DNA of 64,000 nucleotides, taken from positions 682,001-746,000 of the forward strand of contig NZ_FXWK01000001.1 of the NCBI RefSeq assembly GCF_900177655.1. Reading direction: 5' to 3'. Each line of letters begins with the position of its first letter. Within the stretch, counting starts at the first letter, position 1. The notes beneath the pieces are model-generated. The model saw only the letters and a list, made by a program, of their open reading frames with translations, was not told the DNA's origin and did not search any database. Below are positions 1 through 64,000 of this stretch, in pieces. The position numbers and the translations under genes were made by a program. Source of the DNA: Devosia lucknowensis (GTDB lineage: Bacteria > Pseudomonadota > Alphaproteobacteria > Rhizobiales > Devosiaceae).

Positions 1-336
1 GCTGCTATCGAGGCGCGCCTGCGCGAGCAGCTGGCGCTCCTTGCGGCCGATGCGTCCCTGCCTCAGGAGCGGATTGCCCAGGAGGCTCTGATCCTCGCCA
101 CCAAGGCCGACATCCAGGAAGAGCTCGATCGTCTGCGCGCCCACATTGCTGCCGCCCGCAAGCTCATTGCCGAGGGCGGGCCGGTCGGCCGGCGGCTGGA
201 TTTCCTCGCCCAGGAGTTCAATCGCGAGGCCAATACGCTCTGCTCCAAGTCGAACGCGGTGGAGCTGACGGCCATCGGTCTTGACCTCAAGGCGGTGATC
301 GATCAACTACGCGAGCAGATTCAGAACATCGAGTAG
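1..336 (+). CDS. yicC: YicC family endoribonuclease, C-terminal part (5' end outside window)
   Basis: The reading frame is open from the first base and stops at TAG 334-336, giving the last 111 residues. It ends in the strongly conserved YicC/DUF1732 C-terminus: G-x-x-LDFLxQEFNREANTLCSKS, followed by an amphipathic helix ending in QIQNIE. YicC proteins are oligomeric endoribonucleases linked to stationary-phase RNA turnover. The gene sits 11 bp upstream of gmk on the same strand, the classic yicC-gmk pairing. The N-terminal half and the start lie outside the window. Confidence 0.93.
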   Translation, partial: AAIEARLREQLALLAADASLPQERIAQEALILATKADIQEELDRLRAHIAAARKLIAEGGPVGRRLDFLAQEFNREANTLCSKSNAVELTAIGLDLKAVIDQLREQIQNIE

Positions 337-347
337 AGACGGGATAA

Positions 348-986
348 ATGGAATTTCAGCGCCGCGGCGTCATGCTGGTGATAGCCTCGCCTTCGGGTGC
401 CGGAAAGTCCTCCATCTCGCGCTCGCTGTTTCAGCAGGACCCCAACATCCGCCTCTCCGTCTCGGTGACGACCCGCGCGCGTCGCACCGACGAAGTCGAA
501 GGCACGCACTATTATTTCGTCGACGTGCCCACCTTCGATCGCATGAAGTCGAATGGCGAGCTGCTCGAATGGGCGCAGGTGCACGACAACTTCTACGGCA
601 CCCCGCGCGCCAGGGTGGAAGAGCAGCTGGCGGCCGGCAACGACATCCTGTTCGACGTCGATTATCAGGGGACGCTGCAGCTCTACGAAAAGAGCCGCGC
701 CGACATGGTCACGGTGTTCATCCTGCCCCCGACCATTCTTGAACTGCGCTCGAGGCTGGAACGCCGGGCGCAGGACAGCGCCGGCACCATCGAGAAGCGC
801 CTGCGCAACGCCAAGATCGAGATGCAGCACTACAGCGAATACGACTACATCATCATCAACAAGGATCTCGAGGCGTCCACCCAGAAGGTGCGATCCATCC
901 TCGCTGCCGCCCGGCTCGAGCGCGACCGGTTGATGAATTTGAACAGCTTTGTCAAAGACCTGCAGAACCAGATAGACTCACTTTAG
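348..986 (+). CDS. gmk: Guanylate kinase
   Basis: 212 residues, normal for guanylate kinase. It phosphorylates GMP (and dGMP) to GDP with ATP in the cytoplasm, feeding GTP and (p)ppGpp pools. The P-loop SPSGAGKSS is at residues 14-22. It is followed by the GMP-binding region with SVTTRARR and the EGxHYYFV motif, and a lid rich in arginines (LRSRLERR). The ATG at 348 follows the yicC stop by 11 bp with a weak GGGAT-like ribosome site, so the two are probably cotranscribed. Confident by family motifs and context. Confidence 0.97.
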   Translation: MEFQRRGVMLVIASPSGAGKSSISRSLFQQDPNIRLSVSVTTRARRTDEVEGTHYYFVDVPTFDRMKSNGELLEWAQVHDNFYGTPRARVEEQLAAGNDILFDVDYQGTLQLYEKSRADMVTVFILPPTILELRSRLERRAQDSAGTIEKRLRNAKIEMQHYSEYDYIIINKDLEASTQKVRSILAAARLERDRLMNLNSFVKDLQNQIDSL

Positions 987-1006
987 GAGGATGAGGTGAG
1001 ACCAGG

Positions 1007-2239
1007 ATGAGCGAAACCCCCGCCATCCGTCGTGGCACGCCCGAATTCCTGCGCGCCAACATCGCCTTCTTCCTGTCGGCCTTTTCGGTCTTTGCCTCGC
1101 TCTATTCGGTGCAGCCCCTGTTGCCCATGTTCGCGCAATACTGGGTGCGCGACGCCGGCACTGCCTCGCTGGCTCTCTCGGCCACGACGGCCACCATGGC
1201 CGTGGCGCTGATCCCCGCCAGCCTGCTGGCCGATCGCCTCGGCCGCCGCCGCCTCATTGTCGGCGCCCTGCTGATCACCGCCATTCTCGGCGCGCTCCTG
1301 CCGTTCACTCAGGTCTGGTGGCAGCTGATCTCCCTGCGGACGCTGATGGGCCTGACCCTGGCCGGCATTCCGGCCGTCGCCATGGTTTACCTCTCCGAAG
1401 AGATGGACCCCGAGGCCCTCGGTTTTTCCATGGGGCTCTACATTGGCGGTACCGCCATCGGCGGCATGGCCGGTCGCGTCATTTCCGGCGTGCTGTCCGA
1501 TTGGCTCGGATGGCGCCTGGGCACCGGCATCCTTGCCGGCCTGATCCTCGCTGCGGCCATTGCGGTCGCGCTGCTCCTGCCGCGGCCGCGCAAGTTCGTG
1601 CGCGATCCCGTTGGTATCGGCGAGCTTCTTCGCCGCTGTCGCGCATCGTTCGACGACGCCGCGCTGCCCTGGCTTTTCGCCAGCGCATTCCTCCTCATGG
1701 GTGGTTTCATCACGCTCTACAACTATGCGGGCTTCCGTCTGGCTCTGCCGCCATTCCTGCTCAGCCACTCGGCCATCGCCGCCATTTTCCTGGTCTATCT
1801 TTTGGGCAGCGTCAGTTCGACCTGGGCAGGCGGCCTCTCGCAGCGCCTCGGGCGCCGCAACGTCTTCTGGGCGCTGGTTGCGCTGATGGGCTCGGGAATG
1901 GCGCTGACCGTGTTCGACGACACGGTTGTTGTCATCCTCGGCCTCGCCATCGCCACCATGGGTTTTTTCGCCGCCCATGGCGTGGCCAGCGCCTGGGTCA
2001 CGCGTCGCGCCCGCACCGGCAAGGCGCAGGCATCTGCCATTTATCTCGTCGCCTATTATCTCGGCGCATCGATCCTTGGCACACTGGGCGGCTACGCCTG
2101 GACCGCCTGGGCCTGGCCCGGCGTCATGCTCGTTAGCGGCGGCGCGGCCGTCCTGGCGCTGCTGGTGGCCATCCGCCTGGTCTTCGTCGCGCCGCTGCCG
2201 GTCCCTGAAACCACGGTGCCGGGACCTCCCGTGCCTTGA
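1007..2239 (+). CDS. MFS transporter (YnfM-like, 12 TM)
   Basis: 410 residues with about twelve hydrophobic segments and the MFS motif A between TM2 and TM3 (LADRLGRRRLIV, near residues 71-82). A second related loop, SQRLGRRNVF, occurs in the C-terminal half. The N-terminus (FxFASLYSVQPLLPMFAxYW) resembles YnfM/arabinose-polymer-type major facilitator permeases, so it is an inner-membrane proton-driven exporter of unknown substrate. The ATG at 1007 is preceded by AGGAGG-like and GGTGAG purine tracts after the gmk stop. The gene converges on rsmA, and a small inverted repeat lies between the two. Substrate cannot be assigned. Confidence 0.85.
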   Translation: MSETPAIRRGTPEFLRANIAFFLSAFSVFASLYSVQPLLPMFAQYWVRDAGTASLALSATTATMAVALIPASLLADRLGRRRLIVGALLITAILGALLPFTQVWWQLISLRTLMGLTLAGIPAVAMVYLSEEMDPEALGFSMGLYIGGTAIGGMAGRVISGVLSDWLGWRLGTGILAGLILAAAIAVALLLPRPRKFVRDPVGIGELLRRCRASFDDAALPWLFASAFLLMGGFITLYNYAGFRLALPPFLLSHSAIAAIFLVYLLGSVSSTWAGGLSQRLGRRNVFWALVALMGSGMALTVFDDTVVVILGLAIATMGFFAAHGVASAWVTRRARTGKAQASAIYLVAYYLGASILGTLGGYAWTAWAWPGVMLVSGGAAVLALLVAIRLVFVAPLPVPETTVPGPPVP

Positions 2240-2294
2240 AGCTGCGAGTTTCCTTGGCGTGCTGTCAGCGCATTCCAGGACCACCCAGAGCTTT

Positions 2295-2317
2295 GTCCTC
2301 CGGTCAAGCCCGAGGAC
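2295..2317. repeat. Dispersed palindrome, family 1 (CTCGGGTCAAGCCCGAG type)
   Basis: GTCCTC and GAGGAC arms enclose a CGGTCAAGCCC core. The element sits between the convergent ends of the MFS gene and rsmA. The same core recurs near 9603, 12316, 21899 and 54780. In this position it could act as a weak bidirectional terminator, although no T-run follows. Confidence 0.7.
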
Positions 2318-2357
2318 GACACGGTGGGAGATTGAACATGAGGGTAGGCGACAGAGC

Positions 2358-3200
2358 CTAGCGCAGCCCCGGCAGCGCCCGCGCCATGGCCAAAAACGCC
2401 TCGATCGGCAGGTCTTCGGCGCGCTCGTCTCCCTTCAGCCCCGCAGCCGCCAGCAGGCCCTCCACCGGCACGCCCAGCGATTTCAGCGATTGCCGCACCA
2501 TCTTTCGCCTTTGCCCAAAGGCGGCCTTGGTCACCTGTTCCACCAGTTTCACCGGCAGACCCTCTTCCACCGGCTTGGGCACGATATGGACAACCGCCGA
2601 GGTAACGTTCGGCGGCGGCACGAAGGCTTGGCGGCCCACATTGAAGGCAATCCGCGCATCCGCCCGCCACCCGGCCAGCACGCCCAGCCGCCCATAGGCA
2701 TCTTCGCCCGGCTTGGCCACGATGCGTTCTGCCACCTCGCGCTGGAACATCAGCGTCAGGCTCTCGAAGAACGGCGGCCACGGCTCCATGGTCAGCCAGC
2801 CGGTCAGCAGTTGCGTGCCGATATTGTAGGGCAGGTTGGCGACGATCCGGGTCGGTCCGTCGGCCAGCAACCGGTAATCCATGTCCATGGCGTCGCCGCC
2901 GATCACTGTCAGCCGGCCCGGATAGGCTTCGGCCACCTCAGCCAGGGCCGGAAGGGCGCGGGCGTCCCGCTCGATGGCAATCACTTCGCGTGCGCCCTCG
3001 GCCAGCAGCGCGCGCGTCAATCCGCCCGGTCCCGGTCCAACCTCGATGACCCGCACTCCCTCGAGCGATCCGCCGACTCGCGCGATCCGGGCAGTCAGGT
3101 TCAGGTCGAGCAGGAAATTCTGCCCCAATTCCTTCTTGGCACGCAGGCCGTGGGTGGCGATCACCTCGCGCAGCGGCGGAAGATTGTCGATCTGGCTCAT
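2358..3200 (-). CDS. rsmA: 16S rRNA (A1518/A1519-N6) dimethyltransferase
   Basis: 280 residues. RsmA (KsgA) dimethylates two adjacent adenines in the 3' terminal hairpin of 16S rRNA late in small-subunit assembly, using S-adenosylmethionine. Visible motifs are [11 protein letters not shown] (22-32), the SAM-binding [10 protein letters not shown] (53-62), IAIERD, and the catalytic NLPYNIGT (122-129). Its ATG overlaps the pdxA stop by 4 bp (ATGA), so the two are translationally coupled in the lptF-lptG-surA-pdxA-rsmA block. Length and motifs are standard. Confidence 0.97.
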
Positions 3201-4198
3201 GGTCTTTGTGCCGTCATCTGGTCTGCCATGGCGATGGCCGCGGCGAAGCTGGAAGGGGAGCCCTTGCCGGTGCCGGCAAGGTCAAAGGCGGTGCCGTGAT
3301 CGGGTGAGGTGCGCACGATCGGCAGGCCAAGCGTGACGTTGACGCCGGCGTCGAATGCGACGGTTTTGATCGGGATCAGGGCCTGGTCGTGATACATGGC
3401 CAGCACGGCATCGTATTGCCGCCAGTGCGGCGGATAGAACAGCGTGTCGCCGGGCAGGGGACCCACGGCGTGGATGCCTTCCGCCACCGCATCGGCGACG
3501 GCCGGTCCGATGATCTCCACGTCTTCCCGGCCGATCGAACCGCCTTCGCCCGCATGGGGGTTGAGCCCGGCCACCGCGATGCGGGGGGCGGCGATGTGGA
3601 AGCGTTGCCGCAGGTCATGCGCCATCACCCGCAATGTTTCCACGATCAGCGCGCGCGTGATCAGGCCGGGCACGTCCTTGATGGGCACATGGATGGTGAG
3701 CGGCACGGTTCGGAGGTCGTCATGGGCCAGCATCATCACCGGCAACTTCACATGGCCATCAATGGCGCAGAGCTCGGCCAGAAACTCGGTATGCCCCGGG
3801 TGGCGGAACCCCGCATGGTAGAGCGCACCCTTGTGGATCGGCGCCGTCACCACCGCGCGGCAATGCCCGGTCATCGTGTCCTTCACCGCGCGGGCAATCG
3901 CATTGATCACCACCGATGCGGCCTTGTCGCCGGGCTGGCCCGGCGCGTCCTCGACCATACCGTCGATCGGGACCACCGGCAGGGCATCGGCATAGACCTC
4001 CCGGGCATCGTCAATGAGCACCTCGGCAATCCTGATGGCAAGGCCCAGTCGCTTTGCGCGAGCCGCGAGGAAGCCTGCATGGCCATAAACGGCGAAGACC
4101 GGCAGCTGCCGTTCGACGCGCTCGGCAAAGAGGCGCAGCAGCAGGTCGGGACCGATCCCTGCCGGCTCTCCCATGGTTATGGCCAGTGGCGCTGTCAT
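3197..4198 (-). CDS. pdxA: 4-hydroxythreonine-4-phosphate dehydrogenase
   Basis: 333 residues from the ATG at 4198. A longer reading would need a TTG at 4210 and is less likely, because the GGGGGA tract then serves as the ribosome site. PdxA oxidises 4-phosphohydroxy-threonine in the DXP-dependent vitamin B6 pathway. The N-terminal [12 protein letters not shown] signature, the metal-binding [20 protein letters not shown] region, LNPHAGEGG and [11 protein letters not shown] are all present. The gene lies between surA and rsmA, the usual alphaproteobacterial and gammaproteobacterial order, with a 4-bp overlap into rsmA. Confidence 0.96.
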
Positions 4199-4284
4199 TG
4201 CGTCCCCCAAAGACAGAACGGCCGCAATGACTTGCGGCCGTCGATATCAGTGTCGTCAGGCTGCGGCCCGTCGGCCGCCCGTCC

Positions 4285-5172
4285 TTACTGGTAGATGATC
4301 TTGGCTTCGCTGCGCAGGCGCTCGAGGTAGGACGCCGCTTGGCTGGTCACCGCTTCGCCGCCGGCCTCGTCGCGCAGGCCACCCTTCACGAAGGTCAGGT
4401 CCTGGGCCTGCACCTTCTGGCACACGGCCAGCATCGACAGGCCGTTGGCGACGGCGCGCGGCTTGCTGATGCCGCCGACATTGAGCCCGGCCAGTTCTTT
4501 GGCAATGGCGTCGGGCAGCTGCGTGGCGTGGCGGCGACCGATATCGACGACGGCCACGTCATTATAGGCCAGCGACAGGTCGACGGCGGTATCGCAGCCG
4601 GCAAAGCTCGACCGGTACTGATTGGCCTGGCCAGAGCGGCTGCCGCCCACGAACGTCACTTCCTTGAGAATGTAGTCGAAGTTCTGGAAGTCCGAGAGCT
4701 GCGCGGCGGCCTGCTGGTCCAGTTCCAGTTCCGAAACCTGGACCTGCGGCACCACGGCCGTCTCGGTCACGCCGTTCCAGGCGATGGCGGCGCGCAGGCG
4801 GTCCTGCAGCGTCGTTCCGCTCACGCCACCCTGCTGCAGCATCTGCGTCAGGCGGTCACGGCTGACATTGAGATTTCGCGAAATCTGCAGGAAGGCTTCG
4901 TCCACCTGCGCGTTCGACACGTTGATCCCGAGGCGCTTGGCCTCCTGCAGCTGGATCGCTTCGTCGATCAGCTGCTTGAGCGCGCCGTCACGTCCGGTGC
5001 TGTTGCCTTCCATGCGGAACAGGCGCAGGCGCTGGTCGACCTGCACGTCGCTGATCGGCTCGCCGTTCACGGTGACGATGGTCGCCGCAAAGGCGGGAAC
5101 GACAGGCGTCAGTGACAGGGCGAGGCCGATGAACATGGCGCCACAGCTGCGCCGAAGGTCTGCAAAGGTCAT
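4285..5172 (-). CDS. surA: SurA-like periplasmic chaperone/peptidyl-prolyl isomerase
   Basis: 295 residues from the ATG at 5172. The frame stays open further upstream, but the signal peptide (basic FADLRRSC, hydrophobic FIGLALSLTPVVP, cut after AFA) fixes this start. The SurA N-terminal fold follows: VNGEPISDVQVDQRLRL, then a helical segment with LIDEAIQLQEAKRLGI. The C-terminal part (DYILKEVTF to ISKPR to MLAVCQK) resembles the short alphaproteobacterial parvulin-like half, so only one such domain is present, unlike the two of E. coli SurA. Role by family: outer-membrane protein folding in the periplasm. It is downstream of lptG and upstream of pdxA. Confidence 0.85.
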   Translation of the reverse strand: MTFADLRRSCGAMFIGLALSLTPVVPAFAATIVTVNGEPISDVQVDQRLRLFRMEGNSTGRDGALKQLIDEAIQLQEAKRLGINVSNAQVDEAFLQISRNLNVSRDRLTQMLQQGGVSGTTLQDRLRAAIAWNGVTETAVVPQVQVSELELDQQAAAQLSDFQNFDYILKEVTFVGGSRSGQANQYRSSFAGCDTAVDLSLAYNDVAVVDIGRRHATQLPDAIAKELAGLNVGGISKPRAVANGLSMLAVCQKVQAQDLTFVKGGLRDEAGGEAVTSQAASYLERLRSEAKIIYQ

Positions 5173-5273
5173 GGTCTGGTCCGCTTCTTGAGTAACGCCT
5201 TCAATGCGGCGTTGTGGCCACGCTGTCAATTGTTCGATGAATACGGCCAAAATCCGTCGATAACGCGCCTGTG

Positions 5274-6347
5274 TCAGGTCCAGCCGTCTTCGCGTCGGAG
5301 CAGCACGGTGACGCCGATGACAATGGCCACCACGGCCGGCCCCACCGCGGCGAATGTCGGGTCCAGCACACCCGTCGATCCGGCCCGATCGGCCATTTCG
5401 GTGATGATGAAAACGACGAAGCCCAGCACGATCCCGTAGAGCACCGCCGGTCCGAACTGGGTGCGCCGGTTGTATCCGGCGGTGAAGGCGAAGGCGATCA
5501 GCAGCGAGCCGGTCAGCACCAGCGGCAGCGCCAGGAGCTTGATGAGCCGCATGGCCGTCGCCGCCCGCACGCTCGGATCGCTGACGCCCCGCTGCAGCAA
5601 TTGCGCCAGCTCGAAAAAGGTCATGTCCTCGGTCGAAGCCAGCTTGAGGCTGATCTCAGCCGCCGTCGAACTGGTGGGCACGCGCGCGTTCGACACCGCG
5701 CGGGCAGGGCCGTCCGGGGAGCGCACCAGCGCTCGCGAGAAGGTCCAGTACCCATCCTGCAGCAGCGCTTCCTCGGCCTCCAGCCGTGGCGTGTCGCCGC
5801 CGGCCAGGTCGAAGAGGGTCACGTCGTTGAGCAGCGATCCGCCCTGGGACATGCGCCGCGCCATCAGCACGTAGTGCTCGCCCGATCCGCGCTGTTCGAG
5901 CCAGATTTCGCCGTCGGGCGTCAGTTGCGCTGTTTGCCCGGGAGGGGTCGGCGCCAGGTCGCGATTGATCTGCGTGCTGATGGTTTCCGCCCCCAGCGCA
6001 ATCACGAAGCTCGCCGCCATCAGCACCAGCACCGGTGCCCGCAGCAGCCGCCAGATCGAAATGCCGCTGGTCTTGATCACCGTCAGCTCGTGCCGCATCT
6101 TGAGGTCCACCAGCCCCAGGATGGCGCCCATCAGCACCGTCACCGGCAGCGTCTTGATGGTCCAGCGCACCGCGCTCATCGCCACCATCAGCACTGCCAT
6201 ATGCGTCCCGCGCTCGTTCGACACGACCGTGAAGCGCCAGGTGTCGAGCGATTCCACCAGCGCGATGAGGCCGTAGAAGATGAACACCGTCGCCCCGATG
6301 CGCGTCGCCAGTCGCGTCAGCACCACCCTGTCGATACGGTTGATCAT
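5274..6347 (-). CDS. lptG: LPS export ABC transporter permease LptG
   Basis: 357 residues from the ATG at 6347, which overlaps the lptF stop by 4 bp (ATGA). LptG is one of the two membrane subunits of the LptB2FG transporter that extracts lipopolysaccharide from the inner membrane. It shows the family layout: three N-terminal TM segments with the coupling-helix sequence RHELTVIKTSGISIWRLL, a periplasmic beta-jellyroll region (about 100-260), and three C-terminal TM segments. The order in the operon (second permease gene) and the motif favour LptG over LptF. Only about 100 bp separate it from surA. Confidence 0.92.
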   Translation of the reverse strand: MINRIDRVVLTRLATRIGATVFIFYGLIALVESLDTWRFTVVSNERGTHMAVLMVAMSAVRWTIKTLPVTVLMGAILGLVDLKMRHELTVIKTSGISIWRLLRAPVLVLMAASFVIALGAETISTQINRDLAPTPPGQTAQLTPDGEIWLEQRGSGEHYVLMARRMSQGGSLLNDVTLFDLAGGDTPRLEAEEALLQDGYWTFSRALVRSPDGPARAVSNARVPTSSTAAEISLKLASTEDMTFFELAQLLQRGVSDPSVRAATAMRLIKLLALPLVLTGSLLIAFAFTAGYNRRTQFGPAVLYGIVLGFVVFIITEMADRAGSTGVLDPTFAAVGPAVVAIVIGVTVLLRREDGWT

Positions 6348-7411
6348 GCCACCGCACTCCGGATCGGCCGCCGCGGCCACAGTCGGTAGGCCAGCAGCGC
6401 CACCGCGACCGCGATCAGCACCACCGCTCCCGTGCCGTTGCCATAGGGACTGTAGGCGCTCAGCCCGCGTTCGCCGAAGGCGATCAGCATCACGAAGGCC
6501 TCGAGCGGCAGCTTGATCCGCGTGCGGTTGCCGCTCGGGAAACCGGCAATGCTCACCACCAGCAGCACCAGCCCGAGCACCCGCAAGGCCTCAGCCGAAC
6601 GATCCACCAGCCGCGTGACGATGGATTGATCCCAGCCGCTCGACAGACCCTGCGCGATAAGGCCAAAACTGTCCGTCTCGGCCAGCCGGTCCACCTGCAG
6701 CGTCTGTTGGGCGAGGCTGTCGACGCTGACGTCATAGCGCGCGAAACGCACCTCCGAATACCGCCCATCGGCCTCGAGATATTGCAGTGTCCCGTCCTGG
6801 AGCTGCAGCACGTAGTCGTCGTCGATCGACATCACCCGCGCCGATGCCGCGATATAGGTGCGCCGCGTTTCCGGGTCGCGCCGGTCGTCGGCGAAGAATT
6901 CGGTGATCTGCCCGCCATCGGCCCGCCCGCCGATCAGCAGGATCACTCCCGGCGTCACCTGCGTAAAGCGGTTCGGCTTCAGCGTCGAGCTGACGAGGTC
7001 CGCCGCCACCTCCGCCGACAGCGTATTGAGCTGCCGGTTGGCCAGCGGCTCGATCACATGCGCGAGCAGCAGCACCAGCACCATCGCCCCGGCGCAGGTC
7101 GTCACCGTCGCCCGCCACAGCCCCGAAAGCCCGCCGCTGGTGTGGATGATATGCAGTTCGTGGCTGGTCTGCAGCGCCGTCAGCGCCCGCACCACGCCGA
7201 TTCCCACGCAGATGTAGAAGAACGACAGCGCCAGCGGCGGCATCGTGTAGAGCGCCTGCAGCGCCAGCGTGCCGAAGCCCTGGCCCTTGACCGACACCAC
7301 GTCGAACGAGCGCAGGCAATTGACCAGCCACAGGAGGAAGCACACGATCCCGAACAGGATCATGGCGTCGGTGGCGAAAAGCTTGGTCAGATAGCGGGTC
7401 AGTCGTGTCAT
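6344..7411 (-). CDS. lptF: LPS export ABC transporter permease LptF
   Basis: 355 residues from the ATG at 7411. The open frame extends 50 codons upstream but without family similarity. It begins MTRLTRYLTKLFATD and has three N-terminal TM segments, the SHELHIIHTSGGLSGLWRA coupling region, a periplasmic beta-rich domain and three C-terminal TM segments (ending LLAYRLWPRR). It pairs with LptG and the ATPase LptB (not in this window). It is the first gene of the minus-strand operon and diverges from holC across 148 bp that must hold both promoters. Confidence 0.92.
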   Translation of the reverse strand: MTRLTRYLTKLFATDAMILFGIVCFLLWLVNCLRSFDVVSVKGQGFGTLALQALYTMPPLALSFFYICVGIGVVRALTALQTSHELHIIHTSGGLSGLWRATVTTCAGAMVLVLLLAHVIEPLANRQLNTLSAEVAADLVSSTLKPNRFTQVTPGVILLIGGRADGGQITEFFADDRRDPETRRTYIAASARVMSIDDDYVLQLQDGTLQYLEADGRYSEVRFARYDVSVDSLAQQTLQVDRLAETDSFGLIAQGLSSGWDQSIVTRLVDRSAEALRVLGLVLLVVSIAGFPSGNRTRIKLPLEAFVMLIAFGERGLSAYSPYGNGTGAVVLIAVAVALLAYRLWPRRPIRSAVA

Positions 7412-7559
7412 GCGGTCGGGGCTGCCGGTCTGCCATGGGCGTGGAACAATCGGGCGGCACCTTGCTGCAGTTCGCGGCAAGGCACAATTGCCCTTCGCCT
7501 TTACCGCATGCCTTTGCGACGCTCTGGCGCAAGGTCCGCGCGGACGATAGGGTGCATTC

Positions 7560-8015
7560 ATGGCCGAAGTTCTGTTCTACCACCTCGAATCGCGCCCGCT
7601 CGAGGCCGTCCTGCCGCTGCTGCTCGAAAAGACGCTCGAACGCGGCTGGCGCGCGGTCGTCGAAGTGGGCTCGCGCGAGCGGGCCGAGGCGATCGATTCC
7701 CAGCTCTGGACCTTTCGCGATGACAGCTTCCTGCCCCATGGCCTGGCCGGTGACGACACCGATGCCGACCAGCCGGTGCTGATCACCACGGGCGAGGAAA
7801 ACCCGAACGGCGCCACCGTCCGCTTTTTTGCCGATAGGGCCGTGCCGCAGTCCGGCGAGGGCTATACGCGTCTGGTCTACCTGTTTTCCGGCCACGATCC
7901 CGACGCCGTCGCCGAGGCGCGCATCGCCTATCGGACGCTCCGCGATGCCGGCAATCAGGTGACCTACTGGCAACAGGACGATGCCGGCCGCTGGATCGAC
8001 AGGACCCGGCAATGA
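7560..8015 (+). CDS. holC: DNA polymerase III subunit chi
   Basis: 151 residues. HolC (chi) bridges the clamp-loader psi subunit and single-stranded DNA-binding protein. The sequence matches the alphaproteobacterial form: FYHLESRPLEAVLPLLLEKTLERGWRAVV, then LWTFRDDSFLPHG and PVLIT, and a C-terminal RLVYLFSGHDPDAVAEAR helix. It diverges from lptF and overlaps the next gene by 4 bp (ATGA). In many relatives pepA lies between lptF and holC; it is absent here. Confidence 0.92.
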   Translation: MAEVLFYHLESRPLEAVLPLLLEKTLERGWRAVVEVGSRERAEAIDSQLWTFRDDSFLPHGLAGDDTDADQPVLITTGEENPNGATVRFFADRAVPQSGEGYTRLVYLFSGHDPDAVAEARIAYRTLRDAGNQVTYWQQDDAGRWIDRTRQ

Positions 8016-8629
8016 CCCCCGATCTCGCCTCGCCCAGCCACCATCGCTGGTACGAGGACGTCTTCGCCATCCTGATCGGCACCACTCTGGTGTCGCTCGG
8101 CATCGCCTTCTACGCCGAGGCGCAGCTCACCACGGGCAGCAGTGCGGGCCTCGCGCTGCTCCTGCAATACATCACCGGCATCCCCTTCGGCTGGCTGTTC
8201 TTTGCCATCAACCTGCCGTTCTATTTTCTCGCCTTCCTGCGCATGGGTCTGCCGTTCACGCTCAAGACCGTGGCCAGCGTGGCGATCGTTTCGGGCTTTT
8301 CTGGTCAGATCTCGGGCTGGATCGATATCGGGTCGATCAACCCGCTCTTTGCCGCGCTGGTCGGCGGTGGCCTCATGGGCCTGGGTATCCTGTCGCTGTT
8401 CCGCCACAAGGCCAGCGTCGGCGGCATCAACATCCTGGCGCTGTATCTGCAGGAGAATTTCGGCATCCGCGCCGGCTATTTCCAGCTCGGCGTCGATGCC
8501 GTTATCCTTGTCATCGCCTTCTTCGTGCTGCCCTTCGATCGCGTGATCTACTCGATCCTGGGCGCGCTGGTGCTCAACATGATCATCGCGCTCAATCACC
8601 GGCCCGGCCGCTATGTCGGGTTCAGCTGA
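8012..8629 (+). CDS. YitT family membrane protein
   Basis: 205 residues with about five to six hydrophobic segments. It carries the YitT/UPF0750 pattern: GxxLVSLGIAFYAEAxLTTGSSAGLALLLQYITGIPFGWLFFAINLPFY near the N-terminus and GGxLMGLGILSLFRHKASVGGINILALYLQE in the middle. These are inner-membrane proteins of unsettled transport function. It is translationally coupled to holC (ATGA overlap) and lacks the C-terminal DUF2179 domain of the longer Firmicutes members. It ends 3 bp from the convergent DUF4344 gene. Confidence 0.85.
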   Translation: MTPDLASPSHHRWYEDVFAILIGTTLVSLGIAFYAEAQLTTGSSAGLALLLQYITGIPFGWLFFAINLPFYFLAFLRMGLPFTLKTVASVAIVSGFSGQISGWIDIGSINPLFAALVGGGLMGLGILSLFRHKASVGGINILALYLQENFGIRAGYFQLGVDAVILVIAFFVLPFDRVIYSILGALVLNMIIALNHRPGRYVGFS

Positions 8630-8632
8630 GCC

Positions 8633-9439
8633 CTATTTGCGGCTGCGATGGGGCAGGTCGTCCACGTAGAGCTGCAGAAATTCCTCCATTAGCTCGTAGC
8701 AGAAGATCACTTCCGTGGTGTTGGTGTCGTAGAAGGCGTTGGACTCCCCGCAGCGCTTCGCCGTGAACTTCACGCGACCGTCGAGCCGGTAGCCCTTGCG
8801 CACTTCCTCGGCGACGCTGTCGAAGATGCCGCTGCCGCGCAGTACCCGCTCCGCCAGCCGCAGCCGCGTTCCGCCGTCGTGATAGGTCACGTCGACCCGC
8901 GTGCCCGTGCCCGTATCCGCCAGCAGGCCGTCCAGCGTCTGGTTCATCATTTCGAAGTCGTAGAAGCAGCTCTGCTGGCGCTCCTGCGGAATGTTGTAGG
9001 CGCGCGCCACGCTCCGGAAGGCCGATCCGTCGGCGCCGATCATCAGGCAGGCGATTTGCATCGCCCGATGCCGGTCCGGACTATATCCCGAGACATAGTC
9101 GAGACCCTCGAAATAGTCGCCGTAATGCTGCCCGGTCAGCACCCATCCGTCCACCGCGTCTTCCAGCGTCTGGTTGGCATCGGGCGTGTTCTTGTTGAGC
9201 AGGATCCAGGTCGCGATATTGTCCGCTGCGTCCTCTTCCTTGCCAAGAACAGGCAGGCCGAGCTTGTCGATCAGCAAGTGCGCGACTTCGTGGTAGAGGG
9301 TGAACAGGCCATTGTTCACGGCAAAGCGCAGCGTATCGGCGCGCTCCTGCTTGCTCAGGCCCGAAAGGTCCTGCGCCTGCGCGGGCAGGGCGACGATGCT
9401 GAGAAAAAGTGCTGCGATCAGGGCCGTCAGGCGGGTCAT
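8633..9439 (-). CDS. Secreted DUF4344 metallopeptidase-like protein
   Basis: 268 residues with a clear Sec signal peptide (MTRLTALIAALFLSIVALPAQAQ). The mature part contains LYHEVAHLLIDKLGLPVLGKEEDAAD: an HEVAH zinc-binding pair followed by an E-E-D-A-A-D segment that could give the third ligand, as in gluzincin-like DUF4344 proteins. Cysteines at CLMIG, SCFYDF, KRCGES and FCYE could form disulfides in the periplasm. Activity and substrate are unknown. It is a single gene, convergent with the YitT gene. Family call from motif memory. Confidence 0.8.
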   Translation of the reverse strand: MTRLTALIAALFLSIVALPAQAQDLSGLSKQERADTLRFAVNNGLFTLYHEVAHLLIDKLGLPVLGKEEDAADNIATWILLNKNTPDANQTLEDAVDGWVLTGQHYGDYFEGLDYVSGYSPDRHRAMQIACLMIGADGSAFRSVARAYNIPQERQQSCFYDFEMMNQTLDGLLADTGTGTRVDVTYHDGGTRLRLAERVLRGSGIFDSVAEEVRKGYRLDGRVKFTAKRCGESNAFYDTNTTEVIFCYELMEEFLQLYVDDLPHRSRK

Positions 9440-9602
9440 GGCATGCCTCGCGTGTTTGCCACCAGAAAAGGCCAGCCCGGCGACACAGTCAACCGGCCCG
9501 CCGGATTAATGGTGAACCGTCACCCTCCACGCCGCCGTTCCTGCGGGGGCCTGATCGGGGGGTCTCAGCCCACCCGCGGGTATCATCCCCACCCACGGTT
9601 CC

Positions 9603-9660
9603 GCCCTCGGGCCTGACCCGAGGGCCACTCGCCAATTGCACGGACGTCTCGAGTGGCCCT
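9603..9660. repeat. Dispersed palindrome, family 1, compound copy
   Basis: GCCCTCGGG (9603-9611) and CCCGAGGGC (9617-9625) form a 9-bp stem around CCTGA. AGGGCCACTCG (9621-9631) can instead pair over 11 bp with CGAGTGGCCCT (9650-9660). The two pairings exclude each other. The element fills much of the 283-bp gap between the 5' end of the DUF4344 gene and the 3' end of the ABC-F gene; nothing else is evident there. Confidence 0.75.
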
Positions 9661-9722
9661 CCGCTCAAGTCCGATGGCCGCACAGTGCGAGAAACTGCTT
9701 CACCACACCCTGTCCCGCGCGT

Positions 9723-11594
9723 CTAAGCCCTCTCCGCCTCTTCCAGCTCCGCGCTCAGTTCCAGCCAGTTTTCTTCCAGCGCCTCGAGATCGCCGCTGAA
9801 GCGCGCCTTGTCCTTGCCGAGGGCGATCAGCTTGTCCGGCGGCCCGTTATAGACCTTGGGATCGGCCAGCTGCGCCTCGATCTTGTCGATCTCGGTCTTG
9901 AGCCGGTTCATCTTGTTTTCGGCGTCGCTGATTTTCTTCTTCAGCGGCGCCAGTTCTGCCCGGCGGGCGGCGGCCTCCTGCCGGGACTGCTTGCGGTCAC
10001 CGGAATTGGCCGCGCCGCCTCCACCCTTGTCCTTGTTGGACGTGATGTTGCGCTGGTAGCTGTCGAGGTCCTCGTCGAGCTCGCGGATCGTGCCGTTCTC
10101 GGCGATCCACAGCGTGTCGCACGTCGCCTCGATCAGGTGCCTGTCATGCGAGATGATCAGCACGGCGCCTTCGTAGTCGTTGAGTGCGTAGACCAGCGCG
10201 TCGCGGCTATCGATATCGAGGTGGTTGGTCGGCTCGTCGAGGATCATCATTGATGGCCCCGAGAACGTGATCAGGCCCATCAGGAGGCGCGCCCGTTCGC
10301 CACCCGAGAGGTTCTTGGCCTTGGTGTCCATGCGCGATGTAGTCAGTCCCATCTGCGCCAGCCGGCTCCGGCGTTTCGCCTCGTTGTCGAGCGGCATGAG
10401 CTCGGTCACGTGCTCCAGCGGCGTCTGCTCGGGCATGAGCTTGTCCATCTGGTGCTGCGCGAAATGGGCGATGTCGAGCTTCTTGTTGATGCGCATCTGC
10501 CCATCGAGCGCCGGAATATCACCCGCAAGCAGCTTGGCAAAGGTCGATTTGCCGTTGCCGTTGACGCCGATCAGCGCGATGCGCGCGTCGGGGTCGATCC
10601 GCTGCGTCACGTTGCGCAGGATGACCTTGTCGCCATAGCCGGTCGACACCTTATCCAGGGTGATCATCGGGGTGGGCAGTTCCACCTTGGGCTGCTGGAA
10701 CTGGAACGGCGCCCCATGCTCGTCGAACATCGCCTCCGGTGGCTTCAGCTTTTCGATCATCTTGACGCGCGCCTGCGCCTGCTTGGCCTTGGTCGCCTTG
10801 GCCTTGAAGCGGTCGACGAATTTCTGCAGGTGCGCGATCTGGTCCAGCGTCTTCTCGCGCTGCTTGTTGTTGAGCTCCATCTGCATGCGGCGGGTATTTT
10901 CGAACGTATCGTAATTGCCCTTGTAATAGGTCAGCTTGCGATGCTCGAGATGGACGATGGAACTGACCGCCTTGTTGAGAAGGTCTCGATCGTGGCTGAT
11001 CAGGAAGACGGTGTAGGGATAGGTGGCCAGGTACTTTTCAAGCCACAGCGTGCCTTCGAGATCGAGATAGTTGGTCGGTTCGTCGAGCAGCAGCAGGTCC
11101 GGCTGCGAAAACAGCACCGCCGCCAGCGCCACGCGCATGCGCCAGCCACCCGACAGTTCGCGCGTCGGCGCATTCTGCCGGTCGTGTTCGAAGCCGAGGC
11201 CCTTGAGGATCGACGATGCCCGCGCTTCAGCGGTATGCGCGTCGATATCGGCCAGCCGCATGTGGATTTCGCCGATCCGGTGGGGATCGGTCGCCGTTTC
11301 CGCTTCCTGAAGCAGCGCGGTGCGTTCCTTGTCGGCCGCCAGCACCACGTCGAGCACCGTTTCTTCGCCGGCGGGCGCTTCCTGCGCCACCGCCCCGATA
11401 CGCGCCTTCTTGTTCACCTCGATCGAGCCGCTGTCGGCAGCGATATGGCGCTGGATCAGGTGAAAGAGAGTCGTCTTGCCGGTGCCGTTCTTGCCCACGA
11501 AACCAGCCTTGGCGCCGTTGGGCAGCACCAGGCCTGCATCCTCCAGCAGCACGCGGCCCTGGATGCGGTAGGTCAGGTTGGTGATGTTGAGCAT
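9723..11594 (-). CDS. ABC-F family ATPase (ribosome-associated type)
   Basis: 623 residues without TM segments and with two ABC domains. Walker A motifs are GKNGTGKT (34-41) and GVNGNGKST; the signatures are LSGGWRMR and LSGGERAR; the Walker B motifs run into LLLDEPTNYLDLE and MILDEPTNHLDID. A charged interdomain linker (FKAKATKAKQAQARVK) and a C-terminal coiled coil (about 540-620) match YheS/Uup-like ABC-F proteins. These act on the ribosome E site rather than in transport. It is transcribed alone on the minus strand. Which ABC-F subfamily is uncertain. Confidence 0.92.
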   Translation of the reverse strand: MLNITNLTYRIQGRVLLEDAGLVLPNGAKAGFVGKNGTGKTTLFHLIQRHIAADSGSIEVNKKARIGAVAQEAPAGEETVLDVVLAADKERTALLQEAETATDPHRIGEIHMRLADIDAHTAEARASSILKGLGFEHDRQNAPTRELSGGWRMRVALAAVLFSQPDLLLLDEPTNYLDLEGTLWLEKYLATYPYTVFLISHDRDLLNKAVSSIVHLEHRKLTYYKGNYDTFENTRRMQMELNNKQREKTLDQIAHLQKFVDRFKAKATKAKQAQARVKMIEKLKPPEAMFDEHGAPFQFQQPKVELPTPMITLDKVSTGYGDKVILRNVTQRIDPDARIALIGVNGNGKSTFAKLLAGDIPALDGQMRINKKLDIAHFAQHQMDKLMPEQTPLEHVTELMPLDNEAKRRSRLAQMGLTTSRMDTKAKNLSGGERARLLMGLITFSGPSMMILDEPTNHLDIDSRDALVYALNDYEGAVLIISHDRHLIEATCDTLWIAENGTIRELDEDLDSYQRNITSNKDKGGGGAANSGDRKQSRQEAAARRAELAPLKKKISDAENKMNRLKTEIDKIEAQLADPKVYNGPPDKLIALGKDKARFSGDLEALEENWLELSAELEEAERA

Positions 11595-11783
11595 GGCTGT
11601 TCGTCCGCAGAAGCGTCAGACCCCATCCACGTTGGGGGCGGGGGACGCATATAAATCGATTGGCCCCGGAATTAGGCGTTCGAGGCCGATCTGGCAACCG
11701 CGCGCCACTCTGTCGCCGAAATCGGCACGCATCCCTTTTGGCGGGGCGGACGTTTCTACGGACCAACGAGAAGAGGACCATTC

Positions 11784-12224
11784 ATGCCTTCCACCCGCAT
11801 CGCACTCGTCGCATTGCTCGCCATGGCCGTCGCTTCGCCGGCTCTGGCGCAGGACAAGACCAAGCCGGCCGATGCTGCTGCACCCGCAGCAACAGCGCCC
11901 GCCGAAGGTCAGGCCGCACCGGCTGCCTTCAACGATCTTGATGCCGACCGCATCAACCCCAACCAGATCACCATCGACTTCGAATATACCGGTGGCGCCT
12001 GCGAGCAGGTTGGCCCGGCCGAAGTGGGTGAAGTCGTCGACGGCACGCTCTTCGTGACCTTCCCCACCATCTCCACCGCCGAAGTCTGCACCATGCAGGC
12101 GGTCGAAATTGACGTCGAGCAGACCATCCAGGCCGAACACATCGTTTCGCTCATCGACGTCACCCTGACCGCTCCCGACGGGACCGTCATCGCCAAGGGC
12201 CAGACCGACGTCGACCAGGACTGA
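11784..12224 (+). CDS. Small secreted hypothetical protein
   Basis: 146 residues. A Sec signal peptide (MPSTRIALVALLAMAVASPALAQ) is followed by an Ala/Pro-rich linker and a compact beta-rich acidic domain of about 90 residues with two cysteines (GGACEQ and EVCTMQ) that may pair. The start is well supported by AAGAGGA eight bases upstream. I do not recognise the domain. It is a monocistronic gene divergent from the ABC-F gene, and its product is probably periplasmic. Confidence 0.8.
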   Translation: MPSTRIALVALLAMAVASPALAQDKTKPADAAAPAATAPAEGQAAPAAFNDLDADRINPNQITIDFEYTGGACEQVGPAEVGEVVDGTLFVTFPTISTAEVCTMQAVEIDVEQTIQAEHIVSLIDVTLTAPDGTVIAKGQTDVDQD

Positions 12225-12243
12225 GGCTGGGCACGGCACGATT

Positions 12244-12292
12244 CCTCTCCCCATTGGGGGGAGAGGTGGCGCGGCATAGCCGGGTGAGGGGG
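12244..12292. repeat. Dispersed repeat, family 2 (CCTCTCCCC...GGGGAGAGG)
   Basis: CCTCTCCCC (12244-12252) pairs with GGGGAGAGG (12258-12266). It is followed by TGGCGCGGCATAGCCGGGTG and a G-run. A near copy is at 13007-13054 and a minimal copy at 62191-62211. This intergenic element type is common in Rhizobiales genomes (recalled knowledge). Confidence 0.75.
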
Positions 12293-12315
12293 CTTTCCTC
12301 GCCTTTCGCCGTTCC

Positions 12316-12389
12316 GCCCTCGGGCCTGACCCGAGGGCCACCATCCACACCGCGATCGTTGCAACTGGCCCTCGGATCAACTCCGAGGC
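12316..12389. repeat. Dispersed palindrome, family 1, two-hairpin copy
   Basis: GCCCTCGGG (12316-12324) pairs with CCCGAGGGC (12330-12338), the same as the copy at 9603. A second hairpin CCTCGGA/TCCGAGG follows at 12370-12388. With the family 2 copy just before it, repeats occupy most of the 260-bp gap upstream of ndk. Confidence 0.75.
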
Positions 12390-12485
12390 GGCTCGCTGTT
12401 TGTGGGAAACGAACCCCGTCTTGCCACCGTCACCCGCTCCCGCTAAAAGGCCCCACCTTTTCAAAGCAATGCAGGAATGACCGCC

Positions 12486-12908
12486 ATGGCGATCGAACGC
12501 ACCTTCTCCATCATCAAGCCCGATGCCGTCCGCCGGAATCTCATCGGCAAGATCCTCACCAAGTTCGAGGAAGCTGGCCTGCGTCCCGTCGCCCTCAAGA
12601 AGATCCACATGACCCGCGCTCAGGCCGAAGGCTTCTACGCGGTCCACAAGGAACGCCCCTTCTTTGGTGAACTGGTCGAGCAGATGATTGCTTCGCCGGT
12701 CGTCGTTCAGGTCCTCGAAGGCGAAGGCGCCATTCTCAAGAACCGCGAAATCATGGGCGCAACCAACCCGGCCAACGCCGCTGAAGGCACCATCCGCAAG
12801 GAATTCGCCCTTTCCGTCGGCGAAAACTCGGTTCACGGCTCCGACGCCCCGGAAACCGCCGCCCAGGAAATCAAGTACTTCTTCACCGACGAAGAGCTGG
12901 TTGGATAA
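12486..12908 (+). CDS. ndk: Nucleoside-diphosphate kinase
   Basis: 140 residues, the standard NDK length, starting at [16 protein letters not shown] start three codons earlier (12477) is possible but has no spaced ribosome site, while AGGA lies 9 nt before 12486. The enzyme transfers gamma-phosphate between NTPs and NDPs through a phospho-histidine. The NxxHGSD active-site signature is seen as NSVHGSD, and [11 protein letters not shown] and [14 protein letters not shown] are intact. Cytoplasmic, probably monocistronic. Confidence 0.97.
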
Positions 12909-12916
12909 GACCCGAC

Positions 12917-12960
12917 GGCCGGCTCTTGCCGGCCTGCAAATCGCTCCGGTGGAGCGATTT
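12917..12960. repeat. GC hairpin plus dispersed palindrome, family 3 (AAATCGCTCC...GGAGCGATTT)
   Basis: GGCCGGC-TCTT-GCCGGCC (12917-12934) is a tight hairpin 8 bp after the ndk stop and may end its transcript, although no T-run follows. AAATCGCTCC (12938-12947) pairs perfectly with GGAGCGATTT (12951-12960). Related family 3 copies are at 54688 and 56029. Confidence 0.75.
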
Positions 12961-13006
12961 GAGGGGCTTACGCCCTGAGCCCTGCGAAGGGCCGGGGCCG
13001 ACCCCT

Positions 13007-13054
13007 ACCTCTCCCTCTGGGGGAGAGGTCGGCGCGTAGCGCCGGGTGAGGGGG
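13007..13054. repeat. Dispersed repeat, family 2, second copy
   Basis: ACCTCTCCC (13007-13015) pairs with GGGAGAGGT (13021-13029), followed by CGGCGCGTAGCGCCGGGTGAG. This is a close relative of the copy at 12244, about 760 bp away on the other side of ndk. The 358-bp gap between ndk and the helicase holds family 3, family 2, a terminator and about 150 bp of helicase leader. Confidence 0.78.
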
Positions 13055-13085
13055 CCTTCCTGAGGCCCTCCACCTTCAGAATTCA

Positions 13086-13111
13086 GGCCGCCCAATCGGG
13101 GCGGCCTTTTT
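13086..13111 (+). terminator. Rho-independent terminator downstream of ndk
   Basis: GGCCGCCC (13086-13093) and GGGCGGCC (13099-13106) form an 8-bp GC stem with a 5-nt loop, directly followed by TTTTT. It is placed to stop transcripts from ndk before the helicase leader. Confidence 0.85.
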
Positions 13112-13266
13112 GCTTGTTTGTGCTATGGTGCACCTTCAAGTCCATCGCTCACCCATCTGCGCGTGAGCCTTTCTACTGACAACCGCCCTTATCGAGCGAA
13201 GATGTCCCGGAGTTCTGGGAGTGGACATCGCGTTTGCCGGGGCTGTTCGCTTCATGAAAGCCCCTG

Positions 13267-15183
13267 ATGTCTCTGCCTGAAACAATTTCCGCCCCAATCG
13301 CCCGCGCGCTCGCCGCCAAGGGCTACGAAACGCTCACGCCGGTTCAGTCCGCCGTTATCGAGCCCGAAGCCGACGGGCGCGACCTGCTGGTCTCGGCGCA
13401 AACCGGTTCGGGCAAGACCGTTGCCTTCGGCATGGCCATTGCCCCGACCTTGCTCGGCGACGATCTGATCCTGCCCGCGCCCGGTGCGCCGTTGGCCCTC
13501 GTCATCGCGCCGACGCGCGAGCTGGCCATGCAGGTTCGCCGCGAGCTCGATTGGCTCTATTCCGAAATGCATGCCCAGACCGCTGCCGGTGTGGGCGGCA
13601 TGGACCAGCGCACCGAGCGCCGGGCCCTCGAACGCGGCGCCCATATCGTCGTCGGCACGCCGGGTCGCCTGCGCGACCACATCACCCGCGGCGCCCTCGA
13701 CATGTCGGCCCTTCGTGCCGTCGTGCTCGACGAGGCCGACGAGATGCTCGACCTGGGCTTCCGCGAGGATCTCGAATTCATCCTCGCCGCTGCGCCCGAA
13801 GATCGGCGCACCCTGCTGTTCTCGGCCACCGTCCCCAAGCCCATCGCCGAACTGGCCAAGACCTTCCAACGCGACGCGCTGCGCATCACCGCCGCCAGCT
13901 CCGGCCAGCAGCATGCCGATATCGAATATAAGCTGATGGCCGTTCCCGCCGCCGAACGCGAGAATGCCGTCATCAACACGCTGCTCTGGTACGAAAGCAC
14001 CAACACCATCGTCTTCGCCTCGACGCGCGAAGCGGTGAAGCATCTCTCGGCCCGCCTCCACAATCGCGGCTTCGACGTCGTGACGCTTTCTGGTGAGCTG
14101 AGCCAGGCCGAGCGCACCAGCGCCCTGCAATCCATGCGCGACGGCCGTGCCCGCATCTGTGTCGCCACCGACGTCGCTGCCCGTGGTATCGATCTGCCCA
14201 ATCTCGATCTCGTCATCCACGCCGACCTGCCGATGAATGCCGAGACGCTGCTGCACCGCTCCGGCCGGACCGGCCGCGCCGGTCGAAAGGGCACCTGCGT
14301 CGTCATTTCGCCGGCGCACCGCAAGCGCGTCGCCCTGTCGATCCTGCGCACTGCCAAGATCGAGGCCGAGACCATCGCGCCCCCGACCGCCGAGGCGATC
14401 GATGAGCGGTATCGTCAGAGCATTCTCACCAATCCGCTGCTCAGCGACGCGGTCACCGACGAAGAGCGGGAAAGTGTTAGCAGTCTGCTAGCAAATTGGG
14501 CTCCTGAGGCACTGGCAGTCGCTTATTTGCGATTGCAGCTCGCTGCCCGTCCGGTTCCTGAGGACGTAACGGCAATTTCTGAGGATTTCGGCGAGCGCAC
14601 GCCGCGCACGCGCGAAGCGTTTGCCGGGGGCTCGTGGTTCAAGGTCAACCTCGGCCGCAAGCAGCGCGCCGAGCCACGCTGGCTCCTCCCGATGATCTGC
14701 AAGGCCGGTGGCGTAACCAAGCAAGCCATTGGCTCCATTCGTATTTTCGACACGGAAACGATTTTCGAAGTGGCTGCCGACAAGGTCGACGGCTTCCTCC
14801 GTTCGGTCGGCAAGAACGGCACCGGCGAAAAGGGCGTGCATATCAATGCCGTCGACGGACCCGGTGAACGGTCCGAACGTCCGGCCCCAAGGACCCGTCC
14901 GCCCGGCCCGCCCAAGGCTTACGATCCCATGGCGCCGCGCCCGGAAAAGGCGGATCGCAAGGAGCGTTACGGCAAGCCGAAGTCCGACGACTTCGATGCC
15001 TTCATGGAAACGCCCCGCCCGCCGCGCGAGGCGCGGCCGCCCAAGCCTCTGGCAGCAAAGGAGAAAACCGTTTCCAAGGACAAGGGCAAGCCGAAGTGGT
15101 CCAAGCCCGCAGCCGATGGAGCGGAGCGGCCCGCCAAGAAGACGAAGGCCAAGGACCACAAGAAGTCGCGGTCGCAGGACTAG
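13267..15183 (+). CDS. DEAD-box RNA helicase with DbpA-like RNA-binding domain
   Basis: 638 residues. The N-terminal core has the Q motif (GYETLTPVQ, ending Q27), Walker A AQTGSGKT (44-51), PTREL, GTPGR, DEAD (155-158) and SAT (186-188). The second RecA domain has ATDVAARGID and HRSGRTGRAG. Residues of about 470-540 (RWLLPMICKAGGVTKQAIG, then FEVAADKVDGFL) match the DbpA/CsdA-type RNA-binding domain. The tail from about 545 is a basic, disordered, Lys/Pro-rich extension. Likely role: ribosome assembly or cold-stress RNA remodelling. The roughly 155-nt leader after the ndk terminator has no clear riboswitch. Confidence 0.93.
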   Translation: MSLPETISAPIARALAAKGYETLTPVQSAVIEPEADGRDLLVSAQTGSGKTVAFGMAIAPTLLGDDLILPAPGAPLALVIAPTRELAMQVRRELDWLYSEMHAQTAAGVGGMDQRTERRALERGAHIVVGTPGRLRDHITRGALDMSALRAVVLDEADEMLDLGFREDLEFILAAAPEDRRTLLFSATVPKPIAELAKTFQRDALRITAASSGQQHADIEYKLMAVPAAERENAVINTLLWYESTNTIVFASTREAVKHLSARLHNRGFDVVTLSGELSQAERTSALQSMRDGRARICVATDVAARGIDLPNLDLVIHADLPMNAETLLHRSGRTGRAGRKGTCVVISPAHRKRVALSILRTAKIEAETIAPPTAEAIDERYRQSILTNPLLSDAVTDEERESVSSLLANWAPEALAVAYLRLQLAARPVPEDVTAISEDFGERTPRTREAFAGGSWFKVNLGRKQRAEPRWLLPMICKAGGVTKQAIGSIRIFDTETIFEVAADKVDGFLRSVGKNGTGEKGVHINAVDGPGERSERPAPRTRPPGPPKAYDPMAPRPEKADRKERYGKPKSDDFDAFMETPRPPREARPPKPLAAKEKTVSKDKGKPKWSKPAADGAERPAKKTKAKDHKKSRSQD

Positions 15184-15187
15184 TTCG

Positions 15188-16396
15188 TCAGGCCGCTACA
15201 GCCTTCAACCTGCCCAACCTGGGCAGGTTGCCTATGGCCATCGTGGCTGCCCCGACAACGGCAATCGCGGCCGCGATGATGAGGGTGGTGCGATAGTCTC
15301 CGCTCGACGCCAGCAATCCGAAGGCACCGGCGCCCAGAAGATTGGCGCCGATCGCCACGAGATCCATCAGCGATGTCGACAGGCCAACCCGTCCCTTGAT
15401 GGCATCCTGCACATAGGAAATGTTGACGCTCATCAGCGCTGCGGTGCCAAGGCCGTTCAAAAAGAGTAGCCAGAACAACACGTTGACGTTGGTGAGCTGA
15501 CTTGCCAACCCGATGAAAAGTGCGACCACCAGCCCCGCGCAGGCCAGAAGCGTTTCCTTGGTGACCCGTGTGGTGAGCCATGCGAGCAGCAGCATGAACG
15601 GCGCCTCGGTCGCAGCGGTAATACCCGCATAAAGCCCCACATCCGCCAGGGACCCCCCGAGAACCCCGACGATGAACAGCGACATCGTCAGGTTCATCAA
15701 CCGCAGCGAACCGGTCATGATGACAAGACCGGCGAGACCCGCCAGAATCCCGGGCCGCAAGGCGAAAACCGAGAGCAGGGACGCACCCTCGGCGCGCGGT
15801 GGCACCGGGATCTGTACCGCTGTCGTCGGATCGGCGAGAAACAGGGCAAACACCCCGGCTACCACCGCATATCCCAGCGTTGACGCGAGGTAGACGTCAA
15901 AAATGTCGTATTCGGCCGCGATCCATCCGGCCAATGGCGGCACCACGATCCAGGCGACGGTGAACACCGTCCGCATGGCCGTCACCATGAAATCTGCCCG
16001 TGCCGGCAAATGCTTGAGGTAATAGACGCGCAGATATCCAAAACTCTGGCCGTAGCTGGCGCCGGCAAACGGCATGATCAGCGCCATGGCTATGGCAAAG
16101 CTGAGCTGTGATGGAAACAGATAGATCAGCCCGTGCGCCAATACGCCCGAAAGGGCGGTCAGCAGCACGAGCAGGCGGCGGTCCCTCACCTTGTCCGAAA
16201 GAAATCCGAGGCCGAGGGAAACGAAGGTCCCGACGATTGCCCCGGTGCTCATGACCGCCGCGAAGAAGCCCGGCGACATGCCCAGGGTGTCGACGCCGAC
16301 CAGCGATGCATAGGGCATGGTTGCGGCGTAGGTGACGCCCGAGAAGAACATGCTTGTCCCGAGCATTGCCGTGACTGGCAGGCGCGTCTGAGCCAT
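15188..16396 (-). CDS. MFS transporter, sugar-efflux (Set)-like
   Basis: 402 residues and about twelve TM segments. The N-terminus (TAMLGTSMFFSGVTYAATMPYASLVGV) and the motif GFLSDKVRDRRLL between TM2 and TM3 resemble the sugar efflux transporter (SetA/SetB) branch of the MFS. GxSYGQSFGYLRVYYL lies in the central part. Substrate is not known. GGGAGGGG lies 7 nt upstream of the ATG at 16396. It converges on the helicase with a 4-bp gap and is read in the same direction as the MarR gene upstream, about 80 bp away, so cotranscription with marR is possible. Confidence 0.8.
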   Translation of the reverse strand: MAQTRLPVTAMLGTSMFFSGVTYAATMPYASLVGVDTLGMSPGFFAAVMSTGAIVGTFVSLGLGFLSDKVRDRRLLVLLTALSGVLAHGLIYLFPSQLSFAIAMALIMPFAGASYGQSFGYLRVYYLKHLPARADFMVTAMRTVFTVAWIVVPPLAGWIAAEYDIFDVYLASTLGYAVVAGVFALFLADPTTAVQIPVPPRAEGASLLSVFALRPGILAGLAGLVIMTGSLRLMNLTMSLFIVGVLGGSLADVGLYAGITAATEAPFMLLLAWLTTRVTKETLLACAGLVVALFIGLASQLTNVNVLFWLLFLNGLGTAALMSVNISYVQDAIKGRVGLSTSLMDLVAIGANLLGAGAFGLLASSGDYRTTLIIAAAIAVVGAATMAIGNLPRLGRLKAVAA

Positions 16397-16476
16397 CCAT
16401 TGCCCCCTCCCAAGGACGGCAACAGAGCTAGCGTGATCGCTCCGGCCTGTCTAATAAATCGTTTTCATAGCTGCTA

Positions 16477-17082
16477 TCACGCTGTTTCGCGTGATTTCGC
16501 GCTCTCAGCCAGATTGCGGGACAAAGCTTCGATCTCGGCGGCATGCTTCTCGGTCGAGGCGCCGATCCCATCCATCCATTGGCCAAATCGCCGGATCATC
16601 GGCAGGAATGCGGCGAGTTCTGACTTGTCCCATGTGCCGAGGAAGTCGCCCATGACCATGAATTTGTACGCCCTGACCGCGTCGACGACGGCCGTTCCGC
16701 GATCCGTCAGCTCGATTATGGTGCGTCGCGCGTCCGCCTGGCTCACGGCCCGGCGTGCATAGCCCTTGTCCACCATTTCGCTGACCAGCCGGCTCGCACG
16801 CGACGGGTCGATGCCCAGTCGCTCGGCGACCGTGGACACCATGACTTCGCCCTGCTCGTGCTCGGTCACATGCGCTCCGATGACCGACAGCACGTCGAAT
16901 TGGGCAAGTTCGAGCGCAATTCCAAGGTCGGCGAGCGCCCGCGTGCCTAACTCCCGCTTGACCGCTCGTCGCCGCCAGTTCTGCAGAATCCCGTCGATTT
17001 CCATGACGGCCTCGGATGTCTCGGTATCGATGCCTGCATTCGAGAGCAGGGCGCTGAACTGACTCTTATTTCGTGAAGGCAT
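16477..17082 (-). CDS. MarR family transcriptional regulator
   Basis: 201 residues from the ATG at 17082. A winged helix spans about residues 50-140: LAQFDVLSVIGAH, TVAERLGIDPSRASRLVSEMVDKGY (recognition helix) and the wing RAVSQADARRTIIELTDRG. Flanking helices would make the dimer. It diverges from a DHA2 drug-type exporter, the usual arrangement for a MarR repressor controlling itself and an efflux pump. The inverted repeat at 17113-17139 is the likely operator. Ligand unknown. Confidence 0.88.
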   Translation of the reverse strand: MPSRNKSQFSALLSNAGIDTETSEAVMEIDGILQNWRRRAVKRELGTRALADLGIALELAQFDVLSVIGAHVTEHEQGEVMVSTVAERLGIDPSRASRLVSEMVDKGYARRAVSQADARRTIIELTDRGTAVVDAVRAYKFMVMGDFLGTWDKSELAAFLPMIRRFGQWMDGIGASTEKHAAEIEALSRNLAESAKSRETA

Positions 17083-17112
17083 GGCAGCCACCGCTAATTT
17101 GCATGCTAACGA

Positions 17113-17139
17113 CAATTACGTGCTATTGACATGTAATTG
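17113..17139. promoter_or_regulatory. Probable MarR operator overlapping exporter promoter
   Basis: Perfect 7-bp arms CAATTAC (17113-17119) and GTAATTG (17133-17139) are separated by 13 bp in the 139-bp divergent region. TTGACA at 17126-17131, reading toward the exporter, fits a -35 box inside the repeat, so a bound dimer would block it. The -10 is unclear (CATGTA around 17149). AT-rich arms of this type are common for MarR proteins. Confidence 0.6.
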
Positions 17140-17221
17140 CTTGAGGCACATGTATGCGCCACGAACGAATTTCGCAAGGGCCGACGGTTCAGGCCGGCCA
17201 TGCAGACCAAGGAATGCCCCA

Positions 17222-18802
17222 ATGTCCGACACTTCACAACCGGCTCAACCCGCCGATGATACATCCGTCAAGCTGGTGATCGGTGCGGTCGCCGTAACGC
17301 TCTTGCTGGCGTCGCTGGGCCAGACCATCGTTTCGACGGCGCTTCCGTCCATTGTCGGCCAGCTCGGCGGCCTCGATCACCTCACCTGGGTGGTCATTGC
17401 CTACTTGCTCAGCTCGACCGTTGTCGCGCCCGTTTATGGCAAGCTCGGCGACCTCTATGGTCGCAAGATCGTGCTGCAGGTAGCCATCGTCATCTTTCTC
17501 GTCGGCGCGGTTCTTTCGGCCATGGCCACGAGCATGACGTTTCTGATTGCGGCGCGAACCATCCAGGGGCTCGGCGGTGGCGGGCTGATGGTTGTGGCGA
17601 TGACCGTCGTGGCCGACATCATCCCGCCGCGCCAGCGGGGCAAGGTACAGGGGCTTTTCGGCGCCGTGTTTGGCGTCGCCACAGTGGTCGGCCCTTTGCT
17701 CGGTGGTTTCATTGTCGAGCACATTTCCTGGCAGTGGATCTTCCTGATCAACCTGCCGCTGGGCATACTGGCGCTCGCTGTCATCGCCGTCGCGCTTAAG
17801 CCGCGCGGCGAACGCGTCAAGCATTCGATCGACTATGCGGGCTTCGTCCTGCTCTCGGGTGGGCTCACGGCCTTCGTGCTTGCCACGTCGCTCGGCGGCA
17901 ATACGTTCGGCTGGTTCTCGGCTCAGATCATTGGCCTCGTAATCGCTGCCGTGGCCATGCTGGCCGCTTTCCTCCGTGTGGAAGCGCGCGCCGCCGAGCC
18001 GGTCCTGCCGCTCAGTCTCTTCCGTAACAACACCTTTGCAGTCACCAGTGTTGTCGGCTTTCTGGTGGGTATGGCCATGTTCGGGTCGATCACCTTCCTG
18101 CCGATGTATCTGCAGCTTGCTAAGGGCGTCTCCCCGACGGACTCCGCGCTCCAGCTCGTGCCCATGATGATCGGCCTGATCGGCGCTTCGACCCTGTCCG
18201 GCTTCCTGATGACGCGCACCGGCCGCTACAAGCTTCTGCCGCAGGTTTCGACCTTTGTGCTCACCATCGGCCTCCTGCTCCTGGCCACCATGCAGCTCGA
18301 CACGCCGTCCTGGCAGATCGCCATCTATATGTTTCTGGTGGGAGCCGGTATCGGCCCGGTCAACAGCGTCAGCGTCACCGCCACGCAAAACGCAGTGTCT
18401 CGCGACGTAGTCGGTGCCGCGACTGCCGGCACGACGTTGTTCCGCCAGATCGGTGGCTCGATAGGCGTCTCCGTCTTCGGTGCCATCTTCTCCAGCGGGC
18501 TGGCGTCACGCCTTGGCGAGGTCATGCCGGCCGGCAGCGGCGGGACGGGAGCATTCAGCGCCCAGGCCGTCGCCTCCTTGCCCGAACCAGTGCGCAACAT
18601 GGTGCTCGAAGCCTTCGCGGCCGCACTGCACCCGGTGTTCTTCACGGCTGCCGCAGCATCCGTCCTCGCCTTTGGCCTGACATTCCTTCTAGAGGAGCTG
18701 CCGCTGTCCAATTCACTGCGCAAGGAGCCAGAGGCGGAGATCGAAGCCGAGGAAGCGGCTACCGCGGCTGCGGTCGGTGCCCCGGCCATGGCCACGCGAT
18801 AA
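17222..18802 (+). CDS. MFS exporter, DHA2 (14-TM) drug-efflux type
   Basis: 526 residues from the ATG at 17222, which has AAGGAA nine bases upstream. The open frame extends 47 codons further but through the operator region. About fourteen TM segments are seen with motif A GKLGDLYGRK, motif C-like GxVFGVATVVGPLLGGFIVEHISWQWIFLINLPLG, and DTLFRQIGGS-like TTLFRQIGGSIG. These mark the EmrB/QacA DHA2 subfamily of proton antiporters. The acidic Ala/Glu-rich C-tail is cytoplasmic. The divergent MarR gene is the probable repressor. Substrate unknown. Confidence 0.9.
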   Translation: MSDTSQPAQPADDTSVKLVIGAVAVTLLLASLGQTIVSTALPSIVGQLGGLDHLTWVVIAYLLSSTVVAPVYGKLGDLYGRKIVLQVAIVIFLVGAVLSAMATSMTFLIAARTIQGLGGGGLMVVAMTVVADIIPPRQRGKVQGLFGAVFGVATVVGPLLGGFIVEHISWQWIFLINLPLGILALAVIAVALKPRGERVKHSIDYAGFVLLSGGLTAFVLATSLGGNTFGWFSAQIIGLVIAAVAMLAAFLRVEARAAEPVLPLSLFRNNTFAVTSVVGFLVGMAMFGSITFLPMYLQLAKGVSPTDSALQLVPMMIGLIGASTLSGFLMTRTGRYKLLPQVSTFVLTIGLLLLATMQLDTPSWQIAIYMFLVGAGIGPVNSVSVTATQNAVSRDVVGAATAGTTLFRQIGGSIGVSVFGAIFSSGLASRLGEVMPAGSGGTGAFSAQAVASLPEPVRNMVLEAFAAALHPVFFTAAAASVLAFGLTFLLEELPLSNSLRKEPEAEIEAEEAATAAAVGAPAMATR

Positions 18803-18831
18803 TGGTTTAATTATTTAAATCAACGCAGTAG

Positions 18832-18863
18832 CTGAACGCCCTGAATCATATTGTGGCGTTCAG
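18832..18863. terminator. Hairpin downstream of DHA2 exporter
   Basis: CTGAACGCC (18832-18840) pairs perfectly with GGCGTTCAG (18855-18863) around a 14-nt loop, 30 bp after the exporter stop. No T-run follows, so intrinsic termination is doubtful. The rest of the 243-bp gap is AT-richer than its surroundings (for example TTTAATTATTTAAAT), with no gene seen. Confidence 0.45.
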
Positions 18864-19045
18864 TGAAAATTCCTGGAAGACCAAGACCCTTACCGGCGTA
18901 GCCGCCATGCAACAGTGCCGCGCTTCCATCGTCGCGAGGCCACTTATGGCGAAATTGTGAATAGCCAAATCAATTACTTCACGTACCTTTGGCACTATTA
19001 ATTGCCGATTGCGTCACCGGCCCCCGTACCGTGGAGAATATCAAC

Positions 19046-19666
19046 GTGCCCTTGCGTTGGCAGGAAGTGGCTTTGCCACTTGTGACGATCACCGTACTCA
19101 TCCTTCTCAAATACATTCCTGCTACTGCTCATTTGCCGCTTTCGCGGGCGGCGGGTGTTGTCGCGTTCGGCTATGCGGCTTTCCTCGCGCTGCGCCTGGT
19201 CCAGCCGGAAGACGCCATCGTCGTCGACGGCGGCTGGGCCGAACTTCGTCCATCCATGGTGGAATACTTCGCCTGCTACGGTGCTGCCGCGCTTGCCGCC
19301 GTGCTTCTGTTTGCCGTGATCTTTATGGGGCACGCAGCCGACACGACCCAGCTGGTGGCGACCTACATCGCCGTTGTCCTGCTGGCTGGCGGGTCCCTGG
19401 GCATCGGCATGGCCGGCCTCTTCACGCACACGTCCTGGGATCATCGCCAGGTCAAGCACCGTACCGCTACCGGGCGGGAAACTGCACTTGACTGGTCCGA
19501 TGTCCGTTCGGTGCGTCCCAACTGGCGCGGCGTTACCATCACCGGCACCGCGGGCCGCATTACCTTCTCGCAGTTTCATAGCGGCGCGGCCCAGCTGGCC
19601 AAGCATGCCGCCAACCGCGCGCGTCGCAACGCCGAGACCGCAACCAAGGCCTTCGCGGCGTCCTGA
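19046..19666 (+). CDS. Hypothetical membrane protein with C-terminal PH-like segment
   Basis: 206 residues from the GTG at 19046, chosen because GGAGA lies 8 nt upstream; an alternative in-frame TTG is at 18989. Four hydrophobic segments are visible (LPLVTITVLILL, AAGVVAFGYAAFLALRL, CYGAAALAAVLLFAVIFMG, VATYIAVVLLAGGSLGIGMAG). They are followed by a soluble C-terminal region (LDWSDVRSVRPNWRGVTITG, then GRITFSQF) that looks like the beta strands of bacterial PH-type domains. Function unknown. It stands alone between two larger genes. Confidence 0.65.
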   Translation: MPLRWQEVALPLVTITVLILLKYIPATAHLPLSRAAGVVAFGYAAFLALRLVQPEDAIVVDGGWAELRPSMVEYFACYGAAALAAVLLFAVIFMGHAADTTQLVATYIAVVLLAGGSLGIGMAGLFTHTSWDHRQVKHRTATGRETALDWSDVRSVRPNWRGVTITGTAGRITFSQFHSGAAQLAKHAANRARRNAETATKAFAAS

Positions 19667-19754
19667 TATCCGGGCGGTCTCATGACCGCCCTTTATCCCT
19701 GCCATAAGAACTATGCATTGTCGTGCGGCGCCGGGTGCGGATATCCTGCGCCGC

Positions 19755-21851
19755 ATGAACGCACCGATCCCCCAACGCACCATTCGCTCCGTCTGCCCGC
19801 ATGACTGTCCTTCGGTCTGCGCGCTTGATGTCGACATCCTTTCCGACGGCACAATCGGTCGCGTTCGCGGCGCCAAGGACGATCCCTACACGGCCGGGGT
19901 CATCTGCGAGAAGGTGGCGCGTTATTCCGAGCGCATCCATCACCCCGAACGCCTGCTCCATCCATTGCGTCGCGTCGGGCCAAAGGGGGCAGGGCAGTGG
20001 GAGCAAATCTCCTGGGACGAGGCGCTGGACGAAATCGCGTCGCGTTTTCTCGCCGTCGAAGCTGAAAACGGTGCCGAATCTGTCTGGCCCTATTTCTATG
20101 CCGGCACCATGGGTCATGTGCATCGCGATGGCATCGAGCGCCTGCGCGCCGTGCGCGGCTATTCGCACCAGTACGACACCATTTGCGTCGGCCTCTCCTG
20201 GCCAGGCTACATAGCGGGCACCGGGCTCCTGGGCGGGGTCAACCCCGAACAGATGGCCGAGAGCGATTGCGTGGTCATCTGGGGCACTAATGCCGTGCAC
20301 ACCCAGGTCAACGTCATGACCCACGCCATGCGGGCGCGCAAGCAGCGCGGGGCCAAGGTCGTTGTCATCGACATCTATCGCAATGCCACCATGGAGCAGG
20401 CGGATATGGGCCTGGTCCTCCGCCCCGGCACCGATGGGGCGCTCGCTGTCGCGACCATGCATGTGTTGCTGCGCGACGGTTTGGCCGATCGCGAATACAT
20501 GCGCGAATTCACTGACTTCACACCCGAATTTGAATCACATTTGCAACTCCGCACCCCACAGTGGGGCGCCGAGATCACCGGCCTTACCGTCGAGGAAATC
20601 GAGGCCTTCGCTCATCTGGTGGGCAAGACGCCGCGCACCTTCTTCCGTCTCGGCTACGGCTTTTCGCGCCAGCGCAACGGCGCCACGGCGGTCCACGCCG
20701 CGCTGTCCATACCGGCGATGACCGGAGCCTGGCAGCACCGGGGTGGGGGCGCCTTCCATTCCAATTCCGGTACCTGGGCGCTCGACAAGTCGCGGCTCGA
20801 AGGCGTCCATCTGCAAAAGGGCAGCCCGCGCCTTCTGGACATGTCCGAGATCGGTCCGATCCTGACCGGAGACACCCGGGCATTGCGGGGTGGCAAGCCG
20901 GTCCACGCCATGATCGTGCAGAATACCAATCCCGCCGTAGTCGCCCCGGATCAGGCGCTGGTGCGACAAGGTCTGATGCGCGATGACCTGTTCCTCGTCG
21001 TCCACGAGCAATTCATGACCGAAACCGCCGAGCTGGCCGACATCGTGCTGCCTGCGACCATGTTCCTCGAGCACAATGACTATTACACTCGTGGCGGCCA
21101 TACGCGCATTCTCTACGGCGCCAAGGTCGTCGAAGCGCCCGGCGAGGCGCGCTCCAACCACGACGTCATCAATGCCCTGGCCCTGCGCCTCGGCAGTGAC
21201 GACGCTGTGTTTCACACCAGCGATCGCGATGTTGTCGCGGACACGTTCGCTCGGTCCGGCTACCCGGCGCTGGAGAAAGTCGAAAAAACCGGTTTCGTCG
21301 ATCGCGAGCGGCCCGACGGGGTTGCCCGCTTTGCCGGCGGCTTCGGCTGGCCTGATGGCCGCTATCGATTCGCGCCGGACTGGCAGGCCGTGGCCGATCG
21401 CAAGGGCTATCGCTGGGTCTGCGATCCCGCCGAAATGCCTCGCTACGCCGACCACTGGGCCGTCAACGAGGCGACCGACCTGGAGCATCCGTTCAAGCTC
21501 GCTACCAGCCCGGCGCGCGCCTTCCTCAATTCGTCATTCAACCAGACACCCGGAAGCCTCCGCCGCGAAGGCGAACCGACAGTGTTCATTCACCCCGAGA
21601 ATGCGGTGCGTCTGGGCATCGTGCATGGTGACGCTGTGGTTGTCGGCAATCGGCGCGGGCAGGTCGAGCTGACGGCTTTCCTGCACACCGGCCTTTGCAC
21701 GGGCGTCCTCATTGCCGAAGGACTGCACCGCAACAAGGCGCATCGCGGCGGTCGGGGCATCAATATGCTGACCAGCGCCGAACCGGCACCGCCGTTTGGC
21801 GGCGCACCGTTCCACGACGCCGCGGTCTGGATACGAAAGGCCTCGTGCTGA
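19755..21851 (+). CDS. Molybdopterin-dependent oxidoreductase, catalytic subunit-like
   Basis: 698 residues from the ATG at 19755. A 4Fe-4S motif C-x3-C-x3-C lies at residues 14-22 (CPHDCPSVC) with the fourth cysteine at 51 (GVICEK). The molybdopterin oxidoreductase domain follows (IWGTNAVHTQVNVM, IVQNTNPAVVAPD, ETAELADIVLPATMFLEH), then the dinucleotide-binding C-terminal domain (FLNSSFNQTPG to HRGGRGINMLTS). C144 in DTICVG might be the metal ligand; this is uncertain. No twin-arginine signal is seen, so it is probably cytoplasmic. No iron-sulfur or membrane partner is encoded nearby. The reaction is unknown. Confidence 0.88.
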   Translation: MNAPIPQRTIRSVCPHDCPSVCALDVDILSDGTIGRVRGAKDDPYTAGVICEKVARYSERIHHPERLLHPLRRVGPKGAGQWEQISWDEALDEIASRFLAVEAENGAESVWPYFYAGTMGHVHRDGIERLRAVRGYSHQYDTICVGLSWPGYIAGTGLLGGVNPEQMAESDCVVIWGTNAVHTQVNVMTHAMRARKQRGAKVVVIDIYRNATMEQADMGLVLRPGTDGALAVATMHVLLRDGLADREYMREFTDFTPEFESHLQLRTPQWGAEITGLTVEEIEAFAHLVGKTPRTFFRLGYGFSRQRNGATAVHAALSIPAMTGAWQHRGGGAFHSNSGTWALDKSRLEGVHLQKGSPRLLDMSEIGPILTGDTRALRGGKPVHAMIVQNTNPAVVAPDQALVRQGLMRDDLFLVVHEQFMTETAELADIVLPATMFLEHNDYYTRGGHTRILYGAKVVEAPGEARSNHDVINALALRLGSDDAVFHTSDRDVVADTFARSGYPALEKVEKTGFVDRERPDGVARFAGGFGWPDGRYRFAPDWQAVADRKGYRWVCDPAEMPRYADHWAVNEATDLEHPFKLATSPARAFLNSSFNQTPGSLRREGEPTVFIHPENAVRLGIVHGDAVVVGNRRGQVELTAFLHTGLCTGVLIAEGLHRNKAHRGGRGINMLTSAEPAPPFGGAPFHDAAVWIRKASC

Positions 21852-21898
21852 AATCTGAGTTCGGTGGTTGGACCGGCAGCCACACCCAAGGTTACGCC

Positions 21899-21915
21899 CT
21901 CGGACTTGATCCGAG
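21899..21915. repeat. Degenerate dispersed palindrome, family 1
   Basis: CTCGGA and TCCGAG arms enclose CTTGA in the 111-bp gap between the convergent molybdopterin oxidoreductase and TauE/SafE genes. It matches the family core with mutated ends. Confidence 0.6.
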
Positions 21916-21962
21916 TGCCGCTCTCGATGGGTGCGGACCTGGCCATTCCGCTCGTTCCGCAC

Positions 21963-22727
21963 TCAGGCGTAGGCCGACCAGAAGAAATAGCCGGTCATGC
22001 CTATGCCGTAGACGATGACACCGATGCGGATCCAATCGCGTGGAATGTATTGTGCCAGCCGCGCCGCGACGTAGCCGCCAATTGTCACGCCGACCAGCGC
22101 GATGGAGCCATGATACCAGTCGATCCGGTCATTGAACGCAAAGCGCAGCACCGCCACAAGCGCCACGATGGACGACACGTAGAGCTTGAGCCCGTTCATG
22201 GCGTGGATATCGGTCATGCCAGCCATGGCCAGGAACGCCAGGAGCAGGATGCCGAGGCCTGCGTTGAAGAAGCCGCCATAGGTGCAGACGGCCGCCAGCA
22301 GCACCAGCAGCAGCACGCTGCCGAGCGCCTGCATGCCCCGACCGCCGCCGCTGCGCGCCTTCAGTGCAGCATTGAGCTGATTGCCGAAGATGAAAAGGGC
22401 CACTGCAAAGGTCATGAGCCACGGCACCACCTTTGAAAACTGCTCGTCCGACACCACCAGCAGCAGTTCGGCGCCCAGATAGCCGAAAACCGCAGCAACG
22501 AGACCATAGACGATCAGCTTGTCGCGATACTGCCCCATGGCCTTCCAGTAGCCCACGGCACCGCTCGCATAGCCGGGAAGGGCAGCATAGGTGTTGGAGG
22601 CATTGGCCAGAACCGGCGGCACCCCGGCAAACAGAAGCGCCGGGAAGACGATGAATGATCCGCCCCCGGCCAGCGAGTTGACGGCACCGCCCAGAAGTCC
22701 TGCAACAAACAACAATATCTCGGTCAT
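21963..22727 (-). CDS. TSUP (TauE/SafE) family permease
   Basis: 254 residues, about eight TM segments. Both TauE/SafE repeats are recognisable: GxxxGAVNSLAGGGSFIVFPALLFAGVPPVLANASN in the first half and CTYGGFFNAGLGILLLAFLAMAGMTDIHAMNGLK in the second. Members move sulfite, sulfoacetate or other organosulfur anions across the inner membrane. The exact substrate is unknown. It converges on the molybdopterin oxidoreductase. A functional link (for example with sulfur oxyanions) is only a guess. Upstream, 22728-23013 shows no convincing gene. Confidence 0.88.
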   Translation of the reverse strand: MTEILLFVAGLLGGAVNSLAGGGSFIVFPALLFAGVPPVLANASNTYAALPGYASGAVGYWKAMGQYRDKLIVYGLVAAVFGYLGAELLLVVSDEQFSKVVPWLMTFAVALFIFGNQLNAALKARSGGGRGMQALGSVLLLVLLAAVCTYGGFFNAGLGILLLAFLAMAGMTDIHAMNGLKLYVSSIVALVAVLRFAFNDRIDWYHGSIALVGVTIGGYVAARLAQYIPRDWIRIGVIVYGIGMTGYFFWSAYA

Positions 22728-23013
22728 GACCGTGCCCCCGATTCTTCCTCGGACCTCCTAACCGGTACAGTCTGCATCGCCTAACGCAATTGTCTGATCG
22801 GTCCATCACGACGCGTGATCGCCTGCCCCTTGACTTGCCCGCCGGTCAGGCGCATTTAGCCCACGGTTGCTGGCGCCTGCCGCCCGCGGATCGGTATGAT
22901 CCTTGGTGAAGTCCAGCACACGGCATGTGATCCCTTCGGTTTTCCTCCCAAGGCGCATCATGGCAATGCGGGCTCCCATGTGACAGTCGCCTCCAGATGG
23001 AGAGACCCGAACC

Positions 23014-23454
23014 ATGTCTTTTTCTCTCGATACGCCATCGGCCCAGACCCTCAAATCCGAGGCCCGGACTTTGCGCGACGACCGCGCGCGCTCAGGCCAC
23101 GTCATGACCCATGGCGAGGCGCTCGAGCATGTCGCCCGCGCGCACGGCTACCGTGACTGGAATACCGCCCGCGCGGCGCTGCCCGACCGCGTTGCCGTGC
23201 CGTTCCAGGTCGGCATGCGGGTCAAGGGCGATTATCTCGAACAGCCTTTTGTCGGTCTGCTGATCGGCGTGCAGCTGGCGCACAACATGCAGGCTTTCAC
23301 GCTGACCATTCAGTTCGACGAGCCGGTCAACGTGACGCCCACGTTCATGTTCGCGGCCTATCGCCACCGCGTGGTGGCGACTGTGGATATCCACGGCATT
23401 TCGCCCGATCGTCGGGGCAACGGGCAGCCGGTCATGCGCGTGTCGCGCGCCTGA
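23014..23454 (+). CDS. Glyoxalase-superfamily-related small protein
   Basis: 146 residues. The first 55 residues (TPSAQTLKSEARTLRDD to MTHGEALEHVARAHGYRDWNTARA) match a small helical domain found in proteins annotated as glyoxalase superfamily protein. The pattern S-x-AL-E-x-VA-x-x-x-GYRDWNT is typical. The rest (VGMRVKGDYLEQPFVGLLIG to ATVDIHGISPDRRG) looks beta-rich, with no complete glyoxalase metal site. Function unknown. AGAGA lies 9 nt before the ATG. Its stop codon abuts that of the convergent DUF2147 gene. Confidence 0.7.
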   Translation: MSFSLDTPSAQTLKSEARTLRDDRARSGHVMTHGEALEHVARAHGYRDWNTARAALPDRVAVPFQVGMRVKGDYLEQPFVGLLIGVQLAHNMQAFTLTIQFDEPVNVTPTFMFAAYRHRVVATVDIHGISPDRRGNGQPVMRVSRA

Positions 23455-24021
23455 TTACGGCGCCGGGGCTATCTGCACGGCCCCGGCAGCCAGCCGCGCT
23501 GCGAGGTCTTCCGCAGGCACGCGCGACCAGTCTTCGCCGCGACAAACGACGTTGAACAGCACGCAGCCATTGAGCCGGATCACGTCGGGGCCGACGATTT
23601 CCACATAACCCGAATAGGTCTTCCCATCTTCGGGATTATAGATCTCGCCATCGAAGACATGCGGCTCGGCTCCCGCGCGCAGCGTCAAGATCTGCAGCCC
23701 CAGCATCGGGCGCGTGCGCAGGGCAGGGTCCTCGTTCCGGTGATCGAAGAATTGGTCCGCGGTCATGGCCGCCGCCGCTTCTGCCTCAGCGCCGCTCAAC
23801 AGTCCCTCGGGCACGACGATATGGGACAACACCCCGCAAAATCCGTCGAGGCAGGGGCTGATCGTGATTTCCGAGAGCAATTGCGTGCGCCAGACGCCTT
23901 CGACGGGAGAGGGAGGAACCGCAACGGTTTCCGTCTGCGCAAAGGCGCCTACGCTTCCGCACGCGCTCAACACTCCCGCGAGCAGTCCCGCTGCCAGTCT
24001 GGCCCGGCCTGTGCATTGCAT
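23455..24021 (-). CDS. Secreted DUF2147-like protein
   Basis: 188 residues with an N-terminal signal segment (RLAAGLLAGVLSACGSVGAFAQ). The LSAC is a possible lipobox, so it may be a lipoprotein instead of a soluble periplasmic protein. The mature part follows the DUF2147 outline: PVEGVWRTQ, CLDGFCGVLSHIVVPEG, then DGEIYNPEDGKTYSGYVEIVGPDVIRLNGCVLFNVVCRGEDWSRV. This lipocalin-like family is widespread in Proteobacteria without a firm function. The gene is monocistronic and tail to tail with the preceding one, with no spacer. Confidence 0.8.
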   Translation of the reverse strand: MQCTGRARLAAGLLAGVLSACGSVGAFAQTETVAVPPSPVEGVWRTQLLSEITISPCLDGFCGVLSHIVVPEGLLSGAEAEAAAAMTADQFFDHRNEDPALRTRPMLGLQILTLRAGAEPHVFDGEIYNPEDGKTYSGYVEIVGPDVIRLNGCVLFNVVCRGEDWSRVPAEDLAARLAAGAVQIAPAP

Positions 24022-24169
24022 GGATCCGCTCCCCGCTGTTCGATTTAGGCGGTCATTCCGCGCGCGGATTTAGCCCGGAATACGGCGATCCTCCAATGGG
24101 CAGCGTGCACCGCGCCGACGCCACGACCCTGGCGCCCTGTGCGCTTCCGCCCATTCATCCAAAAAGCGC

Positions 24170-24198
24170 TTGCCATCCCGGATCGCTCCCGCTAGACC
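24170..24198 (+). promoter_or_regulatory. Candidate promoter of tRNA-Ser
   Basis: TTGCCA (24170-24175) and TAGACC (24193-24198) are spaced by 17 bp and end 9 bp before the first base of the tRNA. This resembles the alphaproteobacterial sigma-70 pattern with a conserved -35 and loose -10. The rest of 24022-24169 shows nothing else. Confidence 0.45.
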
Positions 24199-24207
24199 CG
24201 ACCCGCC

Positions 24208-24297
24208 GGAGAGGTGGCCGAGTGGTCGAAGGCACACCCCTGCTAAGGGTGCAGATCGGGAACGGTCTCGAGGGTTCGAATCCCTTCCTCTCCGCCA
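24208..24297 (+). tRNA. tRNA-Ser (anticodon GCT)
   Basis: A 90-nt class II tRNA read directly from the sequence. The acceptor stem GGAGAGG pairs with CCTCTCC. The D-arm is GCCGAGTGGTCGAAGGC, and the anticodon stem CACCC/GGGTG holds the loop CTGCTAA (anticodon GCT, reading AGC and AGT). A long variable arm follows, and the T-arm is GAGGG-TTCGAAT-CCCTT. The CCA end is encoded (24295-24297). No downstream duplicate of its 3' end was seen. Confidence 0.97.
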
Positions 24298-24373
24298 CTT
24301 TTCCCATCCTCGCCGCAATGTCGATCCGGCCAGCTTAGGTTGGATCAGGAAAGCGTAAGCCAGAGGGCGTCGG

Positions 24374-25120
24374 CTAAGTCGACTTGATCGGGTTGAGCAC
24401 GCGCCACGCCTGGTATTCTTCCTCGGCGTCCGGATGCAGCGGGTAGTAGCGCTGCAGGGACTCTCCGGCCATCAGCTTCATGCGGGAGAACTCTTCCCAT
24501 TCGGCATGCTTCTTGCCGTCTTCCATCACCGCCTCGGCCATCGACACCGGTACGACCACCGCGCCATCGTCATCGGCCACGATGATGTCGCCGGGCACGA
24601 CGGTCACCCCGCCGCAGGCGATGGTGACGTTGACGGCATTGGGAAAGATGTCGGTCTGAACGTGGTAATTGGGCGACCAGCCCTTGAGCCAGAGCGCAAG
24701 ATCGAGCTTTTCGACATTGGGCCGATCGCGCATGACGCCGTCGATGATGATACCGGCGCCGCCACGGCCCTTGAAATAGGTGGACATCATGTCCCCGAAA
24801 ATGCCGGAACGCATGTCGCCGCGTGCGTCGACCACCACCACGTCACCCTTCTGCACATGGTAGAGCACGTGACGGTGGAGCTGCGTCTCGGGGTCGGCAT
24901 ATTCGCCTTCGCTGAAGAGATCAGGTCGTTGCGGCAGACACTGCAGCGTCAGCGCCGGTCCACAGATAGTCTTGCCTTTGGTCTGCGGCAGGATGCCGGT
25001 CATATGCGGGTTCTTGAAACCCATATGTCCCAGCGTACCTGCGATAGTTGCGGCCCCCAGGTGCCGCAGGCCTTCGATAAGATGTTTTGGCGGCCGGCTG
25101 ATGTCGCTAGTCTTGATCAC
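24374..25120 (-). CDS. RraA/HMG-aldolase family protein
   Basis: 248 residues from the GTG at 25120, supported by GGAG 8 nt upstream; a TTG two codons earlier has no room for a ribosome site. Motifs of the RraA-like fold are visible: GDVVVVDARGDMRSGIFGDMM, then GAGIIIDGVMRDRPNV with the R-D pair at about residues 131-132, and GDIIVADDDGAVVVP. Relatives are divalent-metal pyruvate aldolases (4-hydroxy-4-methyl-2-oxoglutarate/4-carboxy-4-hydroxy-2-oxoadipate type) or oxaloacetate decarboxylases. As last gene of the ABC-enolase operon it may cleave a 2-oxo acid made from the imported substrate. That is inference. Confidence 0.82.
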   Translation of the reverse strand: MIKTSDISRPPKHLIEGLRHLGAATIAGTLGHMGFKNPHMTGILPQTKGKTICGPALTLQCLPQRPDLFSEGEYADPETQLHRHVLYHVQKGDVVVVDARGDMRSGIFGDMMSTYFKGRGGAGIIIDGVMRDRPNVEKLDLALWLKGWSPNYHVQTDIFPNAVNVTIACGGVTVVPGDIIVADDDGAVVVPVSMAEAVMEDGKKHAEWEEFSRMKLMAGESLQRYYPLHPDAEEEYQAWRVLNPIKST

Positions 25121-25144
25121 GTCCAATTCTCCACTCCGGTGGAT

Positions 25145-26305
25145 TTACCAGTTGGTCACCGACCCGTCGTTGCGCCTGAGGTGGGGTGCCTCCCAGAAGC
25201 TGAAACTTTGCCGTGCCAGAAGGTCCTCGTTGACCTCCACTCCAAGCCCTGGAGCATCATTGACGGGATAGACCGCACCGTCGAGCTTGGGTTGAACGGG
25301 AAAGAAATCGTCGTTGTCAAAACCAAGACCCCGTTCGGGCGAGCGCGTTTCGAGCCACGCGAAATTCGGCACGGCAGCGGCGAAATGGATGGTCGCCGCG
25401 GTACAGACCGGGCCCAGGGGATTGTGGGGCATCAGATCGACATAGTGCGCCTCGCTCCAGCCGGCGACTTTCATCGCTTCGGTCAGGCCGCCGACATTGC
25501 AGACATCGAGCCGATTGAATTGGTGGATGCCGCGTTCGATGTAGGGCAGGAACTGCCATTTGCTCGCAAATTCTTCGCCAATAGCGAAGGGAATCTGGGT
25601 CATTGTGCGGAGTGATTCATAGGCTTCGGGCGTTTCGTCACGAATAGGCTCTTCGAGAAAGTCGAGTACGCCCTTGTCGAGCTTGTTGCAGAAGCTCGCG
25701 GCTTCGGCGACTGACAGGCGGTGGTGATAATCGATGCCGAGCACCACTTCGCCGCCGAGTTCCTCACGCGCTCGATTGAGGATACGAGCGGTGGCGGCGA
25801 TGGATTGGCGCGGCTCGAAGATGTCGCGACTGTCCTGGCCGATGGGAAAAAAGCGGATAGCGTCAAAGCCCATGGCCTTGAGTTCCTTCGCCCGCTCGAT
25901 GGCGCCTTCGCCGGCGCTGTCTCCCGTCGACGCGAAGGTCGGGATCACGCTGCGTTGCCTGCCGCCGAGAAGTTCGTAGACGGGAACCCCGAGCGCCTTG
26001 CCTTTGATATCGTGGAGGGCAATGTCGATCGCCGAGATCGCCGCCTGCAGGACGCGGCCGCCCTCGAAGTACTGGCTGCGATACATTTCCTGCCAGATGC
26101 GGCCGATCTGCATGGCATCCTGGCCGATCAAAAATTCACGGTAATGCTCGATGGCACCGGCCACGGCCTTTTCGCGGCCGGTGAGCCCGCTTTCGCCCCA
26201 ACCGCTGATGCCCTGGTCGGTTTCGATCTTGAGGAGGAACTGGTTCCGGATGCCGACGCGAGCCGGATAGGGCTTGATCGCGGTGATCTTGAGCTTGGGG
26301 GCCAT
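25145..26305 (-). CDS. Enolase-superfamily (mandelate racemase group) protein 1
   Basis: 386 residues from the ATG at 26305, 8 bp after the ATPase stop. It has the capping domain and TIM barrel of sugar-acid dehydratases. Metal ligands are seen as D192 (with H194 in IDYHH), E218 (FLEEP) and E244 (IGEE), and a histidine base at H294 (MPHNPLGP), all typical of mandelate racemase/galactonate dehydratase types. The first barrel motif reads AIRFFPIG, with R151 where a lysine often sits, so the chemistry may rely on the histidine. It is encoded with an ABC importer and an RraA-like protein. Substrate unknown. Confidence 0.88.
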   Translation of the reverse strand: MAPKLKITAIKPYPARVGIRNQFLLKIETDQGISGWGESGLTGREKAVAGAIEHYREFLIGQDAMQIGRIWQEMYRSQYFEGGRVLQAAISAIDIALHDIKGKALGVPVYELLGGRQRSVIPTFASTGDSAGEGAIERAKELKAMGFDAIRFFPIGQDSRDIFEPRQSIAATARILNRAREELGGEVVLGIDYHHRLSVAEAASFCNKLDKGVLDFLEEPIRDETPEAYESLRTMTQIPFAIGEEFASKWQFLPYIERGIHQFNRLDVCNVGGLTEAMKVAGWSEAHYVDLMPHNPLGPVCTAATIHFAAAVPNFAWLETRSPERGLGFDNDDFFPVQPKLDGAVYPVNDAPGLGVEVNEDLLARQSFSFWEAPHLRRNDGSVTNW

Positions 26306-26313
26306 GGCTGGTC

Positions 26314-27411
<1,098 letters not shown>

Positions 27412-27421
27412 TGGATTACCT

Positions 27422-28303
27422 CTAGTGTTTGACGGCGCCTTCAGTGAGCGCGCGCACGAAGTATTTTTGAAGGACGAGGAACAGCACGACGACCGGCACG
27501 CTCATCAGGAAGCTTGCTGCCATCAGGCCCGGGAAATCCGTGGTGTTTTCAGAGAAGAAGCGCTGGATGCCGACCGGCAGGGTAAGCTGTTCGTTCTTGG
27601 TGAGGAACGTCGCGGCGTAGATGTATTCGTTCCAGGCGCCGATAAAGGAATAGATCGCCGTGGCGATAATCCCGGGCACCGAAAGTGGTGTGACGATGAG
27701 CAGAAAGGCCTGGAACCGCGTGGCGCCGTCGATGCGTGCGGCCTGTTCGAGCTGGATCGGGATATTGTCGTAAAAGCCCTTGAGCAGCCAGATGGCGAGC
27801 GGCAGGCCGAAGGTGAGATAGGTCAGGATCAGTGAGCCATGCGTGTTCACCAGGCCCAGCCAGCGCATCAGGATAAAGAGCGGCACGAGGAAGATCACGG
27901 CCGGGAACATGTTGCGCAGCAGCACCGAGAAAAACAGGAACTTGCGGCCCGGAAATCGGAAGCGCGAGAAGGCATAGGCAGCAGGAACCGCGACCACGAC
28001 GGCAAGGATCGTGGTCACGACCGAGACGAAGAGGCTGTTCCAGAAAAACCGCAGAAAGTCCTGCCCGACGCTGTTCTGCGGATCGAGCAGCTTCTGGTAG
28101 CTCGCAAGGGTCGGCTCGGCCGGCCACCATTGCGGGGGAAATTGCGTTGCGGCAAAGCCTGACTTGATCGAGGTCAGCAGCATCCACGCCATCGGAAGCG
28201 CTGTGTAGAGCACCATGATCAGGAGGAAGATGCGCCCGGACCAGCGCCATCCATCGATGCGCTTGCGGCTGCGGGGCGCGGCGGTATCGGCAGCGATGGT
28301 CAT
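27422..28303 (-). CDS. Sugar ABC transporter permease (MalG type)
   Basis: 293 residues with six TM segments. The ATPase-contacting EAA loop reads EQAARIDGATRFQAFLLIVTPLSVPGI near residue 200, as in MalG-like CUT1 permeases. The basic cytoplasmic N-terminus (RSRKRIDGWRW) precedes the first membrane helix. Its ATG overlaps the stop of the upstream permease gene by 4 bp. It forms the channel with the partner permease for the sugar delivered by the binding protein. Confidence 0.93.
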   Translation of the reverse strand: MTIAADTAAPRSRKRIDGWRWSGRIFLLIMVLYTALPMAWMLLTSIKSGFAATQFPPQWWPAEPTLASYQKLLDPQNSVGQDFLRFFWNSLFVSVVTTILAVVVAVPAAYAFSRFRFPGRKFLFFSVLLRNMFPAVIFLVPLFILMRWLGLVNTHGSLILTYLTFGLPLAIWLLKGFYDNIPIQLEQAARIDGATRFQAFLLIVTPLSVPGIIATAIYSFIGAWNEYIYAATFLTKNEQLTLPVGIQRFFSENTTDFPGLMAASFLMSVPVVVLFLVLQKYFVRALTEGAVKH

Positions 28304-29256
28304 GCGCCGTGCTCCTTTTCATTGCCGCTGAGTGCGCGAACGTAGAAGTAGCCAAGCACCATCAGGATGATGAACAGCAGCACCGAGTAGGCAGCGGCCA
28401 CGCCCCAGCGCTGGCGGCCGAAGGCCAGCTCGTAGATGTGGGTGATCCAGATATGCGAGGCATTGGAGGGGCCGCCGCCGGTCATGATCCACGGGATGAT
28501 GAAGGAATTGAAGTTGGCGACGGCGAGCAGCAGGATCGTGACGGTCGAGACGCCGCGCAGATGCGGGAAGGTCACGTGCCAGAAGCGCTGCCATGCGGAG
28601 GCGCCATCGACCTTGGCCGCCCGCAGCAATTGCTCGGGAACTGTCTGCAGGCCTGCCATCAGCATGATCATGGCGAAGGGGAATTCGCGCCAGATATTGA
28701 CCACGATCAGCGAGGGCAGGACGCTGTTGACGTTATCGATGAAATTGGGCTGCCGGTCGAGAAAGCCGAACTGGACAAGCACCGCGCCAAGCACGCCGAA
28801 ATCGGAGTGGTAGATCCACTTCCAGATGTAGGAGGCGGCGACCGCGCTGATCACCCAGGGAATGATGAGAATGGCGCGCAGGATGGCGCGGCCGGCGAAA
28901 TCACGATGGAGGGCGAGGGCGCAGCCGAAACCCAGCACAAAAGCGATCAGCGTCGAGGCAATGGTCCAGATCACGGTATTGAGCGTGACCTTCCAGAAGA
29001 CATCGCTTGAAAGGATCGCCGAATAGTTCTCGGTGCCGACGAAGATCTTGTCGCGCAGCTGAAGCCCTGGCGGGGTTTTGAAGAACGAGAGATCGATCGT
29101 GTAGTAAATCGGATAGGCGATGACGACGAGCATCACCACGATCGCGGGCAGCACATAGAGGTAGTCGGCGCGGCTGTTCCACATCTGCCGCAAGATATTT
29201 GGACGTCGGGTAAGATGGTCGGGAGCCGCCTGCAGCTGGCCTGTCATCATGGTCAT
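28300..29256 (-). CDS. Sugar ABC transporter permease (MalF/UgpA type)
   Basis: 318 residues with six TM segments and the EAA loop LLRAAKVDGASAWQRFWHVTFPHL. It belongs to the CUT1 family as the first permease. The start at 29256 has AGGAAC upstream; a second ATG three codons later would also fit. A 66-bp gap separates it from the binding-protein gene, and it overlaps the next permease (ATGA). No extended periplasmic P2 loop as in E. coli MalF is present, so it is closer to UgpA. Confidence 0.92.
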   Translation of the reverse strand: MTMMTGQLQAAPDHLTRRPNILRQMWNSRADYLYVLPAIVVMLVVIAYPIYYTIDLSFFKTPPGLQLRDKIFVGTENYSAILSSDVFWKVTLNTVIWTIASTLIAFVLGFGCALALHRDFAGRAILRAILIIPWVISAVAASYIWKWIYHSDFGVLGAVLVQFGFLDRQPNFIDNVNSVLPSLIVVNIWREFPFAMIMLMAGLQTVPEQLLRAAKVDGASAWQRFWHVTFPHLRGVSTVTILLLAVANFNSFIIPWIMTGGGPSNASHIWITHIYELAFGRQRWGVAAAYSVLLFIILMVLGYFYVRALSGNEKEHGA

Positions 29257-29322
29257 CTGGCTCGTTCCTGTCAGAGATGAGGCCGGCAGCGCAGCCGCCG
29301 GCCACTTTTGCAGGGAGGAGGA

Positions 29323-30804
29323 CTAGAGGCCGCCGCCGTCCGTCACGTCGCGCACCTTCTGGGCGGCGTCTGCTGCGGCTTCTTCCACCGTCATCGCTCC
29401 GGTCAATGCGTTCTGGAGCATGTCGGGGATGATGATGTTCATGATTTCAGGCGTTTCCGGCAGAGTCGGGAACGGGATGCCGTAGGGCAGCATGGAGGTG
29501 GTGACGTCGAGGAACTTGATGGTGTCCAGACGCTCCTTCATCCACTCGGTCTTGAAGCCGTTGAGGTTGCCCGGGTTGGAGCCCGCATAGGCCATCTTCA
29601 GCGACCACTCCGGGCTCGTCCAGAAGCAGACCATGGCTTTTGCCGCTGCCTCGTCCACTTCGCCACCCTCGACATATTCGGGGTTGAGGATGTGGATGTT
29701 GGACCCGCCGAACACCACGGCGCGCTTGCCATCCGGACCGGTGGGGATCAGGCCATAACGCATGTTGTCGATGACCGTCTGCGCGGTTTCCTTGTCGGCG
29801 CCGGTGGCCTTGGCCTGCAGATCGAGCATCACGTTATAGTCGGACGGATGCGAAATCATCATGGCGACCTGACCGGCGAGGAACAACGGCTGGTTGTCAG
29901 CCTGCTGATTGGTCAGCGCCGAGACCGGAACCGACTGGTCGCGGACATACATGTCGTAGGACGCCTGAAGGGCGCGGATGCTTTCCGGGCTGTCGAGCCG
30001 GATTTCGCCATAGGTGGGGTTGGCATCCGCCTCGTCGAACACGCCGCCACCGTAGCCCCAGAGCTGCGGCATGAAACGATACGGCGTATTGCCGGCATTC
30101 TTGCGTGCCACAAGGCCGTAGCCGGCAATGCCGAGCTCGTCGTGGATTTTCTTGGAGTATTCGACGACTTCGTCCCAGGTCGCGGGCGGGGTTTCCGGAT
30201 CGAGGCCGGCCCGCTCGAAGATGTCGGCGTTCCAGATAAAGGCCATCGTCTCGTTGTTGGTCGGGATACCGTAGGCCTTGCCCTCCCACATCACCGACTT
30301 CATGGCGCCCGGCCAGAAATCCTCGCTCGCCCAGCCGACATCCTCAGGCTTGAGCTCCTGGAGGTAGCCCTTCGAGGCGAATTCGACGCCACCCAGGATC
30401 TGGAGGCGCACGACCATCGGACCAGCATTGCCCAGAAGCGCCGTGCGGAACTTGTCGAGCAAGTCGTTATAGGTCAGCGCCTGTTCCTGCAGGTCGATAT
30501 TGGGATAGGTGGCGCGGAAGGCTTCGAAGAAGTCCTTGTAGTACTGACGCAACAGGTCAGGGTCGCCTTCGAAGACGCCCTGGTACCAGAAGGTCAGCTT
30601 GCCCTCGTAGTCCAGCGGGGTGACCGCACCGCACTGCTCGGCAGTATCGTAGGTTTCGGTGCCGGCGATCGAGCGTACGTATTCGGGCGACCACTGGCTG
30701 AGGTCGACACTTTGGCCAAGTACGGACGTGCTCATCATCGAAACGGCGAGCGCAGAGACGAATGCGCCACGCGCAAGCGCGCGGCCCAATGGGTAATTTC
30801 TCAT
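29323..30804 (-). CDS. Sugar ABC transporter substrate-binding protein (family 1)
   Basis: 493 residues, at the long end for family 1 binding proteins. The signal peptide is RGAFVSALAVSMMSTSVLGQ. The mature lobes show FFEAFRATYPNIDLQ, VMWEGKAYGIPTNNETMAFIWNADIFERAGLDPETPPATWDEVV and YRFMPQLWGYGGGVFDE, typical of CUT1 oligosaccharide or sugar binding. GAGGAGG lies 6-7 nt before the ATG, a strong ribosome site fitting the high demand for this subunit. First gene of the operon, divergent from the GntR gene. The ligand cannot be read from the sequence. Confidence 0.93.
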   Translation of the reverse strand: MRNYPLGRALARGAFVSALAVSMMSTSVLGQSVDLSQWSPEYVRSIAGTETYDTAEQCGAVTPLDYEGKLTFWYQGVFEGDPDLLRQYYKDFFEAFRATYPNIDLQEQALTYNDLLDKFRTALLGNAGPMVVRLQILGGVEFASKGYLQELKPEDVGWASEDFWPGAMKSVMWEGKAYGIPTNNETMAFIWNADIFERAGLDPETPPATWDEVVEYSKKIHDELGIAGYGLVARKNAGNTPYRFMPQLWGYGGGVFDEADANPTYGEIRLDSPESIRALQASYDMYVRDQSVPVSALTNQQADNQPLFLAGQVAMMISHPSDYNVMLDLQAKATGADKETAQTVIDNMRYGLIPTGPDGKRAVVFGGSNIHILNPEYVEGGEVDEAAAKAMVCFWTSPEWSLKMAYAGSNPGNLNGFKTEWMKERLDTIKFLDVTTSMLPYGIPFPTLPETPEIMNIIIPDMLQNALTGAMTVEEAAADAAQKVRDVTDGGGL

Positions 30805-31037
30805 GTAGTCCTCCTCTGTCCCGGAAAGCGCCCCTCGCGCGTCCGGGTCTCACGCAGCGGAATACATCGGGCTTGGGCCTCTTATGTACATCTCGCCGTA
30901 AAATCAACGTTGCAGATTGGATATTGCGTGTCAACTGGATTGGATTATACATTATTTGCAACACATGATGCGCCAATGCGGCGCAATGTCTCGGTACCTG
31001 AGGCAGCAATTTCGTTAAAGGCATGCCTCGGAACACT
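30805..31037. promoter_or_regulatory. Divergent control region of the ABC and GntR-enolase operons
   Basis: This 233-bp region must hold both promoters. Short palindromes ATGTACAT (30884-30891) and CAACGTTG (30905-30912) and the near-palindrome ATTATACATTAT (30944-30955) are candidate sites for the FCD-type GntR regulator encoded just downstream. The stretch 30900-30965 is clearly AT-richer than the flanks. Which element is the operator cannot be decided by eye. Confidence 0.4.
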
Positions 31038-31760
31038 ATGAAAGCTGACGAGACAAAAATGAGCGATTTCAAAGCGCAACCTCCGGCCGGGATTGAGCCG
31101 ACAGGCGCATCCCAACAGGGAGACTCGCTTTATCAGCTGATCCGGGACGACATCATCTCGGGCAGGCTCAGCCCCAATGAGCGGCTGGTCGTCGCCGATC
31201 TGGCGCAGCGCCACAACACCTCGACAAACCCCGTTCGCGAAGCACTTCAGCTGCTGCGCGGGGAGGGCTTCGTGGTGATCTCGCCCAATCGTGGCGCGCG
31301 CGTCCGCCCCATCGACCAGAATTTCGTGCGCGACATCTACGAAATCGGGGTGCTCATAGAGCCTGCGCTGACCCGCTGGTTCGTCGGCATGGCGACGCTC
31401 GAGGACATCGCCGAGCTCGAAAAGGTGCAGGCCGAGATCGAGGAAAACAATTTCGCCGATCCCATGCGTCACAGCGAGCTCGACACCCGCTTTCACACCA
31501 TCATGTACGAGCGGCACTACAACCAGCATGCCGCCGAGCTTTGGTGGAAGCATCGCGAAGTGCTGCGCGCCGTAAGCCGGCGCTACAATTTCACGCTGGC
31601 CCGCCGCGCCCAGGTGCTGCGCGAGCACCGCCAGTTGATCCAGTTCATCAAGGACGGCGAGGCCGACAAGGCCGCTGCCCTCGTGGCCCAGCATGTGGAG
31701 GGCTCGGGCCGCCATGTGCTTGAGCAGATGCGTGCTGCGGAGGCTGCGCGCGCCGGATAA
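31038..31760 (+). CDS. GntR family regulator, FCD/FadR subfamily
   Basis: 240 residues from the ATG at 31038 (GGAA 6 nt upstream); ATGs at 31023 and 31059 are alternatives. The N-terminal winged helix is DSLYQLIRDDIISGRLSPNERLVVADLAQRHNTSTNPVREALQLLRGEGFV, the GntR hallmark. The C-terminal FCD domain (about 95-230) has the metal- and ligand-binding spacing D-x3-H in ELDTRFHTIMYE, then HREVLRAV and REHRQLIQFIKDGEADKAAALVAQHVE. It heads the enolase operon and diverges from the ABC operon, so it probably represses both and responds to a sugar acid. Confidence 0.9.
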   Translation: MKADETKMSDFKAQPPAGIEPTGASQQGDSLYQLIRDDIISGRLSPNERLVVADLAQRHNTSTNPVREALQLLRGEGFVVISPNRGARVRPIDQNFVRDIYEIGVLIEPALTRWFVGMATLEDIAELEKVQAEIEENNFADPMRHSELDTRFHTIMYERHYNQHAAELWWKHREVLRAVSRRYNFTLARRAQVLREHRQLIQFIKDGEADKAAALVAQHVEGSGRHVLEQMRAAEAARAG

Positions 31761-31795
31761 CAGCGGCCGGCAAACGGCCGAAGGGAGGAAAGACG

Positions 31796-32965
31796 ATGAA
31801 GATCACGGGCGTGAAGCCGTGGCTTATCAAGACGGCCGCGTCCTATTGGGGCGAGTTTCTGTTTGTGGAAGTGACGACTGATGCCGGCATTTCCGGCTGG
31901 GGCGAGATCACCACCACCACCTACGTCGCCAATCGCGCCCTCTGCGTCATGCTCCAGCAGATCAGCAAGATCGTCGAAGGGGACGATCCCGCCCAGATCG
32001 AGCGCATTTGGCACAAGGTCTTCCGCAACTTCACATACATGGGCAGCCGTGGCGCGGCGGTCGAATGCGTCAGTGCCATCGACATCGCGCTCTGGGATAT
32101 TCGCGGCAAGGTGCTCGGCCAGCCCATCTATGAGCTGCTTGGCGGCCCGGTGCGTGATGACATTCTCCTCTACACCCACCCTGACCAGCGCAAGTTCACG
32201 ACCAGGGAAGGTGTCGTCCAGGAAATTCGGGACATCATCGCCTCGGGGCACACTGCTCTGAAGTTCGATCCCTATGCCCAGCAGGGCCAGAAAAACGTGC
32301 ACGGCATAGCGCGCGAACAGTCCGAGGGGTATCTCGATGGGTCGATGACGCGCAAGGACGAGCGCGAAGCCGCCGAGCTCACGGCGCTGATCCGCGAGAC
32401 CGCTGGACCCGATATCGAGATCCTCATCGACGCCCACGGGCGCTTCGACGTGCCGACCGCCATCCGGCTCTGCCGCTCGCTCGAGGAAGCCGGCGATATC
32501 GACTGGTTTGAAGAACCAGTGCCGCCCGAAAGCATCAATGCGCTCCGGCAAGTGCGCGAAAAGGTCAGCGCCGCGATCTCCTGGGGCGAGCGGGGACATA
32601 CCAAGTGGGACTTCGTGCCCATCCTCGAAGGCAGGCTGGCCGATTATATCATGCCCGACGTCACCTGGACCGGCGGCATCACCGAGCTCAAGAAGATCTC
32701 GGCGCTGTGCGAGGCCTATTACATTCCCGTTTCGCCTCACGACGCGGCCGGTCCGATCAACGTCGTCGCCGGTGCTCAGGTGATGATGACGGTGCCCAAT
32801 TTCTACCGGCTCGAGACTTCGGAGTGGAACCTCTCCAAATACGATCACCTGATCGACAAGCCGCTCGACAATTCCGGCGGCAGCCTCAAGCTCAACAAGG
32901 CGCCGGGTCTCGGGGTCGAAATGAACCGTGACTATCTCGCCGACAATCTCATCGCGTTCGATTGA
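31796..32965 (+). CDS. Enolase-superfamily (mandelate racemase group) protein 2
   Basis: 389 residues with a strong GGAGGAAA ribosome site. The barrel carries K156 (ALKFDPYA), metal ligands D212 with H214 (IDAHGRFD), E239 (WFEEPVPP) and E265 (GERG), and catalytic H315 (SPHDAAGP). The residues for a proton-abstracting acid-sugar dehydratase or cycloisomerase are thus present. It follows the GntR gene after 35 bp containing a CGGCCG-GCAAA-CGGCCG element and is followed by two more superfamily members. Galactonate- or anhydro-sugar-acid-type activity is possible; no exact assignment. Confidence 0.9.
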   Translation: MKITGVKPWLIKTAASYWGEFLFVEVTTDAGISGWGEITTTTYVANRALCVMLQQISKIVEGDDPAQIERIWHKVFRNFTYMGSRGAAVECVSAIDIALWDIRGKVLGQPIYELLGGPVRDDILLYTHPDQRKFTTREGVVQEIRDIIASGHTALKFDPYAQQGQKNVHGIAREQSEGYLDGSMTRKDEREAAELTALIRETAGPDIEILIDAHGRFDVPTAIRLCRSLEEAGDIDWFEEPVPPESINALRQVREKVSAAISWGERGHTKWDFVPILEGRLADYIMPDVTWTGGITELKKISALCEAYYIPVSPHDAAGPINVVAGAQVMMTVPNFYRLETSEWNLSKYDHLIDKPLDNSGGSLKLNKAPGLGVEMNRDYLADNLIAFD

Positions 32966-32980
32966 TCGGGGCGTAGGCAG

Positions 32981-34339
32981 ATGACGACATCCACAACAGC
33001 CGAGATGATCGAGGACAATGTACGGACCGCTTCACGCCCCAGCGATCTGCGCATCACCGATCTGCGCGTCGCCGAGATCGTCGGTGCGCCTTTTACGTCG
33101 GCCTTGCTGAAAATCTACACGAACCAAGGGATAGTGGGCCTTGGGGAAGTCCGGGACGGGGCGAGCGCGACTTACGCGCTGATGCTCAAGAGCCGGCTTC
33201 TGGGCGAAAACCCTCTCGACATCGACCGCCTCTTCCGCCGCATTAAGCAGTTTGGTGGTCACGGCCGGCAAGGCGGTGGGGTCTCGGCGATCGAGATCGC
33301 GCTCTGGGATCTTGCAGGCAAGGCCTATGGCGTGCCGATCTACCAGATGCTGGGCGGCAAGTTCCGTGACCGTGTCCGGTGCTATTGCGATACTGACGCT
33401 GACAAGCCGAGCGGCACCGAAACGGGCAGACGGCTCAAGGCACGCATGGAAATGGGGTTCACCTTCCTGAAAATGGACCTGGGGCTGATGCAGATCGCCG
33501 ATATCCCGGGCGCCGTGGTGTCGCCTGCGGGGTCGCTCGAAGCCTATCGTGTGCATCCAGATCGTGGCCCCGTCACGTCGATGGATGAGCGGCGGGCCCG
33601 CAATGCGGTCTACGACACGCACAATGTGCGGCATCCGTTCAGCGGGCTGCATTTTACCGACAAGGGCATCGATCTCCTCGAGCAATATATTCACGAGGTT
33701 CGCGAAGTGATCGGCTACGAAGTGCCGCTCGCCATCGATCATGTCGGCCATATTTCGCTGCAGAACGGCATCCGGCTGGCCCGGCGGATCGAGAAATACG
33801 TCCCGGCCTGGCTCGAAGACGTCATCCCCTGGCAGTATACCGAGCAATATCGGCAGCTTCAGGAAGCCTCCACCGTGCCGATCTGCACGGGCGAGGATAT
33901 CTATCTCAAGGAGGATTTCGAACCACTTCTCAAGGCCGGAATTTCGGTGATCCATCCGGACCTTTTGACCTCTGGCGGCATCCTGGAGACCAAAAAAATC
34001 GGCGACATGGCGCAGGACCATGGTGTGGCCATGGCCATCCATATGGCCGAGAGCCCGATCGCGGCCATGGCGGCAGCGCATGTTGCCATCGCGACCGAGA
34101 ATTTCATGGCGCTCGAATACCATTCGGTCGAGGTCGATTGGTGGGACGATATCGTCACCGGCCTGCCCAAGCCGTTGGTGCAGAACGGATTCATCACTGT
34201 GCCCGACAAGCCCGGGCTCGGGATCGATGACGTCGTCGACGATGTGATCCGGCAGCACCTGCAGCCGGGCGTCAAGGATATCTGGCAATCGTCGGAGCAT
34301 TGGGACCAGGAGTATTCCTGGGACCGGACCTGGAGCTAA
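32981..34339 (+). CDS. Enolase-superfamily protein 3, long variant
   Basis: 452 residues, 50-60 longer than its neighbours. The extra length is an insertion at about 172-230 between the K164 strand ([10 protein letters not shown]) and the metal-ligand strand. Ligands appear as D253 (AIDHVGH), E279 (WLEDVIPW) and E305 (TGEDIY), with H354 (AIHMAESP) as the candidate base. The IDH and LEDVIPW motifs differ from protein 2, so this is another subgroup, not a recent duplicate. It lies 15 bp after protein 2 and 4 bp before protein 4. Specific substrate unknown. Confidence 0.87.
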
Positions 34340-34343
34340 GCAC

Positions 34344-35546
34344 ATGAAAATCACTGACTTGCGCTGCGCCGTCATCGGCCGCCATCCCATTGTGCGTATC
34401 GTCACCGACGAGGGGCTCTATGGCCTGGGTGAAGTTGAGTTCACCAAGCCCTATCTCAAACCCTGGGTGCTGCATTTTCGAGATGCGCTGATCGGTGAGG
34501 ACCCGACAGATGTCGAGCGCTGCATGCTCAAGATACGGCAGCGCGGTTCATTCAAGCCTTATGGCGCGGCGGTCAGCGCCATCGAACATGCGCTTTGGGA
34601 CATTGCTGGCAAGGCCGCCAATGTGCCCGTCTACAAGCTTCTTGGTGGCAAGGTGCGCGATAAGGTTCGGGTCTATAATGGCTCGATCCGTCAGAAGCGC
34701 ACCGGCGATCGGCCGGAAGATTACGCCGCCGACGTCAAATGGATGATGGAACGGCCCGAAAACTTCTTCATGGTCAAGCAGGGCATAAGCTTTCATTCGA
34801 ACATGAAGGACACGGTGGACAACTTCCACTATGGCGTGCGCCAAAATAAGGCCGGCTATCATGGCGCCATGGACCAGGGGCAGATCTCCGAGCGTGGTTT
34901 CAACCACATGCTCGACTGCGTCGCGGCTATGAAGGAAGTGTTGGGCGACAAGGTGTCACTGGCGCTCGATTGCGGCCCTGGCTGGTTCCTCAACGACGCG
35001 ATCCGCTTTGCGCGGGCGGTCGAGAAATATGACCTGATGTGGCTCGAAGACATGCTGACCGGGGACTATGTGCCTTGGGTCAATCCGCAGGCCTATCGCG
35101 AACTGACGATGTCGACATCGACGCCGATCCATACTGGCGAACAGATCTATCTCCGGCACAATTTCAAGGAGCTGATCGAAACACAGGCTGTGCGCGTCGT
35201 TGGTCCTGACCCGGCCGATATCGGCGGCATTGCCGAACTTAAATGGGTTGCCGAGCACGCCTACATGCATTCGATCATGATGGCGCCGCATGGCACGGCG
35301 AACGGGCTCTTGGGGCTGGGGGCGCTGATCAATGTCTGTGCCACCCTGCCGGCCAATTACATTGCCTTTGAATATCCAAGCGCCTCCGATCCCTGGTGGG
35401 AGGATATCGTCATCGGGTTGCCGGAAGGGCAGATCGTCAGGGATAGTCACATCGATTTGCTCGAAGCACCCGGGCTTGGGCTCGATATCGATGCCGAAGG
35501 CGCCAAAAAGTATCTGCTCGAAGAGGATGCCGGCTTTTTCGACTGA
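34344..35546 (+). CDS. Enolase-superfamily protein 4
   Basis: 400 residues. The capping domain (KITDLRCAVIGRHPIVRIVTDEGLYGLGE) leads into a barrel with K145 (MVKQGISF), metal ligands D209 (ALDCGPGW), E235 (WLEDMLTG) and E265 (HTGEQIY), and H316 (MAPHGTANG). The LED/TGE motif style is shared with protein 3, suggesting those two are closer to each other than to proteins 1 and 2. The start is 4 bp after the stop of protein 3. A sugar-acid dehydratase role is inferred from family and operon only. Confidence 0.88.
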   Translation: MKITDLRCAVIGRHPIVRIVTDEGLYGLGEVEFTKPYLKPWVLHFRDALIGEDPTDVERCMLKIRQRGSFKPYGAAVSAIEHALWDIAGKAANVPVYKLLGGKVRDKVRVYNGSIRQKRTGDRPEDYAADVKWMMERPENFFMVKQGISFHSNMKDTVDNFHYGVRQNKAGYHGAMDQGQISERGFNHMLDCVAAMKEVLGDKVSLALDCGPGWFLNDAIRFARAVEKYDLMWLEDMLTGDYVPWVNPQAYRELTMSTSTPIHTGEQIYLRHNFKELIETQAVRVVGPDPADIGGIAELKWVAEHAYMHSIMMAPHGTANGLLGLGALINVCATLPANYIAFEYPSASDPWWEDIVIGLPEGQIVRDSHIDLLEAPGLGLDIDAEGAKKYLLEEDAGFFD

Positions 35547-35564
35547 GCCGAACGGAGGAAATGG

Positions 35565-36611
35565 ATGAAGTATCGCTATCTCGGACGCTCCGGCCTTCTG
35601 GTTTCGCGGCTTTGCTTGGGGACCATGACTTTCGGCAATGACCAATGGGGGTGCGATCAGGACACGTCGAGCGCCATCGTACGCCGCTTCATCGAGGGTG
35701 GCGGCAATTTCATCGATACCGCAGACGGTTACAGCGCTGGGGAATCCGAGCGTATGCTGGGCATGGCGATCAGGGATTATGATCGCGACCACCTTGTGCT
35801 GGCGACCAAGTGCTGGTTTCCGACCGACAGCGCCGTCACGGCGCGGGGGCTATCGCGCAAGCATATCATCGATGCCTGCGAGCGCAGCCTCAAGCGGCTC
35901 GGGACGGACTTTATCGATCTCTATCAATTCCACGGGCCCGATCCCTATACCCCGCTCGAAGAGAGCCTGCGCGCGGCAGACGATCTCGTGCGCGCCGGCA
36001 AGGTTCGCTACGTCGGTTGCTCGAATTTTTACGGCTGGCAGATCGCCAAGGCCAATACCTTGGCAGATGCCAAAGGCTATGAGCGGCTGATTTCAGGGCA
36101 GCATCTCTATAATCTCATTCGCCGCGATATAGAGCGCGAAATCCTGCCGGCGGCGGAGGATGCGGGAGTAGGCATCATTTGCTGGAGCCCTCTGGCAGCG
36201 GGGATGCTGTCGGGCAAATATCGCGATCAGTTGGCGCCGGATGCACGGTCGCGCATGGGCATTCAGGCCTCTGTAACCGTGCCGCGCTACTGGTTCGAGG
36301 ATGCGCTCAAGCTGGTCGAAAAAGTGGCTGACGTTGCGCAGCGGCTCGGGCATACGCCCAGCCAGGTTGCGCTCAGCTGGCTATTCGGTGACCAGCGGAT
36401 CACCGCGGCCATCATCGGCGCGCGGACCCCGGGGCAGGTCGGTGAAAACCTGGTTGCCGGCGAACTGGAACTGCCTCCCGAGATCAGGAACGAACTGACT
36501 GCGGCACTGCCAGTCAACCTTGGCTATCCGTTTGAATGGACGGAAAACAATCTCCGCGCCACTTTCGGCAGGGCGGAGTTCGAACCGGCCCACACCGTAC
36601 GGCTCCCGTGA
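35565..36611 (+). CDS. Aldo/keto reductase
   Basis: 348 residues with the AKR catalytic tetrad D51, Y56, K82 and H123 (DTADGY, ATKCW, QFHGPDP) and the C-terminal NADP(H)-binding IIGARTPGQVGENL. The ribosome site GGAGG lies 8 nt before the ATG. As last gene of the GntR-enolase operon it could oxidise or reduce a sugar before or after dehydration (sugar dehydrogenase/reductase). It resembles the YajO/oxidoreductase branch of the family. It converges on the AraC gene across 45 bp. Confidence 0.92.
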   Translation: MKYRYLGRSGLLVSRLCLGTMTFGNDQWGCDQDTSSAIVRRFIEGGGNFIDTADGYSAGESERMLGMAIRDYDRDHLVLATKCWFPTDSAVTARGLSRKHIIDACERSLKRLGTDFIDLYQFHGPDPYTPLEESLRAADDLVRAGKVRYVGCSNFYGWQIAKANTLADAKGYERLISGQHLYNLIRRDIEREILPAAEDAGVGIICWSPLAAGMLSGKYRDQLAPDARSRMGIQASVTVPRYWFEDALKLVEKVADVAQRLGHTPSQVALSWLFGDQRITAAIIGARTPGQVGENLVAGELELPPEIRNELTAALPVNLGYPFEWTENNLRATFGRAEFEPAHTVRLP

Positions 36612-36656
36612 AGGCGGAAGGGCACGGTTACCCGAAGTTTGTCCCCGGATACGACT

Positions 36657-37574
36657 CTATCGTTGGACATCCCTGCGCATGTCGCCCGGTGTCACGCCAT
36701 ACGCTTTGCGGAAATGTTCGTAGAACTGTGTCTGCGAGCCGAAACCTGCCTGGAACGCGACGTTTGCGACGGAAAGACTGCCGTCGAACAGCAGTGAGCG
36801 GGCCCGGATCAGCCGCATGCGCACCACGAATTTTTGCAGCGAGATGTTCATGACCTTGGCAAAGAGGTCTGCGGCATAGTTGGGATGGAGCCCGACGACT
36901 GCGGCGATGTCTTCCGCAGCCAGCGGCTCGGTTATGTTCTCGACGATATGGCGCACCATGCGCACCACGTGCCGGACGGGCAGGGCGCTCTTGCCCCTGC
37001 TGCCTGCAGTGTCCAGCCACGGTGGCAGGAGCGTCTCCCACCCCACGATCGCGGCGCGCCTGAACATGGTGCCGATCTCGGCCCGCACCAGGTCCGTCCG
37101 CACCGCATTGCCGCTGCGATAGTCGGCGTGCCAGCGCTCCAGCATGTCGAGGCCAGCGCAGCCGGCCGCGAGCTCCACCACGCCGCCGCCCATCAGCGTG
37201 TCGGTCAGTCGCCCCAGTTGCGGCATTTCGAGGAAGGCGTCCATCGGCAGGTAGATATTGAGCTGCCGGGCAGCTTCGGCACCGCGCAGCGCAACGGTCT
37301 GATGCGGAATGCCGGCCCAGAAAGCAACGAGCCGTCCCGCGCCAATGGTTGTTGCGCCGCCGTCGAACCGGTAGTCCATTTCGCCAGCGGAAAGCCAGTT
37401 GAACTCGATATGCCCGTGGCTGTGCGGTTCCGGCATGGTCCGTGGCGTGAACGAGCGGATACCGAACCGGCCGAAGGCCTTGGCCGAGGCATAAAAGCTG
37501 CGATCCGGGCGAGAGAGGGGTCTTGGCGCTGTCTTGCCCGCCGGCACCGCGCCGTACTCGAGAGTTCTGGTCAT
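36657..37574 (-). CDS. AraC family regulator (MelR-like layout)
   Basis: 305 residues from the ATG at 37574; the frame continues upstream across the divergent gene without support. An N-terminal cupin (PEPHSHGHIEFNWLSAGEMDYRFDG, then GRLVAFWAGIPHQ) is followed by two helix-turn-helices at the C-terminus (LAAEDIAAVVGLHPNYAADLFAKVM and SVANVAFQAGFGSQTQFYEHFRKAYGVTPGDMRRD). It diverges from a GH4 glycosidase gene by 94 bp. In enterobacteria MelR (AraC type, cupin) sits next to the GH4 gene melA, so regulation of the GH4 gene is the natural inference. Confidence 0.9.
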   Translation of the reverse strand: MTRTLEYGAVPAGKTAPRPLSRPDRSFYASAKAFGRFGIRSFTPRTMPEPHSHGHIEFNWLSAGEMDYRFDGGATTIGAGRLVAFWAGIPHQTVALRGAEAARQLNIYLPMDAFLEMPQLGRLTDTLMGGGVVELAAGCAGLDMLERWHADYRSGNAVRTDLVRAEIGTMFRRAAIVGWETLLPPWLDTAGSRGKSALPVRHVVRMVRHIVENITEPLAAEDIAAVVGLHPNYAADLFAKVMNISLQKFVVRMRLIRARSLLFDGSLSVANVAFQAGFGSQTQFYEHFRKAYGVTPGDMRRDVQR

Positions 37575-37668
37575 CGAAATCTGTAAATCCCGGAAGAAGC
37601 TGTTAGCATTCCGGATTGTTCGTAGCCTTGCAAGTCGTAAGCTCCGCTCGACACTTCTGGAGCATCCC

Positions 37669-39036
37669 ATGGCAAACCCAAAAATCACCTTCATCGGCGC
37701 CGGCTCGTCCGTTTTCATGAAGAACATCGTCGGCGACATCCTGCAGCGCCCGGCACTTGCGGGCGCCGAAATCCGGCTCATGGACATCAACCCGACCCGT
37801 CTCGAAGAAAGCGCCATCATCGCCGGCAAGCTGGTGAAGACGCTGGGCGTCCCCGCCACGGTCAAGACCTTTGCGGATCAGCGCGCCGCGCTGGACGGCA
37901 CGAATTTCGTGGTCGTCTGTTTCCAGATCGGCGGCTACGAACCCTCTACGGTCGTCGATTTCGACGTCCCTAAGAAGTACAACCTTCGCCAGACCATCGC
38001 CGACACTCTGGGCGTCGGCGGCATCATGCGCGGACTGCGCACGGTTCCGCATCTGTGGAGCATCTGCGAAGACATGCTCGAGGTCGCGCCGGACGCGATC
38101 ATGCTGCAATACGTCAACCCCATGGCCATCAACACCTGGGCCATTGCCGAGAAATACCCCACCATCAAGCAGGTCGGCCTCTGCCATTCCGTCCAGGGCA
38201 CGGCGCATGAACTGGCCCACGATCTCGGCATACCCTACGAGGACATCCGGTACCGCTCGGCCGGGATCAACCATATGGCCTTCTATCTCAAGCTCGAGCA
38301 TCGCCAGCCCGACGGCTCCTACAAGGATCTCTATCCCGAACTGCACCGTGCCTATCGCGAAGGCCGCGCGCCAAAGCCGGGCTGGAACCCGCGCTGCCCC
38401 AACAAGGTGCGCTACGAGATGATGACGCGCCTGGGCTATTTCGTCACCGAAAGCTCGGAACACTTCGCTGAATACACGCCCTATTTCATCAAGGAGGGTC
38501 GCGAGGACCTGATCGAAAAATACGGCATCCCGCTCGACGAATATCCCAAGCGCTGCGTGGAACAGATCGAGGGCTGGAAGAAGACGTCCGAGCAGTATCG
38601 TACCGCCGAGACCATCACTGTGAAGCCGTCCAAGGAATACGCCTCCTCCATCGTGAACTCGGTCTGGACGGGCGAGCCCTCGGTGATCTACGGCAATCTC
38701 CGGAACAATGGCGTCATCACCTCGCTCCCCGATAATGCGGCGGTGGAAGTGCCCTGCCTGGTGGACGACAACGGACTGCAGCCCACCTTCATCGGCGATC
38801 TGCCGCCCCAACTCACCGCTCTGATCCGCACCAACATCAATGTGCAGGAACTGACGGTGCGTGCGCTGGTCGACGAAAACCGCGAGCACATCTATCACGC
38901 GGCGATGATGGACCCGCACACCGCAGCCGAACTGGATCTTGAGCAGATCTGGAGCCTCGTAGACGATCTCCTCGTTGCCCATGGCGACATGCTGCCCGCA
39001 TGGGCACGCGGCGCTCGCCGTCAGGCCGTGGCCTGA
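37669..39036 (+). CDS. Glycoside hydrolase family 4 (alpha-galactosidase/alpha-glucosidase)
   Basis: 455 residues from the ATG at 37669 (TGGAG 7 nt upstream). GH4 enzymes use NAD+ and a divalent metal with a redox-assisted elimination mechanism. The nucleotide-binding GAGSSVFMKN is at 10-19. The metal and active-site motif CHSVQGT starts at C172-H173, and NHMAFYL carries H202. VNPMAINTWA near 150 is also typical. Length and CHS motif fit the MelA/AglA branch. No signal peptide, so it acts on imported di- or oligosaccharides in the cytoplasm. A strong terminator follows. Confidence 0.92.
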   Translation: MANPKITFIGAGSSVFMKNIVGDILQRPALAGAEIRLMDINPTRLEESAIIAGKLVKTLGVPATVKTFADQRAALDGTNFVVVCFQIGGYEPSTVVDFDVPKKYNLRQTIADTLGVGGIMRGLRTVPHLWSICEDMLEVAPDAIMLQYVNPMAINTWAIAEKYPTIKQVGLCHSVQGTAHELAHDLGIPYEDIRYRSAGINHMAFYLKLEHRQPDGSYKDLYPELHRAYREGRAPKPGWNPRCPNKVRYEMMTRLGYFVTESSEHFAEYTPYFIKEGREDLIEKYGIPLDEYPKRCVEQIEGWKKTSEQYRTAETITVKPSKEYASSIVNSVWTGEPSVIYGNLRNNGVITSLPDNAAVEVPCLVDDNGLQPTFIGDLPPQLTALIRTNINVQELTVRALVDENREHIYHAAMMDPHTAAELDLEQIWSLVDDLLVAHGDMLPAWARGARRQAVA

Positions 39037-39059
39037 GTCTTTCAACGCTCTCAGTGCGA

Positions 39060-39095
39060 AACCCCGATGCGGTCGACGCATCGGGGTTCTCTTTT
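39060..39095 (+). terminator. Rho-independent terminator after GH4 gene
   Basis: AACCCCGATGCG (39060-39071) pairs perfectly with CGCATCGGGGTT (39077-39088) over 12 bp with loop GTCGA, followed by CTCTTTT. It lies 24 bp after the GH4 stop and separates GH4 from the GH2 gene. Confidence 0.88.
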
Positions 39096-39157
39096 GGCGG
39101 CTGGCATTTCCCGTCCGCTCATGTATGGAAGCATCTGAAACGTTTTCGAGGCTTCAG

Positions 39158-41596
39158 ATGCGCCAGATCCGCTCTCTCAATTCGGGCTGGAGCCAGACCT
39201 GCCTCGGCGGTCCCGGCATGCGTCCGGGCCTGCCGGAGAGCATTCCGGCGACGGTGCCCGGCACGATGCACACCGACCTGCTGGCGGCGGGCCTGATCCC
39301 CGATCCGTACCTGGACCTCAACGAGATTACGCTCGATTGGATCGGCCGTTGCGATTGGCGCTACGAGACCTGCTTCGAATGGTCCGACGCTGGCGACGAA
39401 CACGTCGATCTGGTGTTCGCCGGGCTCGACACCTTCGCCACCATCACCCTCAACGGCGCCGAGATCGGCCGCACTGCCAACATGAACCGCAGCTACCGGT
39501 TCGCCTCTCGCGACCAGTTGCGCGACGGCATGAACCACCTCGTGGTCAGTTTCGGGAGCGCGTGGAAGCGCGGTGCTGCGTTGGAAAGCCAGTATGAGCC
39601 CCGGCCAAACAACTATCCGGGCCCTGCCAACCTCATGCGCAAGATGGCCTGCAATTTCGGCTGGGACTGGGGTCCTTCGCTTGTCACCGCGGGCTTGTGG
39701 CAAAGTGTGACGCTGGAGAGCTGGTCATCTGCGCGGCTGTCCCGCGTCCGTCCCGAGATCACGCTGGATGGTGCCGATGGTCTGGTCCGTCTGCACGTTG
39801 AAATCGATGGCGAACCGGCTGGCCTCACGCTCAGGGCCTCGGTCGCCGGGGTAACGGAGACGTTGCCGATCGCCACTGGAGCGGCGCTGATCGAATTGCG
39901 GACGCGGTCCCCGCAGCTTTGGTGGCCACATCATCTCGGTGGCCAGCCGCTTTATGTCCTCTCCGTCGAACTGCTCGATGGCGATGTGGTGGTCGACACC
40001 TGGTCGCGCGATATAGGCTTTCGCTCCGTTCGTCTCGACACCAGCGCGGACGATCACGGCTCCGCCTTCACGCTCGTCGTCAACGACACACCGATTTATG
40101 TCTGTGGTGCCAACTGGATTCCCGACGACTGTTTCCTCCCGCGCGTAACGCCCGAGCGCTACGCCGAGCGCATCGCGCAGGCCAAGGGTGCCAACATCAA
40201 CCTGCTGCGTGTCTGGGGTGGAGGCATCTACGAGACTGAAGCCTTCTACGAAGCCTGCAGCCGCGCCGGCATGCTGGTGTGGCAGGATTTTCTTTTCGCT
40301 TGTGCCGCCTATCCGGAAGAGGGCGACCTCCCTGCCGAAATCGAGGCCGAGGCGTGCGAAAACATCGTTCGCCTCATGCCCCATCCGTCGCTGGTTCTCT
40401 GGAACGGCAACAACGAGAATATCTGGGGTTGGTTCGATTGGGGCTGGCAGGGGGCGCTTGAGGGGCGCACCTGGGGAGCGGCGTATTACCTCGACCTTCT
40501 GCCGCGTCTGGTTGCCCAACTCGACCCCACACGACCCTATTGGGCTGGCTCGCCCTATTCGGGCAGCATGGATATTCACCCCAACGACCCCGCACACGGG
40601 TGCACGCATCTGTGGGATGTCTGGAACGACGTTGGTTACGAACACTATGCCGATAGCGTGCCGCGTTTCTGTTCCGAATTCGGTTGGCAGGCGCCGCCGA
40701 CATGGGCGACTCTGACCGAGGCGGTTCACGACGATCCGCTCACCCCGACTTCGCCGGGTGTGTGGCACCACCAGAAGGCGACCTCCGGCAACGACAAGCT
40801 GCTCCGCGGTCTCCAGGGTCACCTGCCGCAGCCTCAATCGATGGACGACTGGCACTTCGCAACCCAGCTCAACCAGGCGCGGGCCATCGCCTTCGGCATC
40901 GCCCATATGCGCTCGCATCGTCCGCTCAATATGGGTGCCATTGTCTGGCAACTCAACGATTGCTGGCCGGTCAACTCCTGGTCTGCCATCGATGGGTATG
41001 GGCGCAGGAAGCCGCTGTGGTACGCTTTGCGTAACGTCTTTGCGACGCATTTCCTGTCCATCCAGCCACGCGGCTCGGGGCTTTCTGCGATCGCCGTCAA
41101 TGATCGGACCCTGTTCTGGCGCGGACCGGTGACGGTCAAGCGCATTCGCTTCGATGGCACGGTGATGGCCGAGTGGACACATTGGCGGCTTTGCGCCGAC
41201 CGCCTCTCGGCCGCTGAACTTTCGATCCCGGATGACATCGCGACACCAGGGGACATCCGGTCCGAAATGCTCGTCGCCACCATGCATGACACGACCGCAT
41301 TCCACTATTTTGCCGAGGACATCGACCTCGATCTGCCGGTGCCTGCAGCCGAATGCACACTTGACCGGATCGGTCCCGTCGACTGGCAGCTGACAGTGAG
41401 AGCAACTACCTTGCTCAAGGACCTCAGCATATTCGTCGACAGGCTCGATCCCGTCGCCGAGATCAGTGACATGCTGGTTACGCTTTTCCCCGGGCAAGAG
41501 CACGTTTTCACGATCACCTCGGCGCTCGACTTGGGCCTGGACGACCTGCGGCAACCGCCTGTCTTCCGCACGGCGAACGACTTGGTGAACCGTTAG
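39158..41596 (+). CDS. Glycoside hydrolase family 2 beta-mannosidase
   Basis: 812 residues from the ATG at 39158 (GAGG 6 nt upstream); an ATG at 39125 is an alternative. The order is a jelly-roll sugar-binding domain (PATVPGTMHTDLLAAGLIPDPY, then FAGLDTFATITLNG), an immunoglobulin-like domain, and a TIM barrel with acid/base E420 in WNGNNEN and nucleophile E507 in CSEFGW. NFGWDWGP and RVWGGGIYE are typical of beta-mannosidases. No signal peptide, so intracellular cleavage of mannosides is likely. An AAACGTTT palindrome (39138-39145) lies in its short leader. Its stop overlaps that of murQ by 4 bp. Confidence 0.93.
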   Translation: MRQIRSLNSGWSQTCLGGPGMRPGLPESIPATVPGTMHTDLLAAGLIPDPYLDLNEITLDWIGRCDWRYETCFEWSDAGDEHVDLVFAGLDTFATITLNGAEIGRTANMNRSYRFASRDQLRDGMNHLVVSFGSAWKRGAALESQYEPRPNNYPGPANLMRKMACNFGWDWGPSLVTAGLWQSVTLESWSSARLSRVRPEITLDGADGLVRLHVEIDGEPAGLTLRASVAGVTETLPIATGAALIELRTRSPQLWWPHHLGGQPLYVLSVELLDGDVVVDTWSRDIGFRSVRLDTSADDHGSAFTLVVNDTPIYVCGANWIPDDCFLPRVTPERYAERIAQAKGANINLLRVWGGGIYETEAFYEACSRAGMLVWQDFLFACAAYPEEGDLPAEIEAEACENIVRLMPHPSLVLWNGNNENIWGWFDWGWQGALEGRTWGAAYYLDLLPRLVAQLDPTRPYWAGSPYSGSMDIHPNDPAHGCTHLWDVWNDVGYEHYADSVPRFCSEFGWQAPPTWATLTEAVHDDPLTPTSPGVWHHQKATSGNDKLLRGLQGHLPQPQSMDDWHFATQLNQARAIAFGIAHMRSHRPLNMGAIVWQLNDCWPVNSWSAIDGYGRRKPLWYALRNVFATHFLSIQPRGSGLSAIAVNDRTLFWRGPVTVKRIRFDGTVMAEWTHWRLCADRLSAAELSIPDDIATPGDIRSEMLVATMHDTTAFHYFAEDIDLDLPVPAAECTLDRIGPVDWQLTVRATTLLKDLSIFVDRLDPVAEISDMLVTLFPGQEHVFTITSALDLGLDDLRQPPVFRTANDLVNR

Positions 41597-42492
41597 CGCC
41601 GAAGCAGCGTGTCGAGGGCGGAGCGAAGGTTGCCACCGTGCTGGCCAAGCATGGTCGTAGCCTCCTCATGCGAGCCGACGCCCAGGGCAACGAGTACGGC
41701 CGGCTTGACCGCACCATCGGTCTGCAGGAGCGCAATCTCGGCGGTTTCAGCGTCCACCTTTGCAATGGCCTGGACAATTCCCCGGGCCCGGCCACGCAGC
41801 TTCGCGTTGTCGGCCACGACATTCACCATGTAGCCATCATGTACATGGCCCAGGCGGATTGCCATCAGTGTCGAAAGCATGTTGAGAGCGATTTTTTGGG
41901 CAGTACCAGCGCCCATCCGTGTCGAACCGGCAATGACCTCTGGCGGTGTCGGAAGGCAGATGCCGACTTGCGCGCGCGTCAGTATGGGAGCGCCCGCGTT
42001 ATTGGCGATCCCGATGGTCCGCGCCCCCGCGGCACTCGCAGCATCGAGGGCGGCAAGGGGGTAGGGTGTGTAGCCACTGGCGGTAATGGCAATGAGGCAA
42101 TCCTTGCTGCCGAGGCCAAGTGCTTCGACTGCGCTTCGCGCGGCCTGGCCATCATCCTCGGGACCACCCTTCATATCCACGAGCGCGTCACTGCCACCAG
42201 CCAGAAGCACGACGATGCGCTCGCGCGGTATCCCATAGGTTCCGGGAAGTTCGAGGGCATCTGCCAGCGCCATGAGGCCGGAACTACCCGCCGCAGCATA
42301 GACGAGGCGTCCGCCGTCGCGAACGGCTTGCGCGGCCAGGACCGCGCCAGCAGCGATCGCAGGCGCAGCAGTGGCAACCGAATCCGCCGCCGCGCTCTGG
42401 CCTGCGGCCAGTAAGGCAAGAATATCCTGGTCGTCGCGCGTATCCAGGCCGACGGCTTCGGCATGCAGCCCTTCTGTTTGTGGAGCGAGCAC
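41593..42492 (-). CDS. murQ: N-acetylmuramic acid 6-phosphate etherase-like protein
   Basis: 299 residues from the GTG at 42492 with AGGAG 7 nt upstream; the longer frame lacks family similarity. MurQ cleaves the lactyl ether of MurNAc-6-phosphate to GlcNAc-6-phosphate during cell-wall recycling. The SIS domain shows GGRLVYAAAGSSG (60-72), E81 at the position of the catalytic glutamate (ALELPGTYG), and the family hallmark GSTRMGAGTAQKIALNMLST. The first motif is more divergent than in E. coli MurQ. It diverges from the gntR-SIS-nagA operon, whose NagA would use the product. Confidence 0.85.
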   Translation of the reverse strand: MLAPQTEGLHAEAVGLDTRDDQDILALLAAGQSAAADSVATAAPAIAAGAVLAAQAVRDGGRLVYAAAGSSGLMALADALELPGTYGIPRERIVVLLAGGSDALVDMKGGPEDDGQAARSAVEALGLGSKDCLIAITASGYTPYPLAALDAASAAGARTIGIANNAGAPILTRAQVGICLPTPPEVIAGSTRMGAGTAQKIALNMLSTLMAIRLGHVHDGYMVNVVADNAKLRGRARGIVQAIAKVDAETAEIALLQTDGAVKPAVLVALGVGSHEEATTMLGQHGGNLRSALDTLLRR

Positions 42493-42519
42493 GCGCAATC
42501 TCCTGTACTTGAATGCCAA

Positions 42520-42655
42520 ACCAATACCACTTATCCCGTGGGTTGGCACAAGAGCAATTCTATGACCGGGAAAAGCATAGCATCCACAAGGTAATCGGCA
42601 CATAAATTCCGCCGAAGACCACAAAGCGCTTGGTCAATGGTATTTTATTGGTATT
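42520..42655. promoter_or_regulatory. Candidate GntR/HutC operator half-sites between murQ and gntR
   Basis: TGGTATT occurs twice in direct orientation at 42638-42644 and 42649-42655, 11 bp apart (one helical turn), just upstream of the gntR start. Its complement AATACCA occurs at 42523-42529, next to murQ. The half-site resembles the TTGGTATA/TGGTCTAGACCA sites of NagR/DasR-type HutC regulators (established for those proteins). This suggests joint control of both divergent units by the adjacent regulator. Confidence 0.5.
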
Positions 42656-42715
42656 ATCGTGTCGGATCGCATGGTCTGCCATGCTTGCTGCCGCGAGATA
42701 CCACGAGGAGCGAAC

Positions 42716-43501
42716 TTGACGGACCAGTCCGGAAACATCTTTGGCGACGGCCCGGTCGTGCTGCAGGTCGGAGGGCCGCTTTATCTCCAGCTCAAGCGCT
42801 GGGTTGAAGATGCCATAAAACGTGGTCTGATCAAGCCCGGCGATGCACTGCCATCGGAGCGCGACCTCGCCTTGCGCGCCGACGTTTCCCGCGTCACCGT
42901 TCGTAAGGCCGTTCAGCACCTCGTGCAGGAGGGTGTACTCGTCCAACGGCATGGCTCCGGAACCTTTGTCGCGCCCGAAACGCAACGCGTTGAACAATCG
43001 CTGTCGCAGCTCACCTCTTTCAGCGAAGATATGGCGCGTCGCGGCATGGCTGTCCGGGCCCGATGGCTGGAGCGCGGCCTCTATCTGCCTTCACCTGAGG
43101 AAACAATCATCCTGGGGCTTGGCTCCGGTGAGCGTGTGGCCCGCATATCCCGCCTGCGCCTCACTGGCGATGTGCCGCTTGCCATCGAGCGGGCCAGTCT
43201 GTCCTCCAGTGTCCTGCCCGAGCCATTGACCATCGCTGACTCGCTCTACAAGCATCTAGAGAAATCCGGTAACCGCCCGGTACGCGCGATCCAGCGCATT
43301 CGCGCTGCCAATATTCCGGAGGATGACGCCCATCTTCTCGAGGTCCCAGTCGGTTCGGCAGTCCTGCATATCGAGCGTATCTCCTATCTCGCGACGGGAC
43401 GCGTCATCGAATTCACCCGCTCCACCTACAGGGGCGACACCTATGACTTTGTCGCCGAGCTGCGCCTTGGCGATCCCAGCAATGGAGCCCGCACACCGTG
43501 A
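42716..43501 (+). CDS. GntR family regulator, HutC subfamily (NagR-like)
   Basis: 261 residues from the TTG at 42716, chosen because GAGGAG lies 6 nt upstream; GTG 42659 and ATG 42671 are possible but less well spaced. The winged helix is GPLYLQLKRWVEDAIKRGLIKPGDALPSERDLALRADVSRVTVRKAVQHLVQEGVLVQRHGSGTFV. The UTRA effector domain (about 100-245) shows LTSFSEDMARRGM and the closing pattern VIEFTRSTYRGDTYDFVAEL. By relation to NagR/DasR it probably senses GlcNAc-6-P or GlcN-6-P. It overlaps the SIS gene by 4 bp (GTGA). Confidence 0.9.
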   Translation: MTDQSGNIFGDGPVVLQVGGPLYLQLKRWVEDAIKRGLIKPGDALPSERDLALRADVSRVTVRKAVQHLVQEGVLVQRHGSGTFVAPETQRVEQSLSQLTSFSEDMARRGMAVRARWLERGLYLPSPEETIILGLGSGERVARISRLRLTGDVPLAIERASLSSSVLPEPLTIADSLYKHLEKSGNRPVRAIQRIRAANIPEDDAHLLEVPVGSAVLHIERISYLATGRVIEFTRSTYRGDTYDFVAELRLGDPSNGARTP

Positions 43502-44526
43502 CCGAAAAGACCTTCATGCGCCAGGAAGTGGAACAGATCCCCGACGTCGTGGCGGGTTTCCTGACCTCCTCTGCCGCTACGCTGGATGAAGCTGCCGGTC
43601 GCTTGCGTGCCCTCGATCCGGCCCTCGTGGTGACCGTTGCGCGCGGGTCGTCCGACCACGCGTCGGCCTATCTGAAATATGCGATCGAACTGGTTCTCGG
43701 CGTTCCAGTCGCGTCGGTGGGACCCTCGATCGCCTCGATCTACGGACGCGATCTCAAGCTGGGCAAGGCCGCGGCCATCGCCATCTCCCAGTCCGGCAGG
43801 AGCCCCGATATCGTCGGCATGGCCCAGTCGGCACGGCGCAGCGGCGCCACGACCATAGCGATCACCAACACCGCAGGGTCGCCTTTGGCGGAAGCCAGCG
43901 ATTTCACCATCGACCTGCATGCCGGTGCTGAAAAAAGCGTCGCGGCGACCAAGACCTTCGTGACCTCGGTGGTCGCCGGTCTGGCGCTCCTCGCCCGCTG
44001 GAGCGGCGACGCAGATCTTGGCAAGGCCATTTCTGCGCTTCCCGAAAGCCTGTCGCGCGCTATCGACTGCGATTGGTCGGGCCTCGTCGGCGCCCTGTAT
44101 GGTCATGATGCGCTCTACGTGCTCGGCCGCGGACCGGGCTTTGCCATCGCCAACGAGGCCGCGCTGAAATTCAAGGAAACCTGCAACATCCAGGCCGAAT
44201 CCTACAGCGCCGCCGAGGTGATGCATGGGCCTGTGGCCATCGTCACGCCCGGCTATCCGGTGCTTGGGCTGGCAGCGCGCGATGCGGCGGAAGCGTCGGT
44301 GGCCGATATGGCCCACAAGCTGGCCGGGCAGGGGGCACTGGCCTTCGTTACCAGCGACCGGCCCGGCGCGGCCCAGCGCTTGCCCTTTGCCGCCACCGGA
44401 CATCCCATCACCGATCCCCTCGCTCTGATCGTGTCCTTCTACGGCTTCGTGGAAGCCCTGTCCCGCCACCGCGGCCTCAACCCGGACGTGCCGCCGGCCC
44501 TCAAGAAAGTGACCGAGACCGTATGA
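43498..44526 (+). CDS. SIS-domain glucosamine-6-phosphate deaminase/isomerase (NagB-II/AgaS type)
   Basis: 342 residues, GTG start overlapping the gntR stop. It corresponds to the isomerase half of GlmS without the glutaminase domain: two SIS domains with VARGSSDHASAYLKY (47-61), ISQSGRSPDIV, EKSVAATKTF and the C-terminal GRGPGFAIANEAALKFKETCNIQAESYSAAEVMHGP. Such stand-alone proteins deaminate GlcN-6-P to fructose-6-P and ammonia in place of classic NagB. It is directly coupled to nagA, whose product is its substrate. A frlB-type sugar-amine deglycase is a less likely alternative. Confidence 0.87.
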   Translation: MTEKTFMRQEVEQIPDVVAGFLTSSAATLDEAAGRLRALDPALVVTVARGSSDHASAYLKYAIELVLGVPVASVGPSIASIYGRDLKLGKAAAIAISQSGRSPDIVGMAQSARRSGATTIAITNTAGSPLAEASDFTIDLHAGAEKSVAATKTFVTSVVAGLALLARWSGDADLGKAISALPESLSRAIDCDWSGLVGALYGHDALYVLGRGPGFAIANEAALKFKETCNIQAESYSAAEVMHGPVAIVTPGYPVLGLAARDAAEASVADMAHKLAGQGALAFVTSDRPGAAQRLPFAATGHPITDPLALIVSFYGFVEALSRHRGLNPDVPPALKKVTETV

Positions 44527-45683
44527 GCGATCTTCTCGCGGTCAGCGCCGCGCGCATTTTCGACGGACACGACTGGCACGACGACGCCGCGCTGCTGATC
44601 GAGTTCGGCTTCGTTTCCGCAATCGTTCCGGAACCCGACATCCCCGCTCACGCGGATCGTGTGGATCTGGGCGGAGGCATGATCGTACCCGGCTTCGTCG
44701 ATCTCCAGGTCAATGGCGGCGGCGGGGTGCTGTTCAACAATGCGCCGACCATCGACTCGCTGCGCATCATCTGCGCGGCGCATGCCCAGTTCGGTACGAC
44801 CGCACTCCTGCCGACGCTGATCACCGACACTGCCGAAGTCAACGACGAGGCCATTGCGGCCGGCATTGCCGCCGTCGCGGCTCGCATTCCCGGCTTTATC
44901 GGCCTGCACCTCGAAGGGCCGCACCTGGCGCTGTCACGCAAGGGCACCCACGACCCATCTTTCATTCGTCCGATGGATCCGGTGGATCTGGAGCGCCTCC
45001 GTACGGCTGCGCGGAATCTGCCGACGCTGATTTGCACCGTCGCCGCCGAAACTGTGCCTCCCGCCCAGATCGCGTCGCTGGTCGACGCCGGCGCCGTCGT
45101 CAGCCTCGGCCATTCCGACGCCAGCTACGAAAAGGCCAATGCCGCCTTCGATGCCGGCGCCAGCATGGCAACCCACCTGTTCAACGCCATGAGCCAGCTG
45201 GGCAATCGCGAGCCTGGCCTTGTCGGTGCCGTGCTCGATCGCCCTGACGTGACGGCCGGCCTGATCGCCGACGGTATCCATGTCCATGCCGCTGCGATGG
45301 GCGCCGCCCTGCGCGCCAAGAAAGGGCCGGGACGGGTCTTTCTCGTCACCGATGCCATGTCGCAGACAGGCACCGATCTCACGAGCTTCGAGCTCAATGG
45401 CCGGACCATAACGCGGGCCGACGGTGCCTTGCGTCTTGCCGACGGAACACTGGCCGGCGCCGATCTCGACATGATCGACGCCGTCAACTTCGCCATCGAT
45501 GTCCTTGGCCTCGATCCGTCCGAAGCTTTCCGCATGGCCTCGCTCTATCCGGCTCAGGCCATCGGCCGCGCTGGGCTGGGCCATCTCCGACCATCCGCCG
45601 AGGCCAGTTTCGTCCATCTCTCCGACGACCGGCAGGTCCAGTCCACCTGGATCGCGGGGGACCGGGTTTGGTCGCGCGGCTGA
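44523..45683 (+). CDS. nagA: N-acetylglucosamine-6-phosphate deacetylase
   Basis: 386 residues, ATGA overlap with the SIS gene. An amidohydrolase-fold enzyme removing acetate from GlcNAc-6-P. Key residues are in place: E131 in HLEGPHL, H197 in LGHSDASY, H218 in THLFNAMSQ and catalytic D277 in LVTDAMSQTG. VPGFVDLQVNGGGG replaces the HxH strand, as is normal for NagA. With MurQ, the SIS protein and GntR it forms an amino-sugar (GlcNAc/MurNAc) degradation unit. No kinase or PTS gene for the first phosphorylation is in this window. Confidence 0.95.
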   Translation: MSDLLAVSAARIFDGHDWHDDAALLIEFGFVSAIVPEPDIPAHADRVDLGGGMIVPGFVDLQVNGGGGVLFNNAPTIDSLRIICAAHAQFGTTALLPTLITDTAEVNDEAIAAGIAAVAARIPGFIGLHLEGPHLALSRKGTHDPSFIRPMDPVDLERLRTAARNLPTLICTVAAETVPPAQIASLVDAGAVVSLGHSDASYEKANAAFDAGASMATHLFNAMSQLGNREPGLVGAVLDRPDVTAGLIADGIHVHAAAMGAALRAKKGPGRVFLVTDAMSQTGTDLTSFELNGRTITRADGALRLADGTLAGADLDMIDAVNFAIDVLGLDPSEAFRMASLYPAQAIGRAGLGHLRPSAEASFVHLSDDRQVQSTWIAGDRVWSRG

Positions 45684-45687
45684 ACGC

Positions 45688-46428
45688 TCACCCGCGTCCG
45701 ATATAGGGCATATTGGTCGCCATGACCGTCATGAACTGCACATTGGCCGAGAGCGGCAGCCCCGCCATATAGGTGACGGCCTCCACCACATGGGCGACAT
45801 CGAAGGTGGGCTCGGGCATGAGAGTGCCGTTGGCCTGCAGCGACCCCGAACTCATACCGCTCGTCATGTCGGTGGCGGCATTGCCGATATCGATCTGGCC
45901 GCAGGCGATGCCGAATTCCCGCCCGTCCAGCGAGATCGCCTTGGTCAGCCCGGTAATGGCATGCTTGCTGGTGGTGTAACTGGCGGCCTGGGGCCTGGGC
46001 ACATAGGCCGAGATCGACCCATTGTTGATGATGCGTCCTCCCCGCGGGCTCTGCTCCCGCATCATCCGGAACGCCTCCCGGGCGACGTAGAACGCACCAT
46101 TGAGATTGGTATCGATCATCTCGCGCCATGTCGCCACATCGAGGTCGCCGAAATTGCGGGCCGGCGCAAAACGTCCGGCATTGTTGAAGACGAGATCCAC
46201 CCGCCCGTATCGGACCCGGATTTCCGAGAACAGCTTCGCCACGGACTCGGGGTCGGTCACGTCGCAGACGACGCCATCGATCCCTTGGGCTCGTGCGACA
46301 TCCTCGATCATCGCGCTCCGGCGGCCACAAACCGTAACCCGCCACCCAAGCTGCGACAGCCCCACGGCGACCGCGCGTCCGATACCGGACGTGCCGCCCG
46401 TCACCAGCGCGATTTTGCTCTCAGCCAT
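45688..46428 (-). CDS. Short-chain dehydrogenase/reductase
   Basis: 246 residues from the ATG at 46428 (GGAGG 6 nt upstream). Classic SDR features: the cofactor loop TGGTSGIG (10-17), NNAG (82-85), and the active site with Ser 138/140 (INNGSIS) and Y151-x3-K155 (YTTSK). R36-R37 after the second strand suggests NADP(H). The substrate is unknown. It converges on nagA with a 4-bp gap and is otherwise isolated. Confidence 0.92.
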
Positions 46429-46833
46429 GACAGTCCTCCACGATTGCACCACGCCATTGCCGCGATTTGGGCAGCAGCTTAACGGGCGTATTGGCCAATA
46501 CAAAGTCGGCTCTACCGGCGCAAAGGCTTGGCCCAAAGTCCCTGACAGTGGGCAATTTTAAGGATTTGTTTAATCTGTTTAACAGTCCGTTTCCGACTGT
46601 GTGCTGAATCTGCAACAAGTTCTGGGCAACCAGATTGTGTCAGCCCCAAAACCCCAACGCCGCGATTGCGTCTGCTTTTTGCATGCGTAGAGTGGGTCTT
46701 GCGAATCCATGCATGGGATCGTTTGTCGGTCGCGACGCGACGGCAACACACTGCACCACGAATAGTGTGGTCGCGTTACGACAAACCGCTGGGTAACCGG
46801 CACCAAAAAATGACTGACTTTGGAGGTCACTTA
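46429..46833 (+). promoter_or_regulatory. Long promoter/leader region of the porin gene
   Basis: 405 bp without a convincing gene. The stretch 46555-46585 is AT-rich (TTTAAGGATTTGTTTAATC). GCATGC (46681-46686) and CCATGCATGG (46707-46716) are palindromes. Three nested inverted repeats lie at 46721-46786, and GGAGGT just before 46834 is a clear ribosome site. It probably carries the porin promoter, regulator sites and a structured 5' UTR. Confidence 0.55.
46721..46786 (+). other. Predicted nested stem-loop in porin leader
   Basis: Three nested stems: GTTTGTCG (46721-46728) with CGACAAAC (46779-46786); CGCGAC (46736-46741) with GTCGCG (46770-46775); CACACT (46747-46752) with AGTGTG (46764-46769) around an 11-nt loop. 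The second and third stems stack on the 3' side and are separated by GGCAA on the 5' side. The 20 bp of pairing end 47 nt before the porin ATG. It could be an RNA structure or overlapping DNA operator sites. Confidence 0.5.
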
Positions 46834-48255
46834 ATGAAACTCAAGAGCCTTATCCTCGGTTCTGTTGCAGCCGCTGGTCTCTCGACCGCTGGCTACGCTG
46901 CTGATCTGGGCGTCCTGACTTCGCTCGACGTTTGCGACTCGCTCGGCATCTCCGGCCTCACCATCTCGTCCTCGGACAACTGCCTGCAGATCACCGGCGG
47001 CGTCTCGTACGAATTCAACTGGGGCGACTTCAACGGTTCGGCCAACACCATTGCCAGCAACGCTGGCGGTCTTGCTGCTGACAACGTGACCGTTCCGGAC
47101 AACGACACCGTTGCTGGCCTGGACAACGACTGGAACTCCAAGGTTGAAACCTGGCTGAAGTTCGTTGGTACCGCTTCGAGCGACTTCGGTCCCGCTTCGG
47201 CCACCATCAAGCTGAAGTCGGTTCATCACTTCAACGCTCCGAACGAAGTCGTTGCCGTAGGCGGTGACGCAACCGGTGGCGTTGCTCTGGGCGGCGTCGT
47301 TCCCGCTGGCCTGACTGCTTCGGGTAATGGCATCTGGATCGTTGACGAAGCCTTCGTCTCGGTCGGCGACACCACCACCATCATGGCTGGTAAGAAGGGC
47401 TCGATCGCCAACTTCGGCGACGACGTTCCGCTGAACTTCCTCGGCCTGTTCAACTCCGAGAACGTCGACACCGGCGTGATGTTCGCCAAGAACTCGATCC
47501 GCACCGGCGGTCACTCCATCCAGGTCGTCTCGACCGTTGCTGATGGCCTGACCCTCAAGGCTGGTCTCGAGAACCTCGGTGGCGACTCTGCTGCTGCTGG
47601 TAACAACGGCTACGCTGCCCTGACCCAGGGTCAGTCGGCTGGTTCGGCTGTCGGTGTGATCGAATATGCTGGTAACGGCATCAAGGCTCACGTCACCGGT
47701 CTTGCTGGTGGTATCCTCGACGGCGTCGTCGAGAACTGGGGCGTGCATGCTGGCTTCACCGGCACGTTCGACGCCTTCACCGTCGTTGGCGCTGGCGCTT
47801 ACGGTGCCAACAACGCTGGCGTGAACTACTGGAACGTCCTCGGCTCCGCCAAGGCCCAGTTCGACATCTTCGAAATCGCCCTGTCGGGTGAAGCCAACGG
47901 CGGTTCGGCTTCGCCGAGCCAGGCTGGTTTCGGCGGCTCCGTCGGCGCCACCGTCACCGAAGGCGTGAAGCTGAACCTCGGTGGTCGTTGGTTCGACGAA
48001 GACACCGCTGTCGCCAACAACGAGTCGTACCAGATCGCTGCTCAGATCGTTGCTGCTGTTGCCGAAACCATCACCGTCACCGGTGAAGTCGGCTACTACG
48101 GCACCAACAAGCCTGCTCCGGCCGAGAACGACTTCTACGGCGCTGCCGAACTGGCTTGGGCTCCTGGCGGTGGTTTCACCTCGTCCGTCAAGGGCCAGGT
48201 TCACCAGACCGGTGCCTACAAGGTCACCTTCAAGGCTGCCAAGGAATTCAAGTAA
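46834..48255 (+). CDS. Outer-membrane porin (Rhizobiales type)
   Basis: 473 residues from the ATG at 46834. Signal peptide MKLKSLILGSVAAAGLSTAGYA, then ADLGVLTSLDVCDSLGISGLTISSSDNCLQITGGVSYEFNW, which matches the start of Rhizobiales/Brucella Omp2-like porins with a cysteine pair. The rest is Gly/Ala-rich beta-strand sequence with alternating hydrophobic residues and loops, ending in KVTFKAAKEFK. Codon choice is strongly biased to GCT, GTT, GGT and AAC, unlike its neighbours, which suggests very high expression. It is monocistronic with a strong terminator. Confidence 0.93.
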   Translation: MKLKSLILGSVAAAGLSTAGYAADLGVLTSLDVCDSLGISGLTISSSDNCLQITGGVSYEFNWGDFNGSANTIASNAGGLAADNVTVPDNDTVAGLDNDWNSKVETWLKFVGTASSDFGPASATIKLKSVHHFNAPNEVVAVGGDATGGVALGGVVPAGLTASGNGIWIVDEAFVSVGDTTTIMAGKKGSIANFGDDVPLNFLGLFNSENVDTGVMFAKNSIRTGGHSIQVVSTVADGLTLKAGLENLGGDSAAAGNNGYAALTQGQSAGSAVGVIEYAGNGIKAHVTGLAGGILDGVVENWGVHAGFTGTFDAFTVVGAGAYGANNAGVNYWNVLGSAKAQFDIFEIALSGEANGGSASPSQAGFGGSVGATVTEGVKLNLGGRWFDEDTAVANNESYQIAAQIVAAVAETITVTGEVGYYGTNKPAPAENDFYGAAELAWAPGGGFTSSVKGQVHQTGAYKVTFKAAKEFK

Positions 48256-48277
48256 TCCTTGGATTACTGCTGAATTC
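48244..48277. repeat. Inverted repeat spanning the porin stop codon
   Basis: GAATTC (48244-48249) and AGTAATCC (48251-48258) pair with GGATTACT (48261-48268) and GAATTC (48272-48277), with TT as the loop. It overlaps the stop codon and lies directly before the GC-rich terminator, giving two tandem stem-loops at the 3' end of the porin mRNA. Confidence 0.7.
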
Positions 48278-48279
48278 GG

Positions 48280-48310
48280 AAAGGCCCGGCTCTGCCGGGC
48301 CTTTCTTTTT
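48280..48310 (+). terminator. Rho-independent terminator of porin gene
   Basis: AAAGGCCCGGC (48280-48290) pairs perfectly with GCCGGGCCTTT (48294-48304) around TCT, followed by CTTTTT. A strong intrinsic terminator 25 bp after the stop. Confidence 0.93.
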
Positions 48311-48460
48311 GCGCTCGGTCTGACAACGGCCGCGCAGACCCCCACATGTGCAAAGCGACATCGCGGGCCGTAACGGTGCCGCCACGGCGCCAGTCGGCAT
48401 TTCCCTTTCGCTGCAAATCATTTACCCTTCGGAAAGTTGTGGCTTTCCAGCGGATTCGGG

Positions 48461-51358
48461 ATGATCAAGGACCTCCTCAGGTGGGTGGCGCCGGGTGTTT
48501 TGACAGTCGCCGGGGGCACCGCTGTCGCCCTGGCGATGACGACACCCGCAATGGTAGAGACGCTCGAGCAGCAGGGCAGGGATGCGATGCATCGCGCGGG
48601 CGCCGAATGGGCACATGTGTCCGTGACCGGACGCAACGTTCTCCTCACCGGCACCACCTCGTCCGACGCCGAAAAGAATGCTGCCGTCGCCGAGCTTTCG
48701 CTCATCTCGGGTCTCGCCGCCGTCGATGAGACGGTCACCGTCGCGCCCCTGGCGTCGCCGTATCGACTTAATGTAGCAGTAGAGGGTGGTCGCGTAAGCC
48801 TTTTTGGAAGCGTGCCGAACGAAGAACTGCGCCAGCAGCTCCTGCGCGATCACGATGTGGCAGATGCCGATCTTCAAATCCGATCCGGACAACCCGATGA
48901 AGCGCTCTGGCGCAATGGTGTCGAGTTTGCCTTTTCGCAGGCCGCTCACGTCGACGACGGGTATTTCGAACTGTCAGGCCTCACCCTCAATGCCGTTGGC
49001 CGGGCCCGGTCGGAAAAAGCGCTCGGCGAACTGGACATCGCCTTGGCTGCGCTGCCGGCAGGAATTTCTGCCGGGACTATCGCCCTCGAACCGATGCGCG
49101 TCACACCCTATACTTGGCGTGCCGAGTTCGACGGCAACCGCATCGCAATTTCGGGCCACGTTCCCGAAGAACAGGTCGCCGATCGCCTTCGGACGGCTGA
49201 TGTTTCGGGCATTCCCGTTGCCACCGGCCTGTCGCTCGCCTCTGGCGCCCCGGATGGCTTTGCCGAACAGACAAAGCTGTTGGTAGAGCAGCTCGCGCGC
49301 CTCGAACAAGGCGAAGCCCGTATCACCGATGGCGTGAGCCTGCTGGTGGGCGTGCCGCCGACGGTCGAGGTCGCTCAGGCTGTCAACGACGCGATGTCGG
49401 GGACGAATTCAATTGTGCAACTGTCGGCGCCACGCGTCGCCGATTACTGGGTCAGCATCAATCGCCAATCCGGCGGCGCGCTCGTCTTCGATGGATATGT
49501 CCCCGATGAGCCAACCCGCGATGCCTTTGCGGACATAGCCGGCGCAGACGTCAGCTTCCTCAAGTATGGCGGCGGCGCGCCGGGCTACTACCGCTCGACC
49601 GTCGATCTGGGCCTCGAACTGCTTGGACACCTGTCCGAGGGGCGCTTCTCCTTGTCCGGCGGTACCGTGTCGATTTCGGGCGTCGCCCTGTCCCCCACGG
49701 ACTACCGGTCGGCCACATCGCTGCTGTCGACGGGATTGCCTCAAGGCGTAACCCTGGCAAGTCAGGAAATCCAGGCGCCGCGGGCCGCAAACTACACCTT
49801 CGCCGTGCGTCGCGACGCAGGCGGATCGGTGACGCTCGAAGGCCTGCTACCCGACCCGGCGCTCGAGTCCGCGCTTCTGACCGCCGCCGGAGCGCGGGCC
49901 ACATCCACCGTGACCTTTGCGTCAGGAGAACCGCAGAATTTTGCAGCGGCCGCCGAACAGGCAATCGCCTTCATCCCCTGGCTCCGCAGCGGCAAGATCG
50001 CTTTTGATGGGGACGTCTGGACTATCGAGGGAGAGCCGAATTCGGCCATCGACCAGGGGTCGATCGAGACCGAATTCGCCGTTCGCGGCCTGGCCAGCTC
50101 CCGCTGGACGCTGGCGTTGACGGAGGCGCCTCAAGCCCCCGGCTTTGCGGATCCGTATCTCTGGTCTGCCGAACGCCTGCCCGATGGCAGTTTCCTCTTC
50201 GCCGGCAATGTGCCGGCCGCTTCGCTACAGGCGTGGCTCAAGGTGCATGTCGGAACCCGCGTTGCCGATACAAGCCGCGTCGCCAATGGGGCGCCACCCG
50301 AGTTCGCCCAGCACGTTCGCGCCGCCGTAGCCGCGCTGATGGCGCTTGAAGAGGGCAGGGTGGTCTTCGATGGTGATACCTGGGCGGTGTCCGGCACCGC
50401 GGCTGATGCTGCGGCCCGTACCGCAGCGACCGAGCTTGTCGCCAGTTTCGCCACGCTGGACGGCGCCGCCATCAGTATCCCGGCGGCCGCTCCATCGCTC
50501 CCCTACGCCTGGTCGGCCACGAAAACGTCTGCTGGGGTCGCCCTCGAAGGCGCGGTTCCTGCCGAATCCCTCCAGCGGTTCCTCGCGGTCCGCGCCGGTG
50601 CCGAAGTCGAAGACCGAACCGAGGTGCGCGCTGACGCCCCCGACGGCTTTGCTTCCGATGTCTTGCAGGCCATGGACGTCCTGGCGCTGCTTCGGGATGG
50701 GCGCGTTGCTTTCGACGGCAATCAGTGGGTGGCCAGCGGCAATGCCCTCGCCCCCGGTGCCATCGCGGCAGCCACCGAAGTTCTCGGCACCAACGCGCCT
50801 GCCTGGCGCCTGACGCTCAGCGATCCTGAGGCCGTTGAATCGCAAACGGCTGTGTCGCCTGCCGAACCGACGGATGCGGCATCGCAACCGCCGGGGGTGG
50901 CGACGGTTACCGAACCCACGGTATCCCGCGAGGAACCCGTGCCAGCGCCCGTCACGCCCCAGACATCCGCTGCTGATCTTGCACAATGTCGCGCCCGTTT
51001 GGCCGAACTCTCGGCGCATAACGCCATCCTGTTCCAGTCGGGGGCCGCCATCATCGCTGCCAGCGCCACGGCCGAACTCGATGCCTTTGCCCAGGCCCTG
51101 TTGCTGTGTCCGGATAGCATGGTCGATGTCGAGGGCCACACCGACAGCGATGGCGACGATCAGCAAAATCTCGCCTTGTCCGTCGCGCGTGCCGAAGCCG
51201 TGGTGACAGCGCTCATCGAGCGCGGCGTCTCCGGCGACCGCCTCTACGCCATCGGGTATGGCGAAAGCCGCCCCGTGGCCGACAATGCCACGGCGGATGG
51301 CAAGCGGCAGAACCGGCGCATCGTCGTGTCCATTCGCGGCGCCGATGAAGAGGGGTAG
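48461..51358 (+). CDS. OmpA-family protein with six tandem BON-like repeat units
   Basis: 965 residues from the ATG at 48461; GTG 48437 is an alternative. An N-terminal hydrophobic segment (WVAPGVLTVAGGTAVALAM) anchors or exports it. A BON-like stretch (VTGRNVLLTGTTSSDAEKNAAVAEL) is followed by six units of about 111-121 residues that begin near residues 99, 216, 327, 443, 564 and 681. Each has the outline [PDN]Y-x-aromatic, then G-x-V/I-x-aliphatic-x-G-x-VP. A Pro/Thr-rich linker leads to the OmpA C-terminal domain (about 843-965; ILFQSGAAIIAAS, VEGHTDSDGDDQQNLALSVARA, GYGESRPVADN, NRRIVV) that binds peptidoglycan. Probably a long envelope-spanning protein. It is followed by two small coupled genes. 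Confidence 0.87.
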   Translation: MIKDLLRWVAPGVLTVAGGTAVALAMTTPAMVETLEQQGRDAMHRAGAEWAHVSVTGRNVLLTGTTSSDAEKNAAVAELSLISGLAAVDETVTVAPLASPYRLNVAVEGGRVSLFGSVPNEELRQQLLRDHDVADADLQIRSGQPDEALWRNGVEFAFSQAAHVDDGYFELSGLTLNAVGRARSEKALGELDIALAALPAGISAGTIALEPMRVTPYTWRAEFDGNRIAISGHVPEEQVADRLRTADVSGIPVATGLSLASGAPDGFAEQTKLLVEQLARLEQGEARITDGVSLLVGVPPTVEVAQAVNDAMSGTNSIVQLSAPRVADYWVSINRQSGGALVFDGYVPDEPTRDAFADIAGADVSFLKYGGGAPGYYRSTVDLGLELLGHLSEGRFSLSGGTVSISGVALSPTDYRSATSLLSTGLPQGVTLASQEIQAPRAANYTFAVRRDAGGSVTLEGLLPDPALESALLTAAGARATSTVTFASGEPQNFAAAAEQAIAFIPWLRSGKIAFDGDVWTIEGEPNSAIDQGSIETEFAVRGLASSRWTLALTEAPQAPGFADPYLWSAERLPDGSFLFAGNVPAASLQAWLKVHVGTRVADTSRVANGAPPEFAQHVRAAVAALMALEEGRVVFDGDTWAVSGTAADAAARTAATELVASFATLDGAAISIPAAAPSLPYAWSATKTSAGVALEGAVPAESLQRFLAVRAGAEVEDRTEVRADAPDGFASDVLQAMDVLALLRDGRVAFDGNQWVASGNALAPGAIAAATEVLGTNAPAWRLTLSDPEAVESQTAVSPAEPTDAASQPPGVATVTEPTVSREEPVPAPVTPQTSAADLAQCRARLAELSAHNAILFQSGAAIIAASATAELDAFAQALLLCPDSMVDVEGHTDSDGDDQQNLALSVARAEAVVTALIERGVSGDRLYAIGYGESRPVADNATADGKRQNRRIVVSIRGADEEG

Positions 51359-51362
51359 GCTT

Positions 51363-51491
51363 GTGCATATCCTGCAGTCCTTGCTCTTCCTGCTCGGCGT
51401 CTATTGGCCCTATGCGCTGCTCGCCCTTGTTGTCGGCGCGATCACCGGATGGTGGAATTATGGTGCCGCGCGCCACGGTGAAGCGCGGTGA
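51363..51491 (+). CDS. Small single-TM protein
   Basis: 42 residues from the GTG at 51363, with AGGGGTAGG just upstream. An in-frame ATG at 51345 would overlap the OmpA gene. One hydrophobic segment (LLFLLGVYWPYALLALVVGAITGWW) suggests an inner-membrane peptide. It is placed 4 bp after the OmpA-family stop and overlaps the next gene by 4 bp (GTGA). A conserved three-gene unit with its neighbours is likely. Function unknown. Confidence 0.65.
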   Translation: MHILQSLLFLLGVYWPYALLALVVGAITGWWNYGAARHGEAR

Positions 51492-52012
51492 TACCGGTCG
51501 ATCACGCCGTAGAAATTGCGCTGCTACTCCTCGCAGCCTACGGTCTGGGGTGTCTGATAGGCTATCTGGCTCGCGCTACGATGTCTGCACATGCGCGCCG
51601 TCCGCGCTATGATTCCGCCGCTCAGGCATCGCGGGTCGCGACGATCGTGGATGCCGTTGCTGCGGCCTCGCCCCCGGCCGGGCGGAAGTCGGCCGCCCGC
51701 CGCCTTGCCGGGGCGGTCGGGCGTGAGGCCGAGCCTGCGCAATCCGTGGCGACAACCGCGCAGCAACGCCCCCCTGCGCTGCCTGCGCCCCGCCTCGGCG
51801 CCCCCGACGATCTGAGGAAAATCAAGGGCATAGGCGCGAAAACGGAATCAGCTTTGCATGATCTGGGCGTCTATCACTACGACCAGATCGCGAACTGGAC
51901 ATCCGCGCATATCGACTGGCTCGAAGGGCGCATCGCCATCAAGGGTCGCATCCGCCGCGAACAGTGGGTCGAGCAGGCCATTCTGCTGATGACGGCCACC
52001 GTGCCGGCCTAG
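51488..52012 (+). CDS. Membrane-anchored helix-hairpin-helix protein (NuoE-C-terminal-like)
   Basis: 174 residues, GTG start. An N-terminal TM segment (AVEIALLLLAAYGLGCLIGYLA) is followed by a basic, Ala/Pro-rich disordered linker (about 35-100). A helix-hairpin-helix domain closes the protein: DDLRKIKGIGAKTESALHDLGVYHYDQIANWTSAHIDWLE, then IKGRIRREQWVEQA. This same domain is fused to the C-terminus of NuoE-like proteins in Rhizobiales and occurs in small stand-alone proteins. It may bind nucleic acid or protein. Coupled to the OmpA-family and small TM genes. Role unknown. Confidence 0.75.
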   Translation: MIPVDHAVEIALLLLAAYGLGCLIGYLARATMSAHARRPRYDSAAQASRVATIVDAVAAASPPAGRKSAARRLAGAVGREAEPAQSVATTAQQRPPALPAPRLGAPDDLRKIKGIGAKTESALHDLGVYHYDQIANWTSAHIDWLEGRIAIKGRIRREQWVEQAILLMTATVPA

Positions 52013-52021
52013 TCGCTACCG

Positions 52022-52972
52022 CTACGCGGCGCGGCGACGACCTTTTCCAACGCTGAAGACGAAGTCCGCTATGGCCTCGATTTCGGCCGGATCGTCGAAC
52101 AGCGCCGGAGAACCCTGTCCGGCAATGGTCATGGCGACCGCATCGGGCCGCCGTCGCACCATTTCCTCGAATGTTTCCCGGCGCACCTGGTCGGTCAGTT
52201 GCGTGCGCAGCAGCATGAGCGGGATGGCCTTGAGCGCGTCGTAGAGCGGCCATTGCGGGGTCAGCACATCGTCAAAGCCGATGTCCTTGATCTGCTCGAT
52301 GAGACGCTCGTCGAAAAGCGCGCGCGCCCGTCCACGCTTGTCGAACCAATGGCTACGCAGCGCCAGGGCATCGAGTTCTGCCTCTCCATGCCCCGGATAG
52401 TCCCCACCGAGCATGCGCCGAAACCCTCCGGCGACGGCCTTGCTGCCGCGCAGGCCATGGATATGGGCCAGGTTGTTGCGCAGGCGCACGATCCCCCGCG
52501 AATCCGTCACCGGACCGGCATCGAGCAGGATGACCCCGCGCACGATCAGCGGGTGCCGTGTGCCGAGCGCCATGGCGACCTGACCGCCATGCCCCTGGCC
52601 GAGGATAACCGCCCGCCCGATCCCGAGAGCGGCAAGGATATCCGCCACGTCCCGGGCATCCGAAAGCGTGCTGTAGAGAGTGCTTTTCGGTCGGTCGTCG
52701 GCCCGTCCCCGACCCGGCAGGTCGATCAGTACCAGCGGCCAGCCGCCGCCCCCAAGCCGTTGAAAATAATCGGCAAAGGCAGTGAAATCGCTCATGTTGC
52801 GGTGATAGCCCGCCAGGCCCACGAGCGGCATTCGGCCAGGTCCGAAGTCGCCGCGCAAGTGCACGGCTGCCCGCGTTCTCCCGTCGCTCAGCGTAACGGG
52901 CGACGCCTGCAGCCCGGCGAAGGCCGGATGGGCGTCGGGAACCAAGCGGCGGCGCTGAAATATGGAGATCAT
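52022..52972 (-). CDS. Alpha/beta-hydrolase fold protein lacking the nucleophile serine
   Basis: 316 residues from the ATG at 52972. The alpha/beta-hydrolase layout is clear: oxyanion strand [12 protein letters not shown], then [12 protein letters not shown], the nucleophile-elbow strand [17 protein letters not shown], and a C-terminal part with [12 protein letters not shown]. At the elbow the usual G-x-S-x-G reads G-Q-G-H-G, so the serine position is glycine (checked on the DNA: GGCCAGGGGCATGGC). Either a non-catalytic scaffold or a protein using another residue. It converges on the HhH gene (9-bp gap) and diverges from dapA. Confidence 0.82.
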
Positions 52973-53137
52973 GGGCTCATTTACCGGCCTTCTCCGCCAA
53001 GTCACAAGCCGTTTCGCGCGCCTTGTGGCGGGCCGCTGTTGAAAGTATGGTGCCGGCCGTCCCGTGCTCTGCGCCGGGCCATCAGATCGCATAGAATGGC
53101 CGGCCGGGACCGGCGCCCAACCGAGGAATACCGACAA

Positions 53138-54013
53138 ATGCTGCGTGGTTCGATTACGGCTCTCATCACCCCCATGCGCGATGGGGCCGTGGATGAGAAA
53201 GCCTTCGCCAGCTTTGTCGAATGGCAGATATCGGAAGGCACGCATGGCCTCGTTCCCGTCGGCACCACTGGCGAAAGCCCCACCGTCAGCCACGAAGAAC
53301 ACCATCGCATCGTGAAGCTCTGCATCGAGGTCGCAAACGGTCGCGTCCCGGTGATCGCTGGGGCCGGCTCGAATGCCACCGCCGAGGCCGTTTCGCTGGC
53401 CCAGCATGCCGAAAAGTCCGGCGCCGATGCGGTCCTTTCGGTCGTCCCCTATTACAACAAGCCCAACCAGGAAGGCCTGTTTCAGCATTTCTCCGCGGTG
53501 GCGAAGTCTGTCGGCATCCCGATCGTGCTCTATTCCGTGCCCGGCCGCACCACGGTCGACCTAACCGTCGATACCATCGTCCGGCTGCGCGATGCCCATT
53601 CGAACATCATCGGCGTCAAGGATGCCACCGGTAACCTCGAGCGTGCCAGCATGCAGCGGTCCCGTCTGGGCAAGGATTTCATCCTGCTGTCCGGCGACGA
53701 CAGCACCGCGCTGGGCTTCAATGCCCATGGTGGACACGGCTGCATCTCGGTCACGGCCAACGTCGCTCCGCGCCTTTGTTCGCAGATGCAGGAGCTTTCG
53801 CTGGCCGGTGACTTCATTGCCGCCCGCGAGATCAACGACAAGCTGGCTTATCTCCACAAGGATCTCTTCATGGAGCCCAATCCTTCGCCAGCCAAGTATG
53901 TCGCCAACCGCCTCAATCTTTGCGCCAACGAGATGCGACTGCCGCTCGTCCCGGTCAGCAAGCCCACGGCCGACGCCATGGACTTTGCAATGCGCCACGC
54001 CGGCCTTATCTAA
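53138..54013 (+). CDS. dapA: 4-hydroxy-tetrahydrodipicolinate synthase
   Basis: 291 residues. DapA condenses pyruvate with aspartate semialdehyde, the first committed step to lysine and diaminopimelate. The Schiff-base lysine is K161 (GVKDATGN). Y132 (LYSVPGRT; usually YNVPGRT) and the T44-T45 site (VGTTGESPT) are in place, and [11 protein letters not shown] is intact. The ATG at 53138 follows GAGGAA at 11 nt. It begins the core block shared by Rhizobiales (dapA-smpB). The 165-bp upstream gap is shared with the divergent hydrolase gene. Confidence 0.96.
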
Positions 54014-54087
54014 GAGGCGAACACTTCATGGCCCGGTCCGCGGACCTGTTCCGTGGGCCGGGCCTTTCATTTCGAGACTTTGCAGCC

Positions 54088-54588
54088 ATGGCCGCCAACA
54101 AGAACGACAAGAACAAGAGTGGGTGGATCAGCCACGGACAGGTGGCCGAAAACCGTCGCGCGCGTTTTGATTATGAGATCGGCGACACGATCGAGGCCGG
54201 CATTGTCCTCACCGGCACGGAAGTCAAATCCCTGCGCCTAGGCAAGGCCCAGATCGCCGAATCCTACGCTTCGCCCGAGCGCGGCGAACTCTGGCTGATC
54301 AATTCCCATATCCCGGAATATCTGCAGGCCAACCGGTTCAACCACGAAGAAAAGCGTCCGCGAAAACTTCTTGTCAGCAAGAAGCAGCTGGCCAGGCTTG
54401 ATCAGGAAGTCGCGCGCGCCGGCAACACCATCGTTCCGCTCAAGCTCTTCTTCAACGATCAGGGCAAGGCCAAGCTGCTGATCGGCGTCGGCAAGGGCAA
54501 GAAGAACTACGACAAGCGCGCTACTGCCCGCGATCGCGACTGGAACCGCGACAAGGCCCGCATCATGAAGGAAGGCGGGCGGGGCTGA
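54088..54588 (+). CDS. smpB: SsrA-binding protein SmpB
   Basis: 166 residues. SmpB carries tmRNA to stalled ribosomes for trans-translation. Conserved parts: [43 protein letters not shown], then [11 protein letters not shown], and the basic C-terminal tail [25 protein letters not shown], which folds into the decoding site. The ATG at 54088 is preferred over in-frame upstream ATGs that overlap dapA. It lies 74 bp after dapA on the same strand. Confidence 0.96.
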
Positions 54589-54687
54589 CTTCGCAGACGG
54601 TTCGCGGAGCGAATGCCTGGCTCCGGTGGAGCCGGGCAAGTCCAGAAGGCCGCTGGAGCTATGCTGCCGTGGCCAGGACCAAAGGGC

Positions 54688-54710
54688 AAATCTCTCAGGT
54701 GGAGAGATTT
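54688..54710. repeat. Dispersed palindrome, family 3, second copy
   Basis: AAATCTCTC (54688-54696) pairs with GAGAGATTT (54702-54710). The flank GAGGTGAGCAGGCCATGA that follows is shared, with small changes, by the copy at 56029. Compensating changes in the arms (CGCTCC/GGAGCG versus CTCTC/GAGAG) show that pairing is kept. Confidence 0.75.
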
Positions 54711-54766
54711 GAGGTGAGCAGGCCATGAGTTCTATGCTCGAATGGCGGGCTGCCTCCGCGACCCCG

Positions 54767-54858
54767 ATCGTCATCCCCGGGCTTGACCCGAGGACCCTTC
54801 ACTTAGCGATTTTGCAGCGAAGTACAGAGCCCTCGGGTCAAGCCCGAGGGTGACGGAT
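54767..54858. repeat. Dispersed palindrome, family 1, large inverted pair
   Basis: Two family 1 units lie head to head: CCGGGCTTGACCCGAGG at 54778-54794 and CCCTCGGGTCAAGCCCGAGGG at 54830-54850. Flanks ATCGTCAT and TGACGGAT extend the pairing, giving arms of about 28 bp around a 35-bp centre. It lies between the smpB 3' end and the convergent NYN gene, so it could serve as a bidirectional transcription barrier. Together with the family 3 copy it accounts for most of the 279-bp gap. Confidence 0.78.
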
Positions 54859-54867
54859 CAAGCGGGA

Positions 54868-55419
54868 TCAAGCCTCGACCGGCCGCTGCACCTGGGGCCT
54901 GCCGACCGTTTTGGCCAGTTCAGCCACATCCATGAAAAAGTCGGCCTGCCGTCTGAGATCGTCGGAAATCATCGGCGTCGAGGTGGTCAGCGTCGACACC
55001 ACCGTCACCCGCTTGCCCTTGCGCTGCAGCGCCGCCACCAGCGCGGTGAAATCGCCGTCGCCAGAAAACAGCACCAAATGATCGTAGTAGGGTGACTGTT
55101 CGAGCGCATCGACGGTGAGCTCGATGTCCATGTTGCCCTTCACCTTGCGACGGCCCATGGAGTCGGTGAATTCCTTGGCGGGCTTTGTCACCACGGTATA
55201 GCCGTTATAGTCGAGCCAATCGATCAGCGGACGGATCGAGGAATATTCCTGATCCTCGACGAGCGCCGTGTAGTAGTTGGCGCGCAGCAGATAAGCCTTC
55301 GAACTGAATTCGGTCAGGAGCTTGCGGTAGTCGATATCGACGCCGATGGCCTTGGAGGTGGCGTAGAGGTTCGCCCCGTCGATGAAGAGAGCAATCTTCT
55401 CGCGCGGATCAATGGCCAT
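54868..55419 (-). CDS. NYN domain protein (LabA/DUF88 family)
   Basis: 183 residues from the ATG at 55419 (GGAG 7 nt upstream). PIN-like NYN fold with acidic residues of a metal-dependent nuclease: D14 (LFIDGANLYA), D98 (KGNMDIELTVDAL), and D121 and D123 (LFSGDGDFTALV). VTVVST and LRRQADFFMDVAEL follow. Relatives are putative RNases acting on rRNA or tRNA. It is a regular member of the smpB-rpoZ neighbourhood in Rhizobiales, here on the opposite strand. Actual substrate unknown. Confidence 0.92.
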   Translation of the reverse strand: MAIDPREKIALFIDGANLYATSKAIGVDIDYRKLLTEFSSKAYLLRANYYTALVEDQEYSSIRPLIDWLDYNGYTVVTKPAKEFTDSMGRRKVKGNMDIELTVDALEQSPYYDHLVLFSGDGDFTALVAALQRKGKRVTVVSTLTTSTPMISDDLRRQADFFMDVAELAKTVGRPQVQRPVEA

Positions 55420-55641
55420 AAATGAACTCCCGAACAGGGCAGGGGACTGCCGACGCTGCAATTGGCCCCGGGCGGCGACAATAAATTCCGCCGGTATCTT
55501 TAAAATCGTAAATGCTCTTCGCACATTCCCAATGCCGCGTAAAGCAGGTGCTTCTGCAGGGTCCATGGCCCGCCAAGCCTTGTCATTGCGACCTTCATCG
55601 TGTATTGCGGCCATTCTTTCCCCCCAAGTGTGGAGACGTTC

Positions 55642-56010
55642 GTGGCACGCGTCACCGTTGAAGACTGCATCGAAAAGGTCGAGAATCGCTTCGATCTCGT
55701 CCTCATGGCCGCCCATCGCGCGCGCATGATTTCCTCCGGCGGCCAGATCACCGTTCCGCGCGACAACGACAAGAATCCCGTCGTTGCCCTGCGTGAAATC
55801 GGCGACGGCACCATTTCTCCTGAAGATCTGCACGAGGACCTGATCCATTCGCTGCAGAAGTATGTCGAGGTCGACGAGCCCGAAACCAGCGCCGCTCCGA
55901 TGATCGAGAGCGCCGGTGACGATGACGCGATCAACTTCGACACCATCAGCGAAGAAGAACTGCTGCGCGGCATCGAAAGCCTCGCCCCGCCCGAAAGGCG
56001 CGATGACTGA
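55642..56010 (+). CDS. rpoZ: DNA-directed RNA polymerase omega subunit
   Basis: 122 residues from the GTG at 55642, with GGAG 6 nt upstream; the upstream ATG at 55600 would add a non-conserved 14-residue extension. Omega helps assemble the beta' subunit and, with ppGpp, tunes initiation. Conserved: [33 protein letters not shown] and [10 protein letters not shown]. The C-terminus is acidic, as in alphaproteobacterial omega. It precedes the (p)ppGpp synthetase gene, the common rpoZ-rsh pairing. Confidence 0.96.
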
Positions 56011-56028
56011 GAGCCGTCCCGCAAGGGC

Positions 56029-56051
56029 AAATCGCGCCAGTGGAGCGATTT
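56029..56051. repeat. Dispersed palindrome, family 3, third copy
   Basis: AAATCGC (56029-56035) pairs with GCGATTT (56045-56051), with GCC and GGA as partly paired inner bases. The flank GAGGCGAGCAGGCCACGA and TCGAATGGCG further on match the copy at 54688. It fills part of the 221-bp gap between rpoZ and the (p)ppGpp synthetase gene. Confidence 0.72.
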
Positions 56052-56231
56052 GAGGCGAGCAGGCCACGAAAGCTACGCTTGAGAGGCAGCTCGAATGGCG
56101 AGCGGTGGAGGTTCCGGCCTTGCGGCTCACCTCGATCCGATTATATCAGGGAGCGTCCGGCATGCGTCGGGCGCTCTTTTCATTTCTGATACAGGCGCTA
56201 AGCTCACATCGGCGAGCGAGCGGCTACTCCC

Positions 56232-58511
56232 ATGATGCGTCAGTACGAGCTTGTCGAACGCGTTCAGGCCTATAACCCGAACGCCGACGAGCAATTGTTG
56301 AACAAGGCCTATGTCTACGCCATGCAAAAGCATGGCTCGCAGAAGCGCGCCTCGGGCGACCCCTACTTCAATCATCCGCTCGAAGTGGCGGCCATCCTCA
56401 CCGAGCTCAAGCTCGATGACGCATCCATTGCGGTTGGTCTCCTGCACGACACCATCGAGGATACCGACGCCACGCGGGCCGAGATCGACCAGCTCTTTGG
56501 CGGCGAGATCGGCACTATCGTCGATGGCCTGACCAAGATCGAGCGCCTCAATCTGGTCAGCCGCGAGGAAGCCCAGGCGGAAAACCTGCGCAAGCTGCTG
56601 CTCGCCATCAGCCAGGACGTTCGCGTGCTTTTGGTCAAGCTCGCTGATCGCCTGCACAACATGCGTACCCTGCAGTTCATGGCGCCTGAAAAGCAGCGCC
56701 GTATCGCCCAGGAAACCATGGATATCTATGCGCCGCTCGCTGGCCGCATGGGTATGCAGGACATGCGAAACGAGCTCGAGGATCTCAGCTTCAGAATCCT
56801 GCAGCCCGATCACTACGAGGCCATAACCGCCCGTCTCGATCAGATGCAGGCCGACAATCGCGAGACCATCGATACCATTACCGCCGAGTTGAGCGAGCGC
56901 CTGGCCGAAGCCGGTATCACCGCGCGGGTCAAGGCGCGCGTGAAGTCACCCTATTCGATTTTCTCCAAGATCGAGCGCAAGTCGATTGCGCTCGAACAGC
57001 TGTCGGACATGATCGGTTTCCGCGTCGTCGTGCAGTCCGAGGAGGAGTGCTACCGCACGGTCGGTCTTGTTCATATGACCTGGAAAGTCGTGCCTGGCCG
57101 GTTCAAGGACTATATCTCGGTCCCCAAGCACAATGACTACCAGTCCATCCACACCACCATCGTCGGCCCGAGCCGCCAGCGCGTGGAACTGCAGATCCGC
57201 ACCGAGGCCATGGATCGCGTGGCCGAATTCGGCATCGCCGCGCATGCCCTCTACAAGGATGGCGCGTCGGCCAATCTTGGCCGCATCGAGATGGAATCGC
57301 ATGCCTATGGCTCGTTGCGCCAGACCATCAGCCATCTGACGTCGGGCATTTCGACCGAGGACTTCCTCGAATACACCAAGCTCGAGCTGTTCCAGGATCA
57401 GGTGTTCTGCTTCACCCCCCGTGGGCGGCTCATTGCCTTGCCCCGTGGCGCGACGCCCATCGATTTTGCCTATGCCCTCCATACCGATATCGGCGACACC
57501 TGTGTCGGCGCCAAGATCAATGGCCTGATCCTGCCGCTGGTCACCCAGCTGCGCTCGGGCGACGAAGTCGAAATCCTGCGCGATCAGAACCACCGCCCGC
57601 CATCGAACTGGATCGGTATTGCCGCCACCGGCAAGGCGCGCGCTGCTATTCGCCGTGCCGTGCGCCAGGCCGCCGCCCAGCGTGCCTATGCATTGGGCGA
57701 GCACGTGCTCAACATGATGCTCGAGCGCGAAGGCGTAATGCTCGATGAGAGCGAGGCTAAGGTACTTGCCGAGGTCCTCGAACAGCAGAACAAGCGTGAC
57801 CTGTTGATTTCGGTCGGCGAAGGCAAGATTGGGTCCGAGCCGCTGTCGGCCGCTCTTGCCCAGGTCAAGGGCCTCCGCAAGCGCCGTCGCAAGCTGGACC
57901 TGCCGGTGGCCGATACGGCGGACGGCTGGTTCGCCCTGCGCGGCTCCGACCAGTTCCGCTTCCGCGTGCCCGGCGGCCAGCGCTCCGGACCACAGGCCAA
58001 GGCGGCCCTGGCCCAGCTCGATTTCCATACGCCCGTTACCGTATCGGGGGAAGGGATCGTCCCGGGCGACCGCCTCGTGGGCATTCTCGAGACGCACAAC
58101 CCGCTGACCGTCTATCCTATTCACTCGGATGCGCTGATCGCCAAGCACGACAGCGATGTCGCCTGGGTCGATGTGCGTTGGAACATCGGCCGGAGCGAGG
58201 AAAAGCTTTATCCCACGGTCATCTCGATGGAATCGGTCAATCGACCGGGATCGCTGGCGCAGATTTCCTCTGCCATCGCAGCGTGCGACGCCAACATCAA
58301 CAATCTGGTCATGCGGATGATTTCGCCGGACTTCCACCAGATGATCTTTGAAATCGAAGTGCGCGACCTTGCGCAACTGACCGATGTTCTGGCAACGCTC
58401 AAGCGCAGTCCTGGCCTGTCCGCCGTCCAGCGGGCCGGTATCAGGGAGTCTGGAATGATCTCCACCCTCGAATGGGATGGCAGTGTCGATAGGAGTGCGC
58501 GCGATGCATAG
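56232..58511 (+). CDS. relA: Bifunctional (p)ppGpp synthetase/hydrolase (Rsh/RelA-SpoT)
   Basis: 759 residues. The HD hydrolase domain carries H48 (YFNHPLEVA) and H72-D73 with LHDTIEDT. The synthetase domain has [23 protein letters not shown] and [20 protein letters not shown]. The TGS domain reads [42 protein letters not shown]-terminal ACT domain follows ([20 protein letters not shown]). Both activities look intact, as expected for the single Rsh of Rhizobiales that runs the stringent response. The 3' end overlaps pyrE by 8 bp. Confidence 0.96.
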
Positions 58512-59094
58512 GGACGAAGTACTGCAGGTTTTCCGCGATTGCGGCGCCATGCTTGAAGGACACTTCATTCTGTCCTCGGGTCTGCGTTCGCCGGTATTCC
58601 TGCAGAAGGCCCGCGTCTTTCAGTATCCTGCCCAGACCGAAAAGCTCTGCAAGGCGCTGGCGGAAAAGATCCGTGCCGAGATCCCCGGTGTCACCAAGGT
58701 GGTTTCACCCGCTATCGGTGGCATCATTCCCGGCTATGAAACATCCCGCCACCTCGGCGTTCCCGCACTCTACACCGAGCGTGTCGATGGTCAGTTCGAA
58801 CTGCGCCGCGGCTTCGAAATCTCGGCCGACGACAAGGTCGTGGTCGTCGAAGACATCGTATCGACGGGCCTGTCGATCCGGGAGTGCGTCGATGCGCTGC
58901 GCAAGATTGGCGCCAATGTCGTGGCAGCCGCCTGCCTCATCGACCGCTCGGGCGGCGAGGCCGATGTCGGCGTGCCCTTGGTCAAGCTGATCGATTTCAA
59001 AGTGCCGGCCTATCCTGCCGATCAGTTGCCCCCCGAACTCGCCGCCATCCCCGCCATCAAGCCCGGCAGCCGCGGCATTCAGGGTGTGAAATAG
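58504..59094 (+). CDS. pyrE: Orotate phosphoribosyltransferase
   Basis: 196 residues from the ATG at 58504, which overlaps the end of the (p)ppGpp synthetase gene. PyrE makes OMP from orotate and PRPP in pyrimidine synthesis. [21 protein letters not shown] is the substrate-binding N-terminal part. The PRPP motif is [29 protein letters not shown]-like [21 protein letters not shown] is also present. Length and motifs fit the longer alphaproteobacterial form. Confidence 0.95.
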
Positions 59095-59106
59095 TGCCTG
59101 CCCAAG

Positions 59107-59219
59107 CCCCCACCCAACGTCCTCCTGCCAGGATGAGGAGTCGGGCTGGTGGTTTTGGCGCTTCATCGCTCCAGGCGCAGTCCTGTTCGTCTCCCTTGAA
59201 GTGGGAGGCTAGGTGGGGG
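59107..59219. repeat. Long-range inverted repeat between pyrE and acpS
   Basis: CCCCCACC (59107-59114) pairs with GGTGGGGG (59212-59219). Inside lie CTCCTGCCAGGATGAGGAG and CTCCCTTGAAGTGGGAG, two further hairpins. The layout resembles Rhizobiales intergenic mosaic repeats. It fills the 151-bp gap and contains no gene. Confidence 0.6.
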
Positions 59220-59245
59220 GCCTTCTCGGGCCAGGGAACAAAAGA

Positions 59246-59647
59246 ATGATCATCGGCCTCGGCTCCGACCTCATCCAGATCCACCGCGTCCAGCAGACGC
59301 TGGACCGCCACGGCGATCGCTTCACCCAGCGCTGCTTCACCGAGATTGAACGGCGCAAGTCCGATCGCCGCGCTCAGCGCGCCGCTTCCTACGCCAAGCG
59401 CTTCGCCGCCAAGGAAGCGTGTTCCAAGGCTCTGGGAACCGGCATTTCCTGGGGTGTCTACTGGCGCGACATGGGGGTCGTGAACCTGCCCTCGGGCAAG
59501 CCCACCATGCAGCTGACCAACGGTGCGGCAAAGGCTCTCGCCCGGCTTGTTCCCGATGGGCACGAGCCCCATATCCACTTGACCATCACCGACGATGCGG
59601 GGCTGGCCCAGGCCTTCGTCATCATCGAGGCCCTGCCGATCAAGTAA
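59246..59647 (+). CDS. acpS: Holo-[acyl-carrier-protein] synthase
   Basis: 133 residues. AcpS moves 4'-phosphopantetheine from CoA to apo-[18 protein letters not shown] contains the magnesium-binding D8, and [16 protein letters not shown] contains E57 and the conserved KEAxxKALG signature. [13 protein letters not shown] and HIHLTITDD complete the fold. The ATG at 59246 follows an A-rich AACAAAAGA spacer with GGGA about 11 nt upstream. It is next to lepB as in most Alphaproteobacteria; pdxJ, often its neighbour, is absent here. Confidence 0.95.
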
Positions 59648-59730
59648 GCGTGGCGCGGGGCCTCATCAATCACGTTGACCCAGGGCGGGCAAACGCCTAA
59701 CCCTTCCGCACCGCATATCCGGGAAGAAAT

Positions 59731-60555
59731 ATGAGCCAGCCTGCCGAAAAGCCTGTCAAGAAGTCCGCCGCCAACGAGTGGGTGGAAACCTTCGTGGTGA
59801 TCGTCGAGGCGCTGCTCATCGCCATCGTCCTGCGCTTCTTCCTCTACCAGCCGTTTTCCATCCCCACGGCCTCCATGCAGCAGACGCTGATGATCGGCGA
59901 CTACTTCGTCGCCAACAAATACGTCTGGGGCTATGGCAAGCATTCGTTCTCGCTGGGCCGCTACGGCGACTTCGCCCTGCTCGATTTCGAATTGCCCATC
60001 AACAACCGCATTTTCGGTCGCGAGCCCAATCGCGGCGACATCGCCGTGTTCCGCCCGGTGCCGCAGACCATGGAATACATCAAGCGCGTCGTCGGTCTGC
60101 CCGGCGACACCATCCAGATGCGCGACGGCCGTCTCTACATCAACGGCACGATGGTGGAGCGCGAGGAGGTCGGCAAGGCGCTCGACACCGACAGCAACGG
60201 CGACACCCGTGAAGTCACCATCTACCGTGAGACCTTCCCTGAAGGCACGACGCACCTGATCCAGGAAATCGGCGACAATCTCTCGCTCGACAATACGCCC
60301 GAATATGTCGTGCCCGCCGGCCACTACTTCATGATGGGCGATAACCGCGATCGCTCCGCCGACAGCCGCGTCCTCAGCCAGGTTGGTTACGTCCCTGCGG
60401 TGAACCTGATCGCCAAGGCCGAGGCCCGCTTCTTCTCCATCAAGGACAACCTGCCGCCCTGGCAGGTCTGGCAGTGGCCTGCCAATGTCCGCTGGAACCG
60501 CATGTTCACGTCGGTTTACGGCGATCAGCCGGATACCAATCTGGACGCGCCGTGA
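59731..60555 (+). CDS. lepB: Signal peptidase I
   Basis: 274 residues. The enzyme cleaves Sec and Tat signal peptides at the outer face of the inner membrane. One N-terminal TM segment (FVVIVEALLIAIVLRFFLY) is followed by catalytic Ser48 (IPTASMQQTLMIGDY) and Lys118 (YIKRVVGLPGDTIQ), and box E, GHYFMMGDNRDRSADSR. Only one TM helix is present, as usual in alphaproteobacterial LepB. The stop overlaps the rnc start (GTGA). lepB-rnc-era-recO forms a tightly coupled operon. Confidence 0.96.
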   Translation: MSQPAEKPVKKSAANEWVETFVVIVEALLIAIVLRFFLYQPFSIPTASMQQTLMIGDYFVANKYVWGYGKHSFSLGRYGDFALLDFELPINNRIFGREPNRGDIAVFRPVPQTMEYIKRVVGLPGDTIQMRDGRLYINGTMVEREEVGKALDTDSNGDTREVTIYRETFPEGTTHLIQEIGDNLSLDNTPEYVVPAGHYFMMGDNRDRSADSRVLSQVGYVPAVNLIAKAEARFFSIKDNLPPWQVWQWPANVRWNRMFTSVYGDQPDTNLDAP

Positions 60556-61259
60556 GCCGTCGCGACAAGACCCACGAGCGGCTGCAGGCCCGGCTTGGAT
60601 ACACCTTCACCAATGCCGACCTGCTCGAACGCGCGCTGACCCATTCCAGCGCCGTTTCCCCCGGCAAGCGCATCGAGAGGTCCTACCAGCGCCTTGAATT
60701 TTTGGGCGATCGCGTTCTCGGCCTCGTTGTCGCCGACATGCTCTACCAGCGCTATCCCAAATCCAACGAGGGCGAGCTGAGCCGGTCGCTCAACACGCTG
60801 GTGCGCAAGGAAACCTGCGCCGAAATCGCCCGCCAGCTCGATCTGGGCAGGGACATGATCCTGGGTGAAAGCGAAGCCCGCTCGGGGGGCGCCGACAAGG
60901 ACGCCATCCTGGGCGACGTCACCGAAGCCATCATCGGCGCCATATTCTCCGATGGTGGTCTCGAACCGGCGCGGATCTTCATCGAGCAGCACTTCGGGGA
61001 TTACCTGGCCGACGGCCAGGCCAACCGCGCCGACGCCAAGACCACGCTCCAGGAATGGGCGCAGGGCCGCGGCCTTGAGCCTCCCGACTATATCCTGGTC
61101 GAGCGCACCGGCCCCGACCATGCCCCCGAATTCACCATCCGTGTCGACATTGCCGGCTATGATCCGCTGGAGGCCGTAGGCCCATCCAAGAAGATCGCCG
61201 AGCATCGCGTCGCCGAACAGTTTCTCGTCCGCCAGAATGTCTGGAAGGAACGCAAATGA
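60552..61259 (+). CDS. rnc: Ribonuclease III
   Basis: 235 residues from the GTG at 60552, which overlaps the lepB stop. Cleaves double-stranded RNA in rRNA processing and mRNA control. The signature RLEFLGDRVL (47-56) holds E49 and D53; D122 and E125 lie in LGDVTEAIIGAIFSDGG. The double-stranded RNA-binding domain is at about 160-230 (DAKTTLQEWAQGRGLEPPDYIL to GPSKKIAEHRVAEQFL). The stop overlaps the era start by 4 bp. Confidence 0.96.
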   Translation: MSRRDKTHERLQARLGYTFTNADLLERALTHSSAVSPGKRIERSYQRLEFLGDRVLGLVVADMLYQRYPKSNEGELSRSLNTLVRKETCAEIARQLDLGRDMILGESEARSGGADKDAILGDVTEAIIGAIFSDGGLEPARIFIEQHFGDYLADGQANRADAKTTLQEWAQGRGLEPPDYILVERTGPDHAPEFTIRVDIAGYDPLEAVGPSKKIAEHRVAEQFLVRQNVWKERK

Positions 61260-62179
61260 ATACACCCGACCAGCTTGCCGACACCTCATGCGGCTTCATC
61301 GCCCTCGTCGGCGCACCCAATGCTGGCAAGTCGACGCTGCTCAATGCGCTCGTCGGCACCAAGGTGTCCATCGTCACGCACAAGGCGCAGACCACGCGTT
61401 CGCAGGTACGCGGCGTGCTGACGCTTGAGCAGGCCCAGCTTGTCTTCGTCGACACGCCCGGCATTTTCGCACCCAAGAAGCGGCTCGAGCGCGCCATGGT
61501 CGAAAACGCCTGGGGTGGGGCAGGGGACAGCGACATCGTCGCCTTTATCCTTGATGCCGATCGTGGCGTCACGCCCGATATCGAGACGCTTCTCGAAGGC
61601 CTCGAAAACATCCGCCAGCCCAAGGTGCTGATCCTCAACAAGATCGATACCGTCAAGCACGAGAGCTTGCTCGCCCTCAGCCAGTCGCTCAACGAGCGCC
61701 TGCGTTTTGAAGCCACTTTCATGCTCTCCGCGCTCAAGGGCCACGGGGTGAAGGACTTCATCGACTGGTGCATCAAGCACATTCCGCCCGGCCCGTGGCA
61801 CTTCCCCGAGGATCACCTCACCGACCTGACCATGGCCATCACGGCCGCCGAGATTACGCGCGAAAAGCTGTTCCTGCGCGTCCACGACGAAATCCCCTAT
61901 AATGCCACGGTCGAGACCGAGAGCTTCAAGATCCAGAAGGACGGCTCCTACAAGATCGACCAGGTCGTCTACGTCTCGCGCGAGAGCCACAAGAAGATCG
62001 TGCTCGGCGCCGGCGGACAGACCATCAAGGCCATCGGCGCCGAAAGCCGCCGCGAACTGATGGAAATGTACGAGGTGCCGATCCACCTCTTCCTTTTCGT
62101 AAAGGTCCGCGAGAAGTGGGCCGAGGACCCGGAACGCTATCGCGAGATGGGCCTGGAATTTCCGCATGGGAAGGGATGA
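61256..62179 (+). CDS. era: GTPase Era
   Basis: 307 residues. Era binds 16S rRNA and helps 30S assembly at the membrane. GTPase motifs: G1 GAPNAGKS (19-26), G2 around TTRSQVRG, G3 DTPG (66-69), G4 NKID (128-131), G5 SALKG. The C-terminal KH domain is at about 210-300 (YVSRESHKKIVLGAGGQTIKAIGAESRRELMEMY). The start is coupled to rnc (ATGA). Confidence 0.97.
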   Translation: MNTPDQLADTSCGFIALVGAPNAGKSTLLNALVGTKVSIVTHKAQTTRSQVRGVLTLEQAQLVFVDTPGIFAPKKRLERAMVENAWGGAGDSDIVAFILDADRGVTPDIETLLEGLENIRQPKVLILNKIDTVKHESLLALSQSLNERLRFEATFMLSALKGHGVKDFIDWCIKHIPPGPWHFPEDHLTDLTMAITAAEITREKLFLRVHDEIPYNATVETESFKIQKDGSYKIDQVVYVSRESHKKIVLGAGGQTIKAIGAESRRELMEMYEVPIHLFLFVKVREKWAEDPERYREMGLEFPHGKG

Positions 62180-62190
62180 GGCCCTCCTGT

Positions 62191-62211
62191 CCTCTCCCCT
62201 ATGGGGAGAGG
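62191..62211. repeat. Minimal family 2 palindrome carrying the recO ribosome site
   Basis: CCTCTCCCC (62191-62199) pairs perfectly with GGGGAGAGG (62203-62211) around TAT. The 3' arm ends 5 nt before the recO TTG and is its only Shine-Dalgarno sequence, so folding would hide the ribosome site. Confidence 0.85.
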
Positions 62212-62216
62212 AATAA

Positions 62217-62921
62217 TTGGAATGGACCGGTGAAGCCCTGCTGATTGGCGTCCGCCGCCACGGCGAGTCCAGCGTCATCGCCGAAGCCATGGTCGCCGGG
62301 CGGGGCCGCTATGCCGGTCTCATCCGCGGTGGCCGTTCACCCAAACTGGCTGCAACCCTCCAGCCCGGCAATACGATCCAGCTGACATGGCGCGCCCGCC
62401 TCGAAGACCACCTGGGCACGTTTGCGGTCGAGCCTCTCCAGACCCGCGCAGCGACCCTCTTCGCCGATCGCAAGCGCCTCTACCTCTCCCAGACCGTCTG
62501 CGAACATCTCCATCTTCTGCCCGAGCGCGATCCGCATGATCGTCTTCTGGGCATGGCCCTGTCTTTGCTCGACAACGACCCCGATCCCGTCGCCTTCGCC
62601 CGTTTTGAACTGGCTCTGCTCGACGAACTCGGCTTCGGCCTGGATCTCGAAACCTGCGCCGCCACCGGTACGACGCAAGATCTGACCCATGTTTCGCCGA
62701 GATCCGGCCGAGCCGTCTCCCGCGCCGCTGCCGAGCCCTACAAGGACCGTCTCCTGCCACTGCCGAGCTTCCTCCATGCGCGCGGCAACGCCTCCCCCGA
62801 TGATCTGCGCAATGCTTTTCGGCTGACCGGCCACTTCCTCGACGCGCATGTCTGGTCCGCCCGCCACATCGACGCGCCACCGACACGCGAAAAGCTGATC
62901 GAGATGTTGACGGACCTTTGA
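62217..62921 (+). CDS. recO: DNA repair protein RecO
   Basis: 234 residues from the TTG at 62217; the nearby ATG at 62222 is out of frame. RecO, with RecR, loads RecA on SSB-coated DNA and anneals strands. The N-terminal OB-fold reads MEWTGEALLIGVRRHGESSVIAEAMVAGRGRYAGLIRGGRS. The helical C-terminal domain has FARFELALLDELGFGLDLETCAATG and VSPRSGRAVSRAAAEPYKDRLLPLP; the zinc cysteines of other RecO proteins are largely missing, as in many Alphaproteobacteria. GGAGAGG five bases upstream supports the TTG. Confidence 0.94.
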   Translation: MEWTGEALLIGVRRHGESSVIAEAMVAGRGRYAGLIRGGRSPKLAATLQPGNTIQLTWRARLEDHLGTFAVEPLQTRAATLFADRKRLYLSQTVCEHLHLLPERDPHDRLLGMALSLLDNDPDPVAFARFELALLDELGFGLDLETCAATGTTQDLTHVSPRSGRAVSRAAAEPYKDRLLPLPSFLHARGNASPDDLRNAFRLTGHFLDAHVWSARHIDAPPTREKLIEMLTDL

Positions 62922-63048
62922 CCGGGGTCCGGTTGAGGTGGTCCTGCAAAACCCGCGGAACTCTTGGGCAAAACGCGATTCTCCTGCCTGCTCGGGGAGC
63001 GCCTCGTATATTCTACTTCCCGATTCGTTCTCCTGATCCGAGCACCGC

Positions 63049-64000
<952 letters not shown>

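Follow-up and report, generated by a model that had tools for sequence, protein, structure and literature searches.

A predicted catabolic cassette with four enolase-superfamily genes and an exchangeable importer block in Devosia lucknowensis and other Alphaproteobacteria

Does a locus that places four enolase-superfamily genes beside a sugar importer and an RraA-like gene encode one complete, undescribed route from an imported sugar or sugar acid to pyruvate and an aldehyde? A sequence-only reading proposed this for positions 24374–36611 of the window, the whole 64,000-nucleotide stretch of D. lucknowensis DNA analyzed here. The locus is composed of two divergent operons (Table 1). Open reading frames and Pfam domains confirmed all of the genes in that proposal, namely the RraA-like protein, four enolases, CUT1 importer, FCD-type GntR regulator and aldo/keto reductase (AKR), and the four enolase motifs it quoted are all present in the sequences. 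The ATPase and solute-binding protein (SBP) of the CUT1 importer were identified by profile models, and the permeases by similarity to annotated Rhizobium and Sinorhizobium permeases (80–88%), not by Pfam. The start codon of Eno1 is probably not the listed TTG but an ATG four codons downstream. The AKR has 7utf and 8hwn (DepB) as its best PDB sequence matches. Between the operons lies the element AATGTAYRA, found on one strand in 42 of 48 such intergenic regions; because it was chosen after viewing frequent k-mers, and because these regions share ancestry, its rarity in shuffled sequences is overstated.

Table 1. Features of the divergent locus, in window positions
Feature	Position	Strand	Evidence
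RraA-like protein, predicted class II pyruvate aldolase	24374..25126	-	PF03737 119 bits; NF006093 293.2 > cut-off 208
Eno1, galactonate/mannonate-dehydratase-like enolase-superfamily enzyme	25145..26317	-	MR_MLE_N + MR_MLE_C
CUT1 ABC transporter ATPase (UgpC type)	26314..27411	-	ABC ATPase domain; NF008653 434.7 > cut-off 432
Perm2, ABC permease	27422..28303	-	ORF; 87-88% to annotated permeases of L021, L023, L027
Perm1, ABC permease	28300..29256	-	ORF; 80-81% to annotated sugar permeases
SBP, solute-binding protein	29323..30804	-	SBP_bac_1 PF01547 127.1 bits
Conserved element AATGTAYRA, candidate regulator/promoter site	30945..30953	.	k-mer pattern between divergent operons
GntR/FCD transcriptional regulator	31023..31760	+	PF00392 + PF07729
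Eno2, accessory enolase-superfamily enzyme, accompanies type I importer	31796..32965	+	MR_MLE_N + MR_MLE_C
Eno3, cross-phylum enolase-superfamily enzyme without DxH histidine	32981..34339	+	MR_MLE_N + MR_MLE_C
Eno4, enolase-superfamily enzyme without DxH histidine	34344..35546	+	MR_MLE_N + MR_MLE_C
Aldo/keto reductase (AKR), optional member	35565..36611	+	Aldo_ket_red PF00248 246.4 bits

The loci compared were selected for holding Eno3. A search of 151 genomes gave 45 Eno3-positive relatives besides D. lucknowensis itself, of which 40, all Devosiaceae loci, were fetched. RraA and SBP stay beside the enolases, in 37 and 36 of these 40 loci, respectively. A second set of 51 alphaproteobacterial loci, taken from named genomes and including some of the same Devosiaceae, keeps each of the two in 49. 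RraA was not found in three of the 40 stretches (L052, L054 and L067) and Eno1 in five, some of these being contig ends. Eno3 is accompanied by Eno1 in 35/40 and by Eno4 in 36/40, raw counts from Eno3-selected loci. Rhizobium and Mesorhizobium show the order RraA-Eno1-ABC-Perm2-Perm1-SBP/GntR-Eno2-Eno3-Eno4 again, between other flanking genes, which argues that the cassette is not a chance assembly. A fixed six-gene set is not supported, since Eno2 is absent from 26/40 Devosiaceae loci and the AKR lies beside Eno4 in only seven, being missing from 33. Four of the 40 stretches are shorter than 19.9 kb, and counting only those of about 20 kb leaves Eno2 absent from 23/36; the L067 contig ends just before Eno3, so Eno2 cannot show there. 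Among the 51 named-genome loci the AKR occurs in two, both from genomes already among the seven. There are also individual departures: L100 lacks Eno1, Microvirga ossetica has a different enolase at the Eno1 position, and a Bauldia MAG outside the compared set (L117) has Eno3, Eno4 and RraA with no Eno1 or Eno2 within 12 kb.

Eno2, both permeases, the SBP and the regulator form one exchangeable block, which the neighboring Eno3 and Eno4 do not follow. Quick LG+G4 trees were built for the window and 42 loci (32 Devosiaceae and 10 of 11 hand-picked others), and changes of the importer-type label, type I or type II, were counted on each. One change is needed for Perm2, Perm1, SBP and GntR, two each for ABC and Eno1 and three for RraA, compared with seven for Eno3 and nine for Eno4, of which well-supported branches force only five and two, respectively. 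Within Devosiaceae alone, the forced changes are 4/6 for Eno3 and 1/8 for Eno4. Eno3 shows these changes although it starts 15 bases past Eno2. Identities measured to the window, itself a type I cassette, exaggerate the difference between types, a fault from which the trees are free. The 42 other alphaproteobacterial loci drawn from L071–L118 are all type I, a statement valid for those 42 only, as L072, L073, L110, L114, L115 and L117 were left out by hand as Devosiaceae or duplicates and L117 is the Bauldia locus without Eno2.

The two MR_MLE domains and the ligand set D-E-E, which we take to bind metal, place Eno1–Eno4 in the enolase superfamily (MR/MLE type); the catalytic roles of the remaining residues are likewise our assignment. 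Orthologue alignments showed a nearly invariant active site in each enolase and four different types among them. Eno1 has R155, D196-x-H198, E222, E248, D271 and H298, kept in 86/86 rows, while Eno2 has K156-x-D158, D212-x-H214, E239, E265, D288 and H315. Eno3 has K164-x-D166, D253-H254-x-G256, E279, E305, D327 and H354, with arginine as the second metal ligand in 1/96 rows; these row counts include named genomes (L068–L118), some of them the same Devosiaceae, and so contain duplicates. Eno4 has K145, D209-C-G-P, E235, E266, D289 and H316. The DxH histidine, two residues past the first metal ligand, is present in Eno1 and Eno2; in all rows examined Eno3 carries V, I, L or F there, and Eno4 carries G. 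The WLED motif, which had been contrasted with FLEEP and WFEEP, is not odd, being carried also by the solved relative 4gme.

The tree bears out the earlier view that the enolases are distinct enzymes. Eno1 groups with E. coli DgoD, the D-galactonate dehydratase, and RspA (support 97/98; the row labelled Rj_Eno1 is R. leguminosarum WSM1325, L021). However, the D-galactonate dehydratase model NF010624 (cut-off 311) scores Eno1 at 279.5, Eno2 at 222.4, Eno3 at 199.1 and Eno4 at 171.6, and DgoK and DgoA are not beside Eno1. The D-mannonate dehydratase ManD model NF043051 (cut-off 550) reaches at most 245.5, for Eno1. A single pathway had been called unlikely if each enolase fell into a characterized family with unrelated substrates; none of Eno1–Eno4 reaches the cut-off of a named NCBIfam family. 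The top solved sequence match of Eno2, Eno3 and Eno4 is 2qq6, a Rubrobacter xylanophilus enolase-superfamily protein whose title names no activity, and it is also the best structural match of the predicted Eno3 model. In contrast to Eno3 and Eno4, 2qq6 retains the DxH histidine (DMHGR).

Beyond Alphaproteobacteria, Eno3 is present in Bacillota, Bacteroidota and Chloroflexota (57–66% identity), where the remaining cassette genes have no close relatives beside it. We examined 28 such loci, scanning one or two members per cluster and excluding L147 (3.3 kb) from the count. An RraA-like gene shares the stretch (up to 21 kb) with Eno3 in 17/28, at 6 bases to 6.9 kb. SDR genes occur in 14 of the loci, while UxuA-type genes and CUT1 binding proteins occur in 10 each. 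GH10-like genes also lie near Eno3, never in the same locus as UxuA among the 28. The claim of one complete route is therefore borne out only in part: RraA and the SBP are kept with the enolases, but Eno2 is inherited with importer and regulator instead of with Eno3 and Eno4, Eno3 lives apart from the cassette in other phyla, and four further alphaproteobacterial genomes have Eno4 without Eno3.

In the RraA-like protein, R133-D134 aligns with the R-D of 3noj, the catalytic Arg-Asp motif of RraA-fold class II pyruvate aldolases, and is conserved in 92/92 orthologue rows, duplicates included, as well as in 17/17 RraA-like proteins of other phyla. According to one report, motifs for metal binding and catalysis are present in most RraA-type homologues, which are presumed to act as class II pyruvate aldolases (PMC5065237). 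The protein is below the HMG/CHA aldolase cut-offs (NF006731, 127.7 vs 179; TIGR02798, 125.9 vs 304.5). As the sequence-only reading stated, it is the only aldolase candidate within the locus. The genome contains no second RraA-family match, but outside the locus it does contain two genes of the KDPG-aldolase family. In L141, an Eno3 locus, a PfkB kinase gene and a gene of the KDPG-aldolase family are part of the locus itself. Together, these genes mean that RraA need not be the aldolase.

Based on gene content, conservation, the co-inheritance of importer, regulator and Eno2, and the conserved residues, we infer reactions, a step order and a class of substrate. With moderate confidence, we favor a catabolic cassette whose import part is exchangeable and which encodes a non-phosphorylating acid-sugar route; RraA would be the terminal pyruvate aldolase and Eno2 an optional enzyme at the point of entry, tied to the importer. 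The CUT1 importer, controlled by the GntR/FCD regulator, would bring in one or more plant or soil sugars or sugar acids. The enolases would act on the carboxylic acid form, abstracting the alpha-proton and then eliminating or epimerizing, and so yield a 2-keto-3-deoxy acid, which the RraA-like protein, as a metal-dependent enzyme, would split into pyruvate and an aldehyde with no phosphorylation; the AKR may reduce the aldehyde in some strains. Eno1 would perform a galactonate/mannonate-dehydratase-type step, Eno3 and Eno4 may provide two more core steps from non-classical active sites, and Eno2 would admit a compound brought only by the type I importer. A point against this reading is that the alphaproteobacterial cassette has no constant dehydrogenase or lactonase that could turn a neutral sugar into an acid.

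Other readings change how these parts fit together. The enolases may work in parallel, not in series, each dehydrating a different stereoisomeric acid, such as the aldonates of a mixed plant oligosaccharide, with all keto-deoxy acids passing to RraA. A dispensable Eno2 tied to importer type, the occurrence of Eno3 and Eno4 each without the other, the four active-site types and the single RraA-family match would all suit such an arrangement, but the retention of Eno1 and Eno4 with Eno3 in Devosiaceae does not, and we regard it as possible but doubtful. Rhizobium records name the RraA-like protein "ribonuclease activity regulator RraA", and the enolases could then feed a KDPG aldolase encoded elsewhere in the genome. 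This is improbable, as the ribonuclease E regulator models remain below cut-off (56.6 vs 136; 29.5 vs 241.25), the R-D motif is conserved and RraA-like genes also lie near Eno3 in other phyla.

A lignin-derived or aromatic substrate was suggested in 2011 by the authors of a Rhizobium study from a "muconate lactonising" annotation (PMC3333776), and RraA relatives do include the 4-carboxy-4-hydroxy-2-oxoadipate aldolase 3noj, while aromatic genes flank one Rhizobium copy. However, the muconate cycloisomerase model gives 55–101 bits for the four enolases against a cut-off of 335, the ten genes include no oxygenase, flanks vary between genomes, the importer is of CUT1 type, and the genes near Eno3 elsewhere are UxuA, GH10-like and SDR genes. 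We consider aromatic catabolism very improbable. Only slightly less remote is the idea that Eno3, with its D-H-x-G and no DxH histidine, is a new enolase-superfamily activity, central to an aldolytic pathway that spans phyla, is so far undescribed and acts on a uronate from a plant polymer. That uronate could be 4-O-methyl-glucuronate from xylan, a chemical guess of our own that fits the mannonate-dehydratase and GH10-like contexts. The methyl ether of 4-O-methyl-glucuronate is beta to the carboxylate, which would allow an enolase or a UxuA-type enzyme to release methanol where water would otherwise leave.

The acid-sugar cassette that we favor has a counterpart in a model symbiont. All ten genes recur in unchanged order in R. 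johnstonii 3841 (L093), where the enolases at 4074519(-), 4081536(+), 4083054(+) and 4084280(+) fit RL3858 and RL3864–66 of R. leguminosarum bv. viciae 3841, the RL3858–RL3866 tags being assigned by order and strand; unlike the window, that copy has no adjacent AKR. The term "undescribed" thus applies to substrate and chemistry but not to the locus, in which the 2011 report described four "mandelate racemase" genes around an importer of unknown solute (PMC3333776). In that literature every rhizosphere tested induced the RL3860-2 importer of this pea symbiont, and loss of RL3860 by mutation made for poor competition (RCI 0.58). The enolase genes were hardly induced alongside it (RL3864, 1.5-fold; RL3866, 1.4-fold), a point against the favored reading. 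Non-phosphorylative L-rhamnose and L-fucose routes proposed for SAR202 bacteria follow an enolase-SDR-AKR-aldolase logic (PMC10444878) and likewise use an enolase-superfamily dehydratase, there with SDR, AKR and aldolase among paralogues. Here, the aldolase candidate is of the RraA family, not COG3836 or COG0329, four enolases lie in one locus, and a constant dehydrogenase or lactonase is lacking.

The set of roughly ten genes most likely serves soil and root bacteria in importing a sugar or sugar acid and breaking it down to pyruvate. What had been a vague annotation of "mandelate racemase" genes and an importer now stands as a delimited cassette that experiments can address and for which a rhizosphere phenotype has been published. 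Eno3 and Eno4, whose variation is independent of the importer, are now separated from the exchangeable specificity block of permeases, SBP, regulator and Eno2, and Eno3 represents an uncharacterized family common to soil Alphaproteobacteria, Paenibacillus and gut Clostridia.

The cassette consists of two divergent operons separated by 218 bases, and ORF and domain checks bore out, position by position, every gene that the sequence-only reading had listed. Eno1 to Eno4 are enolase-superfamily enzymes, SBP is the binding protein and Perm1 and Perm2 the permeases of the importer, and AKR is an aldo/keto reductase. Genome-wide, eight MR_MLE_C matches lie above the family cut-off, four of them in the cassette, and the only RraA-family match is the cassette's RraA. 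The nearest PDB entries to the AKR are 7utf and DepB (8hwn), the latter a Devosia enzyme of mycotoxin (DON) epimerisation; a sugar-catabolic setting may be a clue to what DepB-like AKRs originally did. Separately, a GH4 gene lies beyond the AKR (alpha-galactosidase model, 676.7 bits against a cut-off of 486), and a relative (82–83%) occupies the opposite cassette end in R. etli CFN 42, R. aethiopicum and R. phaseoli (L099, L104; L-numbers are fetched stretches of other genomes).

Features of the cassette and of the compared loci
Feature	Location	Strand
RraA-Eno1-ATPase-Perm2-Perm1-SBP operon	window	-
GntR-Eno2-Eno3-Eno4-AKR operon	window	+
AKR	window 35565-36611	+
GH4 gene	window 37663-39036	
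GH4 relative, R. etli CFN 42	L027:3828-5198	
Replacement enolase, Microvirga ossetica	L026:4969-6126	
Uroporphyrinogen-decarboxylase-like gene, Anaerolineae MAG	L134:10043-11134	
Enolase matches at the strain 3841 locus (L093)	4074519	-
	4081536	+
	4083054	+
	4084280	+
Further enolase match, strain 3841	4068146	+

The cassette is a conserved unit across relatives. A close Eno3 relative occurs in 46 of 151 genomes in a search among relatives, the own genome counted. Among 40 fetched Devosiaceae loci, the window not counted (stretches of 9–20 kb, some absences being contig ends), RraA (37), SBP (36), GntR (37), Eno1 (35) and Eno4 (36) are present in most. RraA and the binding protein stay with the enolases, but a fixed six-gene set is not supported, with Eno2 in just 14 loci and the AKR in 7. 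A second, partly overlapping set of 51 alphaproteobacterial loci from named genomes has RraA in 49, Eno1 in 47, SBP in 49, Eno2 in 45, Eno4 in 50 and the AKR in 2. Cassette flanks differ from genome to genome among those read. In Microvirga ossetica the cassette is largely intact, but Eno1 is replaced by another enolase (32% to Eno1) at the cassette end, beyond RraA. A NIPSNAP-domain gene (PF07978, ~108 codons) is present in 15 of the 40 Devosiaceae loci, and in 13 Devosiaceae loci it sits between Eno3 and Eno4. The window lacks it there, and of 42 alphaproteobacterial loci outside the Devosiaceae, 13 have it. Four Mesorhizobium loci (L087, L088, L091, L095) have, right beside the cassette, a further segment that encodes permeases, an AKR, an RraA (58%) and an additional enolase.

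Eno2 is inherited together with the importer. Binding proteins are 79–97% identical to the window's in the 14 Devosiaceae loci with Eno2 (type I, as is the window) and 62–71% in those without it (type II; gene found in 22 of 26). In the 42 alphaproteobacterial loci outside the Devosiaceae, every one of which has Eno2, they are 79–83% identical; six loci (L072, L073, L110, L114, L115, L117) were omitted from this set by hand. In gene trees of the window plus 42 loci with all nine shared genes (32 Devosiaceae, 10 others), the type label has to change once each for Perm2, Perm1, SBP and GntR (support 99–100), twice for ABC and Eno1, three times for RraA, seven times for Eno3 and nine for Eno4. 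Devosiaceae-only trees gave one change for each of the same four genes, then ABC 2, Eno1 3, RraA 3, Eno3 6 and Eno4 8. Well-supported branches force five of the seven Eno3 changes and only two of the nine for Eno4. DNA distance does not explain the co-inheritance: adjacent Eno3, starting 15 bases past Eno2, does not follow it, while Perm2 follows it fully from the other side of the divergent promoter, at a distance of more than 3 kb. Two loci without Eno2, L028 and L030, look like exchanges: the outer genes are close to the window's (RraA 92–93%, Eno1 90%, Eno3 94–95%, Eno4 97–98%) and the inner ones distant (Perm1 72%, SBP 69%, GntR 64–66%). Our reading is that Eno2 is an additional entry enzyme, acting on a compound carried in solely by the type I importer.

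Eno3 and Eno4 also occur outside the cassette. With one genome per species, the matches listed (at most 80 loci) include Eno3 relatives, 57–66% identical, from Paenibacillus, Cohnella, Alicyclobacillus, gut Clostridia, a Bacteroidales MAG and Anaerolineae. Beyond Eno3, none of the cassette genes has a close relative in those 29 other-phylum loci; the matches seen for permeases, GntR and AKR are weaker ones. In 28 of these listed loci, neighbours include an RraA-like gene (17), SDRs (14), a UxuA-type gene (10; the one scanned, 217.5 bits against 199.55), a CUT1 binding protein (10), a GH10-like gene (10) and a metallo-beta-lactamase-fold hydrolase (5); RraA-like, SDR, UxuA and GH10-like genes are all absent in three. 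By eye, a uroporphyrinogen-decarboxylase-like gene, possibly a methyltransferase, adjoins the UxuA gene beside Eno3 in one Anaerolineae MAG. When 384 further genomes of the class were sampled, four had Eno4 matches (E up to 1e-90), and these four had no Eno3 match of that strength. At five fetched Eno4 places, an RraA gene lies nearby in two, one also with the same importer type; the other three show neither of the two. An Eno3-like enzyme (38–43%) is also carried on plasmids of Microvirga terrae (L024) and Sinorhizobium mexicanum (L025). Its M. terrae neighbours are two Amidohydro_2 proteins, DhaK, a CUT1 importer, RraA, an AKR, an SDR and an SMP-30 lactonase, and this type of locus may be a sister pathway including dehydrogenase and lactonase steps. 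The unannotated S. mexicanum stretch resembles it by eye, with no RraA seen in a search.

The cassette probably encodes import, enolase reactions, an RraA aldolase step and an optional AKR step. The importer would take up a compound, enolase-type reactions would act on a carboxylic acid, RraA is the predicted pyruvate aldolase, and the AKR, where present, could act on the aldehyde. In RraA, the pair R133-D134 lines up with the R-D of 3noj, the 4-carboxy-4-hydroxy-2-oxoadipate aldolase, and is conserved across orthologues; passages of PMC5065237 state that most RraA homologues carry the motifs and are probably class II pyruvate aldolases, and that an R123 change strongly lowers activity. Against an RraA aldolase, further aldolases are encoded elsewhere in the genome; its two KDPG-aldolase-family genes both lie outside the cassette. 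It also counts against the proposed route that no constant enzyme oxidising a neutral sugar to an acid was found in the cassette. Excerpts of PMC10444878 propose non-phosphorylative sugar routes in SAR202 bacteria with enolase-superfamily enzymes, SDRs and AKRs, but with aldolases other than RraA. The observation behind the sequence-only reading is confirmed, and its single, complete, undescribed route to pyruvate has partial support.

The R. johnstonii 3841 chromosome (L093) carries the ten cassette genes other than the AKR in identical order, with a further enolase match ~6 kb ahead. By order and strand, its enolases fit RL3858 and RL3864-66 of R. leguminosarum 3841. As described in the passages on this locus by Ramachandran and co-workers 2011 (PMC3333776), RL3860-2 is a CUT1 system of unknown solute, induced in every rhizosphere tested (pea, alfalfa, sugar beet); in rhizosphere competition on pea, an RL3860 mutant has an index of 0.58; slight rises among the enolase genes are limited to RL3864 (1.5-fold, alfalfa) and RL3866 (1.4-fold, pea); and lignin breakdown is the authors' guess. 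What is new is the co-inherited importer-regulator-Eno2 block, in contrast to the independently varying Eno3 and Eno4, an Eno3 family that spans phyla and lacks the DxH histidine, and the connection drawn between this gene set and a rhizosphere phenotype.
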